The notes beneath the pieces are model-generated. The model did not search any database and was not told where the DNA came from. It was given only the letters and a program-made list of their open reading frames with translations. The translations under genes and the position numbers were made by a program. Shown here in pieces: positions 1-64,000 of a DNA stretch of 64,000 nucleotides. The number at the start of each line of letters is the position of its first letter. Positions within the stretch are counted from its first letter, which is position 1. This DNA is from Paenibacillaceae bacterium (GTDB lineage: Bacteria > Bacillota > Bacilli > Paenibacillales > CANHGK01), in the NCBI GenBank assembly GCA_947460235.1, contig CANHGK010000005.1, positions 1 through 64,000 on the forward strand, written 5' to 3'.

Positions 1-25
1 ACGAACCTGGTAAGAAGCAAGATGG

Positions 26-142
26 TTTGGTGATGATGGCGGAGGGGAACCACACGTTCCCATCTCGAACACGACCGTTAAGCCCTCCAGCGCCAATGGT
101 ACTTAGACCGCAGGGTCTTGGGAGAGTAGGTCGTTGCCAAGC
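26..142 (+). rRNA. rrf: 5S ribosomal RNA
   Basis: This is the 5S rRNA of the large ribosomal subunit. The conserved core GGAGGGGAACCACACGTTCC, the CGAACACGACCGTTAAG segment and the 3' GGGAGAGTAGG...CCAAGC are all present, at about 117 nt, the usual bacterial length. The first 25 nt of the window are probably the 23S-5S spacer. The 5' and 3' termini can pair (TTTGGT with GCCAAG). An intrinsic terminator follows within 20 nt, so this is the end of an rRNA operon. Ends are accurate to a few nucleotides. Confidence 0.96.
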
Positions 143-157
143 AATTTTGAAAAAAAA

Positions 158-187
158 GATCCAATTCTCAGAATTGGATCTTTTTTT
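158..187 (+). terminator. Intrinsic terminator of the rRNA operon
   Basis: A perfect 10-bp stem (GATCCAATTC / GAATTGGATC) with a TCA loop is followed by seven T and preceded by an A-tract. It lies 15 nt after the 5S rRNA. Confidence 0.93.
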
Positions 188-266
188 ATTTGTTTTTGAA
201 GGAAAAATAGCATTTTTGACGAATAAATAGTAGCTTGAGTCTGTTTTATAGGAGTGAGTGTTAAGC

Positions 267-653
267 ATGCATGAATTAGACCCAATCATTGATCAGAAAA
301 TGATTCAGGAATTACTTACACTATCTGAACCTGGCAATGAGTTTTTCGATGAGATTCTTTTAATGTATGATCAAAAATCTATTGAGTTAATGGGTTTAAT
401 TGAAAAATCAATAGAAACATTTAAGAGTGGACAATTAGATGATTCACTTTTATCAAATTCACATCGGTTTAAAGGTGTTAACTATAACGTTGGCGCGATC
501 CGATTAGCTGGTTGGTGTTCTCGAATGGAGCAAGCATGCCGTTCTCAGGAGTGGAATGCGATAGTACCCATTTGGAAGGACCTTTCAATGTGTCATCAAG
601 AAACGAAGTTAATGTTAAAAGAAATTCATCAACGGGTCATGAGTGGAAATTAA
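267..653 (+). CDS. Hpt (histidine phosphotransfer) domain protein, stand-alone
   Basis: A 128-residue helical protein that is essentially a single Hpt domain. Such domains relay phosphate between response-regulator receivers and histidine kinases. The phospho-acceptor motif is SHRFKG with His66, followed by NVGAIRLAGWCSRMEQ, which fits the usual HxLKGxxxxxGxxxLxxxCxxLE pattern. ATG at 267 is preferred over GTG 258 because the ribosome binding site AGGAGTGAG (250-258) is about 9-12 nt from 267 and overlaps 258. No kinase or receiver gene is adjacent, so its partners are unknown. It sits alone between the rRNA terminator and a long non-coding leader. Function as a phosphotransfer protein is inferred from the motif. 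Confidence 0.8.
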   Translation: MHELDPIIDQKMIQELLTLSEPGNEFFDEILLMYDQKSIELMGLIEKSIETFKSGQLDDSLLSNSHRFKGVNYNVGAIRLAGWCSRMEQACRSQEWNAIVPIWKDLSMCHQETKLMLKEIHQRVMSGN

Positions 654-714
654 TTTTTCTAAAAAAGTTCTTTTTATATATTGAAAATATCAGAATATTC
701 AAATATAATAAAGA

Positions 715-1085
715 TAACACCGATAAAGGCAAAATCGTTGAAAAGCGATGGCGCAAAGCTAGAGGGACTAAGAGTGTAGATTGTCATTCTTAATTAAAGT
801 GGTCGTTAGTTGAGTTCGATTGTAAGATTGAATTCACTTGTTGGAGGTAGCGAAATTTATTGTTTGGTAATTGATTGAATGTTCGCTAGGATGGGGCGAA
901 TGGTTGATTGAATTACTGAATGGATGGTTTTGTTATGAAAGCCTAACGTAAACGAGTAGTTAAGAGTTCGTCACACGGGTGCATATGGGCCGGGTTGAGA
1001 GCAGAGTTTGCTGCCGGTTATTGAATAAATAAGTGTGCCGCGTTGAAGATGCAATGCTACAGAGATGTCAGCCAGCTACCGAAGT
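715..1085 (+). promoter_or_regulatory. GEMM-I (c-di-GMP-I type) riboswitch with a very long P3 insertion
   Basis: The 5' half of a GEMM-I aptamer is at 725-768: GGCAAA, a P2 hairpin ATCGTT-GAAA-AGCGAT with the GNRA tetraloop (734-749), GCGCAAAGC (751-759) and GGGAC (764-768). The matching 3' half, GTC then AGCCAGCTACCG, is about 300 nt away at 1067-1081. The two halves are joined by an extended stem: GAC/GTC, TGTAG/CTACA (775-779 with 1057-1061), ATTG/CAAT (780-783 with 1052-1055) and CAT/ATG. The insert at about 791-1044 has its own hairpins (TAGCGAA/TTCGCTA; CACAC/GTGTG). The base before GCAAA is G, matching Vc2 G20, which predicts c-di-GMP binding. The ligand is inferred. Confidence 0.7.
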
Positions 1086-1095
1086 ACGAGGAATC

Positions 1096-1207
1096 GTAAA
1101 GTGTCTACACTGAAAAGAGCAAACCCATCGAAAGATGGTGACGCAAAGCTACAGGGGCTTAATTCGCAAGAAAATGCCTGCCAGCTACCGGGTATGAAGG
1201 ACTTTAC
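1096..1207 (+). promoter_or_regulatory. GEMM-I riboswitch, A20 variant (possible 3',3'-cGAMP sensor)
   Basis: A complete GEMM-I aptamer. P1 is GTAAAGT (1096-1102) with ACTTTAC (1201-1207). It is followed by GAGCAAACC, a P2 hairpin CCATC-GAAA-GATGG, GACGCAAAGCTACAGG, a short P3 with a TTC-GCAA-GAA hairpin, and the tetraloop receptor TGCCAGCTACCG. It directly follows the first aptamer, giving a tandem. The base before GCAAA is A, where c-di-GMP aptamers have G (position 20 of Vc2). This substitution is known to shift specificity towards 3',3'-cGAMP, so the ligand is uncertain. An intrinsic terminator begins 10 nt downstream and is the likely expression platform for the genes at 1355-2033. Confidence 0.9.
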
Positions 1208-1216
1208 CGGTGTTAC

Positions 1217-1274
1217 AAAAAGACTTCTTCTCTCTCTCGTTTTTGAAAAGACGACGGAGACAAGGAGTTTTTTT
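1217..1274 (+). terminator. Riboswitch-controlled intrinsic terminator (expression platform)
   Basis: Arm 1217-1240 pairs with 1251-1274 over 24 positions with only two mismatches (C1236/C1255 and C1230/C1261) and a few G-U pairs. The outer part is an A5/U7 helix, so the U-tract lies in the 3' arm. It is placed between the tandem aptamers and the first regulated gene at 1355, as expected for transcriptional control. Whether ligand turns transcription on or off cannot be read directly. Confidence 0.8.
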
Positions 1275-1354
1275 GTGCTGAAAAATATGTTGTGCTCTGT
1301 TATAGTTAGGTATACGTATATTTGAATATAATATTTTCTGAAAGGAGACCGGCA

Positions 1355-1486
1355 ATGAATACTGTTATTATCGTATCGATTATTTTGTTTATTGTAATTG
1401 TATCTTTAACAATTGCTCATATAACAGGAGGTTATCGAGTAAAACAAACGATTGATGAACAGCCGGAACGTCCATCAGATGAGTAA
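1355..1486 (+). CDS. Small single-span membrane protein (43 aa)
   Basis: A 43-residue protein with an N-terminal hydrophobic helix (about residues 3-23, Ile/Val rich) and a charged tail ending in EQPERPSDE. A strong ribosome binding site AAAGGAG (1341-1347) lies 7 nt before the ATG. It is the first gene after the tandem riboswitch and terminator, and its stop overlaps the ATG of the next gene (ATGAGTAA), so the two are probably translationally coupled. I recognise no family. The good ribosome binding site, coupling and context make it a real gene. A role at the membrane under cyclic-dinucleotide control is inference. Confidence 0.7.
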   Translation: MNTVIIVSIILFIVIVSLTIAHITGGYRVKQTIDEQPERPSDE

Positions 1487-2033
1487 ACATGACGATGAAG
1501 ATGGAAATCAAAAATCAGGACCTGATGAATCTGCGAAAACGTCTGGTGGAGGAATTCCGATCAAATGGATTGGAATCGGTATTGGTGGTTTGTTTTTAAT
1601 TGAAATTATAGTTGGTGTTATCTTGGTATTCACGCATAAATCAACTGAATCGCCAGTCTTAGCAAAAGCTTCTAGTTCACCACATGCATCAGCTAATCCA
1701 TTAGGTCAAATAGAATCGAGTCATGAAAATAATTTGACTACAGAACATGGTGTTGAAACAACAGAACATACCAGTGAATCCGTAACTGAACAAACCAAAG
1801 AAGAAACTAATGAACCAACCAATGAACCATCCAATGAACCAGAAATAGTACATGAGGATAATGCGCTTTCGAATGGGACTTTGAGTCCAACGATTCCGAC
1901 AGAATTGACTACGCCCAAACCACATGATTTAAATTCGAACGAGTTTCCTTCATTAAAATTACCTGATAATGGTGAAATTCAAGTAGACATTAAAGATGCA
2001 AAAAAATTGTTGGATTATATATCTGGACAATAG
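1479..2033 (+). CDS. Riboswitch-controlled membrane-anchored protein with Thr/Glu-rich extracellular region
   Basis: A 184-residue protein with a charged cytoplasmic N-terminus, one membrane helix at about residues 29-50, and a low-complexity extracellular part rich in Thr, Glu, Ser and Asn. That part includes repeated TNEP/SNEP units near residues 115-130. The C-terminus is short and acidic. ATG 1479 is chosen because it overlaps the stop of the upstream small gene and gives a sensible start (MSKHDDEDG); an upstream TTG at 1452 has no ribosome binding site. The repeats look like a flexible spacer. Together with the upstream gene it is the output of the tandem GEMM-I leader, so a surface or adhesion-related role is plausible but unproven. 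No family recognised. Confidence 0.75.
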   Translation: MSKHDDEDGNQKSGPDESAKTSGGGIPIKWIGIGIGGLFLIEIIVGVILVFTHKSTESPVLAKASSSPHASANPLGQIESSHENNLTTEHGVETTEHTSESVTEQTKEETNEPTNEPSNEPEIVHEDNALSNGTLSPTIPTELTTPKPHDLNSNEFPSLKLPDNGEIQVDIKDAKKLLDYISGQ

Positions 2034-2106
2034 ACAGGCACATTTTTCGAGGAATGCCCATACAGTAGATGGAGTGATTAATCATTTGCTGAAGAGGGGT
2101 ATTAAC

Positions 2107-2574
2107 ATGGAAAATTTTTATGAGCCAGTAGCTTGGGAAGATCCGCTTCAAGCGGTAGAAACACAGTCTCAACCGAATCCGCAATACATAAAGGATTTGG
2201 AAACCGCAATTAATGATGAATTACATGCGATTCATTATTATGCAAAATTGATTGAATTGGCTCCGGATCAAGCGGATCGTCAGCGGATTGCAGCAATTCG
2301 TCAAGACGAGATTAGACATTACCATCATTTATACCGTTTATACATGCAGATGACAGGAAGACACCCTCAACTTGTTCCAGGTGAGGTTCCAACTTCTTAT
2401 GCCGAAGGACTACACAAATCGCTACATGGTGAACTTGAGGCAGTTGAATTTTATCACCGTATGCACCAAGCAGCGACCGATGAGAAACAAAAGCTAATGT
2501 GGTTAAATATTGCTAACGATGAACAACGTCATGCAACGTGGTTTTTATACTTACTAGCTAAACTGCCTAAATAA
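2107..2574 (+). CDS. Ferritin-like (diiron four-helix) protein
   Basis: A 155-residue helical protein with two E-x(n)-ExxH-type segments typical of ferritin-like diiron proteins: NDELHAIHYY with DEIRHYHH in the first half, and GELEAVEFYH with DEQRHATW in the second. The first helix begins after about 30 residues. ATG 2107 is preceded by GAAGAGGGG at a good distance, whereas in-frame codons further upstream lie in the preceding non-coding stretch and lack a ribosome binding site. The subfamily (rubrerythrin-like or coat-associated, as with CotJC-type proteins) is unclear. Likely roles are iron handling or peroxide detoxification. It converges on the HD-GYP gene with a shared terminator between them. 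Confidence 0.8.
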   Translation: MENFYEPVAWEDPLQAVETQSQPNPQYIKDLETAINDELHAIHYYAKLIELAPDQADRQRIAAIRQDEIRHYHHLYRLYMQMTGRHPQLVPGEVPTSYAEGLHKSLHGELEAVEFYHRMHQAATDEKQKLMWLNIANDEQRHATWFLYLLAKLPK

Positions 2575-2576
2575 AT

Positions 2577-2619
2577 AAAACCCGATCCTCCAATGAATCA
2601 TTGGATGTGATCGGGTTTT
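2577..2619. terminator. Bidirectional intrinsic terminator
   Basis: AAAACCCGATC (2577-2587) pairs with GATCGGGTTTT (2609-2619), with an inner hairpin CCAATG/CATTGG. A and T tracts on both sides suit the converging genes at 2107-2574 and 2625-4685. Confidence 0.88.
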
Positions 2620-2624
2620 AACAT

Positions 2625-4685
2625 TTAGAGGGTAAGATGTTCATTGAGCAAAGTTAGGGATTTACGGTTATTGCGTGTGCGAATATCTTCTAGTTCTTGT
2701 TTGGGAATGGAAAGAAATGCTTTCGCGCTTGCTGGACAAAATTGAGTTCCGATATTTTGTGAAACGATTTGAATTGCGGTTTCGATACTTTGGGCTTTAC
2801 GGTATGGTCGGTCACTCGTAATTGCATCAAATGTATCAGCAATTGCGAAAATCCGAGCACCAAGCGGGATTTCATCTCCGCGTAATCCGTGTGGATATCC
2901 TTGGCCATCCCAACGCTCGTGATGGTAAAGTACGATATCAATTGAACCTTCAAGGAATTCGATATCGCGCATCATTTCAAAACCAATCATAGGGTGAGTT
3001 TTCATGACTTCCCACTCTTCGGGGAACAGTTTGCCGGGTTTGAGTAAGATGGCATCAGGTATTCCGATTTTTCCGATATCGTGAAGCAATGCACCCCAAC
3101 GGATTTTCTTTAACGATTGTTGTTGAAGATCCATCCGATTCGCGATAGCCGTACTGTAGAGTACGACTCGTTCAGAATGTCCTTCGGTTTCGGAATCTTT
3201 TTTATCGAGTGCAATTGTCAACGCTTTAATAATTGCAAGATGGGAACGTTCGAGATTGCGATTTTTCATTTGACGACTAAGTGGCGTACCTTTTGGTGTA
3301 ATTAATTGGTCGCATAAGTCACAAAGCTCTTGGTGAAAGCGATAGCTGTTTTCACTGTCAACGAGAACAACAATCCCATTTACGTTGTTTGAGACCGTAT
3401 CAATCAAGGGGCAAAATAATGCTGACTTCGCTGGAATATGATTGAAACGAACGGATACTACACCGAGGTCTTCAATATTGCTACAGTAGACCGATTTTTT
3501 ATGGAAGAGTACACTTGAAATCGTAGCCGATTCCGTAAGTCCCATATTCAAATCATCAGATTTAACATTACGTAGTCGGAATTGTTCTTCATCAATTAAC
3601 CAAACGTAAACATTACTTAGCTTGAATAGTCGGCGTGACATTTTGGCGATTTTATTAGAAATGACAAAATGATCATTTGAACGCATGATTTCATCATTCA
3701 CCCGGTCAGCAACGTCTTTGAACATTTGACGCATGAGTTGACGGTCTTTTTCAACAAAATGATGAATCGATGATGAAAATTGAGCAATGATGTTTTCTAA
3801 CATACTTGCTTCTTTTTGGCGAAACCGATTTTTTCGTTTGCTGTATAAATGTAATACAGCGACCGTTGAATCGAGGAATGTTACCGGTATGCGCATGACT
3901 GAAGCGTAATCAGTAGATTCTAAGACTCGATCTTCACCAATGCGTTCAGGATCGAAATCGTTGATAATTAGTCGCTTGCGGCTAATTAACATATCCGATG
4001 TTACTGAACCTGTAAATAAAGAAGATTTTCGAATCACGATTGGCGTTACTGTATTGCGGTCGTACATATAAGAGGTCATTTCGGACGGTGCATAAGCGTT
4101 CGGATGAGTGAGTAATAGCGTGTCGAATCCGAGATGTATGTTAATATGTTTTACAATCAATTTACAGAAATCAACAAGTGCCTCGTAATGATGCAGCGTG
4201 TTTGTGATCGTATATTGCAATTTAATTACTTCGGACTCGTAGGTTTGTTGGATAAGCATACTGAGCATATCAGAAACTGACAAAAGGAAGGCGATATCTT
4301 GCTCAACAAGTAACCCTTTTGGCGCAGTCACGACCATCGAACCCCAATGATAATTATGTGTCAACAATGTAAACGCATGTTGATCAGCTTTATGTTCTGG
4401 ATCAAGATTTAAATAGGCAAGGACAGGTGTAATATCCGGCAATGCAGGGTCACTTTCACACTCTGCAGGTGGTATTTGGGAGCCAGCACTGCAAATGAGT
4501 TTGTGATACATTCCTTCAATTTTATAAATAGCAATTAATGACGTGTCCGAAAAACAGCGTCGGGTCATGTTCACGATATCTTGCAACATTTGCGGAAGTT
4601 GTGTGAGATTCGGTTTTGTAAAAATCATATCTGTTGCTCGAGATAAGGTCGACAGCTTCTGTTGCATGAGCTTTTCCGATTCCAT
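2625..4685 (-). CDS. GAF-domain HD-GYP protein, probable c-di-GMP phosphodiesterase
   Basis: A 686-residue soluble protein. The first 470 or so residues look like two or three GAF-type sensory domains. The C-terminal 184 residues are an HD-GYP domain, which hydrolyses c-di-GMP to pGpG and GMP (some members also cleave 3',3'-cGAMP). The metal and catalytic motifs are intact: HSERV from residue 503, HDIGK from 535, HHERWDGQGYP from 587, and IADTFDAIT. There is no membrane segment. The start ATG 4685 has GGAGGG upstream. The gene is transcribed alone, divergently from the methyltransferase at 4813. It is the only apparently active phosphodiesterase in the window and could be the off-switch for the GGDEF protein at 34948. 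Confidence 0.9.
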   Translation of the reverse strand: MESEKLMQQKLSTLSRATDMIFTKPNLTQLPQMLQDIVNMTRRCFSDTSLIAIYKIEGMYHKLICSAGSQIPPAECESDPALPDITPVLAYLNLDPEHKADQHAFTLLTHNYHWGSMVVTAPKGLLVEQDIAFLLSVSDMLSMLIQQTYESEVIKLQYTITNTLHHYEALVDFCKLIVKHINIHLGFDTLLLTHPNAYAPSEMTSYMYDRNTVTPIVIRKSSLFTGSVTSDMLISRKRLIINDFDPERIGEDRVLESTDYASVMRIPVTFLDSTVAVLHLYSKRKNRFRQKEASMLENIIAQFSSSIHHFVEKDRQLMRQMFKDVADRVNDEIMRSNDHFVISNKIAKMSRRLFKLSNVYVWLIDEEQFRLRNVKSDDLNMGLTESATISSVLFHKKSVYCSNIEDLGVVSVRFNHIPAKSALFCPLIDTVSNNVNGIVVLVDSENSYRFHQELCDLCDQLITPKGTPLSRQMKNRNLERSHLAIIKALTIALDKKDSETEGHSERVVLYSTAIANRMDLQQQSLKKIRWGALLHDIGKIGIPDAILLKPGKLFPEEWEVMKTHPMIGFEMMRDIEFLEGSIDIVLYHHERWDGQGYPHGLRGDEIPLGARIFAIADTFDAITSDRPYRKAQSIETAIQIVSQNIGTQFCPASAKAFLSIPKQELEDIRTRNNRKSLTLLNEHLTL

Positions 4686-4812
4686 AGTACTCCCTCCACG
4701 CGTTCAATCATTTTAAAGATAGTCTTGTGATTATTCGACACGTTTTTAGCAATTCCTTTTCATCGTGCGGTGGAATGAGTAAAATGTACATGAGTAGGAG
4801 TGTGAAGAATTC

Positions 4813-5550
4813 GTGGGATGGTATAAAAAAAGTTTTGGTGAAGACTATTTGAAAATATATGCGCACCGAGATGAAGTGAGTGCGCAAAAGGAAATTGGAC
4901 AAGTTAATGAATGGTTACATGAGGTTACAGGGGGGACGGTGCTCGATTTATGTTGCGGAAAAGGTCGACACTCGTTGGCGCTTGCTGAATTTGGGTTTCA
5001 TGTGACGGGGTTAGATTTGTCTGAGGTTTTACTTGCAGAAGCGAAGAATCGGGACGAAAAAGGGATTGTTAGATGGGTTCGCTCTGATGCGCGTCGTTTA
5101 CCGTTTGATGATGGAACATTCGATGCCGTTGTGAATTTGTTTACTTCATTTGGTTATTTTGATCATGATTCCGAAAATGCATTGGTCTTATTAGAAATGG
5201 CTCGTGTGTTGCGACCTGGTGGATTGTTCGTTATTGATTTTCTTAATGCTGAGCATATCAGGAAGACACTCGTACCTTTAAGTGTTCGTGAAAATGAGGA
5301 ACTTGTAATAGAAGAAATTCGTACGCTCAACGAGGGATTCGTTCATAAATTAATTAGGGTAACTGAAAAAGCAACGAAAGAAGTGAGGGAATATCGAGAG
5401 CAAGTTCGATTATATGAACATGCAGAAATGAAGCGGATGGTTGTCGATGCGGGGCTGAAATTGGAACGTGTTTTTGGTAATTTTGATGGAGATGAATACG
5501 TACGTGATTCCTCAACTCGCTTGATTTTGACTGGGAGACGAATCGAATGA
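4813..5550 (+). CDS. Class I SAM-dependent methyltransferase
   Basis: A 245-residue methyltransferase. Motif I is VLDLCCGKGRHS near residue 45, with a following acidic loop (VTGLDLS), DAVVNLFTSFGYF in the motif IV region and RVLRPGGLFVIDF in the post-IV region. This is a typical small-molecule or unknown-substrate class I enzyme. It starts with GTG at 4813, with GGAG at about 4797-4800 upstream. The stop overlaps the ATG of the next gene (ATGA), so it is co-transcribed with the MBL hydrolase. The substrate cannot be told from sequence. Confidence 0.85.
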   Translation: MGWYKKSFGEDYLKIYAHRDEVSAQKEIGQVNEWLHEVTGGTVLDLCCGKGRHSLALAEFGFHVTGLDLSEVLLAEAKNRDEKGIVRWVRSDARRLPFDDGTFDAVVNLFTSFGYFDHDSENALVLLEMARVLRPGGLFVIDFLNAEHIRKTLVPLSVRENEELVIEEIRTLNEGFVHKLIRVTEKATKEVREYREQVRLYEHAEMKRMVVDAGLKLERVFGNFDGDEYVRDSSTRLILTGRRIE

Positions 5551-6587
5551 CAAAATTGTTAGAAGCAATTCTGATCGAGGGAATCGAATCTGGCAATGAC
5601 GTTCAAATTTGGCGTTGTCCATTACCTTTGCCAAATGCACTTCGCGCTGTGAATGGGTATTTGATGCGCGGCGGTGGTGAAGTCGTTGCAATTGATCCGG
5701 GTTTTCATAATGAAGAGACGATCGGGACATGGGAACGACATTTAGCAAAACTCAGCTTACGCTGGGAAGACATTACTTCGATTGTGGTAACGCACTATCA
5801 TCCGGATCACTGTGGGTTAGCCGGCTGGATGCAACGCAAAACGAAAGCTCCGGTTTGGATCAGTCAGGAAACGCGGAACATCATGAAAAACATGTGGGGA
5901 GTATCGGAAGAGTTTACGCCGACGCCATGGGAACAGGTCACAATGCCGACGGAGTTATCCATACTATTTTCAGAACATGGAATGCCAGATTCATGGGGGA
6001 TTCGGATGATGGAGCATTTTCATTCGTTTCAAGAACTTGTAACTCCGCAACCGATAAAGGCGCATTGCCTTGATTTGGTCGTCGGGGCCAAAATTGAATT
6101 GGCGGGATTAGCGTGGAGCGTGCTTAAAGCAGAAGGCCATGCGAGTGGTCAACGAATGTTATGGCAAGCGGAACGAGGTTGGATGTTTTGTGCAGATCAT
6201 GTATTGCCAGATATTTCACCAAATATTTCAGTGCTGGTCAATGAAGACGCGAATCCGTTGGAGACGTATATGCAAGATTTGCAGGCAGCGCAGCATTTTC
6301 AAGTGAAACGTGCGTTTCCGGGCCACCGAGGTGTGATAACGCGATGGGAACAACGGATTCAAGAGTTGCTTGATCATCATGAGATGCGGTTAGAGCAAAT
6401 ATCCAGACTTGTGCGTGAATGCGCTCCGGTGCAGGCGTGGACGTTAGTGCCAAAACTGTATAATAAAATAGAAACGGATCAACAAATGCGGTTTGCATTT
6501 GCAGAGATGATCGCCCATTTATGGTATTTGGAGTGTGAAGGTACTATTTTTTCCGAGCGAAAAGAAGCGAGCATTTGGTTCTCATGA
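5547..6587 (+). CDS. MBL-fold metallo-hydrolase
   Basis: A 346-residue metallo-beta-lactamase-fold protein. The metal-binding motif is THYHPDHCG near residue 88, with later ligands in EGHASGQ and FCADHVLPD, and PGHRG near residue 255 as in the glyoxalase-II-like subgroup. The C-terminal 70 residues form a small helical domain often seen in this MBL type. It overlaps the upstream methyltransferase by 4 nt. Likely a hydrolase of thioesters or similar; the exact substrate is unknown. Confidence 0.88.
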   Translation: MTKLLEAILIEGIESGNDVQIWRCPLPLPNALRAVNGYLMRGGGEVVAIDPGFHNEETIGTWERHLAKLSLRWEDITSIVVTHYHPDHCGLAGWMQRKTKAPVWISQETRNIMKNMWGVSEEFTPTPWEQVTMPTELSILFSEHGMPDSWGIRMMEHFHSFQELVTPQPIKAHCLDLVVGAKIELAGLAWSVLKAEGHASGQRMLWQAERGWMFCADHVLPDISPNISVLVNEDANPLETYMQDLQAAQHFQVKRAFPGHRGVITRWEQRIQELLDHHEMRLEQISRLVRECAPVQAWTLVPKLYNKIETDQQMRFAFAEMIAHLWYLECEGTIFSERKEASIWFS

Positions 6588-6644
6588 TTATAACAAGACA
6601 AACATAGGATAAACCATTCTAACTTTTCGGGAGGGTTTATGGTT

Positions 6645-7451
6645 ATGGTAGGAAAAATGTTATGGTTATTGCTGGCGGCTTGTAGTTTACTTGTGTCGAC
6701 GACAGGGTGTACCGCACTGAAAAGTTCGACGGAGGCGATTGATCCGCCGCCGTTCGAGATGGAACAACATGCGCAACTTCCAAGTGCCGCAAAAACGGTT
6801 TCGCGGGTGACGATTGTCATGGAAGATGTAGATGGAATGCGTGTACCACTTTCGGTACCATCAACGATTGCGATAAAAGATCATGATGCTAAAGCATTGA
6901 CCGCACGAGCGAAGCAGACGATTGCCTGGATGTCTAAAGGTGGATTGCCTGAACATGCGTTGCCTGATGGTTTTCAAGCATTACTGCCGAAACATGTGGA
7001 ATTAAAAACGGCAAATTTAAATGAAAAAACGGGTCAATTGACTGCGGATTTGAATGCAGAGTTTTTGAAGGTAGATCGTATGAATGAGCGCGGAGCGCTT
7101 GAGGCGGTCGTTTGGGCAATGACGGATTTACCAGGTGTGAAAAGTGTTAATCTAATGGTCAATGGACAACCCGTGATTGCGATGCCGCAAGGCGGAACCC
7201 CGGTCAATCATCCGATGACGAGATCGGACGGTATGAATTTAACAATGCCGACGATTGCGGATATTACAGAGTCGGAATGGTTTCAAGTCAACGAGGAAAA
7301 GCAAACAGGTTTAGGATATCGTTATCATGTGCCGGTGATGAAATTGGTTACGTCAAACGCGGAAGAAACGAGTTCAGATGCAGGGAAAAGCGTCGAAGTT
7401 TCGGGAGGCAAGGACGATGCATCGGTCGTGAACGAATGGAATTGGGAGTGA
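6645..7451 (+). CDS. GerMN-domain lipoprotein
   Basis: A 268-residue predicted lipoprotein. The signal peptide is hydrophobic with a lipobox STTGC near residue 22. The region at about residues 60-180 has the look of a GerMN (sporulation/spore germination) domain: VPLSVPSTIAI, then ALLPKHVELKTANL, DLNAEFLKV and EAVVWAMTDLPGVKSVNLMVNG. GerMN domains occur in GerM, needed for SpoIIQ-SpoIIIAH complex assembly, and in peptidoglycan-associated lipoproteins. ATG 6645 is favoured over ATG 6639 because GGGAGGG (6629-6635) is 9 nt from 6645. It precedes the MidA-like gene by 6 nt, so the two are probably co-transcribed. Confidence 0.75.
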   Translation: MVGKMLWLLLAACSLLVSTTGCTALKSSTEAIDPPPFEMEQHAQLPSAAKTVSRVTIVMEDVDGMRVPLSVPSTIAIKDHDAKALTARAKQTIAWMSKGGLPEHALPDGFQALLPKHVELKTANLNEKTGQLTADLNAEFLKVDRMNERGALEAVVWAMTDLPGVKSVNLMVNGQPVIAMPQGGTPVNHPMTRSDGMNLTMPTIADITESEWFQVNEEKQTGLGYRYHVPVMKLVTSNAEETSSDAGKSVEVSGGKDDASVVNEWNWE

Positions 7452-7457
7452 CAAACG

Positions 7458-8549
7458 GTGAGTTTAACAAACATCATTGGGCAAAAGATTCGGCGTTCGC
7501 CGGATCAACGCTTGCCTTTTGGATCGTTTATGGAATTGGCATTATATCATCCTGTGTTTGGTTATTATTGCCGTGCTGGTGAAAAAGTTGGCAAAGAAGG
7601 TGACTTTTACACGAGTGTGTCGATCGGAACGGTTTTGGCGGAGGTGCTGACTGCGGCATTTTTGAAGCGAAAACCGGATGAACAGAATCCCCTTGTGCTT
7701 GTAGAATGGGGAGCTGGGCCTGGGAAATTGGCGAAACAAATACTCGATGCGCTGAGGGAAATGATGCCTGGACGGTATGCAACATGCCGCTATGAATTGG
7801 TTGAAACGAGTTCAGATCATCGTGCAAAGCAAGAAAATGCGCTAGGTGATCATCAAGGTCATGTTCACTTTTTTACTCCGGATGAATGGATCGAACGCGG
7901 GTCGAAGGCAAACATTATTTTGTTTTCTAATGAATTGCTCGATGCATTTCCAGTGGAACGAGTGCGTTGTCGCGCGGGGCAGTATGAACAGGCGTTTGTG
8001 AAGACGCGTTCTGGGAATCAGGAGTTATTCGAGTGGGAATGGGCGACACCAGATGATGAGTTGATGGCTTATTTGGATGACTATTTTATCGAATTGTACG
8101 AAGGTCAAATTGCTGATATATCTCTTTCGGCGGTGACTTGGTATGGGAAGATATTGAATTTACTTGAAAATGCAACGATGCTTCATATTGATTATGGTCA
8201 CGAAACGGCCGAGTTATTTGCAAAACATCGTATGAACGGAAGTTTGCAATGTTATTTTAAGCATCAAACGAATGATGAACCGCTGGAGCGGATTGGTGAG
8301 CAAGACATTACGGCGCACGTACATTTTTCTGCATTTCAGGAATTGGCTAAAAAGTTCGGCTGGGAAGTGGAGCCGCTCGTGACGCAGACGGAGTTTCTTG
8401 TGCGTGAAGGCGTAATGGGATTGCTGCGAGATCATTTATACGGACATCCGATGGATGATGTATCCAAGAAAAATCGGGCGATTAAGCAATTGCTTGTTGG
8501 AGCACAAATGGGCGATATTTTTAAGGTAATGGAACATCGAAAGGCATAA
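7458..8549 (+). CDS. MidA/DUF185-family SAM-dependent methyltransferase
   Basis: A 363-residue protein of the MidA (COG1565/DUF185) family. Visible hallmarks are the N-terminal FMELALYHPVFGYY, the GDFYTSVSIG segment, motif I LVEWGAGPGKLA near residue 83, and FSNELLDAFPVERV. Mitochondrial relatives (NDUFAF7) dimethylate an arginine of a complex I subunit; the bacterial substrate is not established. The start is GTG 7458 with GGGAGTGA before it. It follows the GerMN lipoprotein closely and ends in a strong terminator. Confidence 0.85.
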   Translation: MSLTNIIGQKIRRSPDQRLPFGSFMELALYHPVFGYYCRAGEKVGKEGDFYTSVSIGTVLAEVLTAAFLKRKPDEQNPLVLVEWGAGPGKLAKQILDALREMMPGRYATCRYELVETSSDHRAKQENALGDHQGHVHFFTPDEWIERGSKANIILFSNELLDAFPVERVRCRAGQYEQAFVKTRSGNQELFEWEWATPDDELMAYLDDYFIELYEGQIADISLSAVTWYGKILNLLENATMLHIDYGHETAELFAKHRMNGSLQCYFKHQTNDEPLERIGEQDITAHVHFSAFQELAKKFGWEVEPLVTQTEFLVREGVMGLLRDHLYGHPMDDVSKKNRAIKQLLVGAQMGDIFKVMEHRKA

Positions 8550-8589
8550 AACAAAACTCCCGCAGGAGATCCTGCGGGAGTTTTGTTTT
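8548..8589. terminator. Intrinsic terminator
   Basis: An 18-bp perfect stem (AAACAAAACTCCCGCAGG with its complement, loop AGAT) overlaps the stop codon of the methyltransferase. A/T tracts on both sides allow it to serve the converging DUF2626 gene as well. Confidence 0.92.
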
Positions 8590-8601
8590 AATTAGTCAAA
8601 A

Positions 8602-8859
8602 TTATAGAAGAGAAAGCGCTGCTTCCGCTGTGTTCTTGAAGAACGACCAATACGTAAAGCCAGTAAACGAAAGGAACATGTATCCCCAGAAAATAAGGAT
8701 GTATGTGCGCTCCGTCAAATTCATGTAGCTCAATGTTACAAAAACGGTCGTTTGAAAAATGAAAATCAATCCCATCGGGATGAATTCTTCTCCGCCCGCG
8801 AATGACATTAAAGCGATTGCCAATGCCCAGAAACCAAGCACACGAAACATACGTGCCAT
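8602..8859 (-). CDS. DUF2626 (YqgY-like) small membrane protein
   Basis: An 85-residue protein with two to three hydrophobic helices, starting MARMFRVLGFWALA and containing SYMNLTERTYI. This matches the small DUF2626/YqgY family of Bacilli, whose function is unknown. The length is normal for the family. The ribosome binding site AAGGGGGT lies before ATG 8859. It is a single gene converging with the MidA-like gene. Confidence 0.8.
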   Translation of the reverse strand: MARMFRVLGFWALAIALMSFAGGEEFIPMGLIFIFQTTVFVTLSYMNLTERTYILIFWGYMFLSFTGFTYWSFFKNTAEAALSLL

Positions 8860-8958
8860 AAGTGTACCCCCTTCGCTTTCAAATCACTTTTCATATTATA
8901 ACGTTTCCGAATCATCATGTAAACCAAAGGACATTTGAATATTTTACGAACACGTGAT

Positions 8959-8988
8959 GAATAACGATCCCGTTTGAAGGGAATAAAA
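8959..8988 (+). promoter_or_regulatory. Candidate forespore (sigma F/G) promoter of the RsfA-type gene
   Basis: GAATA (8959-8963), a 15-nt spacer and GGGAATAAAA (8979-8988) resemble the sigma F/G consensus GYWTA-N15-GGNRANAMTW with two mismatches. It lies 75 nt before a gene whose B. subtilis relative rsfA is expressed in the forespore. Inference from pattern only. Confidence 0.4.
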
Positions 8989-9062
8989 TAGAAGAGGAAG
9001 ATTCTATCATTTTCATTTGGTGCATAGACTAAGTCTACGATTCAAAAAAAGGGGGATTCGTT

Positions 9063-9731
9063 ATGGCAGTTCGTCAAGATGCATGGTCTGAAGAAGATGA
9101 TTTGATGTTAGCTGATGTTACGCTTCGGCAAATTCGTGAAGGTGGAACGCAATTATCTGCGTTTAACGAGGCAGCTGCTCAATTGGGACGTACTTCGGCA
9201 GCGTGCGGGTTTCGTTGGAATAGTGTTGTGCGCAAGCAATTCGAAACATCCATTCAATTAGCAAAAGTACAGCGTAAAAAACGTGCGCAACAAGCAAATG
9301 AAGTTGAGATGCAAACGAATATGGATGTTGAAGTTGCGGTCGAAGCGATTATTCAGGAATCTAGAATCTTCAAAGAAGTAGAAGTGAAAACAGATAATGA
9401 ACAGTCTGTGCAGCCTGATTTTGATGGATGGATTCGTTTTTTGAAGCAATATAAATCGGAATCAACGGGTTCATCGAAGAAAACAATGCATCTTCAACGT
9501 CAATTGGATGCGACGGAGCAAGAAAATGCACAACTAAGAATAGAATGTTCTCAATTGAAGAAGCGATTGAATGAAATTTCTACGGACTATCAAACGTTGA
9601 CGGAAGATTATAAAATGTTCGTACAAATGATGGATCGCGCGCGCAAGATGACCTTTCTTTCCGAAGATGCATCTGCGCAAAAAACAAGGTTTAGAATGGA
9701 AGAGAACGGAAATTTAGAATGTTTCAGATAA
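9063..9731 (+). CDS. rsfA: RsfA-family prespore transcription factor
   Basis: A 222-residue protein. The N-terminal part is the Myb/SANT-like domain of the RsfA family ([15 protein letters not shown], then [24 protein letters not shown]). A Gln/Glu-rich linker follows, then a C-terminal coiled coil at about residues 140-200. RsfA in B. subtilis is a forespore-specific regulator that tunes sigma F-dependent genes. A ribosome binding site (AGGGGGA) precedes ATG 9063. It is a single-gene unit between terminators. Bacilli often have several RsfA paralogues, so this may not be the orthologue of B. subtilis rsfA itself. Confidence 0.85.
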
Positions 9732-9734
9732 AAG

Positions 9735-9786
9735 AGTGTGCGACCTGACGATGAAATTGCGTCAGAACTGTCGCACACTTTTTTCT
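9735..9786 (+). terminator. Intrinsic terminator
   Basis: AGTGTGCGAC (9735-9744) pairs with GTCGCACACT (9770-9779), with an inner CTGACG/CGTCAG stem, followed by TTTTTTCTTTTT. Confidence 0.92.
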
Positions 9787-9793
9787 TTTTCGG

Positions 9794-9799
9794 TATAAT
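9794..9799 (+). promoter_or_regulatory. -10 element upstream of panE
   Basis: A perfect TATAAT lies 37 nt before the panE start, just after the terminator U-tract. No convincing -35 is visible, so strength and use are uncertain. Confidence 0.4.
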
Positions 9800-9835
9800 A
9801 CATTACAATGAAATCAAAAAGAGGCGGATTAGTTC

Positions 9836-10780
9836 ATGGATTCGATAGGCGTCGTTGGAAGTGGTGCGATTGGAATGCTCATTTCTGCAAAGCTTGCGAT
9901 GTTAGGTGTGGACGTACATCTCTTTGCTCGAAGACCAGAACAGGTTGCTATATTGCAAAACCACGGGATCAAAATTGATCATCAGATCGTGAATCATGTT
10001 CGCTATTATTGTTCTCTGGACATGCCTTTATCTACTTCTGTAGATGTTAATCGTTTTCGCTTCGTGATTGTCGCAGTTAAGAATGATGATATTGATCATT
10101 CGTTCGTGCAATGGCTTCAAGAAACATTTGATCGCTCCGTGTATTTCGTGGTTATTCAAAATGGGATCGGTCATGTTGAACGAATGTGTGAGCGAATCAA
10201 GTTGGAACGATTATGCGTAGCAGTTACGACCGAGGCTGCGCAGAAAGTTAGCGACCGTGAAGTTAGACATACAGGCCGAGGGATTACAAGATTCGGAACG
10301 CTGATTACTTCTAATGATGGAACGAAATATCAACAAGAGATTTCAAGTGTTTTTGAACAGGCCGGATTTGAAACAGCACAAGTTGATCATATCCAATGGT
10401 TTGTACTGCGCAAGTGGATTTTGAATTGTGTCATAAACCCGTTGACCGCGCGTTATCGAGTTATGAATGGTATAATTGAACAAGATGATTATTTGCGTGG
10501 ACAAGCTAGATTGCTTTTTGATGAAGCGTATTCCGTGGCTTTGCGATGTTCTGAAGTATATTTGGGAGATCAAGAGTCGTTGTGGGATGAATTGTTAGAG
10601 CTTTGTCGCAAAACGGAAGTGAATCGATCTTCGATGTTGCAAGATTTGGAGGCAGGCAGGAGATTGGAATGGCAATCTCTAAATGGTGAATTGATTCGGA
10701 AATCAGTACATATGGGCATTGCAGTGCCCAATCATCGATTGTTAGAATCCTGGATGGATCAAGAGGGGTGCTTGAAGTGA
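9836..10780 (+). CDS. panE: 2-dehydropantoate 2-reductase (ketopantoate reductase)
   Basis: A 314-residue enzyme that reduces ketopantoate to pantoate with NADPH in pantothenate and CoA synthesis. The N-terminal Rossmann motif is IGVVGSGAIGML. AVKNDDIDHS and VIQNGIGHVE are typical of the family, as are the catalytic-lysine segment LRKWILNCVINPLTARYRVMNG and the C-terminal RSSMLQDLEAGRRLEWQSLNGELIR. AGAGGCGG precedes ATG 9836. It begins the segment panE-DUF3397-bshC that also precedes mraZ in Bacillus (as ylbQ-yllA), which supports the call. Confidence 0.92.
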   Translation: MDSIGVVGSGAIGMLISAKLAMLGVDVHLFARRPEQVAILQNHGIKIDHQIVNHVRYYCSLDMPLSTSVDVNRFRFVIVAVKNDDIDHSFVQWLQETFDRSVYFVVIQNGIGHVERMCERIKLERLCVAVTTEAAQKVSDREVRHTGRGITRFGTLITSNDGTKYQQEISSVFEQAGFETAQVDHIQWFVLRKWILNCVINPLTARYRVMNGIIEQDDYLRGQARLLFDEAYSVALRCSEVYLGDQESLWDELLELCRKTEVNRSSMLQDLEAGRRLEWQSLNGELIRKSVHMGIAVPNHRLLESWMDQEGCLK

Positions 10781-11160
10781 ATTTTTTCAATGAATTACTT
10801 GGTTTGATAATTGCGTTTCCGTTTTTTATTGTTTTATTGTTAATTGCATATGCTTCCTTTAGGAAGAAAGAAAGCAAAAAAACGGTTTTTATGATTGTTG
10901 ATGGTTCGGCATTGTTTTTTTGGGTTTCGATTATTTCTTTGTTTGAAGTTCGTGACCCACAAGGGGAACCGTTAATTTGGGTGTTTGCTTGTTTTATGTT
11001 GTTAAGTGGAATGATCATGGCGTTGCAATATCGAATTCGTGGCAAAATTGATATCATGCGTGTGTTACGTTCAATTTGGCGCATTGGGTTTCTTGTTTCT
11101 ATTGTGATGTATGTTTGGTTGATTACGGATACGATTAGTATGTATATGGATATGGTATAG
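10777..11160 (+). CDS. DUF3397-like membrane protein
   Basis: A 127-residue protein with four predicted membrane helices (about residues 3-25, 40-60, 68-86 and 100-120). The size, topology and position between panE and bshC fit the DUF3397 family of Bacilli, whose function is unknown. The start is taken as GTG 10777, overlapping the panE stop, because AGAGGGG (10762-10768) is about 9 nt upstream; GTG 10768 would overlap that site. The family call rests largely on context. Confidence 0.65.
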   Translation: MNFFNELLGLIIAFPFFIVLLLIAYASFRKKESKKTVFMIVDGSALFFWVSIISLFEVRDPQGEPLIWVFACFMLLSGMIMALQYRIRGKIDIMRVLRSIWRIGFLVSIVMYVWLITDTISMYMDMV

Positions 11161-11197
11161 TTTAATCATTTTTTAATTCGGGAGAAGGTCGAGAAAC

Positions 11198-12853
11198 GTG
11201 CAAACAAATCCTTTGGTCAGACCGTTAACACCTCGAATTGTTGCGGATAGTTGTGCAGGACTTTGGGGCGCAGCATCATTCTATAATTATCCGATCTTAG
11301 GACGGCCGGAACGTGATGCACCGATGGAAGTTTCGTTAGCCATTTGGCGTGACCGGGCTAAATGGCTCGATCAAAATCGTTTTAAACATCTACATGCAGA
11401 TCGAGATGAACTCATTCGAGTAATTGAGCAACAAATGCAGCGATGGGGTTCAATTTCAGCTTCGATGAGAATTGCGCTTGATCAAGCGCGCTCACCTGAT
11501 TGTTTGTTTGTCTTAGGTGGTCAGCAATGTAATTTGTTTGCGGGTCCGATGCTGATTGTCTATAAAGTGATTTCGACAATTCGCACCGCAAAACAAGCGA
11601 CAAAACGTCTCGGACGCCCGGTGCTACCTGTGTTTTGGCTCGCAAGTGAGGATCATGACTGGGATGAAGTGAATCATCTTTATGTAGCCAATGCGAATCA
11701 TGCGCCTCAAAAAATCGGCTTTACGGATCGACCGGATTTGATACCGGTATCCGAAATCGGTCGTAGTGACGATCAATGGAAAGAACTGCTTGAACAAATA
11801 CTGCAAGTGCTACCAACAACTGATTTTACGGCAGAGTCCATGGAAATGTTGCGAACGGCTGTTAAAGGAGCAATTTCGATTACTGATGCATGTGCGAAAT
11901 TGTTAATGTTTTGGTTTAAGGAAGAGCGGTTGATTGTTTTTGATGCGCACGATCCTAACGTGCGTACATTAGAGAAGCCGATGTTTAATGAATTAATGGA
12001 TCGAAACGAACAATTACGGCAATCTTTATTGGAAAACGAAAAAAAATTGCATAAACATGGTTTCCAAAGTGGTGTAATGTGGGAAGAAAAATGTACTCAT
12101 TTGTTCATTGTCCATCGAGGACGTCGCAGGTTATTATTTGCAGATGGTGTGGATGGTGTGACGGATAAACGCAAAGAGGTTCAATTCTCTTGGGATGCTT
12201 TGAAAGTCCAGTTGGCAGAAAATCCAGAAACGTTCAGCAATAACGTATTATCCAGGCCGATTATGCAAGAGTTTTTATTTCCAACACTCTCTGTAATTCT
12301 AGGCCCTTCTGAACTTGCGTATTGGAGTGTGCTTAATCCTGCATTAGAACTATTCGGAATGCATGAGCCACCGCTCATTTCTCGAAGAGCCTATCAAATT
12401 ATTGAAGGACCCGTTGAACGTATGTTTGAAAAACACGGTGTCAGTCCAGAATATTTGCTTGAAGATGGTGAACGACGCAAGCAAGTGTGGATCGATGATC
12501 ACTCGGATATCATTGTTCAAACGGCGATTGAGTTGTGGCAAAAAGAAATAAAGATGGCTTATTTACGGTTAGAACGTCAAGTGAAGAATCGTCTGCCTGA
12601 ACTGCTTACGCATATTCAGGCGAATGAAGAGAAAGTGTCTGAGCAAATGAATTACTTGGTCCGTAAATTGGATCAAAATCAGCGTCAAATTCTTGAGTCA
12701 GGGATTCGTCAATGGGAGCGGATGTTGAACGCGATTGTTCCGAACGGTAAGCCGCAGGAGCGCGTTTACCATCCGATATCATATATAAATAAATATGGAG
12801 TGGAGTGGTTCCAAGGTTGGATCCGCTCGTTAATTGAGGAGGATATTCAATGA
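11198..12853 (+). CDS. bshC: Bacillithiol biosynthesis cysteine-adding enzyme
   Basis: A 551-residue protein of the BshC family, which adds cysteine to GlcN-malate as the last step of bacillithiol synthesis. Recognisable segments are VLGGQQCNLFAGPMLIVYKVISTI, shortened here to GGQQCNLFAGP near residue 107, then PVFWLASEDHDWDEVNH and LSVILGPSELAYW. The C-terminal 120 residues form a coiled-coil region (NRLPELLTHIQ...). The length is normal (about 540). The start is GTG 11198 with CGGGAGAAGG upstream. bshA and bshB are not in this window. It overlaps ahcY by 4 nt. Confidence 0.92.
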   Translation: MQTNPLVRPLTPRIVADSCAGLWGAASFYNYPILGRPERDAPMEVSLAIWRDRAKWLDQNRFKHLHADRDELIRVIEQQMQRWGSISASMRIALDQARSPDCLFVLGGQQCNLFAGPMLIVYKVISTIRTAKQATKRLGRPVLPVFWLASEDHDWDEVNHLYVANANHAPQKIGFTDRPDLIPVSEIGRSDDQWKELLEQILQVLPTTDFTAESMEMLRTAVKGAISITDACAKLLMFWFKEERLIVFDAHDPNVRTLEKPMFNELMDRNEQLRQSLLENEKKLHKHGFQSGVMWEEKCTHLFIVHRGRRRLLFADGVDGVTDKRKEVQFSWDALKVQLAENPETFSNNVLSRPIMQEFLFPTLSVILGPSELAYWSVLNPALELFGMHEPPLISRRAYQIIEGPVERMFEKHGVSPEYLLEDGERRKQVWIDDHSDIIVQTAIELWQKEIKMAYLRLERQVKNRLPELLTHIQANEEKVSEQMNYLVRKLDQNQRQILESGIRQWERMLNAIVPNGKPQERVYHPISYINKYGVEWFQGWIRSLIEEDIQ

Positions 12854-14112
12854 ATGCAGTAAACCAAAGCGTGATAGCAGATCCAACGTTAGCCAACGAA
12901 GGACGGTTGAAATTAGATTGGGTCGAGCAACATATGCCGGTATTGAACGAAATTCGCAAGCAATTCGAGAAAGATCAACCGTTCAAAGGGCTTCGTGTAG
13001 CAATTTCGTTGCATCTTGAAGCCAAAACAGCATACCTTGCAAAAGTGATTCAAGCGGGTGGTGCGCAAGTTGCGATCACTGGTTCCAATCCCCTTTCCAC
13101 GCAAGATGATGTATGTGCGGCATTAGTAGAAGACGGCGTAACGGTATTTGCCAAATACAATCCGTCACCTGAAGAATATCATCACCATTTGCAACTTACG
13201 GTAGATACATGCCCGCAACTGATCATAGATGACGGCGGGGATCTAGTCTCTATTTTGCATAGCGAGAAACGTGAATTATTATCGCATGTTCGCGGAGGCG
13301 CGGAAGAAACGACGACGGGTATTTTGCGATTGAAAGCAATGGAAGCGGAGAAACAGCTCCAATTCCCGATGATTGCTGTAAATGATGCGCAATGTAAGTT
13401 TTTGTTCGACAATCGTTATGGCACAGGGCAATCCGTATGGGATGGCATTAATCGAACAACGAATCTTGTTGTATCCGGAAAAACGGTTGTTGTGAATGGT
13501 TATGGATGGTGTGGTAAAGGTGTGGCGATGCGTGCCAAAGGTCTCGGCGCAAATGTTATCGTTACCGAAATTGATGGAATCAAAGCGATCGAAGCAGTAA
13601 TGGACGGTTTTGCGGTGATGCCAATGGTTGAAGCGGCGAAACATGGTGATTTCTTTGTTACCGTAACTGGGAACCGTGATGTGATCCGCGGAGAACATTA
13701 TGATGTGATGAAAGATGGCGCGATATTGTCGAATGCGGGTCATTTTGATATCGAAGTGAACATTCCTGAATTGTTAGAACGTTCCACGTCCCGCCGTACA
13801 GTTCGTAAAAACATTGAAGAGTTCCAATTAAAAGACGGTCGAAAAATCTACTTACTCGCGGAAGGTCGATTGGTGAACTTGGCTGCAGGTGACGGACATC
13901 CAGCAGAAATTATGGATATGACGTTCGCATTGCAAGCTCTTGCGCTCCGATTCGTGAATGAAAATTACGAGAAACTTGGTCAAAATGTACACAATGTACC
14001 ACGTGAATTGGATGAGCGCGTAGCCCGCCTGAAATTACAGGCATTAGGATTAGCCATCGACACGTTATCAGATGAGCAAAATGCATATTTGGCAAGTTGG
14101 CAGTCACATTGA
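12850..14112 (+). CDS. ahcY: Adenosylhomocysteinase (S-adenosylhomocysteine hydrolase)
   Basis: A 420-residue SAH hydrolase. It splits SAH (in some archaea S-inosylhomocysteine) into homocysteine and the nucleoside, relieving methyltransferase inhibition. The NAD-binding motif is VVVNGYGWCGKGVAMRAKGLGA. Catalytic and family segments include SLHLEAKTAYL, GAEETTTGILRL, VNDAQCKFLFDNRYGTGQS, TVTGNRDVI, LSNAGHFDIEV and GRLVNLAAGDGHP. It is the short form without the 40-residue insert of eukaryotic enzymes. ATG 12850 overlaps the bshC stop. Its position between bshC and mraZ is unusual, because many Bacilli use MtnN/LuxS instead. A deaminase that may act on SAH is encoded at 43511. Confidence 0.95.
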   Translation: MNAVNQSVIADPTLANEGRLKLDWVEQHMPVLNEIRKQFEKDQPFKGLRVAISLHLEAKTAYLAKVIQAGGAQVAITGSNPLSTQDDVCAALVEDGVTVFAKYNPSPEEYHHHLQLTVDTCPQLIIDDGGDLVSILHSEKRELLSHVRGGAEETTTGILRLKAMEAEKQLQFPMIAVNDAQCKFLFDNRYGTGQSVWDGINRTTNLVVSGKTVVVNGYGWCGKGVAMRAKGLGANVIVTEIDGIKAIEAVMDGFAVMPMVEAAKHGDFFVTVTGNRDVIRGEHYDVMKDGAILSNAGHFDIEVNIPELLERSTSRRTVRKNIEEFQLKDGRKIYLLAEGRLVNLAAGDGHPAEIMDMTFALQALALRFVNENYEKLGQNVHNVPRELDERVARLKLQALGLAIDTLSDEQNAYLASWQSH

Positions 14113-14136
14113 CCGCGGGCATGCCGTTTTAGTTGG

Positions 14137-14173
14137 CGGCCAGAATCTCTTTTGAGATTCTGGCCGTTTTTTT
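14137..14173 (+). terminator. Intrinsic terminator after ahcY
   Basis: A perfect 13-bp stem CGGCCAGAATCTC / GAGATTCTGGCCG with a TTTT loop, followed by seven T. It separates the panE-ahcY unit from the dcw operon. Confidence 0.95.
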
Positions 14174-14244
14174 ATTAAAAAAAATTTTCAAACAACTTAA
14201 AAATACTTGAAGGAAAAAGAAATATGAAATAGAATAGTAAAAGT

Positions 14245-14274
14245 AGTGGGGGATAGTGGTGGAAAGTGGTGGAC
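14245..14274 (+). promoter_or_regulatory. Three tandem MraZ boxes
   Basis: Three direct 10-bp repeats, AGTGGGGGAT, AGTGGTGGAA and AGTGGTGGAC, are adjacent with exact 10-bp periodicity and lie just before the mraZ promoter. MraZ is known to bind repeated TGGG/GTGG-type boxes with this spacing upstream of its own operon, so this is the autoregulatory operator of the dcw cluster. Confidence 0.85.
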
Positions 14275-14280
14275 TTCGGT

Positions 14281-14286
14281 TATAAT
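14281..14286 (+). promoter_or_regulatory. -10 element of the dcw operon promoter
   Basis: A perfect TATAAT lies 43 nt before the mraZ ATG. The expected -35 position (about 14258-14263) falls inside the MraZ boxes and does not match consensus, which fits a promoter that MraZ can occlude. Confidence 0.65.
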
Positions 14287-14328
14287 AGGAATCGAAGTAG
14301 CGAAAAAGGGTGAAGGAGGTTGACCGAC

Positions 14329-14766
14329 ATGTTCATGGGAGAGTTCCAGCATTCTGTAGATGATAAGGGACGACTCATCATGCCGGCCAAATTTCGCGAA
14401 TCCTTAGGCGACGCTTTCGTGGTGACACGCGGTTTGGATGAATGTTTATTTGTTTATCCAAAAATGGAGTGGAACCAGCTTGCCGATAAACTCCGCACAC
14501 TTTCATTGATGAAATCTGACGCTCGTGCATTTACACGGTTTTTCTTTTCGGGTGCTAGTGAGTGTGAGTGGGATAAACAAGGTCGTGTGACATTGCCATC
14601 CAACTTACGTGAACACGCGAAATTGGAAAAAGATTGTGTTGTGATCGGTGTATCCAGTCGGGTGGAAATTTGGTCGAAAGCACGTTGGGAGCAGTACGTT
14701 TCACAGTCTGAAACATCATTTAATGAAATTGCTGAAAAATTAGTCGATTTTGATCTGGAAATTTGA
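14329..14766 (+). CDS. mraZ: Transcriptional regulator MraZ
   Basis: A 145-residue protein with two SpoVT/AbrB-like swapped-hairpin repeats, each with the DxxGR signature ([14 protein letters not shown] at about residue 11 and [14 protein letters not shown] near residue 81). It forms a ring and binds tandem boxes to repress its own operon. ATG 14329 has a perfect AAGGAGGT 8 nt upstream and gives the normal family length. It is the first gene of the dcw operon, directly downstream of three candidate binding boxes. Confidence 0.96.
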
Positions 14767-14843
14767 TAAAGTCTATATTGTCTTCAAAACCACAGATAAA
14801 CCCGACCTTTAACAGTTAAGCGCTTTCATAGCGGGAGGAAGAA

Positions 14844-15794
14844 GTGTTTCATCATATTACGGTTTTAAAACAAGAAGCATTGAGTGGTTTGAAGATCCGG
14901 CCCGACGGCATTTATGTCGATTGTACGGTCGGAGGAGCAGGACATAGCGAAGTGATTGCGAAACAGCTTGGACCAAACGGATTGTTAATCGGTTTTGACC
15001 AAGATGAACGAGCACTCGAGCATGCGAAACAGCGGTTGGCGCCTTATGCAGACCGAACTAAACTGATTCGTACGAATTTCCGATACATAGAGCAAGCCTT
15101 ACGTGAAGCGCTTGCAACCCCGATAAATGAAACGCCTCAAGTAGATGGTATACTGTTTGATCTTGGTGTTTCCTCCCCGCAGTTAGATGAGGCGGAACGA
15201 GGATTCAGTTATCAGGAGGATGCACCTCTTGATATGCGAATGGACCAACGGCAGGCACTTGATGCACGTACCATCGTTAATGAATGGGATGAGGCTGAAA
15301 TCGCCAAAATCCTTTATGAGTATGGTGAAGAAAAGTTTTCTCGTCGCATTGCAAGGGAGTTTGTCAATGCAAGGGCGAAAGCACCGATTGAAACGACTGG
15401 ACAATTGGTTGAGTTAATTAAATTAGGGATTCCTGCTGCTGCGAGGCGCAGTGGACCACATCCGGCGAAACGTACGTTTCAAGCGATTCGGATTGCAGTG
15501 AATGATGAATTGAACGTTTTTGCTGATGCGGTGGAACAAGCGATTCGGTGTACGCGGACTGGCGGACGGGTTTGTGTAATTACGTTTCATTCCTTAGAAG
15601 ATCGAATTTGTAAAAATACATTCGCAGCACATGTTGGACGATGTACATGTCCACCGGGTTTTCCGCAATGTGTTTGCAACTCAGTAGGAGATCTTCACTT
15701 GGTGTCTAGGAAGCCGATTCCCCCGAGTGAAGAAGAACTTGAACAAAACAACCGTGCGCGTTCTGCGAAATTGCGCGTGGCCGAAAAATTGTGA
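14844..15794 (+). CDS. rsmH: 16S rRNA (cytosine(1402)-N(4))-methyltransferase
   Basis: A 316-residue enzyme (MraW/RsmH) that methylates N4 of C1402 in the ribosomal P site. It starts with [14 protein letters not shown], followed by SAM motif [21 protein letters not shown], the [19 protein letters not shown] family signature, DMRMD, and ITFHSLEDR near the C-terminus. The end [10 protein letters not shown] is typical. The length is normal. The start is GTG 14844 with GGGAGGA. It is second in the dcw operon, 77 nt after mraZ. Confidence 0.97.
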
Positions 15795-15808
15795 AGAGGT
15801 GACAAGAC

Positions 15809-16234
15809 ATGGTAGCATATATTCATGGTAACTTAGCGGTTGATGATCGTAATTCGCGTAACCGTAAACATTCCATGCAACAGCAACGTCGGAACGTAAA
15901 CCGGAAGAAAGCGGTCATCCCTGCACAAGAGAAGATCCTTTATATGGTGGCGGTTTTGGCTTGTGTCATCGTAAGTGTCGTCATCGTCTCACGTTATGCT
16001 CAAATTTATGAGCTTAATACCCAAATTAAACAAATTAAAAACGAAATGCGCCAATTGGAGCAAGATAATAGTAAGCTTAAGATTGAAATGTCTCGCTTGG
16101 GTGGCATGGAGCAAATGCAACAGACTGGCGAAGATAATGGAATGCACATGGCGTCTGACGATCAAATGATCAAGATCAGCATCAACAACAATGATGCACC
16201 GATTGACCAACACCAGATGGCAGATGCGCGCTAA
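15809..16234 (+). CDS. ftsL: Cell division protein FtsL
   Basis: A 141-residue bitopic protein with a basic, disordered cytoplasmic N-terminus, one membrane helix at about residues 48-68 and a periplasm-facing coiled coil (ELNTQIKQIKNEMRQLEQDN). This architecture and its place between rsmH and pbpB identify FtsL, which with DivIB and DivIC activates septal peptidoglycan synthesis. The tail after the coil is Met/Gln/Asp rich and longer than the coiled coil needs. FtsL is poorly conserved in sequence, so synteny carries much of the weight. A GAGGTGA ribosome binding site lies before ATG 15809. Confidence 0.88.
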   Translation: MVAYIHGNLAVDDRNSRNRKHSMQQQRRNVNRKKAVIPAQEKILYMVAVLACVIVSVVIVSRYAQIYELNTQIKQIKNEMRQLEQDNSKLKIEMSRLGGMEQMQQTGEDNGMHMASDDQMIKISINNNDAPIDQHQMADAR

Positions 16235-16269
16235 CTGCGTCGCCAAAGTAGTAAGGCAGGGGTAATTGT

Positions 16270-18636
16270 ATGAATAAACGAAATAAAAACCGGGCGTTCT
16301 TGGTGGGAGGAGCAACGATACTCCTCTTCCTGACGCTCATTTTTCATTTATTTAACGTTCAAGTTTCGCGTAGTGCGGAACTGGTGGATTTGGCGAAAAA
16401 CGTATGGGAAACGAGTCGGCAAATTCAAGCGGTTCGTGGTGCGATTTTAGATCGGCACGATGATGTGCTTTCTTTCGACGCGCCATCATTTACGGTTGCA
16501 ATTAATCCAATAAGGATTCATGAGAAGAACCAAGAAGATCTTGTCGTCACGACCATTGGTCCAATTATTAAAATGAATGAAACGAAATTACGTTCCTTGG
16601 TAAATAAAAAACGCTCCAACGGAAAATTTTATGGACAAGTGGAATTGCGAAATGAAGGATGGCAAATTGATGCGATTGTAGCGGATAAAGTTCGCAAAGC
16701 GATTGAAACGAAAAAAATGGAAGGCGTTTTTCTAATGGACGGAAAAAAACGCTTTTATCCTTATCAGACAATGGCAGCACAAGTACTTGGTTATTTACAT
16801 AAAGAAGGCGGCGCAATCGGTGGTTTGGAGAAAGGGTTTAACCAATATCTCCAAGGGCAAGCTGGTTCGGTATCATACGAAAAAGATTTGAAGGGCGTCG
16901 AGTTGCCGAGCGGAAAGGTGACCATCAATGATGCGCATGATGGTAAAACGATTCGTACGACGATCGATCGAAATATTCAGCAGTTTTTGGAACAAGCCAT
17001 GGAAAAAACGGTGGCGCAATATCATCCGAAAAGTATGGTAGGTATCGTGGTTGATCCACAAACGATGGAGATTTTGGCATTATCAAATCGGCCGAATTTT
17101 AATCCGAATGAATATTGGAAAGCAGATGATCAGGCAAATTTTTATGATCATGCGATCGCTTCCCGATATGAACCTGGTTCAACGTTTAAGGTTGTTACAT
17201 TAAGTGGCGCGGTAGAAGAAGGTGTGTTTGATCCAAATGAGGAGTATATGTCTGGACAAATTCACGTTCCTGGTGCGACCATTCGAGATCATAATCGAAC
17301 AGGTTGGGGCAAAATTACCTTTCTTGAAGGACTTCAACGTTCTTCGAATATTGCATTCGTAAAACTCGGCTATGAGCGATTAGGGGAAGATAAATTAAGA
17401 GATTATATCAATCGTTTTGGTTTTAATGAAATGACTGGTATTGATTTACCTGGTGAAGTTGCGGGGAAAGTTAAGTTTAAGTACCCGTCAGAGGTTGCAA
17501 CCGCGACCTTTGGACAGGGGGGAGTAGCCGTTACACCATTACAACAAGTTTCAGCTTATGCTGTGATCGCGAATGGCGGCAAGTTAATGCGTCCGTATAT
17601 TGTGAAACAAATTATTGATCCTAAAACAAACGCGGTCATTCAAGAAAATGGACCTAAAGTCATTCGTCAAGTCGTAAGTGCGCAAACGGCACGGAAAGTG
17701 ACGGAATTTCTTGAGACGGTCGTCAATGATCCCAAAAAAGGGACCGGTAAACTGGCTGCAATCAATGGCTACCGCGTTGCGGGAAAAACGGGTACCGCAC
17801 AAAAAGTTGTTGACGGGGTTTATTCCGCAAACAAATGGGTGTTGTCGTTTATCGGATATGCTCCTGCGGAAAATCCAAAGTTATTATGTGGAATTATTAT
17901 CGACGAACCAGATACAGGTGGAAGTTATTTGGGCGGCGGTACAGTTGCTGCGCCAGTGTTTCAAGATGTGATGTCAAAAAGTTTATTGTATTTGGGTGTG
18001 AGAGCGGAAGGTGGAAAAGTAATTACCGCACAACCTGAGGAAGAACATAAGGCGCCAGAATTAAAAGGAATGGAAGTCACAGAAGCGCAAAAACAATTGA
18101 CGGCAAAAGGAATGCAATCAGTTTTGCTTGGTAATGGACAGACGGTTTTGAATCAATTCCCTCATGCAGGGGCAAAACTTGGTCTTGAACAACCGATTTA
18201 TTTAATTTCTGCAGCATCCGAAGCGTTGACGCTACCGGATATGCATGATCGTTCATATCGTGATGTGCTGGAAATGTGTACGGTATTTAAGGCTTCTTGT
18301 CGAATTGATGGGGAGGGTTATGTTGCCGAACAAAATATTGTGGATAGCGGAACGCGAAAATGGATTTCATTTTTGCTAAAGCCATTGTCTGTTGTGTATG
18401 ACCCGTCACCATTGACATCGCCATTGCCATCAACCATGCCGGATGATCAAGCCGATGAAGGACCTTCGCAAGACGATCCGAATGCTGGGGCTACGATGGG
18501 GCCTGCACTAATTGTTACGGCAACGCCGTTGCAAACATCAACATCAACACCAAGACCAAGACCAAGACCAGAACCTACACCGACCGATTCACCTAGTCGT
18601 AAAAGTAGTAAAAGACATTCGAGTTATTTGGAATGA
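16270..18636 (+). CDS. pbpB: Septal class B penicillin-binding protein (PBP2B/FtsI type) with PASTA domains and Pro-rich tail
   Basis: A 788-residue septal transpeptidase. It has a short cytoplasmic part and a membrane helix (about residues 10-30), then a dimerisation/pedestal domain starting RGAILDRHDD. The transpeptidase motifs are SxxK at Ser304 (GSTFK), SSN (RSSNIAF) and KTGT at 506-509. Two PASTA-like domains follow at about 595-700. The last 60 or so residues are Pro/Thr/Arg rich and end with repeated PRPRPRPEP, beyond the usual family length of about 715. Order ftsL-pbpB-spoVD is as in Bacillus. It is essential for division in relatives. Confidence 0.95.
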   Translation: MNKRNKNRAFLVGGATILLFLTLIFHLFNVQVSRSAELVDLAKNVWETSRQIQAVRGAILDRHDDVLSFDAPSFTVAINPIRIHEKNQEDLVVTTIGPIIKMNETKLRSLVNKKRSNGKFYGQVELRNEGWQIDAIVADKVRKAIETKKMEGVFLMDGKKRFYPYQTMAAQVLGYLHKEGGAIGGLEKGFNQYLQGQAGSVSYEKDLKGVELPSGKVTINDAHDGKTIRTTIDRNIQQFLEQAMEKTVAQYHPKSMVGIVVDPQTMEILALSNRPNFNPNEYWKADDQANFYDHAIASRYEPGSTFKVVTLSGAVEEGVFDPNEEYMSGQIHVPGATIRDHNRTGWGKITFLEGLQRSSNIAFVKLGYERLGEDKLRDYINRFGFNEMTGIDLPGEVAGKVKFKYPSEVATATFGQGGVAVTPLQQVSAYAVIANGGKLMRPYIVKQIIDPKTNAVIQENGPKVIRQVVSAQTARKVTEFLETVVNDPKKGTGKLAAINGYRVAGKTGTAQKVVDGVYSANKWVLSFIGYAPAENPKLLCGIIIDEPDTGGSYLGGGTVAAPVFQDVMSKSLLYLGVRAEGGKVITAQPEEEHKAPELKGMEVTEAQKQLTAKGMQSVLLGNGQTVLNQFPHAGAKLGLEQPIYLISAASEALTLPDMHDRSYRDVLEMCTVFKASCRIDGEGYVAEQNIVDSGTRKWISFLLKPLSVVYDPSPLTSPLPSTMPDDQADEGPSQDDPNAGATMGPALIVTATPLQTSTSTPRPRPRPEPTPTDSPSRKSSKRHSSYLE

Positions 18637-18690
18637 GTTGCTTTCCCTTTCGCATACGATAAAAGAAAGTGTGCGCGGGGAGTGACATCA

Positions 18691-20613
18691 TTGAGTATCA
18701 AGTATCCGCTGTTGCGGAGACGAATTCGTTTGGCAGGCGCTTGTGTTGCGATTTTATTGATGATGATTATGGTTCGTTTGGCAAATGTACAATTACATCA
18801 AAGTAATTGGATTAATGAGAAAGCGGAAGAATCTTGGAAACGAGATATTCCGATGGTTGCAAAGCGCGGAAAAGTAATCGACCGCAATGGAGAAGCGTTA
18901 ACATATGATGTGACGCGGCCTACAGTGATGGCGATTCCTGTTCAAATGATTGAAAAGGAAAAAACGGCGATTGCGTTATCTGGCATTTTACATGTGCCGA
19001 TTGCGCAAATCGCCGATGATTTTAAACGAAAACAATTTATCGTAAATATTAGACCGGGCGGACGGAACATTACGACGGCGCAAGCCCGTGAAATTCAGAA
19101 GTTACGGTTGCCTGGAATCGTTGTTGCGGAAGATAGTCAGCGTTTTTATCCATTTGGAAGACTGGCGGCACATGTGTTAGGGTTTACAGGCGGAGACCAT
19201 CAAGGATTAACTGGATTAGAACGAAACTATGATGAACACTTGTCTGGAATTAACGGAAGTTACTCGTTTTTTGCGGATGCTGCCGGAAGAAATATTCCTG
19301 GTATGCCGCTTACTGTGCAGCCATCAAGAGATGGTTTAGATCTTCAAGTTTCGTTAGATCGAACCATTCAAACCATTGTTGAACGTGAACTGGATCAGGC
19401 GATGATTACGACGCGTGCAGAAAAAGCGATCGCGATTGTGATGGACCCCAATAATGGCGAGATTTTGGCCATGTCGTCACGTCCGACTTTCGACCCAACC
19501 AAGGCGCGTCAGGAACCAGTAGAAGTCACCAATCGAAATTTGCCGGTTTGGATGACGTATGAGCCAGGATCGACATTTAAGATTTTGACGTTGGCCGCAG
19601 CACTTGAAGAGCATGTTGTTGATTTAGATCGAGAAAGAATTCATGATCCAGGGTATATACAAGTTGCCGGTGCGAGGCTTCGATGTTGGAAGCGGCAAGG
19701 GCATGGCACGGAGACGTTTTTGCAAGTTGTCCAAAATTCATGTAACCCCGGTTTTGTGACCATGGGACAGCGACTTGGGAAAGATCGATTGTTAGGATAT
19801 GTGAAAAAATTCGGGTTCGGCAAACGAACAGGCATTGATTTGCCTGGCGAAGAAAATGGAATTATCTTTAAACCAAGTCGGGTAGGACCGGTTGAACTTT
19901 CCACGATTTCGTTTGGTCAAGGGGTATCAGTTACTCCAATTCAGCAGGCTGCTGCGGTTTCTGCGGCGGTCAATGGTGGGACCTGGCACCAACCTCATTT
20001 CGGTTTGCGCTGGCTCGATCCGAAAAGCGGAAAAGAATTGGCTAAATTACCAGTGCCAAAAGGCGAGCGTGTCATATCACAAGCGGTTTCTGAACAAGTT
20101 AGGTTGGCATTGGAATCGGTCGTTGCGCAAGGTACCGGACGAAATGCATTTATCGACGGCTATCGCGTCGGCGGCAAAACAGGAACCGCACAAAAAGTCA
20201 TCGGTGGAAAATATTCATCGGATGCTTACATTGTTTCGTTTGTTGGATTTGCACCCGCGAATGCGCCGAAAGTGCTCGTATATACGGCGGTCGACCATCC
20301 ACAAGGCATTCAATTTGGCGGAGTGGTGGCAGCGCCAATCGTACGAAATATTTTGAAAGACACATTGCCCTATTTGAAAATCCCGCTGCAGTCTGAGGGA
20401 TTGGCAATGGAACATAGACCCGGTGATGTAATGATCACCGTACAAGTGCCGGATTGGACTGGAATGACGTTAACTGAGCTGATCGAAAATGGGGATGCGG
20501 CGTCTGATTTAAAGGTGGAGTCAATCGGTAATGGAACGAAAGTCGTCCACCAATCACCAGCGCCAGGAAGTTATGTCCCATCGGGTTCGATTGTTAGAGT
20601 GTATTTGAATTAA
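18691..20613 (+). CDS. spoVD: Stage V sporulation protein D-type class B PBP
   Basis: A 640-residue class B PBP needed in Bacillus for spore cortex peptidoglycan. Membrane helix at about residues 12-30. RGKVIDRNGE starts the pedestal domain. Active-site Ser294 is in GSTFK, the second motif is SCN (QNSCNPGF), and KTGT starts at residue 496. One PASTA domain closes the protein (VPDWTGMTLTELI... to VRVYLN), which is diagnostic of SpoVD versus the two-PASTA PBP2B. TTG 18691 is preferred because GGGGAG (18677-18682) lies 8 nt upstream; GTG 18682 overlaps it. Order pbpB-spoVD-murE matches Bacillus. Confidence 0.93.
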   Translation: MSIKYPLLRRRIRLAGACVAILLMMIMVRLANVQLHQSNWINEKAEESWKRDIPMVAKRGKVIDRNGEALTYDVTRPTVMAIPVQMIEKEKTAIALSGILHVPIAQIADDFKRKQFIVNIRPGGRNITTAQAREIQKLRLPGIVVAEDSQRFYPFGRLAAHVLGFTGGDHQGLTGLERNYDEHLSGINGSYSFFADAAGRNIPGMPLTVQPSRDGLDLQVSLDRTIQTIVERELDQAMITTRAEKAIAIVMDPNNGEILAMSSRPTFDPTKARQEPVEVTNRNLPVWMTYEPGSTFKILTLAAALEEHVVDLDRERIHDPGYIQVAGARLRCWKRQGHGTETFLQVVQNSCNPGFVTMGQRLGKDRLLGYVKKFGFGKRTGIDLPGEENGIIFKPSRVGPVELSTISFGQGVSVTPIQQAAAVSAAVNGGTWHQPHFGLRWLDPKSGKELAKLPVPKGERVISQAVSEQVRLALESVVAQGTGRNAFIDGYRVGGKTGTAQKVIGGKYSSDAYIVSFVGFAPANAPKVLVYTAVDHPQGIQFGGVVAAPIVRNILKDTLPYLKIPLQSEGLAMEHRPGDVMITVQVPDWTGMTLTELIENGDAASDLKVESIGNGTKVVHQSPAPGSYVPSGSIVRVYLN

Positions 20614-20633
20614 TGTTTTGGGGAGAGATGTAC

Positions 20634-22172
20634 ATGCGTGAGGAGCAGTGGAAATTAGAAGAAATCAATGAATTGTTATTGCGCTCGCGTATCGTAAGTC
20701 GAAGTGATCAAGGTGGCATTGTATTCAGAGGCGTCGAGACGGATTCACGGAAAGTAAACGAAGGCGACTTGTTTATTTGTTTACCTGGTACAACGATGGA
20801 TGGTCATGAATTCGCTGCGATAGCGGTTGAACAGGGGGCCGTCGCATTAGTCGTAACAAGGGAATTGCCGCTGGCAGTGCCTCAATTGCTCGTTCCTGAT
20901 TGCCGAGAAGCGCAAGCGTGGATTGCAAATTATTGTTATCAATCGCCATCAAAAGAAATGCGTGTTATTGGTGTCACTGGAACGAACGGAAAAACAACCA
21001 CAACCTATTTACTCGAACATTTACTGCAACATTCGGGAAAAGAGACCGGATTAATGGGGACGATTCGTATCTCGTATGCCGGCAAGACCGAAACTGCTGT
21101 AAACACAACAATGGATGCGTTGTCATTGCAACGTACACTGCGAGAAATGAAAAGTGCTGGTTGTTCGCATGTGGCAATGGAAGTATCATCACATGGACTT
21201 GCGCTAGGAAGAGTAAAGGGAGTCCGATTTTCAACGGCTGTTTTTACAAATCTTACTCAGGATCATTTGGACTTTCATGTGACGATGGACGACTATAGGG
21301 ATTCAAAAGCACTGTTGTTTGCGCGCATGGACAATTCACTTGGTGCAAACATGCAGGAAGTACAGACCGCTGTATTAAACGCTGACGATCCTGCAACCGT
21401 TACGTTTGCACGTTTGACGTCGGCACAAGTGCTGACGTATGGCGTAAAAGATGCAACGGCGCATCTGCGGGCGGTTAATATTTCATATCATTTAGGCGGA
21501 ACGACATTTACGTTGACATCCTATTTAGGGGATCGACTTGTGAATACAAAAATGTTTGGGCTTTTCAATGTGTATAACGTACTTGCGGCGCTTGCGACTG
21601 GGTTAGCCGAACGGCTTGATTTGGACGAAATGATCGCGGGATTAGATTCAGTAAACGGTGTTGACGGACGATTCGAGCCTGTTCGCGCGGGGCAACCGTT
21701 TTTGGCGGTTGTGGATTATGCGCATACTCCGGACGGATTAGAAAATGTATTACAAACTGCTCGAACATTGACAGAGGGACGCGTGATTTGTCTGTTTGGT
21801 TGTGGCGGTGATCGAGATCGAACGAAACGTCCAAAAATGGCGAGGATCGCTTGTCAGTGGAGTGACGTCGTTATTGCGACTTCGGACAATCCGAGAAGTG
21901 AAGATCCAGAAATGATCCTAGATGATGTATTCACAGGGATTGTGTATGCACCTCAAGAGGGTGCTCTAGCAAAACAAGTGGAGCGAATTGCAGATCGTGC
22001 GGAAGCGATCGAACGGGCAATCTCACTTGCGGAAGCGGGCGATGTCGTATTGATCGCCGGAAAAGGTCATGAAACGTATCAGATCATAAAAGGTGTGACG
22101 CATTCATTTGATGATCGCGTTCAAGCTCGCCGTGCATTACATAAACGTGGATTTGAGGAGGCGAATGCATGA
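20634..22172 (+). CDS. murE: UDP-MurNAc-L-Ala-D-Glu:meso-diaminopimelate ligase
   Basis: A 512-residue Mur ligase that adds the third stem-peptide residue. The ATP motif is GVTGTNGKTTTTYLLEHLL, given here as TGTNGKTTTT at about residue 113. The acceptor-specificity motif DNPRSEDP indicates meso-diaminopimelate rather than lysine. AGKGHETYQ is near the C-terminus. ATG 20634 is chosen because GGGGAG at 20619-20625 lies 8 nt upstream; upstream ATGs overlap this site. It overlaps murF by 4 nt. Confidence 0.96.
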   Translation: MREEQWKLEEINELLLRSRIVSRSDQGGIVFRGVETDSRKVNEGDLFICLPGTTMDGHEFAAIAVEQGAVALVVTRELPLAVPQLLVPDCREAQAWIANYCYQSPSKEMRVIGVTGTNGKTTTTYLLEHLLQHSGKETGLMGTIRISYAGKTETAVNTTMDALSLQRTLREMKSAGCSHVAMEVSSHGLALGRVKGVRFSTAVFTNLTQDHLDFHVTMDDYRDSKALLFARMDNSLGANMQEVQTAVLNADDPATVTFARLTSAQVLTYGVKDATAHLRAVNISYHLGGTTFTLTSYLGDRLVNTKMFGLFNVYNVLAALATGLAERLDLDEMIAGLDSVNGVDGRFEPVRAGQPFLAVVDYAHTPDGLENVLQTARTLTEGRVICLFGCGGDRDRTKRPKMARIACQWSDVVIATSDNPRSEDPEMILDDVFTGIVYAPQEGALAKQVERIADRAEAIERAISLAEAGDVVLIAGKGHETYQIIKGVTHSFDDRVQARRALHKRGFEEANA

Positions 22173-23605
22173 TTCAAACCACATTGGAAAATATTGCACG
22201 GATGTGCGGGGGTACATTGCTTCGTCAACAGCAAGGTCAATTAGCGATTAAAGGAGTTTCCACAGATACGCGAACGATTGGGATGGGATCATTGTTTGTG
22301 CCATTAAGCGGGGAACGATTTAATGGGCACGCGTTCGTTGCAGATGCTTTTCTAAAGGGTGCGGTAGCATCGTTTTGGCAGCAAGAAGAAACGGATGTTC
22401 CAGTGGAAGGCGCGATTATTTTAGTTGATGATCCGTTAATGGCATTGCAAAGGTTGGCGAGCGCTTATCGCAAAACACTTGATGTCCGTGTCATCGGCAT
22501 CACGGGGAGTAATGGTAAAACATCTACGAAAGATTTACTTGCGGGCATGTTAAGTGGGAAATATAAGGTGCTCAAAACGAAAGGAAACTTAAATAATCAC
22601 ATCGGTGTTCCGCTCATGTTGTTGCAATTGGAAGCGTCAACGCAAATTGCCGTCATCGAAATGGGGATGAGCGGCGCAGGGGAAATCGAATTGTTAACAA
22701 CGCTCGCTCAACCGGAAGCGGCGATCATTACACATATTGGCGAAGCGCATATGGAACATCTCGGTTCACGTGCGGGCATTGCTCGTGCGAAACTGGAAAT
22801 TGTTAAGGGGATGCGTCCGAATGGCGTGTTGGTCATTCCGTCCGGATCTGAATGGCTCGAGGGAGAACTTTCGCAAATTGATTTGCCCATTGGTACTCGT
22901 GTGATTCGTGTTGGAACCGGTGAATTGAGCGATTATCATGCCGAACAAATCCAGTCATTCGATGATCCGCCGCATATGTCTTTTGTTCCAGTTGTGAATA
23001 AAAGTCAACTCGCAAGTCGCGATCCCGTTGGTGTACAACCAATTAAAATAGAAATTCCGTTACTTGGAAAACATCATGTTAGCAACGCAATGTTGGCTTA
23101 TGTAATGGCCAAATGGTGCGGGGTGCGCGAATCTGAGCTGCTTAAAGGAATCGGAAATATCCAAATGACGGCAATGCGTTCACAAGTCCAAAAAAGTTCC
23201 GGCGGTTGGACGGTCATTAATGACGCTTATAATGCAAGCCCGAGTTCAGTCAAAGCGGCGATTGAATCATTACGCGGAGTCGTACAAGCCAAACGTCGAA
23301 TTTTGATTTTGGGCGATATGCTTGAACTCGGCGATCATGAAATGGATATGCACGCAGAGATCGGACGATTTGCGAATCCGAAAACAGAACAGTACGTATT
23401 AACATATGGAGAACGTTCCAAGCATACGATAATGGCGGCGTTGGAGAGTTTTGGCGCGGAGCGGGCAAAACATTTTGCCACAAAAGATGCGCTACTCGCA
23501 GCGTTATCTGACATTTTATTGCCTGGAGATTGGGTGCTTGTCAAAGGTTCTCGTGGCATGCGCATGGAAGAACTCGTTCAATTCATCGTTGAGCGTATTA
23601 GATAA
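22169..23605 (+). CDS. murF: UDP-MurNAc-tripeptide:D-Ala-D-Ala ligase
   Basis: A 478-residue Mur ligase that adds D-Ala-D-Ala to complete the UDP-MurNAc-pentapeptide. N-terminal MurF-type substrate domain (KGVSTDTRTIGMGSLFVPLSGERFNGH), ATP motif GITGSNGKTSTKDLL at about residue 110, VIEMGMSGAGEI, and INDAYNASPSS in the third domain. ATG 22169 overlaps the murE stop. Its place between murE and mraY differs from B. subtilis, where murF is outside the dcw cluster, but is common elsewhere. Confidence 0.96.
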   Translation: MIQTTLENIARMCGGTLLRQQQGQLAIKGVSTDTRTIGMGSLFVPLSGERFNGHAFVADAFLKGAVASFWQQEETDVPVEGAIILVDDPLMALQRLASAYRKTLDVRVIGITGSNGKTSTKDLLAGMLSGKYKVLKTKGNLNNHIGVPLMLLQLEASTQIAVIEMGMSGAGEIELLTTLAQPEAAIITHIGEAHMEHLGSRAGIARAKLEIVKGMRPNGVLVIPSGSEWLEGELSQIDLPIGTRVIRVGTGELSDYHAEQIQSFDDPPHMSFVPVVNKSQLASRDPVGVQPIKIEIPLLGKHHVSNAMLAYVMAKWCGVRESELLKGIGNIQMTAMRSQVQKSSGGWTVINDAYNASPSSVKAAIESLRGVVQAKRRILILGDMLELGDHEMDMHAEIGRFANPKTEQYVLTYGERSKHTIMAALESFGAERAKHFATKDALLAALSDILLPGDWVLVKGSRGMRMEELVQFIVERIR

Positions 23606-23650
23606 TCAGAATATGAGATGGTATCGACATTTAGGCGGAGGTTTTGGCAG

Positions 23651-24616
23651 ATGGGTGTTTCAGCGATCCTCATTACAACATTGATTGCATTCGCGGCATC
23701 AATTATTTTAGGTCCGATTACGATTCCAATTTTGCGTAGATTAAAGTTCGGACAATACATCCGTGAGGAAGGTCCGCAGGCGCACTTAAAAAAAGCAGGC
23801 ACACCAACGATGGGCGGCGTAATTATTATGCTTGCTTTTGCCATTGCATTCCTAAAAGCGGGAACGTTCAATTGGGAGTTTCTATGGATCATTTTGGCGG
23901 CACTTGGCTTTGGAGCAGTTGGGTTTATGGATGATTATATTAAAGTTGCGCTGAAAAACAATAAGGGTTTGTCCGCACGTCATAAGTTGTTGGGGCAATT
24001 GGGGATCACGCTTGTCATCTGGATTGGGTTACTCGCGACCGGTCATCCGACAACCATTGCCATTCCGTTTACGGATGCTGTGATTGATTTTGGCTGGTTT
24101 GGATACGGAATTTTGCTTGTGATTATGTTTTTGGGAACAACGAATGCGGTGAATTTTACAGATGGATTGGACGGTTTACTGTCTGGTTCCACCGCGATTA
24201 CGATGACGGCATATGCGGTCATTGGACTTGCGATGAGTAATCAAAATGTATCCTTTGCGGCGGCGGCGATGGTTGGCGCGTCGCTTGGTTTTTTGGTGTT
24301 TAATGCACATCCTGCAAAAGTGTTCATGGGTGATACCGGTTCACTTGGTATTGGTGGTGCGCTGACGATGCTTGCGGTGCTGACGAAAACAGAATTGTTA
24401 CTCGTGGTTATCGGTGGATTATTCGTTATCGAAATGCTCTCGGTGATTATACAAGTCGCATCATTTAAGCTGCGCGGCAAGCGCATTTTTCGTATGAGTC
24501 CGATTCATCATCATTTTGAGCTTGGTGGTTGGACGGAGTGGCGTATTGTTCTAGCGTTTTGGGGATTCGCTTTTATTTGCGCATTGATCGGCATTTGGAT
24601 GCAGAAGGGAATGTAA
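23651..24616 (+). CDS. mraY: Phospho-N-acetylmuramoyl-pentapeptide transferase
   Basis: A 321-residue integral membrane enzyme with about ten helices that makes lipid I from UDP-MurNAc-pentapeptide and undecaprenyl phosphate. Diagnostic segments are KAGTPTMGG, MDDYIKV (DD pair), NAVNFTDGLDGL, VFMGDTGSLGIGG and PIHHHFELGGW. ATG 23651 is favoured because GGCGGAGG (23634-23641) is 9 nt upstream and the length fits the family; an earlier ATG at 23618 has no site. Confidence 0.97.
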   Translation: MGVSAILITTLIAFAASIILGPITIPILRRLKFGQYIREEGPQAHLKKAGTPTMGGVIIMLAFAIAFLKAGTFNWEFLWIILAALGFGAVGFMDDYIKVALKNNKGLSARHKLLGQLGITLVIWIGLLATGHPTTIAIPFTDAVIDFGWFGYGILLVIMFLGTTNAVNFTDGLDGLLSGSTAITMTAYAVIGLAMSNQNVSFAAAAMVGASLGFLVFNAHPAKVFMGDTGSLGIGGALTMLAVLTKTELLLVVIGGLFVIEMLSVIIQVASFKLRGKRIFRMSPIHHHFELGGWTEWRIVLAFWGFAFICALIGIWMQKGM

Positions 24617-24619
24617 GTA

Positions 24620-26041
24620 ATGAAGAAGGTTCAAGCGTATGAAGGCTTACAAGTTGCGATTTTGGGACTTGGAAAAAGTGGAGTAGCGGCAGCGAAGCGG
24701 TTTCATTTAGCAGGTGCGGTTGTGACGGTTAATGATCTCAAAACACGCGAAGAAAGCCCGGAAGCGGCGGAACTAGAAGCACTGGGCATTCACGTGATTT
24801 GCGGCGGGCATCCGGATGATTTTCCGAGTGAAAACACAAAATTACTGGTGAAAAATCCAGGCATTCCATATCAAGTACTTCCTGTGCAACGTGCGATTAC
24901 GCTGGGTATCGAGGTGGTTAGTGAAGTCGAAGTTGCTTTTTCGGATACGGACATTCCGTTAATCGGAATTACTGGCTCCAACGGGAAAACAACAACGACA
25001 ACACTTGTGGGGATGATCATGGACCGCGCAGGCATGAACCCAATGGTGTGCGGAAATATCGGGCGTCCAGTGACGGATGCAGTGACAGAAGCGAATGAAA
25101 GTCAATCGGATTCGAACCATGCAGTACGCTGGTTAGTTGCTGAGTTAAGTAGTTTTCAATTGAAAGGTACGTTTGATACGCGTGCGCGCATCGGATGTAT
25201 GACGAATTTGTATGAGACGCATTTGGATTATCATGGGGATATGAATGATTATTCGGAATCAAAATATAAATTATTTTCAGGGATGCAAACTGGGGATGTG
25301 GCGGTATGGAACGCAGACCAATCCATTACAAATGAATGGTTGAAACGACCGTTTGGTGGGGATGTATGGTTGTTTTCCTCAACTGGATCGGTGACTCGCG
25401 GTGTTGGTGTTCAAGAAGGCTTCTTAACATGGTACAAAGTTGACGGTGCTTCGGAGCAAATCATAAAACTAGATGAAATTGGTATTCCAGGACAACACAA
25501 TGTTGAAAATGCAGCAGCTGCAGCTGCAATATCGCTCGCGGCGGGTGCATCCATTGAATCGATTTTTGCAGTATTAAGTGAATTTCGCGGAGTAGAGCAT
25601 CGACTTGAGTTTGTGCGTGAGATTGGCGGTATTCAAGTGTTTAACGATTCCAAAGCGACGAATCCACAAGCGTCAATTCGAGCGATTACGTCGTTTAATC
25701 AGCCGGTGGTTTATATAGCAGGCGGGTTAGATCGAGGTTCGGATTATATGGAGTTATTGCCGTTTTTTGAAAAGCATATTAAAGCGCTTGTTGCATTTGG
25801 ACAAACCGCTGAAAAGTTAAAACGTGTCGCTGAACTTGCTGGGGTGGCGAACATTCAGTTGGTCGGACTTCCAGACGGACGCGGTCTCGAAGGTATGATC
25901 GCAGATGCGGTGGAAGCAGCGTTCGGGTTTGCTAATCCAGGCGATGTCGTATTGTTGTCACCCGCGTGCGCAAGTTGGGATCAATTTAAATCATATGAGG
26001 TTCGTGGACGCATGTTTAAAGCTGCGGTACATAATCTGTAA
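24620..26041 (+). CDS. murD: UDP-MurNAc-L-alanine:D-glutamate ligase
   Basis: A 473-residue cytoplasmic Mur ligase. It has an N-terminal Rossmann-like domain (VAILGLGKSGVAAAKRF), ATP motif GITGSNGKTTTT at about residue 115, HLDYHGDMNDYSESK, FNDSKATNPQAS, and C-terminal LLSPACASWDQFKSYEVRG. The length is slightly above the usual 450. It starts at ATG 24620, 3 nt after mraY, with GGGAATG upstream. Confidence 0.97.
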   Translation: MKKVQAYEGLQVAILGLGKSGVAAAKRFHLAGAVVTVNDLKTREESPEAAELEALGIHVICGGHPDDFPSENTKLLVKNPGIPYQVLPVQRAITLGIEVVSEVEVAFSDTDIPLIGITGSNGKTTTTTLVGMIMDRAGMNPMVCGNIGRPVTDAVTEANESQSDSNHAVRWLVAELSSFQLKGTFDTRARIGCMTNLYETHLDYHGDMNDYSESKYKLFSGMQTGDVAVWNADQSITNEWLKRPFGGDVWLFSSTGSVTRGVGVQEGFLTWYKVDGASEQIIKLDEIGIPGQHNVENAAAAAAISLAAGASIESIFAVLSEFRGVEHRLEFVREIGGIQVFNDSKATNPQASIRAITSFNQPVVYIAGGLDRGSDYMELLPFFEKHIKALVAFGQTAEKLKRVAELAGVANIQLVGLPDGRGLEGMIADAVEAAFGFANPGDVVLLSPACASWDQFKSYEVRGRMFKAAVHNL

Positions 26042-26079
26042 GGAGTGTAATTTTTCCTTGCAGAGGGGTGTCGTGTCCA

Positions 26080-27174
26080 GTGCATCGAGCGGGACCGGTT
26101 GATAAGCAATTAGTAGTTGCGATTATTGGATTGTTGGTCATTGGATTAATGATGGTGTACAGCGCGAGTCATGTACTTGCGTTTCGGGTGTATGGCGATT
26201 CGTTTTATTTTTTGAAACGGCAAGCATTGTTTGCAGGGTTAGGATTGGTTTCCATGACATGGATGGCGAATCGCTCATTTGCGTTTTTTCAGCCCTATGC
26301 GAAACGAATTTTTCTAGGATGTTTGATTTTGGTCGGGGCAGTATTGATACCAGGTATTGGTGTCGTGCGCGGAGGCGCGCGGAGTTGGCTTGGAATTGGA
26401 TCGTTCGGTGTCCAACCATCAGAGTTTTTGAAACTTGGAATCGTATTGTTTTATGCGGATTGGTTCTCAAAAGAGCAGATGAAATTATCGCGTTTCACGA
26501 AGGGGCTTTTACCAGCATTGCTTGTGCTCGCGGGCGTGTTTGGACTTATCATGTTGCAACCGGACTTTGGAACGGCAACGGTGATCGCTGGTGCAAGTGT
26601 GATGTTAATGATTGTCGCGGGAGCAAAATGGCGGCACTTAATTGGGCTTGGCGGTGTGGCACTTGCGGGAATGGTTGCAATGGTCGCTTCAGCACCGTAT
26701 CGGCTTAAAAGGATCACGGCTTTTTTGGATCCGTGGGAAGATCCGCTTGGTGCGGGTTATCAGGCAATCCAGTCACTCTATGCAATTGGTCCGGGTGGAT
26801 TGTTCGGGCTCGGCTATGGGCTAAGTAGGCAGAAATACAGTTACTTGCCAGAACCGCAGACGGATTTTATTTTTTCTATTGTTGCTGAAGAATTGGGCTT
26901 CATCGGCGCGGGATTCGTATTGTTATTGTTCGCGTGGTTGTTGTATCGGGGGTTTCGTACAGCAATGCTCGCACCAGATGCATATTCAAGTTTGGTGTCG
27001 ATTGGCTTATGTTCGTTGTTAGCAGTGCAAGTCATTATTAATGTAGGTGTTGTGACAGGAATGTTTCCGGTGACGGGGATTACGTTGCCGCTGATTTCAT
27101 ACGGAGGATCCTCGTTAACGATTATGTTGACGGCGATGGGCATGGTTTTGAATATTTCTAGATATACGAGGTGA
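26080..27174 (+). CDS. ftsW: SEDS-family peptidoglycan glycosyltransferase FtsW/SpoVE
   Basis: A 364-residue polytopic membrane protein with about ten helices, polymerising lipid II together with a class B PBP. SEDS hallmarks: MMVYSAS in the first helix, RGGARSWLGIGSFGVQPSEF, LQPDFGTA, PLGAGYQAIQSLYAIGPGGLFGLGYG, QTDFIFSIVAEELGFIGA, and the final PLISYGGSSL. In Bacillus this position holds spoVE. One SEDS gene beside two class B PBPs leaves open whether it serves division, cortex synthesis or both. The start is taken as GTG 26080, because the AGAGGGG site (26062-26067) abuts GTG 26068; the choice is uncertain. Confidence 0.93.
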   Translation: MHRAGPVDKQLVVAIIGLLVIGLMMVYSASHVLAFRVYGDSFYFLKRQALFAGLGLVSMTWMANRSFAFFQPYAKRIFLGCLILVGAVLIPGIGVVRGGARSWLGIGSFGVQPSEFLKLGIVLFYADWFSKEQMKLSRFTKGLLPALLVLAGVFGLIMLQPDFGTATVIAGASVMLMIVAGAKWRHLIGLGGVALAGMVAMVASAPYRLKRITAFLDPWEDPLGAGYQAIQSLYAIGPGGLFGLGYGLSRQKYSYLPEPQTDFIFSIVAEELGFIGAGFVLLLFAWLLYRGFRTAMLAPDAYSSLVSIGLCSLLAVQVIINVGVVTGMFPVTGITLPLISYGGSSLTIMLTAMGMVLNISRYTR

Positions 27175-27179
27175 ACAAG

Positions 27180-28340
27180 ATGAGAATGATGATTAGCGGC
27201 GGAGGAACGGGCGGACATATTTATCCGGCGTTGGCATTAATCGAATACATATCAAAGGCCGAACCTGGGTCGGAGTTTATTTATGTTGGTTCATTGCGTG
27301 GGTTAGAAAATCAGCTGGTTGTGAATGCAAACATGCAAAACGTTGCATTTGAGTCCCTCGAAGTGAGTGGGTTTCGGCGAAGTATTTCGATCGAGAATGT
27401 ACGCACTGTTGTGCGTTTTGTGCGAGCGGTGAGTAGAAGTCGCAAATTAATTAGGGAATTTAAGCCTGACGTTGTCGTCGGAACCGGTGGTTATGTGTGT
27501 GCACCGCTTGTATATGCGGCGGCGCGGGCAGGCATTCCAACTGTTATTCACGAACAAAATGCGATTGCTGGATTGACCAATAAATTTTTAAGTCGATATA
27601 CGAGTGCGGTGGCGCTCAGTTTTCGCGGGACAGAGCGAAAGTTTCCTGCAGCTCGGAGAGCGGTATATACAGGCAATCCAAGGGCTTCCCAGGTTCAGTC
27701 TGGCAATGCAGTAGCTGCGCGCAAGAAATATGCCATTCCGGATGGGAAAAAGCTCGTACTCGTCATTGGGGGGAGTCGCGGTGCCCTCGCAATCAATGAT
27801 GCAATTCGAGGTTGGATTCCAATTATTTCTGATCCATCGATACATGTTCTTGTCGTCAGTGGCGAACGTTACTATAAAGCATGGATGGACGCGGCGGTGA
27901 ATTTGACAGGTGCACAAGTTGGCGAAGGACGAATTGATTGGAACGAACAAGTGACGATCGTTCCATATGTGTATGATATGCCGGACCTATTGGCGGCGAC
28001 GTACTTGGCGATTGGCCGTGCGGGTGCATCTTCGATTGCGGAGTGGACGGTGCTCGGGGTGCCTGTCATTTTGATTCCATCTCCGAATGTGACGGCGAAT
28101 CATCAAGAAGAAAATGCGAAGTCTCTTGTTAAAGCTAAAGCTGCAACGATGATTATCGAACGTGACTTGACTGCTGAAAAATTACATCACCAAGTAATGG
28201 CGATTATCAATAACGAGAGTGTTCGTGAATCGATGGGTGCGGCGGCAAAGTCGATTGGACAGGCAGATGCAGCAAAACGCTTGTACGATATTGTCAAAGA
28301 AGTAATGGGTGTCACAAAAAGCGGTAAACGCATACGATAG
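27180..28340 (+). CDS. murG: Lipid II synthase (UDP-GlcNAc transferase) MurG
   Basis: A 386-residue peripheral membrane GT-B glycosyltransferase that adds GlcNAc to lipid I. Motifs: SGGGTGGHIYPALAL at the N-terminus, VGTGGYVCAP, HEQNAIAGLTN, VIGGSRGALAIND, and the UDP-GlcNAc-binding RAGASSIAEW with a following NVTANHQEENA. ATG 27180 is preceded by GAGGTGA at a short but acceptable distance; GTG 27171 overlaps that site. Confidence 0.96.
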   Translation: MRMMISGGGTGGHIYPALALIEYISKAEPGSEFIYVGSLRGLENQLVVNANMQNVAFESLEVSGFRRSISIENVRTVVRFVRAVSRSRKLIREFKPDVVVGTGGYVCAPLVYAAARAGIPTVIHEQNAIAGLTNKFLSRYTSAVALSFRGTERKFPAARRAVYTGNPRASQVQSGNAVAARKKYAIPDGKKLVLVIGGSRGALAINDAIRGWIPIISDPSIHVLVVSGERYYKAWMDAAVNLTGAQVGEGRIDWNEQVTIVPYVYDMPDLLAATYLAIGRAGASSIAEWTVLGVPVILIPSPNVTANHQEENAKSLVKAKAATMIIERDLTAEKLHHQVMAIINNESVRESMGAAAKSIGQADAAKRLYDIVKEVMGVTKSGKRIR

Positions 28341-28377
28341 CGTATCAATGCGTGATTTCGCAGGAAGGAGGAGTCCG

Positions 28378-29304
28378 ATGGCGGTGCGTGCGTCAATGTT
28401 TGATGGTATGGATGTCGGTTTTGTTCGAGAACAGGTGATGTTAGGTTCTTTTTCGACATGGAAAATTGGTGGTCCAGCCGATGTGTTGGTCGAACCGGGA
28501 AATGACCAACAATTACAAACGCTCTTAACTGTACTATATGATCTAAAAATCAATTGGACTGTGCTCGGTCGCGGTTCAAATGTATTAATTAGTGATGAAG
28601 GCGTTCGTGGTGTCGTGATCCGATTGGCAAGTGAATATGAGAAGATTGCTTTTCAAGGGGATAAAGTCGTTGCAGGTGCCGGATATTCACTCATTAAGCT
28701 TGCTTCTATTGCTGCGAAAGAAGGACTAAGTGGTTTGGAGTTTGCGGGCGGAATTCCTGCAACAGTCGGCGGCGCGGTATACATGAATGCCGGAGCTCAT
28801 GGCGGGGATTTTTCGGACATTTTCGATTTTGCAGATGGTTTTTTAGTTGATGGTCGTTCCGTTCGTTGGTCAAAAGAAGATTTGACTTTTTCTTATCGGC
28901 ATACATCCCTGCATCAAACGCAAGCGATCGTTACCCGAGTCGGACTTCAATTGCGCCACGGAGACCGTAAACAAATTGGGGCGGCGATGGCCGGACATAA
29001 ATTTCGCCGTTTGCAAACTCAACCGCTCATGTTGCCATGTTGCGGGAGTGTGTTTCGGAATCCGCTGATTGATCCAGAGCGGATGTATGCCGCACAATTG
29101 ATCGAACGCGCCGGGTTGAAAGGGTTTCAAATCGGCGGGGCGCAAATCTCTCTGTTACATGCTAATTTTATCATCAACACAGGAACGGCGTCGGCGGCGG
29201 ATGTGTTAAAGCTCATTCTACATATTCAAAAGACGGTTCGTGACGCTTATGATGTGCAGCTTGAGCCTGAAGTACGCATGCTCGGTGTCTTTCCGATGGT
29301 TTGA
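28378..29304 (+). CDS. murB: UDP-N-acetylenolpyruvoylglucosamine reductase
   Basis: A 308-residue FAD enzyme that reduces enolpyruvyl-UDP-GlcNAc to UDP-MurNAc. Motifs: TWKIGGPADVLVEP, LGRGSNVLISDEGVRGVVI, GLEFAGGIPATVGGAVYMNAGAHGG (two parts: GLEFAGGIPATVGG and MNAGAHGG), FSYRHTSL, CCGSVFRNP with the catalytic Ser, GFQIGGAQISLLHANF and LEPEVRMLG. This is the shorter type IIb-like architecture. ATG 28378 has AGGAAGGAGGAG upstream. There is a 37-nt gap from murG. Confidence 0.96.
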   Translation: MAVRASMFDGMDVGFVREQVMLGSFSTWKIGGPADVLVEPGNDQQLQTLLTVLYDLKINWTVLGRGSNVLISDEGVRGVVIRLASEYEKIAFQGDKVVAGAGYSLIKLASIAAKEGLSGLEFAGGIPATVGGAVYMNAGAHGGDFSDIFDFADGFLVDGRSVRWSKEDLTFSYRHTSLHQTQAIVTRVGLQLRHGDRKQIGAAMAGHKFRRLQTQPLMLPCCGSVFRNPLIDPERMYAAQLIERAGLKGFQIGGAQISLLHANFIINTGTASAADVLKLILHIQKTVRDAYDVQLEPEVRMLGVFPMV

Positions 29305-29321
29305 TGGACGGAGGGTAACAC

Positions 29322-30617
29322 ATGACGGATTGTTTGAAGATTCAAGGCGGAAACCCGTTGCGAGGAAGCATACGCGTGCAAGGTTCAAAAAATGCTGCAC
29401 TTCCGCTAATGGCAGCAGCCGTGATGGCTAAAGGTAGAACCACACTTTGTAATGTCCCTGATTTAGCGGATATACGAACGATGATTTTGATTATTGAATC
29501 GTTAGGTGGTGTCGTGGAGCGAAGTGGCGATCAGCTGATACTCGATACTGGACCAATTCATTCTAACAAGATTCCAGAAGAATATATGCGCAAAATGCGC
29601 TCTTCCTTGTTTTTGTTAGGTCCATTGATTGCCCGATTTGGGGGCGCAGAAGCGAATTTGCCTGGTGGATGCGCGATTGGAGAACGTAAAATTGATATTC
29701 ATCTATCGGGATTTGAGCAATTGGGTGCGTTTGTGCAAATGGATGAGACGCAAAGTAATCTTCAAATTACCGTTGGCCGGTTAACAGGTGCGAATATTCG
29801 ATTATCCTATCCAAGCGTTGGAGCGACAGAAAACTTAATGATGGCAGCGGCACTCGCGAAGGGTGAAACCATCATTTTTAATGCAGCATGCGAACCTGAA
29901 GTGCAAGATTTACAGGCGATGCTAAATCAAATGGGTGCGAATATTGAAGGTGCAGGCACAACGACAATACGAATTCAGGGAGTAGAGCGCTTGGAGCCGG
30001 TTCGTTACCATGTTATTCCTGACCGAATTGCAGCGGGAACATGGATGATCGCAGCTGGAATTACGCGCGGGGAACTCCAACTCGAAGGGGTTAGAACGGA
30101 TCATATTGGATCATTAATTCATGTGTTGAAACAATCGGGTGTTGAAATTACTCGGATGGATGCGGAAACAATACGTGTACGCATGATGAAACGTCCAAAA
30201 GCGGTAGAACGGATTACGACCGCGCCATATCCATTATTTCCGACTGACCTTCAGGCACAATTAATGGTATTCTTTACAGTAGCGGATGGTAAAAGCATCA
30301 TGCGCGAAACGGTTTTTGAACGACGCTTTCAACATGTTGAAATGCTGCGGAGGATGAGTGCTGAAATATCAGTATCTGGGTCCTCAGCAGTCATTCAGGG
30401 AATTAGCAGATTGAATGGTGCGCAAGTGCGTGCGACGGATTTGCGTGCCGGAGCAGGGCTGATTTTAGCGGGACTTGCAGCGCGGGGAACGACGATTTTG
30501 GAAGGTATCCATCATGTGGATCGCGGTTATGAACATGTTGTTGATGTACTAAGCGCATGTGGTGCGGATATCCAACGAACAAAAACATCATTGTTATTAA
30601 CAGAAACGGCATCTTAA
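29322..30617 (+). CDS. murA: UDP-N-acetylglucosamine 1-carboxyvinyltransferase
   Basis: A 431-residue enzyme for the first committed step of peptidoglycan synthesis (PEP plus UDP-GlcNAc). QGSKNAALPLMAAA is the conserved N-terminal segment. The fosfomycin-target cysteine is present in LPGGCAIGERKIDIH, so the protein should be fosfomycin sensitive. PTDLQAQ and GADI near the end are typical. ATG 29322 follows GGAGGG. Its location after murB in the dcw operon differs from B. subtilis, where murAA is elsewhere. Confidence 0.96.
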   Translation: MTDCLKIQGGNPLRGSIRVQGSKNAALPLMAAAVMAKGRTTLCNVPDLADIRTMILIIESLGGVVERSGDQLILDTGPIHSNKIPEEYMRKMRSSLFLLGPLIARFGGAEANLPGGCAIGERKIDIHLSGFEQLGAFVQMDETQSNLQITVGRLTGANIRLSYPSVGATENLMMAAALAKGETIIFNAACEPEVQDLQAMLNQMGANIEGAGTTTIRIQGVERLEPVRYHVIPDRIAAGTWMIAAGITRGELQLEGVRTDHIGSLIHVLKQSGVEITRMDAETIRVRMMKRPKAVERITTAPYPLFPTDLQAQLMVFFTVADGKSIMRETVFERRFQHVEMLRRMSAEISVSGSSAVIQGISRLNGAQVRATDLRAGAGLILAGLAARGTTILEGIHHVDRGYEHVVDVLSACGADIQRTKTSLLLTETAS

Positions 30618-30630
30618 AAGGTTATCATTG

Positions 30631-30659
30631 ACTGTTTTGGAGTGTTCACTCCGAACAGT
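30631..30659. repeat. Intergenic inverted repeat upstream of divIB
   Basis: ACTGTT (30631-30636) pairs with AACAGT (30654-30659) and GGAGTG (30639-30644) with CACTCC (30647-30652), loop TT. No proper U-tract follows, so it is not a clear terminator. It ends 6 nt before the divIB ribosome binding site and could modulate readthrough, stability or translation. Confidence 0.6.
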
Positions 30660-30678
30660 TTGTTGGGAGGGACAAGCT

Positions 30679-31458
30679 ATGGTTGAGCGAAAAATTACAA
30701 TTCCTTTTTTACCGAAACCAGATATGGAACAATCCCCGAATCTTAAATGGATTGTAGGTGCTGCTTTATTTTTGTTTGCACTAGGAATGGTGTTTTTTTT
30801 CAATTCATCATTAGCACGCATTGATACGATTCAGCTAAAAGGAACCGATTTGCTCACACAAGATCGTGTATTGGCGCTTGCAGGAGTAAACAAGGGGAGT
30901 TCTTATTTTGTTCCGACAGAACAAACAATCATTCAGCGCTTAATGACCGACCCTATGATCCAAAAAGTTGATGTAAATAAATCGTTTCCAGGAAAAATGT
31001 ATATCTATGTACATGAGTATGCAAAAATCGCCTACCAAATGGATAAATCTGGAGCGGCTAAAGTTCGATTGTCAAATGGAACTGCAATTTCCGTTGCTCC
31101 AGATAAATTGTTTGTTGATCGTCCACTATTAACCGGTTGGAAAGATACGGATCCGAATTTATCGAATTTAATCGGCGTGATGGGTGAGATACCAGTCTCG
31201 CAACTTGCAGAAGTTTCTGAAATTCGGCCATTCCCAAGTTTTGCATATCCCGACAAAATTAAGATATATACACGTGATGGATATGAAGTACATACGACAA
31301 TTACATATTTGAAGAAAAAAATCGGATTTTTGCGTCAAATCATTGTTCAAGTCGAAGCAAATAAGTATAAACGCGGATATATAGAGCTACTTGAGGCAGA
31401 TGTTTTTCGACCTTTTTCAGAAGATGTACAAAAAAATCTACTCAATCCGACTAATTAG
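30679..31458 (+). CDS. divIB: Cell division protein DivIB (FtsQ)
   Basis: A 259-residue bitopic division protein. It has a cytoplasmic N-terminus, a membrane helix at about residues 23-43, a POTRA domain (IDTIQLKGTDLLTQDRVLALAGV) and the beta domain ending near ITYLKKKIGFLRQIIVQVEANK. It works with FtsL and DivIC at the septum. ATG 30679 is chosen because GGGAGGG (30665-30671) is 7-8 nt upstream; codons back to 30628 cover a hairpin and are unlikely to be translated. Confidence 0.9.
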   Translation: MVERKITIPFLPKPDMEQSPNLKWIVGAALFLFALGMVFFFNSSLARIDTIQLKGTDLLTQDRVLALAGVNKGSSYFVPTEQTIIQRLMTDPMIQKVDVNKSFPGKMYIYVHEYAKIAYQMDKSGAAKVRLSNGTAISVAPDKLFVDRPLLTGWKDTDPNLSNLIGVMGEIPVSQLAEVSEIRPFPSFAYPDKIKIYTRDGYEVHTTITYLKKKIGFLRQIIVQVEANKYKRGYIELLEADVFRPFSEDVQKNLLNPTN

Positions 31459-31584
31459 TGTTACAATGTGTTTCGTGTATTATAGAAAATTCATAAAAAA
31501 ATTGGGATTCCTTGGAGAGCGGTTCGTACGGAATTTTAATTTGCCAAATCCCTTTACGGGAATGCGTGCAGGAGGTGCCACCGG

Positions 31585-32826
31585 TTGAGCAACCAAGAAT
31601 TGATTGTGAGCCTCGATCTCGGGACGAAAAATACCCGTGTAATAATTGGTGAGGTCAGCAACGGGACGTTAAATATCGTTGGTGTGGGTTCCGCGGAATC
31701 ATTAGGTATGAAGAAGGGCTCGATTGTTGATATCGACCAAACGGTTGAATCAATTCGACAAGCGATTAATCATGCTGAACGTATGGTTGGAGTCCAAATT
31801 GAAGAAGTGTATGTTGGAGTTTCAGGAAATCACATTGCCTTGCAAACCAATCAAGGTGTTGTTGCTGTCTCCAATGAAGATCGTGAAATCGGATACGAAG
31901 ACATAGACCGTGTAATGGATGCAGCAAAGATTGTTACGTTGCCTCCGGAACGCGAAATTATCGATGTGATGGCGCGTCAGTTTATCGTAGATGGGTTGGA
32001 AGAAATTCAAGACCCACGCGGAATGATCGGTGTACGGCTCGAAGTAGAAGCAACCGTTGTGACCGGCGCAAAAACAGCTATACATAATATCGAACGATGT
32101 GTTGAAAAAGCTGAGTTACGTTTGGCAGGGAAAATTCTAATGCCTTTATCGGCTGGTGAGACAGTCCTTACGAAAGACGAGAAAATGATGGGGACTGCAT
32201 TAGTTGATATTGGTGCGGGAATTACAACCATTGCAATTTATGATCAAGGTCATTTGGTTCACACGACAAGTTTGCCTGTAGGTGGAGAAAGCATTACAAA
32301 TGACATTGCATACGGGTTTAAGACGCAAACTGATTTTGCTGAAAAATTAAAGGTGAAATATGGTTGTGCATTAGTAACGGATGCTGCAAAAGATTTGTTG
32401 TTCAAAATCCCGAATCGAATGAATTCAAAAGAACAACCAGACAAAGAATACACTCAAATTGATTTGGCTGAAATGATCGAACCTCGCGTTGAAGAAATTT
32501 TTCAATTAATTCGCCAAGAAACCACTCGTTTAGGGTACCGTGAATTAACTGGTGGATACGTATTGACTGGTGGTACCGTTCAAATGCCTGGTGTGATTCA
32601 ATTGGCACAGGAAGTATTACATTCCCCTGTCCGTGTTGCTGTACCTGATTATATCGGCGTACGCGACCCCGCGTTTACAGGTGGTGTGAGTATTATCAAC
32701 TACGTACAGAAAAATGCTCGTGGACGTGCTGTAGGAAGTGCACGCGTAGCATCACGCAAATCCGGTGTATCTCGCAGTGGGAACTGGAGCGAGAAGCTTA
32801 AGGCATTTTTCAGCGATTTTATATGA
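31585..32826 (+). CDS. ftsA: Cell division protein FtsA
   Basis: A 413-residue actin-like ATPase that anchors FtsZ to the membrane. Motifs: VSLDLGTKNTRVIIGE (phosphate 1), the SHS2-insert 1C domain in the first third, ALVDIGAGITTIAIY (phosphate 2), and YVLTGGTVQMPGV (adenosine site). The C-terminus ends with an amphipathic helix KLKAFFSDFI, the membrane-targeting sequence. It starts with TTG 31585, with AGGAGGTG 8 nt upstream. The 126-nt gap from divIB may contain an extra promoter, but I see no clear one. Confidence 0.96.
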   Translation: MSNQELIVSLDLGTKNTRVIIGEVSNGTLNIVGVGSAESLGMKKGSIVDIDQTVESIRQAINHAERMVGVQIEEVYVGVSGNHIALQTNQGVVAVSNEDREIGYEDIDRVMDAAKIVTLPPEREIIDVMARQFIVDGLEEIQDPRGMIGVRLEVEATVVTGAKTAIHNIERCVEKAELRLAGKILMPLSAGETVLTKDEKMMGTALVDIGAGITTIAIYDQGHLVHTTSLPVGGESITNDIAYGFKTQTDFAEKLKVKYGCALVTDAAKDLLFKIPNRMNSKEQPDKEYTQIDLAEMIEPRVEEIFQLIRQETTRLGYRELTGGYVLTGGTVQMPGVIQLAQEVLHSPVRVAVPDYIGVRDPAFTGGVSIINYVQKNARGRAVGSARVASRKSGVSRSGNWSEKLKAFFSDFI

Positions 32827-32848
32827 CGCATATTAGGAGGATTTAGAT

Positions 32849-33961
32849 ATGTTTGAATTAGAAATGGATATTGACGCAACCGCACAGATTAAGGTCATTG
32901 GTGTCGGCGGCGGCGGTAGCAACGCTGTGAACCGTATGATAGAACACGGTGTCAAAGGCGTAGAGTTCATTACGGTGAACACAGATGCTCAAGCATTGAA
33001 TCATGCGAAATCACAATTGCGTTTGCAAATCGGCGAGAAATTAACGCGCGGTTTGGGCGCTGGTGCAAATCCTGATGTCGGTAAAAAAGCAGCTGAGGAA
33101 TCCCGTGAAGCAATTGCGAATGCATTAAAAGGTGCAGACCTCGTATTCGTAACCGCAGGAATGGGAGGCGGAACAGGTACTGGTGCTGCCCCAGTCATTG
33201 CCGAAATTGCAAAAGAAATCGGCGCACTAACGGTTGGAGTCGTGACGCGTCCTTTTACATTTGAAGGTCGTAAACGTTCACAACACGCGGAGAACGGCAT
33301 TAGCAATCTTCGTGAAAAAGTGGACACGCTGATTGTGATTCCAAATGACCGTTTGCTCGAGATTGTTGATAAAAAGACGCCGATGCTTGAAGCGTTCCGT
33401 GAAGCTGACAATGTATTGCGCCAAGGTGTGCAAGGTATTTCGGATTTGATCAACGTTCCTGGGTTAATCAACCTTGACTTCGCAGACGTCAAAACAATCA
33501 TGTCAGAGCGCGGTTCTGCGCTGATGGGGATTGGAATGGCTTCCGGCGAGAATCGTGCGACAGATGCGGCACGCAAGGCGATTATGAGCCCATTGCTTGA
33601 GACGAACATTGATGGAGCTAAAGGTGTTTTATTGAACATTACTGGCGGGTTGAACTTAAGCTTATACGAAGTAAACGAAGCTGCTGATATCGTTACGCAA
33701 AGTTGCGATCCAGATGTAAATATTATTTTTGGTTCTGTCATTCGTGAAGATATGAGCGATGCAATTATTGTTACGATCATTGCGACAGGATTTGAACATA
33801 AACCGCACCAACATCAACCTCAAGTTCGTCGTACAACGGAACCGAGTAGTCCGGTAGCACGTGCAAAAGATCCGGTTAATCTAGGTACTCCAGGAAACGA
33901 TCTAGAAATTCCTACATTCCTACGTAACCGTGGAAATCGTGGAAACAATTCCGACCGTTGA
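32849..33961 (+). CDS. ftsZ: Cell division protein FtsZ
   Basis: A 370-residue tubulin-like GTPase that forms the Z ring. The nucleotide motifs [13 protein letters not shown] and [19 protein letters not shown] are intact, with the T7 loop NLDFADVK. A variable linker (about residues 318-350) precedes the conserved C-terminal peptide [14 protein letters not shown], which binds FtsA and other partners. ATG 32849 follows AGGAGGA. It is the last gene of the dcw operon, closed by a terminator. The usual downstream spoIIGA-sigE pair is absent. Confidence 0.98.
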
Positions 33962-33971
33962 ATAAAAGTAT

Positions 33972-34012
33972 AAATCCGAAGGTGTACAAGCCTTCGGATT
34001 TGTTTTCTTTTT
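33972..34012 (+). terminator. Intrinsic terminator of the dcw operon
   Basis: AAATCCGAAGG (33972-33982) pairs with CCTTCGGATTT (33991-34001), followed by TGTTTTCTTTTTTT. It lies 10 nt after the ftsZ stop. Confidence 0.93.
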
Positions 34013-34055
34013 TTCTAAATAAATAAAATATCCAGTAACCAATTTGGGCGACTTA

Positions 34056-34064
34056 TGGTATAAT
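34056..34064 (+). promoter_or_regulatory. Extended -10 promoter upstream of the 87-aa gene
   Basis: TGGTATAAT is a perfect TGn extended -10 element located 61 nt before the GTG start at 34125. The -35 is poor, as allowed for extended -10 promoters. Confidence 0.6.
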
Positions 34065-34124
34065 AATTTTCGAAGTCGTATGGCTATTTGGTGAACATCG
34101 ACGACCCCAAGGTGGTGTACTGAC

Positions 34125-34388
34125 GTGAGAAACATGATCAAACTTTTGCGGGAATTCGAAGAGCGTAATGGATCTTATATTATTAATATCGATACTGCAG
34201 AGCGAGAATTTATTAGTTTTGATAGCCCTAAATCCATTAATCAATTGGTTGTCTCCAGTGTTTGCAACCATGTGAAAATGGCGATCAAATCGGAAATGTT
34301 AACGTATGGAGATTTTAAGAATAAATATCCGAAAATCAACACATTCCTGGATAAAGCGCGCCAACTCGGTTATCGTACGTTTACATGA
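34125..34388 (+). CDS. Small hypothetical protein (87 aa)
   Basis: An 87-residue soluble, basic protein with the look of an alpha/beta fold (IKLLREFEERNGSYIINID; SPKSINQLVVSSVCNHVKMAI; the end resembles a short helical repeat). I recognise no family. GTG 34125 has GGTGG (34111-34115) at a suitable distance; ATG 34134 is an alternative. It has its own extended -10 promoter and a strong terminator, so it appears to be an independent monocistronic gene. Confidence 0.7.
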   Translation: MRNMIKLLREFEERNGSYIINIDTAEREFISFDSPKSINQLVVSSVCNHVKMAIKSEMLTYGDFKNKYPKINTFLDKARQLGYRTFT

Positions 34389-34405
34389 ATGAATGGTAGA
34401 ATCAA

Positions 34406-34450
34406 AATAAGCCTCAATCTCCTTTAGATGGAGATTGAGGCTTATTTTTT
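34406..34450. terminator. Bidirectional intrinsic terminator
   Basis: A 17-bp perfect stem AATAAGCCTCAATCTCC with its complement (34430-34446), loop TTTAGAT, T-run on the plus side. It lies between the converging genes ending at 34388 and 34454. Confidence 0.94.
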
Positions 34451-34453
34451 GTG

Positions 34454-34951
34454 TTAAGCAAATCTTGGTTTCGTTTGTAATTGACGATGAACTTCGAGTT
34501 GAATTTCACGAATCGTTGAGTGATGTAACAGCCGATAAGCAGACATGCGTTCATAGTCAGTAAGATCGATTTTTTTGATGAGTAACAATGTATCCAACAT
34601 TGGTGTGCCAAGTCGTTCAAGTGGCAAGTATGCGATCACGCGATTCCCTTCTCCAGTATGTTCAATCATCACGGACACACCAACCAATTGCGGAAAAAAG
34701 ATTGAATTGAAATCTGGTCTGACGATCAATTGTTCTGGATTCGCATCGGTAATTAGCTTATCAATGCTTGGTAAGGTTACAAAATAAATAATCTCTTCTA
34801 GGGAATAAGTAATCTCTTCTAAGTCGAAGTTCAATTGCTTTAACTTTCGCATGGAGTACAAATGTAAGTGCCATCGGTAAAACCGCTGACTGAGTAACAT
34901 GATGACCACGATGCCAATCATATAACAGACGAGTTGGATGGAAAGATTCAT
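34454..34951 (-). CDS. Hypothetical membrane-anchored protein co-transcribed with the diguanylate cyclase
   Basis: A 165-residue protein with one N-terminal membrane helix (residues 4-22) and a cytoplasmic part with no motif I recognise. Near residue 45 a 7-residue unit is duplicated (LEEITYS then LEEIIYF), from a 21-bp tandem repeat in the DNA. ATG 34951 overlaps the stop of the GGDEF gene (CAATGAAT) with GAGGAGG just before it, so translation is coupled. It is the last gene of the riboswitch-controlled operon. A role as an accessory or regulator of the cyclase is a guess from context. Confidence 0.75.
   Translation of the reverse strand: MNLSIQLVCYMIGIVVIMLLSQRFYRWHLHLYSMRKLKQLNFDLEEITYSLEEIIYFVTLPSIDKLITDANPEQLIVRPDFNSIFFPQLVGVSVMIEHTGEGNRVIAYLPLERLGTPMLDTLLLIKKIDLTDYERMSAYRLLHHSTIREIQLEVHRQLQTKPRFA
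34783..34824. repeat. 21-bp tandem duplication inside a gene
   Basis: Two adjacent 21-bp copies (34783-34803 and 34804-34824) share AATAA-TAATCTCTTCTA with few differences. The unit is a multiple of three and duplicates seven residues in frame in the minus-strand protein. Confidence 0.8.
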
Positions 34952-36471
34952 TGCATGTCCTCCTCAAATGAAACCACTTGATTGCGGCCTTGTTTTTTTG
35001 CAACGTATAAAGCCAAATCAGCACTGTGCAAGAGTGCGGCAGGAGAGTCTTTATCTTCAGGAAATGATGCAACACCAAGGCTTACCGTTAAGTCTCCGCT
35101 AGGCTGTTTTTCTTCGTTTGGAAATACCATTTCGGAGATGTTTGTTCGAATTTTTTCTGCGACTGCCATTGCATCTCGTTTTGATGTTGAAGATAACAGT
35201 ACGACAAATTCTTCTCCGCCAAAACGGAAGGACAAGTCATCTTTCCGGATGCTTTCCTTCAAAATTGATGCAACCATAATTAACACTTCATTACCGGCAA
35301 CATGACCGTTTGTATCGTTATATACTTTGAAATAGTCAATATCAAGAACAATCATTGAGAGCGGAATTTTATTTCGACGTGTGGTATTGAAGTAAGAGTT
35401 TAGCATCCGTTCGAAAAAGCGCTGGTTGTAAAGACCGGTTAAATTATCTGTGATTGCTAATTCCTGCGCATGAATAAATAACTGGGTATTATGAATTGCA
35501 ATTGCAGCTTGATTGGCAAGCGGAATGATACTATCAAGTTGCTCTCGGGTAATGGGTGATTTCTTAATGTTATTATCCAACAAAATCACGCCTAAATTCT
35601 CACCTTGAATGACAAGTGGAACGACCGCGAATTCATCCATATTAAACACATTCGCTAAGTATTTCTCGACATCATCTGATAAATTAAGTTTCGTGATATG
35701 CTTCGGTGATTGTTCAAATAGTGCTGTGCTCAGCACATTCGGCGGATCCATTGTAAAGGTAGTGTTTTTAACAACACCATTTAAGTCGACATCATGTGTT
35801 TTTGCTTCATTATCGTTTGTGATATAATCACCTAACGTCATATTTCCTTTGGAAATGGCGTACCACTTGGCAAGCCCCTCTTCCTCAGAAATCGAACCAA
35901 TTCCGAGTGCTCCTTTGAATTGCGTCTGATCTTCATTTACAAGAAACAACATTGCCCGATTGATCCCGTGACCATAACCTGCAGTGATTGCCGTCAACAC
36001 GATGTGCAATAATTTGCCGTGGTCATGCGTACTTTGAAGTGCTGTACTGATATGCCTTACGATATTCAAATCTTTTGATTGACGTCGCAATTGCTTTAGT
36101 AACCGGTCTGATTGGATCCTTGATTGATGTTTGGAATGCATATATTGTCCCCAACCAACCCCAAGCAATACATATAATACGTCAAGAAACACTTGGTCCG
36201 CGATCGGATGTCCGGTTTGCCATGATAATATCAACATGTTAACGATCGATGCCAATAAACCGCCAGTTGCTTTATAACTGATTCCAGCTATCCAAATTGG
36301 CAGAAACAATAGCCAGGGAACCATAGATTGATCGGCATAAAAACTAATAGAATAGGAGGTGACGATGATTCCTAAGGTTACCAGTAACCGATTTTGGGAA
36401 TCTCGAAGAAAAAAACGGAGCAAATTGATCAATGCCACGAAGATCATTGAACATAGCGCGAACGTGAGCAT
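34948..36471 (-). CDS. Membrane-bound GAF-GGDEF diguanylate cyclase
   Basis: A 507-residue cyclic dinucleotide synthase. The N-terminal 120 residues hold about five hydrophobic helices, then a helical linker, a GAF-like domain (about 140-320) and the GGDEF domain. The signature is GGEEF at 418-422, with an RxxD inhibitory I-site (RKDD, 409-412) exactly five residues upstream, so product inhibition is expected. DIDYFKVYND has the usual metal and base contacts. However, the Asp that contacts guanine in GHxxGD is Asn394 here (GHVAGN). ATG 36471 is chosen over GTG 36483 because AGGTGG lies 9 nt upstream of it. It is preceded by a GEMM-I riboswitch on the same strand. Confidence 0.9.
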   Translation of the reverse strand: MLTFALCSMIFVALINLLRFFLRDSQNRLLVTLGIIVTSYSISFYADQSMVPWLLFLPIWIAGISYKATGGLLASIVNMLILSWQTGHPIADQVFLDVLYVLLGVGWGQYMHSKHQSRIQSDRLLKQLRRQSKDLNIVRHISTALQSTHDHGKLLHIVLTAITAGYGHGINRAMLFLVNEDQTQFKGALGIGSISEEEGLAKWYAISKGNMTLGDYITNDNEAKTHDVDLNGVVKNTTFTMDPPNVLSTALFEQSPKHITKLNLSDDVEKYLANVFNMDEFAVVPLVIQGENLGVILLDNNIKKSPITREQLDSIIPLANQAAIAIHNTQLFIHAQELAITDNLTGLYNQRFFERMLNSYFNTTRRNKIPLSMIVLDIDYFKVYNDTNGHVAGNEVLIMVASILKESIRKDDLSFRFGGEEFVVLLSSTSKRDAMAVAEKIRTNISEMVFPNEEKQPSGDLTVSLGVASFPEDKDSPAALLHSADLALYVAKKQGRNQVVSFEEDMQ

Positions 36472-36500
36472 CGCAACGACCACCTATTTTCAGGATATAT

Positions 36501-36725
36501 TTATCTGAAAGAATTCTTTTTTTGTCTTAAAATCCCTGCTGAACTACTTCTGGTTGTTAAAAAAAATTCAACGTCTTGCTGATCAAAGCTGTGAGGTTGA
36601 TTGGATGTGCTAATAACACGGTCTTTTTCTATGGATCTTCTGAGTTGATGCTCAAGTGGTTCATGCGACTGAATTTGTTTCATAATTTCAATTCGACCTG
36701 CGTTGGCACAATCTGTTCGCCACAT
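36501..36725 (-). CDS. Small hypothetical protein between riboswitch and cyclase gene
   Basis: A 74-residue hydrophilic protein (MWRTDCANAGRIEIM...), first open frame after the riboswitch and terminator on this strand. The ribosome binding site TAGGAGGG lies 7 nt before ATG 36725, which is the main reason to believe it. It has no family I recognise and no hydrophobic segment. It ends 30 nt before the cyclase start, so it would be the first gene of the operon. It could instead be a leader peptide or a by-chance frame with a good site. Confidence 0.5.
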   Translation of the reverse strand: MWRTDCANAGRIEIMKQIQSHEPLEHQLRRSIEKDRVISTSNQPHSFDQQDVEFFLTTRSSSAGILRQKKNSFR

Positions 36726-36754
36726 CTTAGAGCCCTCCTATTTTTGGTTAGGAA

Positions 36755-36796
36755 TTAAAAATGGAACGACCACGAACAAAATCGTGATAGCCCCAT
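36755..36796 (-). terminator. Expression-platform terminator of the cyclase operon
   Basis: Read on the minus strand, ATGGGGCTATCACGA (36796 to 36782) pairs with TCGTGGTCGTTCCAT (36775 to 36761) over 15 positions with one mismatch and some G-U pairs, followed by a T5 run. It lies between the GEMM-I aptamer and the first gene, so it is likely ligand-controlled. Confidence 0.8.
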
Positions 36797-36816
36797 CGAT
36801 GTATTTGGAATGCGAA

Positions 36817-36917
36817 CAAACGCGATGATCGGCAACTGGCTAGCATGGTATTGAATACCGAAGCCCCTATAGTTTTGCGCCCTTGTCTTTCGGCAAGTTT
36901 GCCCGTATCGATGTTTG
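36817..36917 (-). promoter_or_regulatory. GEMM-I (c-di-GMP-I) riboswitch of the cyclase operon
   Basis: On the minus strand: P1 CAAAC/GTTTG (36917-36913 with 36821-36817), GGGCAAAC, a P2 hairpin CTTGCC-GAAA-GACAAG (imperfect), GGCGCAAAAC, GGGGC, a P3 hairpin GGTATT-C-AATACC and the receptor GCCAGTTGCCG. The base equivalent to Vc2 position 20 is G and position 92 is C, the c-di-GMP-specific pattern. A terminator hairpin follows. The aptamer precedes the gene for a GGDEF enzyme, so it should report the product of its own operon. On the plus strand this interval is just the upstream region of the gene at 37042. Confidence 0.92.
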
Positions 36918-37041
36918 TATTGCGATTGTATCGGAATATTCAGTTTATTACAAGGGCAAGTTTGGTTTTATGTTAATGAAGGAATTTTGAACGCGAGTGA
37001 TGAATCTTAAGAAGTGCACTTTAAATCCAAGGGGGATACAC

Positions 37042-37821
37042 ATGCGCAAACTTGCTAAACGACTTGCATTCGTTGCGGTTGTAACCGGTTTGATTTTTTC
37101 GACCGTTTCCGCCGAATTTGCGATGGCAAAACATAAAACCAAAAAAACAGGAACCACTTCTGTAAGTACACCTGTAGCCACAGCAACCCCTGTTCCGGTG
37201 ATTGCTTGGGATTCTGTTGAACAAAAATGGTTGACGCAACTAGGTAAGGTTACATTGGGACCACGAAAAGTTTTTTCGTTCCGCAAATGGATGGGGCAAC
37301 AAAAGGATATGCCAGATTTGAGTCTGAAATCCGCTGAAAAAATTGCATCATTGCTTTATCAAGGTGCGTTAAAAGCTTCATTAATTATTGGAGACCGAAC
37401 GCCGCATACGAAACAAGTGGATGCATCAAGTATTGGTTTTGATGTTTCTTTGAAAAAAGACAAACAAGATTTAACATTTATGAATCAATATACGGCGATC
37501 ATGTCATTGAATTCAACTGGTTCATCTAATGTTTGGACTTTGGAATGGAGTGCTCCAAAAGACGATAAAACGTGGACGGCGAATACGCTTACCATTACCT
37601 CTGTACAGATTGCGTCGCCAATTCAATTACAAACGGATATCTATTCTGCAGTAGGCGTGAAAACATTGAAGAATCAAGGGGTTCCTGGTTTGTTGGTTAA
37701 AATTTATGGCGAAAGTGCAAAAGTAAAAAAACATCTCGTTTCTAGAGATTTTTATGCGCCGACACCGACTTTAATGACTACCGGTAAACGTGCTGAAGAT
37801 ACAACAATAACCGCACAATAA
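37042..37821 (+). CDS. Secreted hypothetical protein preceding the pilus operon
   Basis: A 259-residue protein with a clear Sec signal peptide (basic start MRKLAKRLAF, hydrophobic core, cleavage near AEFAMA-K at about residue 30). A Thr/Val/Pro-rich linker follows, then a globular domain of unknown type. ATG 37042 has AAGGGGGA upstream; earlier in-frame codons from 36997 have no ribosome binding site. It lies 40 nt before pilB in the same direction and could be co-transcribed, but it has no prepilin signal and I recognise no family. Link to pilus function is positional only. Confidence 0.75.
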   Translation: MRKLAKRLAFVAVVTGLIFSTVSAEFAMAKHKTKKTGTTSVSTPVATATPVPVIAWDSVEQKWLTQLGKVTLGPRKVFSFRKWMGQQKDMPDLSLKSAEKIASLLYQGALKASLIIGDRTPHTKQVDASSIGFDVSLKKDKQDLTFMNQYTAIMSLNSTGSSNVWTLEWSAPKDDKTWTANTLTITSVQIASPIQLQTDIYSAVGVKTLKNQGVPGLLVKIYGESAKVKKHLVSRDFYAPTPTLMTTGKRAEDTTITAQ

Positions 37822-37861
37822 TTCATTATATTAATCGCAGCAGGGAAAGGACGTGAAATCG

Positions 37862-39535
37862 ATGAAAATGGGTGAGTTGCTCATCAATAGCGGAATGGTC
37901 ACGCAGGAACAAATGGAATTTGCATTAAAAGTCCAACGTGAAACGAAGCAAAAATTAGGTGAGATCTTAGTTAAAGAATCCATTTTGACGGAGCGTCAAA
38001 TTCTTGAAGTTTTGGAATTTCAATTAGGATATCCGGTCGTAAATTTGTTTGAAGCACAAATTGATCCTCCGATATTAAAATTGGTCCCAGAGTCGGTTGC
38101 CCGTAAATACGTATTAATTCCGATCGATCGATCGAAAGATAAATTAAAAATCGCGATGAATGACCCACTCAATTACGATGCAATTGAAGAAGTGCGAATG
38201 GCAACGGGATTGACGGTGTTGCCTTTTATTGCATCGAAACAAGAAATTGAACAAGCCATCTCCAAATATTATGGATTCCGAGAATCGGTAGATGCGTTAA
38301 TCGGCCAAACTGGGATAGAAATCAACGAGAAAGAATTATCAGAACGTGATGCGAGTGATTTAGATTCTCCAATCGTAAAATTGGTGAATCAAATTATTAT
38401 GACCGCGGTCCAGCAAAAAGTGAGTGATATTCACATTGAGTCGCAAGAAAAAGCGGTCATCGTCCGATTTCGCTTAGATGGAGTTTTGCGAACAGAACGT
38501 ACACTTCCGAAAAACACACAAAACGTAATTATTTCTCGCCTGAAAATTATTGCAAAATTAAATATCGCAGAAAAAAGATTGCCGCAAGATGGACGAATTC
38601 AAATGAACGTTGAACATCGCCGGATTGATATTCGCATTTCGACTTTACCAAGTGTACATGGTGAAAGTGTTGTTATGAGGATTTTGGATCAATCATCCGG
38701 TATTAAGAAAATTACCGAACTCGGTATGCTTGAAAATAATCAGCGAAATTTCGAAAAATTACTAGGCAAGCCAAATGGAATCATTCTCATTACAGGACCA
38801 ACGGGAAGTGGAAAAACATCCACATTATATTCTGCCCTCGGCGATGTGAATTCTGATGATGTTAAAATTATTACTGTCGAAGACCCGGTCGAATATCGAA
38901 TGGATGGGATTACGCAAGTTCAAGTCAATGCACAAATCGGCTTAACCTTCGCATCAGGATTGAGATCCATTTTGCGACAAGACCCGAATATCGTTATGGT
39001 CGGTGAAATTCGCGATACGGAGACGGCAGAGATCGCAATTCGTGCATCGTTAACCGGACATCTCGTGCTTAGTACATTGCATACGAATAGTGCGGTTGAG
39101 ACCATTAGCAGGTTGGAAGATATGAGTATTGAACCGTATTTGATCGCATCATCTGTAAACGGAATTGTTGCACAGCGCTTGGTTCGAAGAATTTGTCCGG
39201 ACTGCAAAACGCGGATCCCGGCGCCGCCATCGGTTGTTAGTTTATTTGAACGAGTGCAAGTTACGCCTTCTCAAGAACCATTACATGTTTACCATGGTAA
39301 AGGTTGTAATGCGTGTCACAAATCGGGGTACAAGGGCCGACTGGCGATTCATGAGGTATTGGTTATTGATGATGGGTTGCGTCGTTTAATCGCGCAAGGT
39401 CGTCCGAGCGAAGAATTGAGAGCGTATCTTAATAAGATGGGTTTTCGAATGATGTTGGCCGATGGCCTTGTGAAATCGATGCAGGGTCATACGAGTATTG
39501 AAGAAGTACTCAAAGCGGTCAGTGAAGAAACGTAA
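37862..39535 (+). CDS. pilB: Type IV pilus assembly ATPase PilB (GspE family)
   Basis: A 557-residue secretion-type AAA ATPase that powers pilus extension. The N-terminal GspE_N/MshEN domains occupy about residues 1-145; MshEN domains of some PilB homologues bind c-di-GMP. The ATPase domain has Walker A GPTGSGKTST, the Asp box ITVEDPVEYRMDGITQVQVN, Walker B LRQDPNIVMVGEIRDTETAE, a His box LSTLHTN, and a tetracysteine zinc site (CPDC and CNAC). ATG 37862 is 10 nt after AAAGGA; GTG 37853 is too close. First of pilBCMNO. Confidence 0.94.
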   Translation: MKMGELLINSGMVTQEQMEFALKVQRETKQKLGEILVKESILTERQILEVLEFQLGYPVVNLFEAQIDPPILKLVPESVARKYVLIPIDRSKDKLKIAMNDPLNYDAIEEVRMATGLTVLPFIASKQEIEQAISKYYGFRESVDALIGQTGIEINEKELSERDASDLDSPIVKLVNQIIMTAVQQKVSDIHIESQEKAVIVRFRLDGVLRTERTLPKNTQNVIISRLKIIAKLNIAEKRLPQDGRIQMNVEHRRIDIRISTLPSVHGESVVMRILDQSSGIKKITELGMLENNQRNFEKLLGKPNGIILITGPTGSGKTSTLYSALGDVNSDDVKIITVEDPVEYRMDGITQVQVNAQIGLTFASGLRSILRQDPNIVMVGEIRDTETAEIAIRASLTGHLVLSTLHTNSAVETISRLEDMSIEPYLIASSVNGIVAQRLVRRICPDCKTRIPAPPSVVSLFERVQVTPSQEPLHVYHGKGCNACHKSGYKGRLAIHEVLVIDDGLRRLIAQGRPSEELRAYLNKMGFRMMLADGLVKSMQGHTSIEEVLKAVSEET

Positions 39536-39565
39536 AGAGTGGCCAAGAAGGAGAGATGATCGGCG

Positions 39566-40774
39566 ATGCCGTTATATGCCTACGAAGCTGTTAATACCAA
39601 AGGCAAAAAAGTAAGCGGCGTATTACGTGGACAGTCCAAGCAAGTGGTCATCAATGAATTGCGGACGAAGGGCTTGTCACTACGCAGTGTGAAAGAGAAA
39701 GAAAAATCGATGCTTGATATGGAGATTACGTTTGGGCCTCCCGTTAAGCTTGAACATTTTGTATTTTTTTGTAGGCAATTTGCGACGTTAATACGATCAG
39801 GTGTCATGATTGAACCAGCAATTAAAATGTTAGAACAACAAGCGCCTTCAAAGAAAATGAGAGAAGCGCTTGGTGATGTGTTGGAACAATTGAGAAACGG
39901 GATGTCTATTTCTTCGTCAATGGCAAGGCACCCTGCGATTTTTCCGCCAATGTTTACGAACATGTTAGCGGCAGGCGAAATTACTGGAGAATTGGATCAT
40001 GTGTTAACACGATTGGCCGTTCATTATGAAAAAGAAAATAAAACGATTAAAAAGGTACAGTCGGCAATGACGTATCCGATCATTGTCATCACAATTGCAC
40101 TCGTCGTTGTCGGATATTTGTTAACCAATGTTGTGCCTGTATTTGCTGGGATGTTCAAACAACAGAAACTTGAGTTGCCCCTTGTGACGAAAGTTGTGCT
40201 TGGAATAAGCTCAGGGTTACAGGAAGTATGGTGGGTAATTATTCTCGTGGCTATTGCCATCTGGATTACCTTTGTGAGAATCAAGAAGGATCCGGCCGTT
40301 GCAATGATATTAGATACGTTAATATTAAAAATACCTCTTTTCGGAGAGTTGTATTTAAAAGCTTCGATTGCGAGATTAACTCGGACATTATCAGCATTAT
40401 TCAAAAGCGCGGTGCCAGTACTCCAAGCATTAGAAATTACGGAAAAAGTAATTGGAAATCGACTCATCGAAAAAGTATTGCGTGAATCGCGTGAAGGACT
40501 CCAGCAAGGTAGACCACTTTCAGAAGCATTTTCAACGAGTAAAGTATTCCCTCAAGTCATGACACAAATGGTTGTGATCGGTGAGGAAACCGGCCAAATC
40601 GAGGAAATGTTAAGTAAAATCGCGGATTCGTACGAAGAAGACGTAGAACAAAATGTGGAACGTCTCAAATCATTGATTGAGCCATTAATGTTAGTGATTA
40701 TTGCAGGTTTAGTTGGGATAATCGTTATGGCGATCATGTCGCCGATGTTCAAATTATATGAGAATTTCCTATAA
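39566..40774 (+). CDS. pilC: Type IV pilus inner membrane platform protein PilC (GspF family)
   Basis: A 402-residue polytopic protein, the inner-membrane platform for pilus assembly. It starts MPLYAYEAVNTKGKKVSGVLRGQS, shown in part, typical of GspF/PilC. Two homologous T2SSF domains (about residues 65-190 and 270-390) each carry the FxRQxATLxxxG-type start and GE(I/T)(T/G)G(E/Q)(L/I) signatures (AGEITGELD; IGEETGQIEE). Three membrane helices end each repeat. A GAGAGATGATCGGCG leader precedes ATG 39566. Confidence 0.94.
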   Translation: MPLYAYEAVNTKGKKVSGVLRGQSKQVVINELRTKGLSLRSVKEKEKSMLDMEITFGPPVKLEHFVFFCRQFATLIRSGVMIEPAIKMLEQQAPSKKMREALGDVLEQLRNGMSISSSMARHPAIFPPMFTNMLAAGEITGELDHVLTRLAVHYEKENKTIKKVQSAMTYPIIVITIALVVVGYLLTNVVPVFAGMFKQQKLELPLVTKVVLGISSGLQEVWWVIILVAIAIWITFVRIKKDPAVAMILDTLILKIPLFGELYLKASIARLTRTLSALFKSAVPVLQALEITEKVIGNRLIEKVLRESREGLQQGRPLSEAFSTSKVFPQVMTQMVVIGEETGQIEEMLSKIADSYEEDVEQNVERLKSLIEPLMLVIIAGLVGIIVMAIMSPMFKLYENFL

Positions 40775-40796
40775 ATAAAAGAATGGGGGCGAAAAA

Positions 40797-41747
40797 ATGT
40801 TTCGATGGTCCAAATCAAAGATCTATGGTATCCAGTTGCTGGACTACGAAATTAAGTGCATCGGTCTCCAACCAGCAAATAAAACATGGCAAATTACGGA
40901 TCAGATTCGGATGCCATTGCCGCTGGGGACGATTATGAAAGGGAGAATCATGAATAAAGAAGTCGTGATTCAGCACTTACAAAGACTGGTGTATGAGAAT
41001 CATATTGCGAATAGCCAAGTTTACATTACGATTCCGACATCTAATGTATTGTTGCGCAAAACGACGTATCCTGCCTTGCCGGATAAAGAATTGCGTAATT
41101 TAATTGATGTGGAACTGCACGGAGAAGACAAACTACCGTTCAAAAACCCGGTGTTTGATTATGTGCGCATTAGTGCACCAAATGCAGATAAAATGAATGA
41201 TGTATTAATTTTTGCTTCGCCAGAGGAGTTGATTAGTAGTTATACACATGCCGTGCGTTCTGCTGATTTAAAAGTAATTGGTGTCGATATTGCGCCACTA
41301 GCTACGTATCGGGTGATGACGAGCACCCAACTTAATGATCATGCGCCATTGCGATTTGCCATGTTGAACGCAGAATTGGATCATGCGGATATTTGTATTT
41401 TTGAGAATGGGTGGCCGACATTTATCCGTTCAGTTGCCTTGTCTTCGAGCAATGTGATGTATTCTGAGAATGGTGCCACGGAGGCGTATTGCCGTACATT
41501 ATCAATTGAACTATCAAGAATTTTAAACTTTTTCAAATATACCGTATCGGATAACCATGAGGAATTGGAAGTCATTTATTTTACAGGGCATGCAGAACAT
41601 GTTGCCGTCTTGCCTGATTTTCTGAAGAACATGTTTCATGGAGAAATTATTCCGATGCCTGTTCCTGAGTTTGCTAAAAATCGTCCGGAATCAATTAGTT
41701 CGTTTGCGGTTCCGCTCGGTTTAGCGATGAAAGGAGAGGGGCGGTAA
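40797..41747 (+). CDS. pilM: Type IV pilus assembly protein PilM
   Basis: A 316-residue cytoplasmic actin-like protein that connects PilN at the membrane to the pilus machinery. GIQLLDYEIKCIGLQ corresponds to the N-terminal ATP-binding region and VYITIPTSNVLLRKTTYPALPDKEL is typical of PilM (given in part), followed by YFTGHAEHV in the second subdomain. It is somewhat short for PilM (usually 340-350), and the strict GxDIG start is replaced by GIQLLD, as in other Firmicute PilM proteins. ATG 40797 follows GGGGGCG. It overlaps pilN by one base. Confidence 0.85.
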   Translation: MFRWSKSKIYGIQLLDYEIKCIGLQPANKTWQITDQIRMPLPLGTIMKGRIMNKEVVIQHLQRLVYENHIANSQVYITIPTSNVLLRKTTYPALPDKELRNLIDVELHGEDKLPFKNPVFDYVRISAPNADKMNDVLIFASPEELISSYTHAVRSADLKVIGVDIAPLATYRVMTSTQLNDHAPLRFAMLNAELDHADICIFENGWPTFIRSVALSSSNVMYSENGATEAYCRTLSIELSRILNFFKYTVSDNHEELEVIYFTGHAEHVAVLPDFLKNMFHGEIIPMPVPEFAKNRPESISSFAVPLGLAMKGEGR

Positions 41748-42361
41748 TGTCTTCTTTGAATCAATTTCGACCGATCGAAATCAATTTATATCAACAACGA
41801 ACGAGAGAATTTCGCGGCCCCAATGGTAAGTTTTTAGTCATTGGTTCTGTATATACGGTATTGTTCCTTGCTTTGATTGTTTGGGCAAATATTATTCAAA
41901 GTAATATTGAGGATTATGATCTAAAAATTAGTGATGAACAATCTAAAATGACAACCTATCAAAATCAATTGCAACAAATGAATGCCGGAGGACGTTTGGA
42001 TGTTTGGGCAGATTTGCCGAATGCCATAAGACGAAGTCATTTGGAGCCGTTGCAGCTAATGAAGGATTTTGCTAAGTTTTTGCCGGAAGATACATCCGTC
42101 ACAGAATGGATGATTGACGAAACCAATATTTTGCGTTGCAAAATTGATTTTGGTTCCACAGAATCCTTTACAAATTTCAAGGCAACCATTGATCACGATG
42201 CTGAATTCCACATTGTTAGAATGGATACGTTCATGAATAAACCAGTGATTGATGTGCAAGGGGCGATGCCTTCAACAGCGTATGTCCCGGTGACAACCAT
42301 ACAATTTGATTTTCAAGTGACTCCTCCAATCGTAGATGAACAACAAGGAGGACAACCGTGA
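41747..42361 (+). CDS. pilN: Type IV pilus assembly protein PilN-like
   Basis: A 204-residue bitopic membrane protein. The N-terminus (MSSLNQFRPIEINLYQQRTRE) is the short PilN-type peptide that docks into PilM, shortened here to IEINLYQQRTRE. One membrane helix follows (about residues 30-48), then a coiled coil and a periplasm-facing ferredoxin-like domain. ATG 41747 uses the last base of the pilM stop, with GGAGAGGGGCGG upstream. Sequence divergence is high, so the call combines the N-terminal motif, topology and gene order. Confidence 0.85.
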   Translation: MSSLNQFRPIEINLYQQRTREFRGPNGKFLVIGSVYTVLFLALIVWANIIQSNIEDYDLKISDEQSKMTTYQNQLQQMNAGGRLDVWADLPNAIRRSHLEPLQLMKDFAKFLPEDTSVTEWMIDETNILRCKIDFGSTESFTNFKATIDHDAEFHIVRMDTFMNKPVIDVQGAMPSTAYVPVTTIQFDFQVTPPIVDEQQGGQP

Positions 42362-43017
42362 TGAATCAAGAAACGAAACAAACTTTTTTTCTTAGCTTGA
42401 TTTTATTGTTGTTGTTGGCGTTGTTATTTATGTATTGGATAAAACCTAAGATTGAATTAAGATTTGATCGGATCGATCAGCTTGAGGAAGTGAAACGTCA
42501 AACGGCGGATACAAATTGGCGTGTAAAACAGATGCAACAAAATGGATTGGTGGAGCGTTTCTATATTGGTGCAACGCGAAGAGCCGTACCTGAAGATGCG
42601 AGATTACCGAACTTATTACATGATGCTCGAAGTTTGGAATTGATTAGTGGCATTCCATTTTCAACTTATGATTGGAAAACGGATGCGACTCCAATAACCG
42701 TTTCTGCAAAAACTCATTTGGGTTCAGGGAACGTACAAGTCATTCCGGTCATGTTGCAACACACATTTAAGGCCAATTATGATCAGCTAGAAAAGCTACT
42801 TCAAGAAATTGAAGATATGCCCCGATTGATGCAAGTTAAACAAATGTCAATTCATACATCATCCACGAATCCGGTAAGTATTAATGACAGTGCAAAAGAT
42901 CTCAACGTGGAAATGGTTATTGAGGCATATTATGCACCTGCATTAGTTAATGTCGTAGAAAAAGACGGGGATGAGCTTCCTGCCCTCCCCCGCCTGAAAG
43001 ATCAACCATTTGAATAA
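42361..43017 (+). CDS. pilO: Type IV pilus assembly protein PilO-like
   Basis: A 218-residue bitopic protein with one strongly hydrophobic helix at about residues 8-27, a short coiled coil and an extracytoplasmic domain. Topology and position right after pilN identify the PilO role (PilN/PilO heterodimer). AAGGAGG (42345-42351) is 9 nt before ATG 42361; GTG 42358 is an alternative. It is the last gene of the operon. No pilin, prepilin peptidase or pilT gene follows. Confidence 0.82.
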   Translation: MNQETKQTFFLSLILLLLLALLFMYWIKPKIELRFDRIDQLEEVKRQTADTNWRVKQMQQNGLVERFYIGATRRAVPEDARLPNLLHDARSLELISGIPFSTYDWKTDATPITVSAKTHLGSGNVQVIPVMLQHTFKANYDQLEKLLQEIEDMPRLMQVKQMSIHTSSTNPVSINDSAKDLNVEMVIEAYYAPALVNVVEKDGDELPALPRLKDQPFE

Positions 43018-43018
43018 G

Positions 43019-43507
43019 TTATTTAGAAACAGCGAGCTGATACGTTTCAATCGGTTCGCTGTTTTTCCATTTAAAATATGCGTAATGATACGCGTACCCT
43101 TTGGAGGTTAATTCTTTATAGAAAACTTCCCAAACTTTAATATCGTGTACGACTCCGGGGGTTACCCGAATGATTTTGCGCAAAGAATTCTGATTAACTA
43201 CGAAATCTGAAAAATAGCTTGGAGGTGGTTTCGATGTCGTGTCGTCGATACTGACGTTTTGACCTTCAACCCACCCCGCAAATGGACGATCATTGCCGTC
43301 TATGCCCCAAACGATCCACCATTTTTTTTCGCCATGAAAATGATCCAATTTTAAGATTTTGTTGATCGAAATTTTTTCTCGAATAAGAGATATTGCAATT
43401 GCTTCTTCTGAAGTTCGAGCATCCAAGCTGCTGCTTACCCCGTTCATGAGATAGGTTGTGATTAAAAGGACTAATAAGATGACAGTGATGATCATATTCC
43501 GCTTCAT
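43019..43507 (-). CDS. YpmB/TseB-like membrane-anchored protein
   Basis: A 162-residue protein with an N-terminal membrane helix (residues 5-24) and an extracytoplasmic domain that contains WIVWGIDGNDRPFAGWVEGQN near the middle, shown in part. Size and pattern match YpmB (DUF5590), recently linked in B. subtilis to cell elongation through PBP2A (TseB). It lies 3 nt downstream of the deaminase gene, in the same direction, and abuts pilO tail to tail with a 1-nt gap. The start has only a weak ribosome binding site, suggesting translational coupling. Confidence 0.75.
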   Translation of the reverse strand: MKRNMIITVILLVLLITTYLMNGVSSSLDARTSEEAIAISLIREKISINKILKLDHFHGEKKWWIVWGIDGNDRPFAGWVEGQNVSIDDTTSKPPPSYFSDFVVNQNSLRKIIRVTPGVVHDIKVWEVFYKELTSKGYAYHYAYFKWKNSEPIETYQLAVSK

Positions 43508-43510
43508 TAT

Positions 43511-44824
43511 TTATGCACCAGTTGAAAATTTGCGAAGCAATCGGTTCGCTTCAAAGCGGATTCGTTCTTCGTCTACCGTTAATAACACGCGATTGCTCAT
43601 TAATTGTTTGCCGTCGACCCAAACATCAGTTACGTCATTTGCATTTGCGGAATAGACGATGTGAGAGATCCAATCCGATTGCGGCTGGAAGTGAGCTTGA
43701 TTCGCATCAAGTGCGATAAAATCGGCTTTCATTCCAGGTTGAAGACAACCAATATCTTCAATCCAAATGGATTTGGCACCTTCAATCGTACCCATTCGAA
43801 GTGCGGCTGTTGCGGGTACCGCTGTCGGGTCTCCGCTTACCCCTTTGTGAAGTAGCGCTGCAAGACGCATTTCTTCAAACAAGTCTAAGTTGTTATTACT
43901 AGCCGAACTGTCGGTACCAAGTGAAACGCGAACACCAGCTTTTAACATCGCAGGAACAGGTGCAATACCAGAAGCGAGTTTTAAGTTGCTACCCGGATTA
44001 TGGGACACATGGACACCTTTTGCGGCAAACAATTCGATTTCTTCCTGTGTTACATGAACAGCGTGTGCAACAAGCGTCGGACGATCAAATACGCCTAGTT
44101 CATTCAAATGTGCAACCGGACGTTTGCCATATTGATTAATATGACCTTGTACTTCACGTGCGGTTTCAGATAAATGAATATGAATCGGTAGATTCAATTC
44201 CTTGGACGCGGCAACAATGCGTTCAATATAATCAGGAGGGCAAGTGTAGGGAGCATGAGGGGACATCATCGTCGTAATCCGTCCATTCGCTTTCCCGTGC
44301 CATGCCTTTGCAAATGCAGTTGCCTCATCTAATTTAGCGGTTTGTATATCAGGTGGACACAGACCAATAACCCCTCGTGCCAAACATCCACGCATCCCGC
44401 TCGAATCCACGACCGCTGCAACTTCCTCCATAAACGAATACATATCCACGAAGGTTGTCGTACCTCCGCGTATCATTTCCATGATGGATAATAACGTACC
44501 CCATTTAATGTCTTCTGCACCCCACGCGTTTTCAATCGGCCACATTTTTTCTTCAAGCCAAACTTGCAATGACACATCATCGGAATAGCCACGAAGCAAC
44601 GACATTGCCGCATGACCGTGTGTGTTGACGAGGCCGGGTAAATAGACTCGATTAGAACCGTCTTTGACTTCAATGGAAGCATCGTTCCATTCAGCAGGAA
44701 TCTCAGTTCCGATAAATGAAATTATGCCGCTGTCGACGCCCATATGTCCTTGTTTGAGGACAGGAAGTTGTTCGTTCATGGTAATAAAGGTTCCATTTTT
44801 AATTAATAGCTTAGAATTGTTCAC
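43511..44824 (-). CDS. mtaD: 5'-methylthioadenosine/S-adenosylhomocysteine deaminase
   Basis: A 437-residue amidohydrolase of the MtaD type, converting MTA and SAH to their inosine forms. Metal motif VNTHGHAAMSLLRGYSDD near residue 62, HAPYTCPPDY, HIHLSETAREV, VAHAVHVT, HNPGSNLKLASG, and GTDSSASNNNLDL, which holds the metal-binding Asp. The start is GTG 44824 with a weak ribosome binding site. It reads leftwards into the YpmB-like gene. With ahcY at 12850 it offers a route for SAH via S-inosylhomocysteine, but the two genes are 30 kb apart and direct SAH hydrolysis is also possible. Confidence 0.85.
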   Translation of the reverse strand: MNNSKLLIKNGTFITMNEQLPVLKQGHMGVDSGIISFIGTEIPAEWNDASIEVKDGSNRVYLPGLVNTHGHAAMSLLRGYSDDVSLQVWLEEKMWPIENAWGAEDIKWGTLLSIMEMIRGGTTTFVDMYSFMEEVAAVVDSSGMRGCLARGVIGLCPPDIQTAKLDEATAFAKAWHGKANGRITTMMSPHAPYTCPPDYIERIVAASKELNLPIHIHLSETAREVQGHINQYGKRPVAHLNELGVFDRPTLVAHAVHVTQEEIELFAAKGVHVSHNPGSNLKLASGIAPVPAMLKAGVRVSLGTDSSASNNNLDLFEEMRLAALLHKGVSGDPTAVPATAALRMGTIEGAKSIWIEDIGCLQPGMKADFIALDANQAHFQPQSDWISHIVYSANANDVTDVWVDGKQLMSNRVLLTVDEERIRFEANRLLRKFSTGA

Positions 44825-44859
44825 ATTTTACACTCGCTTTACAAGTTTATAGATGTCGC

Positions 44860-44887
44860 TTAACAGACGTTTGATACATTTTATAAT
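44860..44887 (+). promoter_or_regulatory. Promoter of the PhoP-like gene with Pho-box-like repeats
   Basis: TTAACA (44860-44865), a 16-nt spacer and TATAAT (44882-44887) form a good sigma A promoter. TTAACA and TTGATA (44871-44876) are 11 bp apart, with a further TTTACA at about 44838, resembling TTnACA Pho-box repeats. Autoregulation of the downstream regulator is inferred. Confidence 0.6.
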
Positions 44888-44921
44888 AAATGTATCACTT
44901 TCGAGGAATAAGGGGAATGAG

Positions 44922-45638
44922 ATGTCGCAAAAGGTATTGATCGTTGAAGATGAACCGACCATTTCGCGGCTCCTCAGTTACAATTTTAAGTCAGCTGGCT
45001 TCATTCCGCAAACGGCTGATAATGGTAGAGTCGCATTGGATATTCTTTTGGAAGAATCATTCGATTTGGTGATCTTAGATTTAATGTTGCCAGGGATGCA
45101 CGGGTTAGAAGTATTGAAAAATTTACGTCAGAGAGATATCCGTACGCCAGTCATTATTTTAACTGCGCATACAGATGAAGATGGAATTGCGAATGGTCTT
45201 AGTAATGGTGCGGATGATTTTATGACCAAACCATTTGGCGTTGCTGAACTATTTGCAAGAGTAACGGCTGTGATGCGCCGTACAAAAGGCCATGTCATGC
45301 AAGAAGAATTGTTGCTTGGTGAAAAGCGTATACGTTATGGTGATTTAGCGATTTATCCGGAACGGCACGAAATTGCGTATCGTCAGCAATCACTCACACT
45401 TCGGCCAAAAGAGTTTCAGATTCTGCAATATTTGTTCAAACGTCCAGGTGTTGTTGTAAATCGGGATGATTTGATGAATATGGTATGGGGCTATGATGCT
45501 GAACTCGGTGAGCGAACGGTTGATGTGCACATCAATGCACTTCGAAGAAAGATTGAATCGTTCTCAGCGGTCATGCGGATCGAATCCATTCGCGGCGTTG
45601 GATACAAGCTTGTGTTAAATCGAAGTGTTGAAGTTTAA
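44922..45638 (+). CDS. OmpR/PhoP-family response regulator (probable phosphate regulator)
   Basis: A 238-residue two-domain regulator. The receiver has DEP near residue 11, phospho-acceptor Asp in LVILDLMLPG, TAHTDE and the conserved Lys in TKPFG. The C-terminal winged helix has RPKEFQIL, DDLMNMVWGYD and RTVDVHINALRRKIE, typical of OmpR-type proteins. ATG 44922 has AAGGGG upstream; codons back to 44853 overlap the promoter. It lies directly before pstS with Pho boxes in between, so it is likely the PhoP orthologue. No PhoR kinase gene is adjacent, which is unusual. Confidence 0.88.
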   Translation: MSQKVLIVEDEPTISRLLSYNFKSAGFIPQTADNGRVALDILLEESFDLVILDLMLPGMHGLEVLKNLRQRDIRTPVIILTAHTDEDGIANGLSNGADDFMTKPFGVAELFARVTAVMRRTKGHVMQEELLLGEKRIRYGDLAIYPERHEIAYRQQSLTLRPKEFQILQYLFKRPGVVVNRDDLMNMVWGYDAELGERTVDVHINALRRKIESFSAVMRIESIRGVGYKLVLNRSVEV

Positions 45639-45643
45639 GAAAG

Positions 45644-45660
45644 TTTACACAAGTTTTACA
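45644..45660 (+). promoter_or_regulatory. Pho box upstream of pstS
   Basis: Two perfect TTTACA repeats (45644-45649 and 45655-45660) are separated by exactly 5 bp, the 11-bp spacing of PhoP dimer sites. A weaker TTAAGA precedes them. They lie about 90 nt before pstS, between it and the regulator gene. Confidence 0.75.
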
Positions 45661-45750
45661 AAACAAACGAATATCGAAAATAGAAACACATTAATATCAG
45701 TAGTGTAAACGATTGAACACAGACAAATTTTAAGGAGTGGACAAGTAATC

Positions 45751-47265
45751 ATGTTCAAAAATTGGAGATCAACAGCATTGCTCGCATTGTTAGCATTAAC
45801 GGTTACAGTAGCAAGCGCTTGCGGAAGTACAGGTGCATCAAGCACAACGAATTCGGCACCCGTAGAAAAAACACAAGCGGAAATCGATGCTCAGAAAAAA
45901 GTTGACGACGCTAATGCAAAACTTGAACAAGCTCAAAAAGACTTAGAAGCTCAAAATGCTGAATTAGAGCAAAAGAAACAAGAAGAAGCGAAAGCAGCAG
46001 AAGAAAAAACTGCAGCAGATGCTGAAGCGAAAAAACAAGCAGACGAAGCGGCTGCAGCAAAAGCAGAATCTGAAAAACAAGCAGCGGAAGCGAAAGCATT
46101 AGAAGAAGCAGTAGCTAAAGCGAAAGCAGACAATGATGCAGCTAAATCGAAAGAATTGGCGGATCAATTGAAAAAAGCGCAAGCTGAAGCAGCGGCAGCA
46201 AAAGCTGAAGCGAAAAAGCAAGCAGATGAGCAAGCAGCAGCGAAAGCATTAGCTGCAAAAGCAAGTGCAGCAGCGCTTGCAGCAAACAAAGCTCGCTTCG
46301 CTGAAGCACAACAACAAATGGCAGCGCACCAAGCGGCATTAGAATTGCAAAAACAAAGAGAAGCAGAACAAGCGAAATTAGAAGAGCAACAACGCATTGC
46401 GGCAGAGTTAGCGAAAGCGGAAGCTGAGCGTAAAGCAGCATTTACAGGAACAATCAAAATCGATGGATCTTCAACGGTATTCCCAATTTCAGAAGCAGTT
46501 TCATCGAAATTTAATAAAGAGTACTTGAAAGTACGCGTTCCAGTAGCAGTGTCCGGAACAGGTGGCGGTTTCACTAAATTCTGTAAAGGTGAAACAGATA
46601 TCAATGATGCTTCCCGTACCATTAAAGCGACTGAAACAGATGCTTGTACAAAAGGTGGTATTGAGTCGATTCCATTTGAAGTTGCGTATGATGGGATTAC
46701 CGTATCTGTGAATCAAAACAATGATTTTGCAAAAACAATGACGGTTGCAGAATTGAAGAAAATCTTCGAACCGAATAGCAAAGTAGTTACGTGGGCAGAT
46801 GTTCGTGCAGGTTGGCCGGCAGAAACAATTAAAATTTATTCACCAGGTACAGCATCTGGAACGTTTGATTATTTTACTGAACACGTGAATGGTAAAGCGG
46901 GCGCGAGTCGTAATGATAGCCAAGTTACATTTAGTGAAAATGATAATGTACTTGTTCAAGGAATTTCAGGCAGCAAATATGCGATCGGTTATTTTGGATA
47001 CTCTTATTATGAAGAAAACATGAGTAAGTTGAATGCAGTTTCCGTTGAAGGAATTCAACCAACATATGAGACGATTCAAAATAAATCATATCCAATTTCA
47101 CGGATGTTATACATCTATGTCAACAAAAAAGCATTCGCTCGTCCAGAAGTGAAAGAATATGTAACTTATTATGTGAAAAATGTAGGTTCTCTAGTTAAAG
47201 CCGTTGGATACATCAAGTTGCCACAATCATTCTACGATGCGGATCTTGCAAAAATTCCACAATAA
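45751..47265 (+). CDS. pstS: Phosphate-binding lipoprotein PstS with a long helical stalk
   Basis: A 504-residue lipoprotein, against about 300 for ordinary PstS. Signal peptide with lipid-attachment Cys24 (VASAC). Residues about 40-229 are almost purely Ala/Glu/Lys/Gln and predicted to be one long helix or coiled coil, like TolA domain II. The phosphate-binding domain follows, with GSSTVFPISEA, SGTGGGFTKF, NDASR and SPGTASGTFDYF, all intact. If fully helical, the stalk would be about 28 nm long. It is the first gene of pstSCAB-phoU, under the Pho box, with a partial terminator after it. Confidence 0.93.
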   Translation: MFKNWRSTALLALLALTVTVASACGSTGASSTTNSAPVEKTQAEIDAQKKVDDANAKLEQAQKDLEAQNAELEQKKQEEAKAAEEKTAADAEAKKQADEAAAAKAESEKQAAEAKALEEAVAKAKADNDAAKSKELADQLKKAQAEAAAAKAEAKKQADEQAAAKALAAKASAAALAANKARFAEAQQQMAAHQAALELQKQREAEQAKLEEQQRIAAELAKAEAERKAAFTGTIKIDGSSTVFPISEAVSSKFNKEYLKVRVPVAVSGTGGGFTKFCKGETDINDASRTIKATETDACTKGGIESIPFEVAYDGITVSVNQNNDFAKTMTVAELKKIFEPNSKVVTWADVRAGWPAETIKIYSPGTASGTFDYFTEHVNGKAGASRNDSQVTFSENDNVLVQGISGSKYAIGYFGYSYYEENMSKLNAVSVEGIQPTYETIQNKSYPISRMLYIYVNKKAFARPEVKEYVTYYVKNVGSLVKAVGYIKLPQSFYDADLAKIPQ

Positions 47266-47280
47266 TTAACGATGCAATGG

Positions 47281-47320
47281 GCCCCATAATCGCTCCTCCC
47301 TCTGATTATGGGGCATTTCT
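47281..47320 (+). terminator. Hairpin between pstS and pstC (partial terminator)
   Basis: GCCCCATAATC (47281-47291) pairs with GATTATGGGGC (47304-47314), followed by the interrupted T-run ATTTCTTTAT. It probably attenuates transcription, giving more pstS than transporter mRNA, as is common in pst operons. Confidence 0.8.
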
Positions 47321-47367
47321 TTATGGAAAAACAAATTTTTTTTACAGTGTAAAAAGAGGTGAATGTC

Positions 47368-48282
47368 ATGATGCAGGAACAAGGAATAGAAATGTTTAAG
47401 GATAAACGTAAATCAATAATGAATTGGTTGATGCCCAAACTATTGTTTTTATGTGCGTTGGTTTCCATCGGAACAACCGTCGGAATTGTATGGACGTTAT
47501 TTGGTGAAACGGTAGCGTTTTTTAAGCAAGTTACTGTCTTTGATTTTATCACTGGTACGCAATGGACACCGTTAATTGATCCTCGAAGTTATGGCGTATT
47601 ACCATTACTACTCGGCACATTTCAAGTTACGTTAATTGCCTGTTTATTTGCTTTTCCGATCGGAATTGCGAGTGCGATTTATTTAAGTGAATATGCACCG
47701 AACCGAGTTCGAAAAGTTGTAAAACCAATTTTAGAAGTGTTAGCCGGAATTCCAACCATTGTGTTGGGATATTTTGCGTTGTTTTTTGTAACGCCTCAAT
47801 TACAAAAGATATTTGATACCATGGGGATTTTTAACGCACTTAGCGCGGGGATTTGTGTAGGGATTATGATTATTCCGATGATTTCTTCGTTGAGTGAAGA
47901 TGCGATGAATGCAGTGCCAAAAAAATTGCGTGAGGGCGCATTTGCGCTTGGTGCGACGCGTTTTGAGGTTGCCACACAAATTGTATTTCCAGCAGCACTT
48001 TCTGGAATTATCGCGTCGTTTGTACTGGCGTTTTCGCGTGCGATCGGGGAAACGATGATCGTTACGGTTTCAGCAGGTGCAACACCAAAAATTGATATCA
48101 ATCCATTGGACAGTATTCAAACGATGACGGCGTATATCGTGCAAGTCATCACTGGAGATGCGGCACACGGAACAATTGAATATCAAACCGTTTATGCGGT
48201 TGGTATGACCTTGTTTATCATTACGTTCCTGTTGAATATCGTAGCACTACTAATTGCGCGACGGTACAGAGAGGAGTATTAA
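47368..48282 (+). CDS. pstC: Phosphate ABC transporter permease PstC
   Basis: A 304-residue permease with six membrane helices. MetI-like domain (about residues 75-295) with GTFQVTLIACLFAFPIGIASAIYLSEYAP at its start (part shown) and the ATPase-coupling EAA loop REGAFALGATRFE. It pairs with PstA to form the phosphate channel. ATG 47368 lies 8 nt after GAGG (47356-47359); codons at 47359 overlap it. pstA follows after 2 nt. Confidence 0.95.
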   Translation: MMQEQGIEMFKDKRKSIMNWLMPKLLFLCALVSIGTTVGIVWTLFGETVAFFKQVTVFDFITGTQWTPLIDPRSYGVLPLLLGTFQVTLIACLFAFPIGIASAIYLSEYAPNRVRKVVKPILEVLAGIPTIVLGYFALFFVTPQLQKIFDTMGIFNALSAGICVGIMIIPMISSLSEDAMNAVPKKLREGAFALGATRFEVATQIVFPAALSGIIASFVLAFSRAIGETMIVTVSAGATPKIDINPLDSIQTMTAYIVQVITGDAAHGTIEYQTVYAVGMTLFIITFLLNIVALLIARRYREEY

Positions 48283-48284
48283 AC

Positions 48285-49133
48285 ATGAATTTGAAAATTC
48301 GCCGAGCCCAAAATAAAATGTTTGAATTTTTATTTATTCTAGCACTTTCGATTGCCATGCTCGTGCTACTCGTACTATTAGTACAAATTGTGATCGATGC
48401 ACTACCGCGACTTTCCATGCAATTTGTGACCTCTTTTCCGTCAAGTGAACCTTCAGAAGCGGGGATTTATCCGGCGTTGATTGGAACATTATATGTCATA
48501 GGTATTATGACGCCGATTGCTTTTTTTATTGGAACCGGTGCAGCAATATATCTTGAGGAGTTTTCGAAAAAAAATGCATTGAATAGTTTTATTCAATTAA
48601 ATATTAGAACGCTCGCAGGAGTACCTTCCATTGTATATGGAATTTTGGGGTTAACCATTTTTGTTCGTGGGGCAGAATTCGGAGCGAGTTTAATAAGTGG
48701 TGCATTTACGATGACATTATTGGTATTGCCCATCATTATTGTGGCTGCGCAAGAAGCAATTCGTGCGGTTCCTCGCGCAAGACGTGAAGCCGCGCTCGCG
48801 TTAGGTGCTACCAAGTGGCAAACTGTCGCTCGTGCAGTACTTCCTTCAGCAGTACCTGGAATATTAACGGGAATGATTTTGGCAGTTTCTCGTGCCATCG
48901 GAGAAACGGCACCTTTAATTATGATAGGTGCATTCACATTTGTTGCATTTTTACCAGAATCATTGACAGATTCCTTTACGGTCTTACCAATTCAGTTTTT
49001 TAACTGGATCGCCCGTCCGCAAGATGAATATCATGAATTAGCCGCTTCAGGGATTTTAATTTTGTTACTAGTATTAATTAGTTTGAATATTACTGCGGTT
49101 TGGTTGCGCAATAAATATCAAAAAAGAATTTAA
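48285..49133 (+). CDS. pstA: Phosphate ABC transporter permease PstA
   Basis: A 282-residue permease with six helices. [32 protein letters not shown], and the EAA loop [27 protein letters not shown] (shown here in part as [13 protein letters not shown]) are typical Pst[13 protein letters not shown]-type motif ([11 protein letters not shown]) follows. GAGAGGAG precedes ATG 48285. It is co-transcribed with pstC and pstB. Confidence 0.95.
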
Positions 49134-49165
49134 GCAGGATAGAAGTTAGTTTTGGAGGGAATGAC

Positions 49166-49924
49166 ATGGAAAAAGCGATTCGTATTGACGGGCTCAATGT
49201 GTACTATGAGACGTTTCATGCATTAAAAAATATACAAATTGAGGCGTTGCCAGCTCGCGCAATTACTGCGTTAATCGGTCCTTCAGGTTGCGGTAAATCA
49301 ACGTTTTTACGAACGATCAATCGGATGAATGATTTAGTACCAGGTTCAAGAGTGGACGGCAAAATTATCATTAATGGTGTCGATATTTATGATCAACAAG
49401 TTGATGTGGAAGCATTACGCAAAAAAATCGGGATGGTATTCCAACAACCAAATCCGTTCCCTAAATCCATTTATGACAATATTGCTTTTGGGCCGCGCTT
49501 GCATGGGGTCACAAAGAAAAGTGAACTTGATGAAATCGTCGAATCGAGTCTTCGCCAAGCGGCACTTTGGGATGAAGTAAAAGATAAATTAAAGAAAATG
49601 GCATACGATATTTCGGGTGGGCAGCAACAACGTCTTTGTATTGCGAGAGCGATCGCTGTGAATCCAGAAATTTTGCTGATGGACGAAGCTACTTCTGCAT
49701 TGGATCCCATTTCAACGATCAAAATCGAAGAATTGGCGCAAGAATTAAAATCGAAATATACAATCATTATGGTCACGCATAATATGCACCAAGCAGCTCG
49801 TGCGAGTGATCATACAGGATTTTTCTTGAATGGAGAATTGGTTGAATTTGCTACTACTGAGCAATTGTTCTCAAATCCGGGTGATGAGCGTACGGAATCT
49901 TACATTACAGGACGTTTTGGTTGA
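49166..49924 (+). CDS. pstB: Phosphate ABC transporter ATP-binding protein PstB
   Basis: A 252-residue ABC ATPase. Walker [11 protein letters not shown]-loop [16 protein letters not shown] (diagnostic of PstB), signature [15 protein letters not shown], Walker [13 protein letters not shown] and H-loop [12 protein letters not shown]. It hydrolyses ATP to drive phosphate import through PstCA. TGGAGGGA lies before ATG 49166. Confidence 0.97.
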
Positions 49925-49957
49925 ACCATATTAGCGATGGAAAAAGGAGCAAAAAGC

Positions 49958-50614
49958 ATGACGGAACGTAAAGAATTTGATCATGGTTTACAAGAAATCA
50001 AAACATTGTTAATTGCAATGGGTGAACGCGTGCAGTGGGCGTTAGAACATGCGATGGACTCTTTGCAAACCTCAAATGTAGAACAAGCAAAGTTGGTGTT
50101 TGAGCGCGATCATGAAATTAATCTGTTGGAGCGTCAAATTGACGATTTAGGGACGCAATTGATTTTGAAACAACAACCTGTTGCCAAGGATTTGCGCAAA
50201 ATTCTCGTAGGATTCCGCATTGCTGCAGACTTGGAGCGAATGGGGGATTTGGCGCGAGATATTGCGAATGTTACTGTTCGTTTGGCGGGACAACCGCTCA
50301 TTAAGCCGTTGATCGATTTGCCTGCGATGGCAAAATTTGTACATGAGATGATTCACCAAGCGATTGACTCGTATTTACGTGAAGATATTGTGTTGGCTGA
50401 ATCAATGGCAAAGTCTGACGATCAAGTGGATGCATTATATAGCAAGGTACTGCGTGACCTATTTGCCTTAATGTCAAACGAGAGTGATTCGGTTAACCAA
50501 GCGATGTTATTATGTTTCGTAGGCCGGTTTATTGAACGCATCGCAGATCATGCGACAAATATTGGTGAAGGCGTTGTTTATTTGGTGAAAAACCAACGCT
50601 CAGAATTGAATTAA
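49958..50614 (+). CDS. phoU: Phosphate signalling protein PhoU
   Basis: A 218-residue all-helical protein with two PhoU repeats (ERDHEINLLERQIDD; DDQVDALYSKVLRDL), the metal-cluster segments and the C-terminal GRFIERIADHATNIGEGVVYLV, typical of the family. It represses the Pho response when phosphate is plentiful, acting through the transporter and the PhoR kinase. ATG 49958 has AAAGGAG 8 nt upstream; ATG 49937 lacks one. Confidence 0.96.
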   Translation: MTERKEFDHGLQEIKTLLIAMGERVQWALEHAMDSLQTSNVEQAKLVFERDHEINLLERQIDDLGTQLILKQQPVAKDLRKILVGFRIAADLERMGDLARDIANVTVRLAGQPLIKPLIDLPAMAKFVHEMIHQAIDSYLREDIVLAESMAKSDDQVDALYSKVLRDLFALMSNESDSVNQAMLLCFVGRFIERIADHATNIGEGVVYLVKNQRSELN

Positions 50615-50626
50615 TGGTTTAACAAT

Positions 50627-50687
50627 AAAAAACACAAAAGCCAGTTTTTTCATCATGGGTTGATGATCGCTGGCTTTTGTGTTTTTA
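50627..50687. terminator. Bidirectional intrinsic terminator of the pst operon
   Basis: A long stem AAAAACACAAAAGCCAG / CTGGCTTTTGTGTTTTT with an inner CATCA/TGATG hairpin. Suitable for both phoU and the converging gene ending at 50697. Confidence 0.93.
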
Positions 50688-50696
50688 TCCTATTTT

Positions 50697-51818
50697 TTAA
50701 TAAACAATTAAATCGCGTTTAATAAATATTTCTTCTAATTCAAACGTATTTACCGTATCTCCGACAGTAAAAGCTTCTGACTTTGCAACAACAATTTTTA
50801 GAATTGGATTATAATCAGGACCTGTCCCGTTTTTGACAACAATTCCGCGAGATTCATCACTTAGCACGACGACCGAACCAATGGGATACGGCGCAATGTG
50901 TTTTCGAAATGAATTGACAACATTTGAATCGAATTGATAACTTTCTTGATTTAATATGTAATCTAACGATAATTCTCTTTTGAAATTTGGATGAATTCCA
51001 TTATTAAATTCGAGACTAATAAATCGACCAGCAACGGCTACAATTTTGGATACGAGCGAAATTTCACTGCCGCTTTTGTTATTTGGAAAACCGCCTCCAG
51101 ATACACGCTCATGATGTTCTAAGGCTGCGCGGGACACGTCTTCATCAAAAAAATCACTTAAATAGGTGGATCCGATTCGAATATGACTTTGATAAACTTG
51201 TTCATTGGGCATCCAATCGGATAAGGTGTCAACATTGAAATTTTTCAATAACACGAAATGACCTATATTGTAAAATAAACATGCTTTGGCTAGAGAAATT
51301 AATTTTTCGTGTTCAAGTCCCATATCCAAACCAATGAGTAGACCGATGGTACATACCCGAGCATATCGCCGGATACTTTCGTGTTTCATGCATTTCATCA
51401 TGGATAATAATGATAGGACATGCAAATCGACGCACACTTCAGAAAGAATTCGTTGGATTTGTGATTCGATTTCTTTCAGATTCGTTAAATGGATAAAATA
51501 GGACTCTAAGTACGCATAAATATTCAAATTTAATTCTTTGATCAATATTTGATTTGTAATGGTTTGATAACTTTCTTGGATATCTGTTTTTTTCTCATAA
51601 AAAATTTGTTTTCGACGCAAACGATCTGGTGAAAGTGGGTCGAGCACGTCAATCGATTGCATAATCGGCACTTCAGAAATTCCATGTTCTTTTAATTGGT
51701 TGATATACCGTTGATTTAATTTCACGCCACGACCTACAAGTACTTGACCAGAAATACCAATGACATTTTTGCCTACAATTAATCCTGGCAATAAGGATGT
51801 GGTCTTCATTGAAAGCAT
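50697..51818 (-). CDS. Degenerate HD-GYP-domain protein, probably catalytically inactive
   Basis: A 373-residue protein. The N-terminal 60 residues resemble the DUF3391-like region that precedes many HD-GYP domains (LVGRGVKLNQRYINQLKEHGI). The HD-GYP fold follows: HESIRRYARVC, then FYNIGH at 182-187 where HDIGK is expected, so the metal-binding His-Asp pair is Tyr183-Asn184. Downstream, EHHERVSGGGFP is retained with GFP for GYP. A beta-rich C-terminal tail (about 60 residues) follows. With the HD pair lost it is unlikely to hydrolyse c-di-GMP and may instead bind it. ATG 51818 is preceded by GGGGT. Confidence 0.82.
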   Translation of the reverse strand: MLSMKTTSLLPGLIVGKNVIGISGQVLVGRGVKLNQRYINQLKEHGISEVPIMQSIDVLDPLSPDRLRRKQIFYEKKTDIQESYQTITNQILIKELNLNIYAYLESYFIHLTNLKEIESQIQRILSEVCVDLHVLSLLSMMKCMKHESIRRYARVCTIGLLIGLDMGLEHEKLISLAKACLFYNIGHFVLLKNFNVDTLSDWMPNEQVYQSHIRIGSTYLSDFFDEDVSRAALEHHERVSGGGFPNNKSGSEISLVSKIVAVAGRFISLEFNNGIHPNFKRELSLDYILNQESYQFDSNVVNSFRKHIAPYPIGSVVVLSDESRGIVVKNGTGPDYNPILKIVVAKSEAFTVGDTVNTFELEEIFIKRDLIVY

Positions 51819-51970
51819 CGTTTACCCCGTTTCTAAAAATCCGAATTATCTATCTTTTTTTACAAAATTCTACATAGAACAACTACAGTTTTTATTTTAC
51901 AATGATATAAATATTCACGCAAGATATGGCAACGGTTGACATAAATATAATTTAACTGTTATTTAAAAAC

Positions 51971-52012
51971 AAAAAAACGAGCTCCGCAAGTGTTTGCGGA
52001 AGCCCGTTTTTT
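51971..52012 (-). terminator. Intrinsic terminator of the YjcZ-like gene
   Basis: Read on the minus strand, AAAAAACGGGCTTCCGCAAA pairs with TTTGCGGAGCTCGTTTTTTT around a short loop, ending in seven T. It lies 14 nt beyond the stop at 52026. Confidence 0.85.
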
Positions 52013-52025
52013 GGCGTGTGGCCAA

Positions 52026-52142
52026 TTAGAATGTACGCAATACGATAACCAATAAGATGAAAAGTACCAAGATCATTGTTGCGCTCGACCAGAGGCTATA
52101 ACCTCCGTGTCCTTGGTGATGGGAATGGTTGCATTCGCTCAT
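52026..52142 (-). CDS. YjcZ-family tiny sporulation protein
   Basis: A 38-residue protein: a short hydrophilic His/Gly-rich start (MSECNHSHHQGHGGY) and one hydrophobic helix (MILVLFILLVIVL) ending in RTF. This matches the YjcZ/SscA group of tiny transmembrane proteins found in spores of Bacilli, which usually have a GGYG motif followed by a single helix. GAGGAG (52154-52159) lies about 11 nt before ATG 52142. It has its own terminator. Role in spore assembly is inferred from the family. Confidence 0.8.
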   Translation of the reverse strand: MSECNHSHHQGHGGYSLWSSATMILVLFILLVIVLRTF

Positions 52143-52244
52143 CGTTGTCACGCTCCTCGTTTTTTTGATGTTACCGCGTTGTTAACGGGTACATTGTAAT
52201 AAATGCACGATGAGGTAGAAGTGAATGGACGAATGCCTAGTTGA

Positions 52245-52829
52245 TTACGATTCATTCGTTTTTAATTGATCGGGATGCTCCAAAAATGCGCGAATCAAGC
52301 GAGATCTGCGAATGAGGCGGAACTGCAGTAATTTTGCTGGTGAAATACTTGAGAAATAACCAAGGATTGAATAGCCAAAACAACGACCAAGTAAAACAAT
52401 TAGAAATACAATCCACGGGGAAGTCCCAGCAAGAATCGTAATTAGTGTTGGAACGCGAAGAGGCATTGGCAATCCTGACATAATGAATAAGGCAATTAGT
52501 CCAAAAGCGGCAATCGCACCATGTATCGCATTCCATTGCGGTGCATTGCGCAAATTCCCAAAAAGCCATTCAATAACATACCAACCGTATTCTTGGAAAA
52601 TGATCGCGATTATGAATGCACCGATCGCAGATCCAATTGCGCAACCAATGGAGTTTACAAACCATTTGCGCGGTGCGACAAGTGCAGAAGCGATCACCAT
52701 TGCAGTGCTCGGCAGTAAAGGGAAAAAATAATCCGCAAGTACAATAGCACCAGCTGGAATGGGGAACCATGATTGGTCCGCCGTTTTTTTTACCCATGAT
52801 ACCCATTTTGGAATATCGGTTTGTTTCAA
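52245..52829 (-). CDS. YqaA/VTT-type small integral membrane protein
   Basis: A 194-residue protein with four to five membrane helices. The helical pattern and FIMSGLPMPLRVPTLITILAG with an earlier FPLLPSTAMVIASALV (each shown in part) resemble the SNARE-associated/VTT (DedA-like) superfamily, YqaA branch. TTG 52829 is preferred because GGAGGG lies 6-7 nt upstream; the ATG at 52868 lies upstream of this site. It diverges from the gene at 52968. Substrate unknown; DedA-like proteins handle lipids such as undecaprenyl phosphate in some cases. Confidence 0.65.
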   Translation of the reverse strand: MKQTDIPKWVSWVKKTADQSWFPIPAGAIVLADYFFPLLPSTAMVIASALVAPRKWFVNSIGCAIGSAIGAFIIAIIFQEYGWYVIEWLFGNLRNAPQWNAIHGAIAAFGLIALFIMSGLPMPLRVPTLITILAGTSPWIVFLIVLLGRCFGYSILGYFSSISPAKLLQFRLIRRSRLIRAFLEHPDQLKTNES

Positions 52830-52906
52830 CAGATTCCCTCCTAAAAGGAACAAGTCATACATATACATTCATTTTCGCATGAGATGATGAACACCGCAAG
52901 TTTCGA

Positions 52907-52935
52907 TTGCCAGTATTGAAATTATGGGCTATACT
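52907..52935 (+). promoter_or_regulatory. Sigma A promoter
   Basis: TTGCCA (52907-52912), a 17-nt spacer and TATACT (52930-52935) lie 32 nt before the GTG start at 52968. Confidence 0.7.
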
Positions 52936-52967
52936 GTTCGCGAAATCAGTTTATGGGAGGTTTTGGT

Positions 52968-53396
52968 GTGGAAAATCTTCAACCGTTCTTACAGGAGCAA
53001 TGGTGGTTAGTATTAATTGCATTCGTAATCGTTGGTTTAATCGTGAAAATGGTCAAAACGGTTGTGAAATGGGTCATTACAATCGTGGTCGTTGTTGTGT
53101 TATTTGGATATGCTACGCAGTACTCGCCGGATCTCGTAAATGATGCAAAAACGATGGCAGAAAATACGATGAAAGATCAGGCATTGAAAGCGCTCCAAGA
53201 GAAGGCCGGAGATTTAACGTTTAAGAAATCGGATGATGGCAGTTATGCGGTTTCGACGAAGGGGATCACCCTTAAAGGTAAGCCGGGTAATGCGGATGTC
53301 GAAATTGCATATATGGGTCATTCCGTGAAAGTCCCATTTGAAACCGTTAAAAAGGTTATCGAACAGGCACAAGCGCAATCGAAAACAATGAAGTAA
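52968..53396 (+). CDS. Hypothetical membrane-anchored protein (142 aa)
   Basis: A 142-residue protein with two hydrophobic segments near the N-terminus (about residues 10-27 and 33-48), an acidic helical stretch and a beta-rich C-terminal part (FKKSDDGSYAVSTKGITL) facing outside if the helices form a hairpin. No family recognised. GTG 52968 is chosen over ATG 52953 because GGGAGG (52955-52960) is 7 nt upstream. It has its own promoter and terminator. Confidence 0.75.
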   Translation: MENLQPFLQEQWWLVLIAFVIVGLIVKMVKTVVKWVITIVVVVVLFGYATQYSPDLVNDAKTMAENTMKDQALKALQEKAGDLTFKKSDDGSYAVSTKGITLKGKPGNADVEIAYMGHSVKVPFETVKKVIEQAQAQSKTMK

Positions 53397-53420
53397 ATCA
53401 AAAGTGAACATTCGTAATTG

Positions 53421-53459
53421 GCATCCCTGAATCGACAAATTCAGCAGGATGCTTTTTTT
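53421..53459 (+). terminator. Intrinsic terminator
   Basis: GCATCC (53421-53426) pairs with GGATGC (53447-53452), inner GAAT/ATTC, followed by seven T. Confidence 0.9.
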
Positions 53460-53533
53460 ATTTACAAGCTGGCATGTGGTAAACTGAAGTAAGAATTTTT
53501 GAAGTTAACGGGTGTTGCAAAGGGGGGGGACGC

Positions 53534-55567
53534 GTGGGGATGGAGCCAGGGCGTTCGCTTGAAGATCATGCGAGCGGACAGAAACAGGAACGCAATTTTT
53601 CCATGCGATTATATACATTATATATTGGAGTGTTCTTATTTATTTTAACGTTAATTATTCGGCTCGCAGTACTTCAATTTGTTGAAAATGAAGAATTGAC
53701 GGTAGAGAAAATGCGTAAGGTTAATAAAGAAATTCCAATTTCACCGATTCGTGGCAATATTTACGATGCGCACGGGTATCCAATTGCCAGGTCAGTATCA
53801 ACGCAGTCCATTTTTTTCAAAATTGAACCTGAGACAAAACCAGATCAGTTAATTCGTATGGCGAAACGGTTGGCGCTTGTATTTCAAAAGCTAGGATCGC
53901 TCGATGATCCGCTGCGAGATCCAGCTGTAGTACTAGAACGGATGGATGCTGGTGTTGATTTGAATAAGAAAAAAGTATCGTTGGTTAATTACATGTTTCA
54001 GCCTCGCCGATTAAAAAGTCAGCTTTCGCGTGCGGAGATGGCTTATTTTTCGGAACACCGTGATGAGTATAAAGGAATAGAAGTCGTTGAAGAGAGTATT
54101 CGGAAATACGATGCCCGCACGATTGGCGTACAATTGGTTGGATATTTGCGTAATTTTGATATTGCGGTGAATCGATTAGATCGCTATAAAAATCTTGAGA
54201 ACTCGCATGACCCACAATCACCCAAATTTTTGGGGACAGAAGATGTTGGATTTGATGGGATTGAATTTATGTATCAGAATCAGTTGCGTGGGCGTAACGG
54301 CGTAAAATCGTATCCAGTCAATGCGGCAGAGAAAATTATTGGGCAAGTATCAATTGTTCCGCCGGTTAAAGGGAATAACTTATATTTAACGATTGATAAA
54401 GATGTTCAGTTGGCCGCAGAAGATAAAATCATGCAACACCTCGATTTTCTGCGTAGTCGCAAAGCAGGACCGAATGTGTATGCACCAAATGCCCGAGCGG
54501 GTTACGCAGTTGCGATGGAAGTGAATACAGGGCGTGTAGTAGCCATGGCGAGCATGCCTGATTATGATCCAAATATTTGGGCAGGGTCACTTAGTCAAGC
54601 CGATTACGAAAAAGTAAGTCCGTATATTTTGAATGGTGCGATTCGAGATCGAAGTCCTGATTTTCCAGCAAAAGAATTGAAAAAACATCCCCGGTCGCTC
54701 GTTCCAGCGGGTTCTGTCATCAAGCCGTTAACCGTATTATTAGGGATGAAAGAGGGCTTTATTACCCCGTTTGAGCGATATAGAGACCAAGGGGTTTATA
54801 AATTTGGTTATCAAGATATGTCCTCAGTTCGCAATTCAAATCATGAAGTGCTAGGGACATTGACGCCCGCAGCGGCGATTCAACATTCGTCAAATGTTTT
54901 TATGGCGATGGTTGGTGATCGAATTTATATGAAGTTAGGAAAAGAAGGCGTATCGCTCTGGGATCGGTACATGACGAAGTTTGGTCTTGGGATTACAACG
55001 GGAAGTGGTTTGCCGAATGAACAAGCAGGTGTTAAAGAATATTTGACGGAGTCTAAACGTTCAAGTGCACAATCTGCACTTATTTACTCGACGTTCGGTC
55101 AGCAAGGCAAATATACGGCAATACAGCTTGCTCAGTTTGTATCAATGCTTGCGAATCGTGGCAAACGGATGCAACCACTGTTTGTCGATCGAATTGTAAC
55201 GTCAGATGGAATTCCTGTGCAGCGAATGGTTCCTAATGTGTTAGACGCAGTGAACTTTTCGGATTTATATTGGAACGTGGTACATGATGGGATGGAGCGC
55301 GTTTCACATAATTCTGGGGTTCGTGATGCGTTTGCGAATTTTCCATACAAGTTTGGTTGCAAAACAGGCACTTCACAACAGCAGGTTTCAGGTGGCATCG
55401 TGCATAATGCGGTTTTTATTGCGTTCGCCCCATTAGATCATCCGAAACTTGCGGTTGCAGTTGTTGTGCCAGAAGGTGGTTATGGTGCTTTCGGGGCGGC
55501 GCCAATTGCTAGGAGTATTTTTGATGCATATGACCGCGTTTACGGACTGGAGGCTAAGAAGCCATGA
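53534..55567 (+). CDS. Class B penicillin-binding protein (PBP2/MrdA type)
   Basis: A 677-residue transpeptidase. A charged N-terminus of about 30 residues precedes the membrane helix (about 28-50). The pedestal domain begins SPIRGNIYDAHG. Active-site Ser394 is in GSVIK, SSN is in QHSSNVFMAMVG, and KTGT begins at residue 610. There is no PASTA domain. This fits an elongation or sporulation PBP2 (PbpA/PbpH-like). GTG 53534 and ATG 53540 both follow an A(G)8A tract; the start is uncertain by two residues. It heads a four-gene run with ATGA overlaps to the HAD and DUF456 genes. Confidence 0.9.
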   Translation: MGMEPGRSLEDHASGQKQERNFSMRLYTLYIGVFLFILTLIIRLAVLQFVENEELTVEKMRKVNKEIPISPIRGNIYDAHGYPIARSVSTQSIFFKIEPETKPDQLIRMAKRLALVFQKLGSLDDPLRDPAVVLERMDAGVDLNKKKVSLVNYMFQPRRLKSQLSRAEMAYFSEHRDEYKGIEVVEESIRKYDARTIGVQLVGYLRNFDIAVNRLDRYKNLENSHDPQSPKFLGTEDVGFDGIEFMYQNQLRGRNGVKSYPVNAAEKIIGQVSIVPPVKGNNLYLTIDKDVQLAAEDKIMQHLDFLRSRKAGPNVYAPNARAGYAVAMEVNTGRVVAMASMPDYDPNIWAGSLSQADYEKVSPYILNGAIRDRSPDFPAKELKKHPRSLVPAGSVIKPLTVLLGMKEGFITPFERYRDQGVYKFGYQDMSSVRNSNHEVLGTLTPAAAIQHSSNVFMAMVGDRIYMKLGKEGVSLWDRYMTKFGLGITTGSGLPNEQAGVKEYLTESKRSSAQSALIYSTFGQQGKYTAIQLAQFVSMLANRGKRMQPLFVDRIVTSDGIPVQRMVPNVLDAVNFSDLYWNVVHDGMERVSHNSGVRDAFANFPYKFGCKTGTSQQQVSGGIVHNAVFIAFAPLDHPKLAVAVVVPEGGYGAFGAAPIARSIFDAYDRVYGLEAKKP

Positions 55568-56325
55568 ATGATTTTAACTTGTCTGAACCAATCCGTTTAA
55601 TTGCGATTGATATGGATGGAACATTATTGAACGATGACATGGAAATCGTCAAAGGCAATGTTGAAGCGATTCAGAATGCAATGGACGCAGGCATTCAAGT
55701 CATGATCGCAACCGGTAGGAGCATGAATGTTGCCCGAAGATATATTGAGCAATTGGGATTGAACGGACCACAAATTACCGTCAATGGTGGTGAAGTTTGG
55801 GATTCTCCAGATCAATTAATCAAACGCACGAATTTGGAAACCGATGATGTAGCTCAATTACAAATGCTTGCAGACAAACATGATGTTTGGTTTTGGATAT
55901 ACGGTTCAGAAGGTGTGTTCAATAAAGATAAGCGTCCACCTAAGCAGACGAATCAGACGTGGTTGAAGTACGGATATTATTCAACGAAAGCGGACGTACT
56001 TAAAGAAATTTGGGATGAACTTCGGGCGTGGGGAACGTTTTCTCTTACTAATTCTTCAGAAGATAATATTGAGGTGAATCCTTATGGCGTTAACAAGGGA
56101 ACCGCGATTCAACTCGTATGTGAGCGGTTGAATATTCCGCTTTCTGCTGTTGCAGCATTGGGCGATAGTTTGAACGATTTTGCGATGATCGAGACCGTTG
56201 GATTTGGGATTGCGATGGGTAACGCACAAGATACGCTTAAAAAAGCGGCAAAATGGGTTACGAAATCGAACCTTGAAGCTGGGGTTGCATTTGCAATTAA
56301 ACGGATACTGGAGGCTCAGCGATGA
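55564..56325 (+). CDS. Cof-type HAD-superfamily phosphatase
   Basis: A 253-residue HAD hydrolase of the Cof/YwpJ group. Motif I AIDMDGTLLNDD (nucleophile Asp), motif II MIATGRSM, a type IIB cap in the middle, motif III Lys in KGTAIQLVCERL, and motif IV GDSLNDFAMIE. These enzymes dephosphorylate sugar phosphates, FMN or other small metabolites; the substrate is unknown. ATG 55564 overlaps the PBP stop and its own stop overlaps the DUF456 gene. Confidence 0.92.
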   Translation: MNDFNLSEPIRLIAIDMDGTLLNDDMEIVKGNVEAIQNAMDAGIQVMIATGRSMNVARRYIEQLGLNGPQITVNGGEVWDSPDQLIKRTNLETDDVAQLQMLADKHDVWFWIYGSEGVFNKDKRPPKQTNQTWLKYGYYSTKADVLKEIWDELRAWGTFSLTNSSEDNIEVNPYGVNKGTAIQLVCERLNIPLSAVAALGDSLNDFAMIETVGFGIAMGNAQDTLKKAAKWVTKSNLEAGVAFAIKRILEAQR

Positions 56326-56795
56326 TTTCTTTGATGTGGTTATTAATCATAGCAAGTTGGGTGATTGCTTTCATAGGCGCGGTGTTGCCAATTATTCCTG
56401 GTGTATTGTTTATGATATTAGGATATTTCATATATGGTTGGTTTCAAGGATTCGAAGCCCTTGGCACGGTATTTTGGCTTATCCAAGGGTTTTGTGCGGT
56501 TACGTTGATTGGATTGGATTACTGGCTTAGTGCGGTGATGATTAAAAGGTTTGGCGGTTCTAAAGCATCGATGATTGGTGGTACCATTGGTTTGTTGCTT
56601 GGACCGTGGCTTCAAATCGGAATGATCATTGGCACATTCATTGGAACTTTCGTCAGTGAGTATGGCGTCAAAAAAGATTGGCGGCAAGCATTGCGCGTCG
56701 GTTGGGGGGCTGTGTTGTCGTTTCTCATCGGTGCCGTACTGAAAGTGTTGATCCAAATTGTAATGATCATTCAATTTATGTGGACGATAAATTAA
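56322..56795 (+). CDS. DUF456-family membrane protein
   Basis: A 157-residue protein with four to five glycine-rich hydrophobic helices. AFIGAVLPIIPGVLFMILGYFIYGW and GGSKASMIGGTIGLLLGPWLQIGMIIGTFIG (each only indicated in part: LPIIPGVL, GGTIGLLLGP) are typical of DUF456. Function unknown. It overlaps the upstream HAD gene by 4 nt and is followed after 22 nt by the flippase gene, so all four are likely one operon. Confidence 0.88.
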   Translation: MISLMWLLIIASWVIAFIGAVLPIIPGVLFMILGYFIYGWFQGFEALGTVFWLIQGFCAVTLIGLDYWLSAVMIKRFGGSKASMIGGTIGLLLGPWLQIGMIIGTFIGTFVSEYGVKKDWRQALRVGWGAVLSFLIGAVLKVLIQIVMIIQFMWTIN

Positions 56796-56817
56796 AACGA
56801 GCGGGTGAAGGCGCGGC

Positions 56818-58449
56818 GTGGGCAAACAGGCGGAGTCATTAGTTAAAGGCACAATGATTTTAACAATCGCAGCACTCGTTGCAAGGGTCCTCGGTGTCGT
56901 TCAACGTGTACCATTGCAACATATTTTGGATGATACCGGCATGGCGACATATGGCATCGCGTATAACTTGTATTTTATGTTGTTAATTGTTGCGGTTGCA
57001 GGAATGCCAACTGCAATTAGTAAACTGGTCAGCGGTCAACTTGCTGTTGGCGATTTGGAAGCGGCGAAGCGTACGTATCGTCTCGCACTTTGGTTTGGTA
57101 CATTTTCGGGTTCAGCGCTTGCCTTATTGATGGTGCTATTGGCTCCGTGGTATTCAGAGCAAGCAGGAGTTCCAGAAGCGAGGGCGGCCATTTGGTGTGT
57201 GGCGCCATCGATGGTATTATTTCCGATCATTGCGATGATGCGCGGTTGGTACCAAGGGCATCGATTTGCAACACCTAGCGGACATTCACAGATTGTCGAG
57301 CAAATTTTTCGGGTAGGGTCGACCGTTGCACTCGCATTCGCTGGTGTCACCCTGGGATTGTCTGAAGAACCGGTTGTCGCACTTGCTGTTTTGGGTGGTA
57401 CCATTGGTGGAATCGGTGCGCTCTGGATTTTAATTCGAGCGCGCAAACAAGTTAGTTCCTTGCAACAACAGGCAATGATCGATGCGGCAAAAACAGTAGC
57501 CCCTGAACATTCCGCAAAAGCGGTTGGGTATACGTATTTATTCAAATTATCCGTGCCAGTAAGCATTGCTGCATTAGCAGTGCCAATGGTTTACTTTTTG
57601 GATTCTTCTTTAATTATTCCGTTATTGCAAGATTCGTTGGGCTATTTACAAGCGAAAGCAACCGTTGGGATTATGACCGCAAGGGCACAAACATTAGCTG
57701 CCTTGCCACCAATTTTGGCGATTGCATTAAGTGCTTCGGTCGTGCCAATTATTTCTGCGGCTGCTGCACGTAAGGACCAAACCGAGTTATCCAACAAAGC
57801 GGGACAGGCGCTTCGGCTAGCGACGTTTGCGGCAACGCCATTTATCGTGCTTTTAACGCTTGCAACGCCAATGATTAATCGATTAATTTTTGGTAACGGT
57901 AACGGCAATGATTTGATCATGCTGATGATTATTGGTTCGATGTTCCAAATCAGTATGACGGTGACGAATGGATTATTAAATGGATTAGGGAAAACGACGA
58001 TTCCAATGATGCATGTCATTGTAGGTATTGTTTTGAAATTGGGATTATCGGTGGCACTGGCTCCAGTGTTCGGGATCAGAGGAATCATTCTTGCGACGAT
58101 GGCGGGATTTTTGACGGTTACGATATTAAATCGGATACAACTATCAAAATCGATCGAAATAAAAGGCGCGTTGAACGCAGCAATGATTCGTTTCTACGCA
58201 GGATCATTATTAATTGGGGCTGCGGGGTTGTGCACCTATGATGTTTTGATGCAAAATAATACGAGATGGTTTTCTCATTTACAACCATGGCTGGTTGATT
58301 TATTGTTCCTGTTCATCATTTGTATTGTCGTTGGCGTGGGATTTGCAATTCTGATGATTCGTGGTCGTGTAATGCGAACAAGTGAGTGGGCAGTTGTGCC
58401 GCGCAGGATTCGAGATTTATGTGGTCGTTGGTTTTTGGCAGAACAATAA
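56818..58449 (+). CDS. MOP-family polysaccharide/lipid flippase (SpoVB/YabM-like)
   Basis: A 543-residue protein with about 14 membrane helices. It starts KQAESLVKGTMILTIAALVARVLGVVQRVPL (only the GTMILTIAALVARVLG part is diagnostic), typical of SpoVB-like exporters that resemble MurJ. RGWYQGHRFATPS and the second-half NGLLNGLGKTTIPMM are also family-like. The likely job is moving lipid-linked glycans such as lipid II across the membrane. GTG 56818 has GGGTGAAGG upstream. The neighbouring PBP gene supports a cell-wall role. Confidence 0.88.
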   Translation: MGKQAESLVKGTMILTIAALVARVLGVVQRVPLQHILDDTGMATYGIAYNLYFMLLIVAVAGMPTAISKLVSGQLAVGDLEAAKRTYRLALWFGTFSGSALALLMVLLAPWYSEQAGVPEARAAIWCVAPSMVLFPIIAMMRGWYQGHRFATPSGHSQIVEQIFRVGSTVALAFAGVTLGLSEEPVVALAVLGGTIGGIGALWILIRARKQVSSLQQQAMIDAAKTVAPEHSAKAVGYTYLFKLSVPVSIAALAVPMVYFLDSSLIIPLLQDSLGYLQAKATVGIMTARAQTLAALPPILAIALSASVVPIISAAAARKDQTELSNKAGQALRLATFAATPFIVLLTLATPMINRLIFGNGNGNDLIMLMIIGSMFQISMTVTNGLLNGLGKTTIPMMHVIVGIVLKLGLSVALAPVFGIRGIILATMAGFLTVTILNRIQLSKSIEIKGALNAAMIRFYAGSLLIGAAGLCTYDVLMQNNTRWFSHLQPWLVDLLFLFIICIVVGVGFAILMIRGRVMRTSEWAVVPRRIRDLCGRWFLAEQ

Positions 58450-58478
58450 AATGAGACATTCATAAAGGAGTTCTACAT

Positions 58479-60026
58479 ATGTACTTGAACGGAAAACGAT
58501 CAAGCTTTGCGCGATTTAGTTTAGTGATAATGGGGTTGCTTTTGTTCGTTGGGCTTACTGGTTGCTCAACAGTGGATTCCATTGTTTGGATGGATGTATT
58601 GAAAAAACGCTATGATATCACCTCGGGTGAAGGTACGATGGAATTATCCTTCAAATTGATGTCGGATGCAAAGTCATTCGCGAATGCAACCACGGCTGAT
58701 CGCGATACGTACAAGCATATTTCAGGTTTTGATGGTACAGTGCTGAGTTACTCCCGTAAAAAACAAGATGCCAAAACGTGGTCATGGGATGGTGCGATTG
58801 CTCTGAAAAACGGGTTGACTCTTCCGATAAAAGCGAACGTTCGCGATGGACAACTCGCTGTTGCTTTCGAAGGTATTGCCAATCCACTGGTTATTCCAAT
58901 GAATGTGATTTTAACACGCAATGGTTGGCAGAACTTACCACTATCAAGCGATATGAAATCCAAATTTGACCATCGTTTCGCAGAAATTATGCCTTTATTT
59001 TCAACTTATTTTGCGTCAAAAATGCCTGAACCTGAAGGCGTTTCAGTTTCGCTTGAATCCATTGATTCTCAAGGTGAATCCATATCGACGGTGCATGCAC
59101 ATATGGATATGGACTCGAATACGTTGAAATCATTTATGAGCGGGCTCGTACAAAATGTATTAAGCGATCCCGCCGGACGGACGGCACTCACGGAGAAGAT
59201 CCTTGCTTTATTAACGGTTGCAGAAAATGTGCCTGCAGACAAAGCGGTTGTTGCAGAAAGTGATAAATGGCTCATTGGAATTTTATCAATGTATATCGAG
59301 AACATTTTCAAAGACATCCAAACAAATTGGAAATTACCAAACGCCCAAGATCATTTACTTGTGGATTGGTGGATTGATAAGGATTTGGCGGTTCGGCAGT
59401 TTTCATTTGATTTAACATATTATCCGATTCATCCATGGGCTGGTGTTAATGGTTACCAAATCGCTTGGAAACGGAGCACGTGGAATGTAGGATCTGCTGT
59501 CGTATCCGAAAATGTTCCCTTTGAACATTGGTCTTACGATAAATTGTATGATGAGAAAAAATGGATAACACAAGCTGCCAAAGGTACAAAATTAAACAAT
59601 TGGTTAGGTTCTTTTTATCAAACGAATCGTAAAACAATCGTGCTTAAATATCCTAATACTTTGAAGTCTCCCAAAAAAGTAACGCCAGTTAAAACCCAAA
59701 AGGCTAAGGCGGCCGTCGTGGCCATCAATCGAGTAACGAATGCGGATGGTACGAGTTGGACGAATGACGGGAAGAGCGTGCGTACTTCTGTAAATGCAAA
59801 ATGGCTTGCAAAGCAACTTGGATTGACAGCACAATACAACGCAAAAGCACAACAACTTACGATAGCTAACGGATCGGTAAAACAAATCGTTTCCGTTGGA
59901 AAACATCAAGTTGAATTGGTTGCTGGTCAGCCGTTTACTTATTTGAATGTACTGTCAATGAGTTTAAATGTGCAGGCAACGTATGATCCAAGTGGAAAAC
60001 AATGGAACGTAATCACAGATCCATAA
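58479..60026 (+). CDS. Lipoprotein with C-terminal copper-amine-oxidase-like stalk domain
   Basis: A 515-residue predicted lipoprotein. Lipobox GLTGC near residue 28. The central 350 residues form a domain I do not recognise; the start (KKRYDITSGEGTMELSFKL) is reminiscent of lipoprotein substrate-carrier folds. The last 90 residues (DGTSWTNDGKSVRTSVNAKWLAKQLG, indicated in part, and YNAKAQQLTI) resemble the copper amine oxidase N-terminal-like domain used as a repeat or wall-binding unit in many Bacillota surface proteins. AAAGGAG before ATG 58479. Function unknown. Confidence 0.75.
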   Translation: MYLNGKRSSFARFSLVIMGLLLFVGLTGCSTVDSIVWMDVLKKRYDITSGEGTMELSFKLMSDAKSFANATTADRDTYKHISGFDGTVLSYSRKKQDAKTWSWDGAIALKNGLTLPIKANVRDGQLAVAFEGIANPLVIPMNVILTRNGWQNLPLSSDMKSKFDHRFAEIMPLFSTYFASKMPEPEGVSVSLESIDSQGESISTVHAHMDMDSNTLKSFMSGLVQNVLSDPAGRTALTEKILALLTVAENVPADKAVVAESDKWLIGILSMYIENIFKDIQTNWKLPNAQDHLLVDWWIDKDLAVRQFSFDLTYYPIHPWAGVNGYQIAWKRSTWNVGSAVVSENVPFEHWSYDKLYDEKKWITQAAKGTKLNNWLGSFYQTNRKTIVLKYPNTLKSPKKVTPVKTQKAKAAVVAINRVTNADGTSWTNDGKSVRTSVNAKWLAKQLGLTAQYNAKAQQLTIANGSVKQIVSVGKHQVELVAGQPFTYLNVLSMSLNVQATYDPSGKQWNVITDP

Positions 60027-60064
60027 TATATGTCGTATTTGTCTAGGGAAAAGCGGGGAACACC

Positions 60065-60964
60065 ATGAAGATTACAATCAAATTTTGGGCATGGATCAAT
60101 GTCATATGTATGTTTATCGTCGTGCTGATGGGTGCGTTGGTGACGAAAACAGGTTCGGGTGAAGGGTGTGGACGGTCATGGCCAATGTGTCATGGGAATT
60201 TGTTGCCAGATCATACAATCGAATCACTAATTGAATACAGTCATCGAATGGTCAGCGGAGTAGCTGGTTTTCTGGTGCTGGGTATTTTGATTTATGCATG
60301 GCGAAACATGCGGCAACCAGCGTTTACTGTTGCTTTTTGGGCTGCAATGAGCGGATTTTTCTTTACAATGCTGCAAGCATTTTTAGGGGCGATGGCTGTT
60401 GTTTGGCCGCAGTCTCCCCCAATTTTGGCATTGCATTTCGGATTTTCGCTCATGGCGCTATCGTCAACGGTTGCATTTCTTGTTTGGCTTAATCCCGAGA
60501 AGATGAGCGTACCACGTTCGGACCGCAAAATGGTTGGGTGGATGTTGTCGATTTGGGTGTTCACGTATGGGGTCATCTATTTAGGGGCGTTAGTTCGTCA
60601 CACCAAATCGACTGGCGGATGTTTTGGTTGGCCAACATGTAACGGTGCTTGGTTACCGGATGAGACGTGGACAACGGCTGCATTTACGGTGTTCGCACAC
60701 CGATTAGGTGCAGCGTGGTTATTTGCGTTTTTAATCGCATTGTTCTTTTTGACAAGGAAATTGAATTTGTCAACGATGTTTCGACAGGCGGCTGTCCGCA
60801 TGATCCTGATTTGTGCCATTCAAATTTTTAGCGGTGCCTTCATTGTATGGACATTAGGGAATGGTCCATTGCAATTGTTAACGAGTATGGCACATATTTT
60901 ATTCTTGTCTTGGTTGTTTATTGTGATGTCGAATACCATTTTGAGATTATTGGCGAGTAAATAG
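60065..60964 (+). CDS. ctaA: Heme A synthase CtaA (COX15 family)
   Basis: A 299-residue membrane protein with eight helices that oxidises the heme O methyl group to make heme A for aa3-type oxidases. Family features: VLMGALVTKTGSGEGCGRSWPMCHG with the cysteine pair of the first extracytoplasmic loop (CGRSWPMC), heme-ligand His residues in EYSHRMVSG, HFGFSLM and FAHRLGA, and a second pair CFGWPTC. Both Cys pairs are present, as in Bacillus CtaA. ctaB and oxidase genes are not adjacent in this window. AAGCGGGG precedes ATG 60065. Confidence 0.94.
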   Translation: MKITIKFWAWINVICMFIVVLMGALVTKTGSGEGCGRSWPMCHGNLLPDHTIESLIEYSHRMVSGVAGFLVLGILIYAWRNMRQPAFTVAFWAAMSGFFFTMLQAFLGAMAVVWPQSPPILALHFGFSLMALSSTVAFLVWLNPEKMSVPRSDRKMVGWMLSIWVFTYGVIYLGALVRHTKSTGGCFGWPTCNGAWLPDETWTTAAFTVFAHRLGAAWLFAFLIALFFLTRKLNLSTMFRQAAVRMILICAIQIFSGAFIVWTLGNGPLQLLTSMAHILFLSWLFIVMSNTILRLLASK

Positions 60965-61009
60965 TGGTTGTTAATTAAAGACTATTTTAACGAAGGGGAG
61001 ACGGTTGCG

Positions 61010-61987
61010 TTGGAAATAAAAGGATTATCATCACGTAACCGGACAATTCTCGTGTCCGACGAAGACATACAGCATTTTCGCAGTCAATTGGTTACACCGG
61101 ACAACGTAAATTCCGACGTTTTAAACCGTGTCATATGTATGGATATGTTAGATGGAACTGGACTTGTGCCAGACGCATCGGTTGACCTGCTCATTTTGGA
61201 CCCGCCTTATAATTTAGATAAACAATTTGCAGATTATAAATTCAAGTCAATGACGAATCACGACTATGCGCAGTGGTTTGAATCCTGGTTCTTGCCAATG
61301 CTACGTACATTGAAACAAACAGCAACGATTTATGTATGCGGTGATTGGCGGAGTAGTATGGCGATTCAAAGCGTACTTGAGAAACATGTCGTCGTGCGAA
61401 ACCGGATCACGTGGGAGCGTGAAAAAGGCCGCGGGTCACTTCATAATTGGAAAAATGCCAGTGAAGACATCTGGTTCGCGACGGTCAGTGATGATTATTT
61501 TTTCGACCCTTCTGCCGTAAAATTGAAACGCAAAGTCATGGCTCCATATCGCAATGAAGCGGGAATGCCCAAAGATTGGACAACCGATGAAGAAGCTGGA
61601 ACGGGTTATCGATTAACCCATCCTTCGAATTTATGGACGGATTTGACCGTTCCATTTTGGTCGATGGCGGAAAATACGATGCATCCGACGCAAAAACCAG
61701 AAAAGTTAATTGCGAAACTAATTTTGGCAAGTTCTGAATTTGGCGACGTGGTTTTTGACCCATTTCTCGGATCGGGAACGACAGCGGTGACCGCTAAGAA
61801 ACTCGGTAGATCGTTTTTTGCAATTGAACGGGAAGAAGAATTTGCGGTAGTTGCGTTGAAACGGTTACAAATCGCGGAACAACAAACAGCGATTCAAGGC
61901 TATGAAGATGGCGTGTTTTGGGAGCGAAACACGAACGCAGAACGAAAAGGTGCAAAAAAAACAGCCGTACCTCAGGAATTGGAGTGA
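61010..61987 (+). CDS. Orphan site-specific DNA methyltransferase (N4-cytosine/N6-adenine)
   Basis: A 325-residue DNA methyltransferase with motif order IV then I: catalytic DPPYNLDKQFADYK near residue 64, and the SAM motif FDPFLGSGTTAVTAKKLGR at about residue 260 (part shown), the beta-class arrangement. THPSNLWTDL and MHPTQKPEKL are typical. The target recognition sequence is unknown. TTG 61010 is favoured because AAGGGGAG lies 9 nt upstream; TTG 60968 has no site. No restriction endonuclease gene is nearby, so it may be a solitary regulatory or protective methylase. Confidence 0.9.
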   Translation: MEIKGLSSRNRTILVSDEDIQHFRSQLVTPDNVNSDVLNRVICMDMLDGTGLVPDASVDLLILDPPYNLDKQFADYKFKSMTNHDYAQWFESWFLPMLRTLKQTATIYVCGDWRSSMAIQSVLEKHVVVRNRITWEREKGRGSLHNWKNASEDIWFATVSDDYFFDPSAVKLKRKVMAPYRNEAGMPKDWTTDEEAGTGYRLTHPSNLWTDLTVPFWSMAENTMHPTQKPEKLIAKLILASSEFGDVVFDPFLGSGTTAVTAKKLGRSFFAIEREEEFAVVALKRLQIAEQQTAIQGYEDGVFWERNTNAERKGAKKTAVPQELE

Positions 61988-62016
61988 CACTCCAGTGTTC
62001 CTGTGGGTCGGCTGTT
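61954..62016 (-). terminator. Terminator of the Nfu gene overlapping the methyltransferase 3' end
   Basis: On the minus strand a long hairpin (ACAGCCGACCCACAGGAA with the matching arm at 61961-61979, plus an inner TGGAGTG/CACTCCA) is followed by eight T. The U-tract is only on the minus strand, so it terminates the gene at 62045-62293. Its arm lies inside the last 10 codons of the methyltransferase gene. Confidence 0.85.
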
Positions 62017-62044
62017 TCGCATGCCAGTGTTGGCAGCGTGTGAT

Positions 62045-62293
62045 TTAGAATACTTGCATAACTTCGCGAACGCCATCGATTTCTTCAAACAATGCGCGTT
62101 CGATGCCGGCTTTTAACGTAATTGTCGAGCTCGGGCAACTTCCACAAGCACCCACAAGACGCAATTTGACGATACCATCTTCGACATCAACCAATTCTAC
62201 GTCGCCGCCATCGCGTTGCAAATAAGGACGAAGTTTATCTAGTACTTCAAGTACTTCGTCATATAAGTTGTTGGATTGTGTTACTTCACTCAT
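62045..62293 (-). CDS. NifU-like (Nfu) iron-sulfur scaffold protein
   Basis: An 82-residue protein consisting of one NifU C-terminal domain: [26 protein letters not shown] (part) then the cluster-binding GACGSCPSS (CxxC) and [10 protein letters not shown]. It carries a 4Fe-4S cluster for delivery to apoproteins, as YutI does in Bacillus. ATG 62293 has AAGGAGTT upstream; a longer frame to 62557 has no site and runs into the divergent gene. Confidence 0.95.
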
Positions 62294-62348
62294 GCGATTC
62301 AACTCCTTCCAGATGTTCACTTCTATTATAATGCAAGGAGGATATAAA

Positions 62349-62615
62349 ATGCGAGTTATGATTGAATTTTGTAATGGAAATCGGCACCACGGCACAGAAT
62401 CGTTAATTTTAGAACTCGAAAATCGTGAAGATTGCGACGCAATCGTATATGGCTGTCTCGGTAATTGCGGTGAATGTTTTGCAATGCCGTTTGCGATGGT
62501 CGAAGGACAAATCAAAGCAGCGGAATCCGTTGAATTATTGCGCGAACACATCCTCACAACGTTAGAAGAAGATGAAACGAAAGACCCATTTGCTGATTTG
62601 CCGTATTTAGATTAA
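62349..62615 (+). CDS. DUF1450 (YuzB-like) protein
   Basis: An 88-residue protein with cysteines in IEFCNGN, the RHHG segment, and [19 protein letters not shown], typical of the YuzB/DUF1450 family that lies next to the Nfu gene yutI in Bacillus. The four cysteines suggest metal or thiol chemistry; function unknown. AAGGAGG (62335-62341) lies 7-8 nt before ATG 62349; codons back to 62268 are unlikely. It diverges from the Nfu gene. Confidence 0.9.
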
Positions 62616-62764
62616 AAATGTGCGAATTTCCAATTGTATTTTCAGGTTGAAATCATTTATAATAATTATTGTGATCAGTGTAATAATCTGAAAACTCCAA
62701 ATTTTAAAAAATAATACGCAATTTAAAAATGAGAAAATTGTAACAACTAGGGGTGAATGAAGGT

Positions 62765-63655
62765 ATGAGAGATCGGGTCCACTCCGATCAAGACCTTTAT
62801 CTGATTTTGCATGAATTTGCAACTGCGATGAATGTGCAAGGGAACTCTAATGATTTGAGTTTATTCCGACATTGGCTTGATCAACAGCGTACTGATGCAC
62901 CAGACAAACGGATACCGGCGTATTCCACATTTTCCATTCGTTTTGGAAGTTGGCATGCTACGCTTGAGCACGCGGGATTGCCATATCCCCAGCATCCGAT
63001 AACAAAACGGACCAATGGAATGAATGATTACTCTGTTGTTCGTTCACATTTTTTGACATGCATCGAACGCGGAACAGGAATGTTTACTCCGCGAAAATAT
63101 CAATTGTACGCTCGAGAGCATAAAGATGCACCGCGGTTCCGTCAATTGATATTTCAATATCAGAGCTGGGATCAATTACTGAGTGAGTTAAACGAACAAT
63201 TTCCACAAGATAACTGGTTACAATATTCGTTAATCAAAACCGAACCGAAGCAAATAAATACAAAAGATAAAAAACCGATGAATTGGAACGATTGGACGAT
63301 TGAAAAACAAAAAGAATATACTTGTGAGATGATTTGGAAGGTATCGCAAATGCATCATGGGGATATTTCACCGAAAATATATACGCGTGCCCAGGTGTAT
63401 CCGAACTTATCAACGGTCATTCGCAGATTTGGAACATGGGAAAAGGCTGTAAAATCGACGCTTGAGCGACTCATACAATGGCAACGTGATACAAAATGTG
63501 CACTTATTGAAATTCGAAAGAATGGAAATGAACAATCGACGATTCAATTGGATGGATTTCAATTTAGCGTATCAAATACGTTCGATCGTGAATTGGCGGA
63601 GCGTTACCTCGAAGAAGAGGCAATTTTTCCAATTGAAGATAGCATTCGTCAATAA
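62765..63655 (+). CDS. HNH-repeat-like protein of unknown function
   Basis: A 296-residue soluble protein with three degenerate copies of a short unit resembling the homing-endonuclease-associated repeat: STFSIRFGSWHATLEHAGL (residues about 55-73), FRQLIFQYQSWDQLLSEL (about 120-140) and STVIRRFGTWEKAVKSTL (about 216-234). Such repeats bind DNA in some HNH-associated proteins. No HNH nuclease motif is visible. ATG 62765 follows AGGGGTGA. It has a terminator after it. A DNA-binding role is inferred from the repeat only. Confidence 0.6.
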   Translation: MRDRVHSDQDLYLILHEFATAMNVQGNSNDLSLFRHWLDQQRTDAPDKRIPAYSTFSIRFGSWHATLEHAGLPYPQHPITKRTNGMNDYSVVRSHFLTCIERGTGMFTPRKYQLYAREHKDAPRFRQLIFQYQSWDQLLSELNEQFPQDNWLQYSLIKTEPKQINTKDKKPMNWNDWTIEKQKEYTCEMIWKVSQMHHGDISPKIYTRAQVYPNLSTVIRRFGTWEKAVKSTLERLIQWQRDTKCALIEIRKNGNEQSTIQLDGFQFSVSNTFDRELAERYLEEEAIFPIEDSIRQ

Positions 63656-63677
63656 ATAATGAAATGTAAATTCACGG

Positions 63678-63707
63678 CTCCTGTCATCCGGCAGGAGTTT
63701 TTATTTT
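63678..63707 (+). terminator. Intrinsic terminator
   Basis: CTCCTG (63678-63683) pairs with CAGGAG (63692-63697), followed by TTTTTATTTTG. Confidence 0.85.
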
Positions 63708-63724
63708 GTTTATTCTGTATATGT

Positions 63725-63740
63725 TGTGAACTTTTTCATA
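63725..63740 (+). promoter_or_regulatory. Crp/Fnr-type operator
   Basis: TGTGA-N6-TCATA, one base off the Crp/Fnr palindrome TGTGA-N6-TCACA, within a longer dyad ATGT...ACAT. It lies 80 nt before a Crp/Fnr-type gene; autoregulation is inferred. Confidence 0.5.
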
Positions 63741-63805
63741 CATGGTTCTTTACAATATGAATTAAGATTGGGTAAGTGGTTTGACAACATAGGGAGTGCG
63801 TTAAA

Positions 63806-64000
63806 ATTAAAAATACATTTTGTTTCTCAGAACGTTCAATAAATACGATGAAAGAACAGATGCAATTCAAATCCGTTAAGCGGGGGGAATTACTTTATCA
63901 AGAGGGCGAGCCTACGGATTGGTTATATTATGTAATTAGTGGATCGATTATCATTCGAAAAATATCGAAAATTGGAAAGCGAATCATTGAAAATTGGTTT
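63806..64000 (+). CDS. Crp/Fnr-family transcriptional regulator (partial, runs off the window)
   Basis: The first 65 or so codons of a cyclic-nucleotide-binding-domain protein: SERSINTMKEQMQFKSVKRG, then ELLYQEGEPTDWLYYVISGS, the beta-barrel start of the Crp/Fnr fold. In frame, no ATG, GTG or TTG lies between the stop at 63782 and ATG 63848. GGGAG (63792-63796) is 9 nt before ATT 63806, so an ATT start is possible. ATG 63848 would cut off the first residues of the domain and lacks a ribosome binding site. The C-terminal HTH is outside the window. Confidence 0.75.
   Translation, partial: MKNTFCFSERSINTMKEQMQFKSVKRGELLYQEGEPTDWLYYVISGSIIIRKISKIGKRIIENWF

Follow-up and report, generated by a model that had tools for sequence, protein, structure and literature searches.

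A free-standing c-di-GMP riboswitch RNA of 445 nt, merRNA, has been described in Bdellovibrio bacteriovorus, where it was proposed to act as a store of c-di-GMP; no conserved ORF is present downstream and no relatives were found outside the lineage (PMC3627812). Tandem c-di-GMP-I riboswitches have been described as cis regulators, and in Clostridioides difficile a c-di-GMP-II aptamer is found together with a group I ribozyme (PMC9481103).

Two c-di-GMP-I (GEMM-I, RF01051) aptamers in tandem, both on the + strand, were identified in the window analysed here, the first 64,000 nt of a contig (C5; GenBank accession number CANHGK010000005.1) from a Paenibacillaceae bacterium. Positions 715-1085 most likely represent aptamer 1 of a tandem RNA of ~560 nt that forms a unit of its own and is a free-standing c-di-GMP-binding non-coding RNA (probability about 0.5). 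Its transcription, ligand binding, action in trans and the effector role of a domain in P3 are proposed on the basis of the sequence and of predicted folds. A second copy (the paralogue) was located 76 kb away in the same contig (C5:77205-76615, minus strand).

Like merRNA, the RNA is predicted to be a free-standing molecule of a few hundred nt that includes a c-di-GMP riboswitch and is restricted to one lineage. However, it belongs to another phylum, carries two tandem aptamers and is present in two genomic copies. The merRNA type is also marked by massive expression. All of the remaining merRNA-type traits, namely an own promoter and terminator, the lack of a downstream gene and lineage restriction, are predicted for the paralogue, and in the window copy the unit is followed by ORFs. 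The known c-di-GMP-I tandems likewise consist of two successive aptamers with a terminator after them, but here aptamer 1 is of giant size and no gene lies downstream of one of the copies. The C. difficile RNA also joins a c-di-GMP aptamer to a second large RNA domain; however, that aptamer is of another class and the two are in series, whereas here the domain is nested in P3 and has no ribozyme match in Rfam.

A split c-di-GMP-I core

The features of the window copy are listed in Table 1. The 5' half of aptamer 1 includes GGCAAA, P2 with a GAAA loop, CGCAAA, and the P3 base with the receptor strand GACUAAG, while the 3' half consists of the receptor AUG, the P3 base GUCAGCCAGCU and ACCG. The original prediction, that the halves of a GEMM-I aptamer lie ~300 nt apart, is borne out, as 292 nt were found between them, all located beyond the tetraloop receptor (CUAAG.../...AUG). 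In the Vc2 architecture of c-di-GMP-I aptamers the core can form when an insert sits distal to the receptor, and the position of the insert should therefore allow the binding core to form here.

Table 1. Features of the tandem c-di-GMP-I locus in the window
Feature	Position	Strand	Basis or properties
Sigma-A-like promoter, TTGAAA-17-TATAAT	681-709	+	11/12 consensus matches
Aptamer 1, 5' half	718-772	+	RF01051 alignment, 42 bits
P3 insert, 292 nt, distal to tetraloop receptor	773-1064	+	C 11%, G 30%; MFE -84.8 kcal/mol, z -4.5
P3 extension, 5' strand	775-787	+	pairs with 1049-1061; MFE and sampling
P4	788-965 (788-809 with 943-965)	+	MFE; sampled pair 792-961, probability 0.905
P5 hairpin, 11 bp, 4-nt loop	811-836	+	MFE; sampled pair 816-831, probability 0.999
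P6 long hairpin, 40 bp, 7-nt loop (888-894)	840-942	+	MFE; sampled pairs, probability 0.97-1.0
P7 region	966-1046	+	two small hairpins in MFE, or alternative single long hairpin
P3 extension, 3' strand	1049-1061	+	pairs with 775-787; MFE and sampling
Aptamer 1, 3' half, AUGUCAGCCAGCUACCG	1065-1081	+	sequence; spaced-pattern match
c-di-GMP-I aptamer 2, canonical size	1108-1192	+	Rfam, 68.7 bits; letter survey
Strong intrinsic terminator	1216-1274	+	folding; about -33 kcal/mol, followed by 7 U
Possible separate promoter, CTGAAA-17-TATAGT, TG before -10	1278-1306	+	9/12, weak, consensus match only

A search with the GEMM-I model placed the 5' half above the RF01051 gathering cut-off of 35. In the match (718-820, 42 bits) the 5' half is complete but the 3' half is poor, as aptamer 1 is closed by a spurious 3' end, at 820, in place of the true 3' half. 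The paralogue reached 36.4 bits, again via a spurious 3' half. Model-based annotation thus conceals such RNAs: the wrong 3' half is chosen in the Rfam alignment, and aptamers split by a large P3 insert are likely to be under-reported.

The conserved core is complete in both copies (GGCAAA, GAAA-capped P2, CGCAAA, the CUAAG/AUG receptor and the 3' GCCAGCUACCG), and the receptor-side elements are identical between them. All conserved core elements of RF01051 are shared by aptamer 1 and aptamer 2. However, the P3 apical loop of the family is short (consensus length 87 overall), whereas structured P3 domains of 292 and 279 nt are inserted here. The giant-P3 RNA is thus a variant of the c-di-GMP-I class with the core of the family and a P3 size foreign to it, and not a new class.

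Ligand-selectivity position

The position of Vc2 G20, which we take to be RF01051 position 11, is G in aptamer 1 (within GGCAAA) and A in aptamer 2 (AGCAAA for GGCAAA) in both copies. The AGCAAA sites were seen at 1108-1124 of the window and in aptamer 2 of the paralogue (locus L041, minus strand). At this position G is also present in the further aptamers read in this genome, and A was found in 3 of 32 GEMM-I aptamers read in related genomes. An A at the G20 position is a mark of c-AMP-GMP-type (GEMM-Ib type) aptamers. The position is a selectivity factor for the ligand and not a hard filter (PMC9262584). A different ligand preference of aptamer 2, which would make the RNA a two-ligand device, is a possibility suggested by this letter and not a finding.

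Predicted fold of the P3 insert

The structures described for the inserts are thermodynamic predictions. In the MFE fold of the window insert, P4 encloses a three-way junction with P5 and P6. The continuous extended P3 stem of the original prediction (UGUAG/CUACA, AUUG/CAAU, CAU/AUG) is part of this MFE fold, with sampled pair probabilities of 0.86 (777-1059) and 0.43 (786-1050), but it exceeds chance only marginally when considered by itself as a terminal helix (p 0.02-0.06), and the corresponding closing helix of the paralogue is weak (p 0.15-0.26). Two further stems that had been proposed within the insert are contradicted by the pair probabilities, which were 0.0 for UAGCGAA (848-854)/UUCGCUA (882-888) and 0.001 for CACAC/GUGUG, the true coordinates of which are 972-976/1033-1037. 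The proposed CCGG/CCGG stem with AGCA/UGCU inside is plausible as a near-isoenergetic alternative (probability about 0.3-0.43). It corresponds to the single long hairpin form of P7 (CCGG 990-993/1014-1017), which at -83.2 versus -84.8 kcal/mol is 1.6 kcal/mol less stable than the MFE fold and is the form that matches the paralogue.

The aptamer P3 base is missing from the unconstrained MFE of the whole transcript or segment. Forcing it costs about 1.3-1.6 kcal/mol, a predicted cost well within what ligand binding could pay. Neither insert contains a long reading frame.

The predicted shape is retained between the two copies

The paralogue was found in a DNA search with the whole unit, which gave a match at C5:77240-76773 on the minus strand. 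When the loci are aligned, they agree over the promoter region, in the two halves of aptamer 1 and across much of aptamer 2. The paralogue insert of 279 nt is located at the same point in P3 as the window insert. However, the two inserts could not be aligned, the Smith-Waterman score being no better than that of shuffles (p 0.25).

Both inserts fold more stably than dinucleotide shuffles (z -4.48 in the window and -5.93 in the paralogue; 0/150 shuffles as stable in each case). In both, a P3 extension, P4 with P5 and P6 inside it, and P7 follow one another, and P6 is 40 bp in one and 39 bp in the other with a 7-nt loop in each. The two MFE folds differ by a tree edit distance of 141, whereas shuffles of one insert compared with the other insert gave 224 +/- 27 and 231 +/- 25, and 141 was reached by 0/960 shuffles in each direction. 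It was also not reached within the 100 most stable or the 100 most paired shuffles; in a smaller first run with 150 shuffles per direction, 0 and 1 had reached it. None of 123 stably folding stretches of the same genome came as close. The distance falls to 129 if the single-hairpin P7 is used for the window copy, a form that was chosen after the fact.

The inserts also share an unusual composition. Both rank among the most C-poor and G-skewed stretches of the genome sequence analysed. Of 11,548 stretches of 285 nt from this sequence, the fraction with a G-over-C skew at least as extreme was 0.001 for one insert and 0 for the other, and C makes up 10% of the paralogue insert, close to the figure for the window insert. 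Of these few C residues, 91-96% are in predicted pairs, compared with 85 +/- 5% for shuffled versions of the window insert.

Although this comparison concerns two sequences from one genome and uses thermodynamic prediction rather than family covariation, it suggests that the ~290-nt P3 domain has kept its shape, but not its sequence, between the copies. As length, composition, stability and architecture agree without sequence similarity, this points to selection on shape and not to passive insertion. Of the two explanations offered in the original prediction, an aptamer carrying a second RNA domain is therefore well supported by a paralogue insert of similar length, at the same point and with the same predicted architecture. 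The other, a small insertion that was tolerated, becomes less likely given that the paralogue insert is alike in architecture without similarity in sequence.

Transcription signals and neighbouring genes

The window promoter lies directly before aptamer 1, and transcription is expected to start near 716. The paralogue has a similar promoter (TTGAAA-17-TATATT, 10/12) at a nearly equal distance from its aptamer 1, and in both copies 7-8 nt separate the promoter end from the aptamer. The terminators of both copies are U-tailed, have a predicted stability of about -33 kcal/mol and are situated 3' of aptamer 2 without overlapping it.

A sense gene is present downstream of the window copy and absent downstream of the paralogue. 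In the window, two ORFs (43 and 181 aa) without a Pfam match begin at 1355, 80 nt past the terminator, and may use the weak candidate promoter at 1278-1306. The predicted paralogue transcript, of ~590 nt, takes up the interval that separates an HD-GYP-like gene, which has the same orientation as the RNA and its stop at C5:77266, from a convergent histidine kinase gene, the 3' end of which is at C5:76611. Elsewhere in the genome, the remaining GEMM-I aptamers with downstream sequence that was examined all precede same-strand reading frames, and the two giant tandems thus stand apart.

Both RNA copies adjoin HD-GYP-type genes. The window copy is flanked by a GAF-HD-GYP gene (2625-4685, minus strand) and an Hpt-domain gene (258-653). 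The HD-domain protein encoded upstream of the paralogue (L041 13267-14388, minus strand) looks like a degenerate HD-GYP, with HHERFAGGGTP for the usual GYP and the HD motif replaced, and is possibly a non-catalytic c-di-GMP protein.

Proposed mode of action and alternatives

A free-standing RNA is the most economical explanation, as one copy has no gene and a recognisable terminator/antiterminator switch was found in neither. The tandem RNA would be transcribed as its own unit (~560 nt in the window), with the P3 apical loop beyond the tetraloop receptor replaced by the ~290-nt domain. Binding of c-di-GMP would dock the GAAA loop that caps P2 into the receptor in P3, and docking would fix the geometry, orientation and stability of the large P3 domain. 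This domain would be the working part, either as a trans-acting or protein-binding scaffold or as a stable carrier that sequesters the messenger; it may otherwise have the role of a stabiliser. The more specific form of this model, in which docking in aptamer 1 gates a ~285-nt effector and aptamer 2 is a possible second input, is put forward tentatively.

The main rival is an ordinary tandem riboswitch that controls termination in cis for a small membrane-protein operon (1355-2033), in which case P3 would be a spacer and the paralogue would have lost its gene. Aptamers of the c-di-GMP-I class often occur as tandem pairs (347 doublets, PMC9481103), the terminator lies between aptamer 2 and the ORF at 1355, and the same-strand genes behind the other GEMM-I aptamers of this genome fit such a role. 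One of these aptamers, in contig C20, has a P3 loop that looks able to supply a terminator arm, and when the window transcript is truncated, pairing is possible between the terminator arm and the P3 strand of aptamer 1. However, that pairing is at the level of shuffled arms (p 0.66) and has no equivalent for the terminator arm of the paralogue; no antiterminator pairing with the terminator arm exceeded shuffled arms. In a thermodynamic test the terminator, lying outside aptamer 2, formed with a probability of about 1 in both copies, and competition with an aptamer or antiterminator was not seen. The paralogue moreover has no sense gene to control, and the ORFs at 1355 may have a promoter of their own, albeit a weak one. 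Cis control of the operon is thus rather unlikely, although it is the strongest competitor of a free-standing RNA.

Passive origins of the insert are less probable still. A hairpin-rich, MITE-like insertion may have entered a permissive P3 loop ahead of the duplication of the unit, and the window insert does have short terminal inverted repeats (TGTAGATTG...CAATGCTACA) with GAG flanking each side. The tip of P3 is structurally tolerant, and engineered P3 loops have been used in crystal constructs. However, neither insert has another copy in the genome or in the relatives searched, the inverted-repeat termini are missing from the paralogue, and passive DNA would be unlikely to drop all similarity yet keep length, composition, stability and architecture, making this origin improbable. 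It is far less credible that the two halves are paired by accident, aptamer 1 being broken and its 3' half part of something else. While the Rfam alignment itself picks another 3' half, the spaced two-half pattern occurred 0 times in 100 shuffles, and the presence in the paralogue of an identical 17-nt 3' half at nearly equal spacing largely refutes this explanation.

To our knowledge, riboswitch effectors are nearly always defined by the gene downstream. If the reading as a free-standing RNA is correct, the locus would represent one of the rare examples in which a second messenger works through a stand-alone RNA, the effector of c-di-GMP being a long non-coding RNA and not a riboswitch attached to a gene. 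The duplication with conserved shape and the gene-less copy raise the interest of the locus beyond that of the original prediction.

Distribution and other GEMM-I aptamers

A scan of about 85,000 species genomes for the spaced pattern with 266-326 nt between the halves revealed no other giant P3. Of 11 matches, 10 were ordinary tandem or triple GEMM-I arrays with a gap that reaches across two aptamers, and the eleventh (L059) ends at a normal downstream aptamer and was rejected. Order-level scans of up to 300 genomes with 205-265 and 326-386 nt gave four apparent ordinary tandems, or nothing, and a pattern scan of viral contigs gave only two unrelated chance matches. These negatives are limited to the fixed length ranges and to patterns without mismatches.

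At permissive Rfam thresholds both inserts produced only chance matches and could be assigned to no family, ribozymes included. DNA relatives of the inserts were not found elsewhere in the genome and were at chance level in relatives from the order, and the whole window unit was not found in phages or plasmids. No second genome from the family of the host was among those drawn from the order, which is probably why no homologue was found.

Several other GEMM-I aptamers were seen in the course of this analysis. In the C20 aptamer (C20:3132-3253; L042, minus strand), an enlarged P3 loop holds CCTCCATCT, which is largely complementary to GGAGATGGG located downstream, just before a T run. This P3 loop may form the 5' arm of a terminator, with P3 acting as expression platform. 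Three closely similar GEMM-I aptamers (L043, C37:8242-8363; L045, C22:36782-36878; L046, C16:9726-9826) precede genes encoding secreted proteins that resemble one another and have N-termini that read as amylase-like, and the C37 aptamer has an enlarged P2 hairpin. Triple tandem GEMM-I arrays were present in Clostridia-like MAGs (L052, L054, L056 and L062), several of them with apparent terminators between the aptamers.
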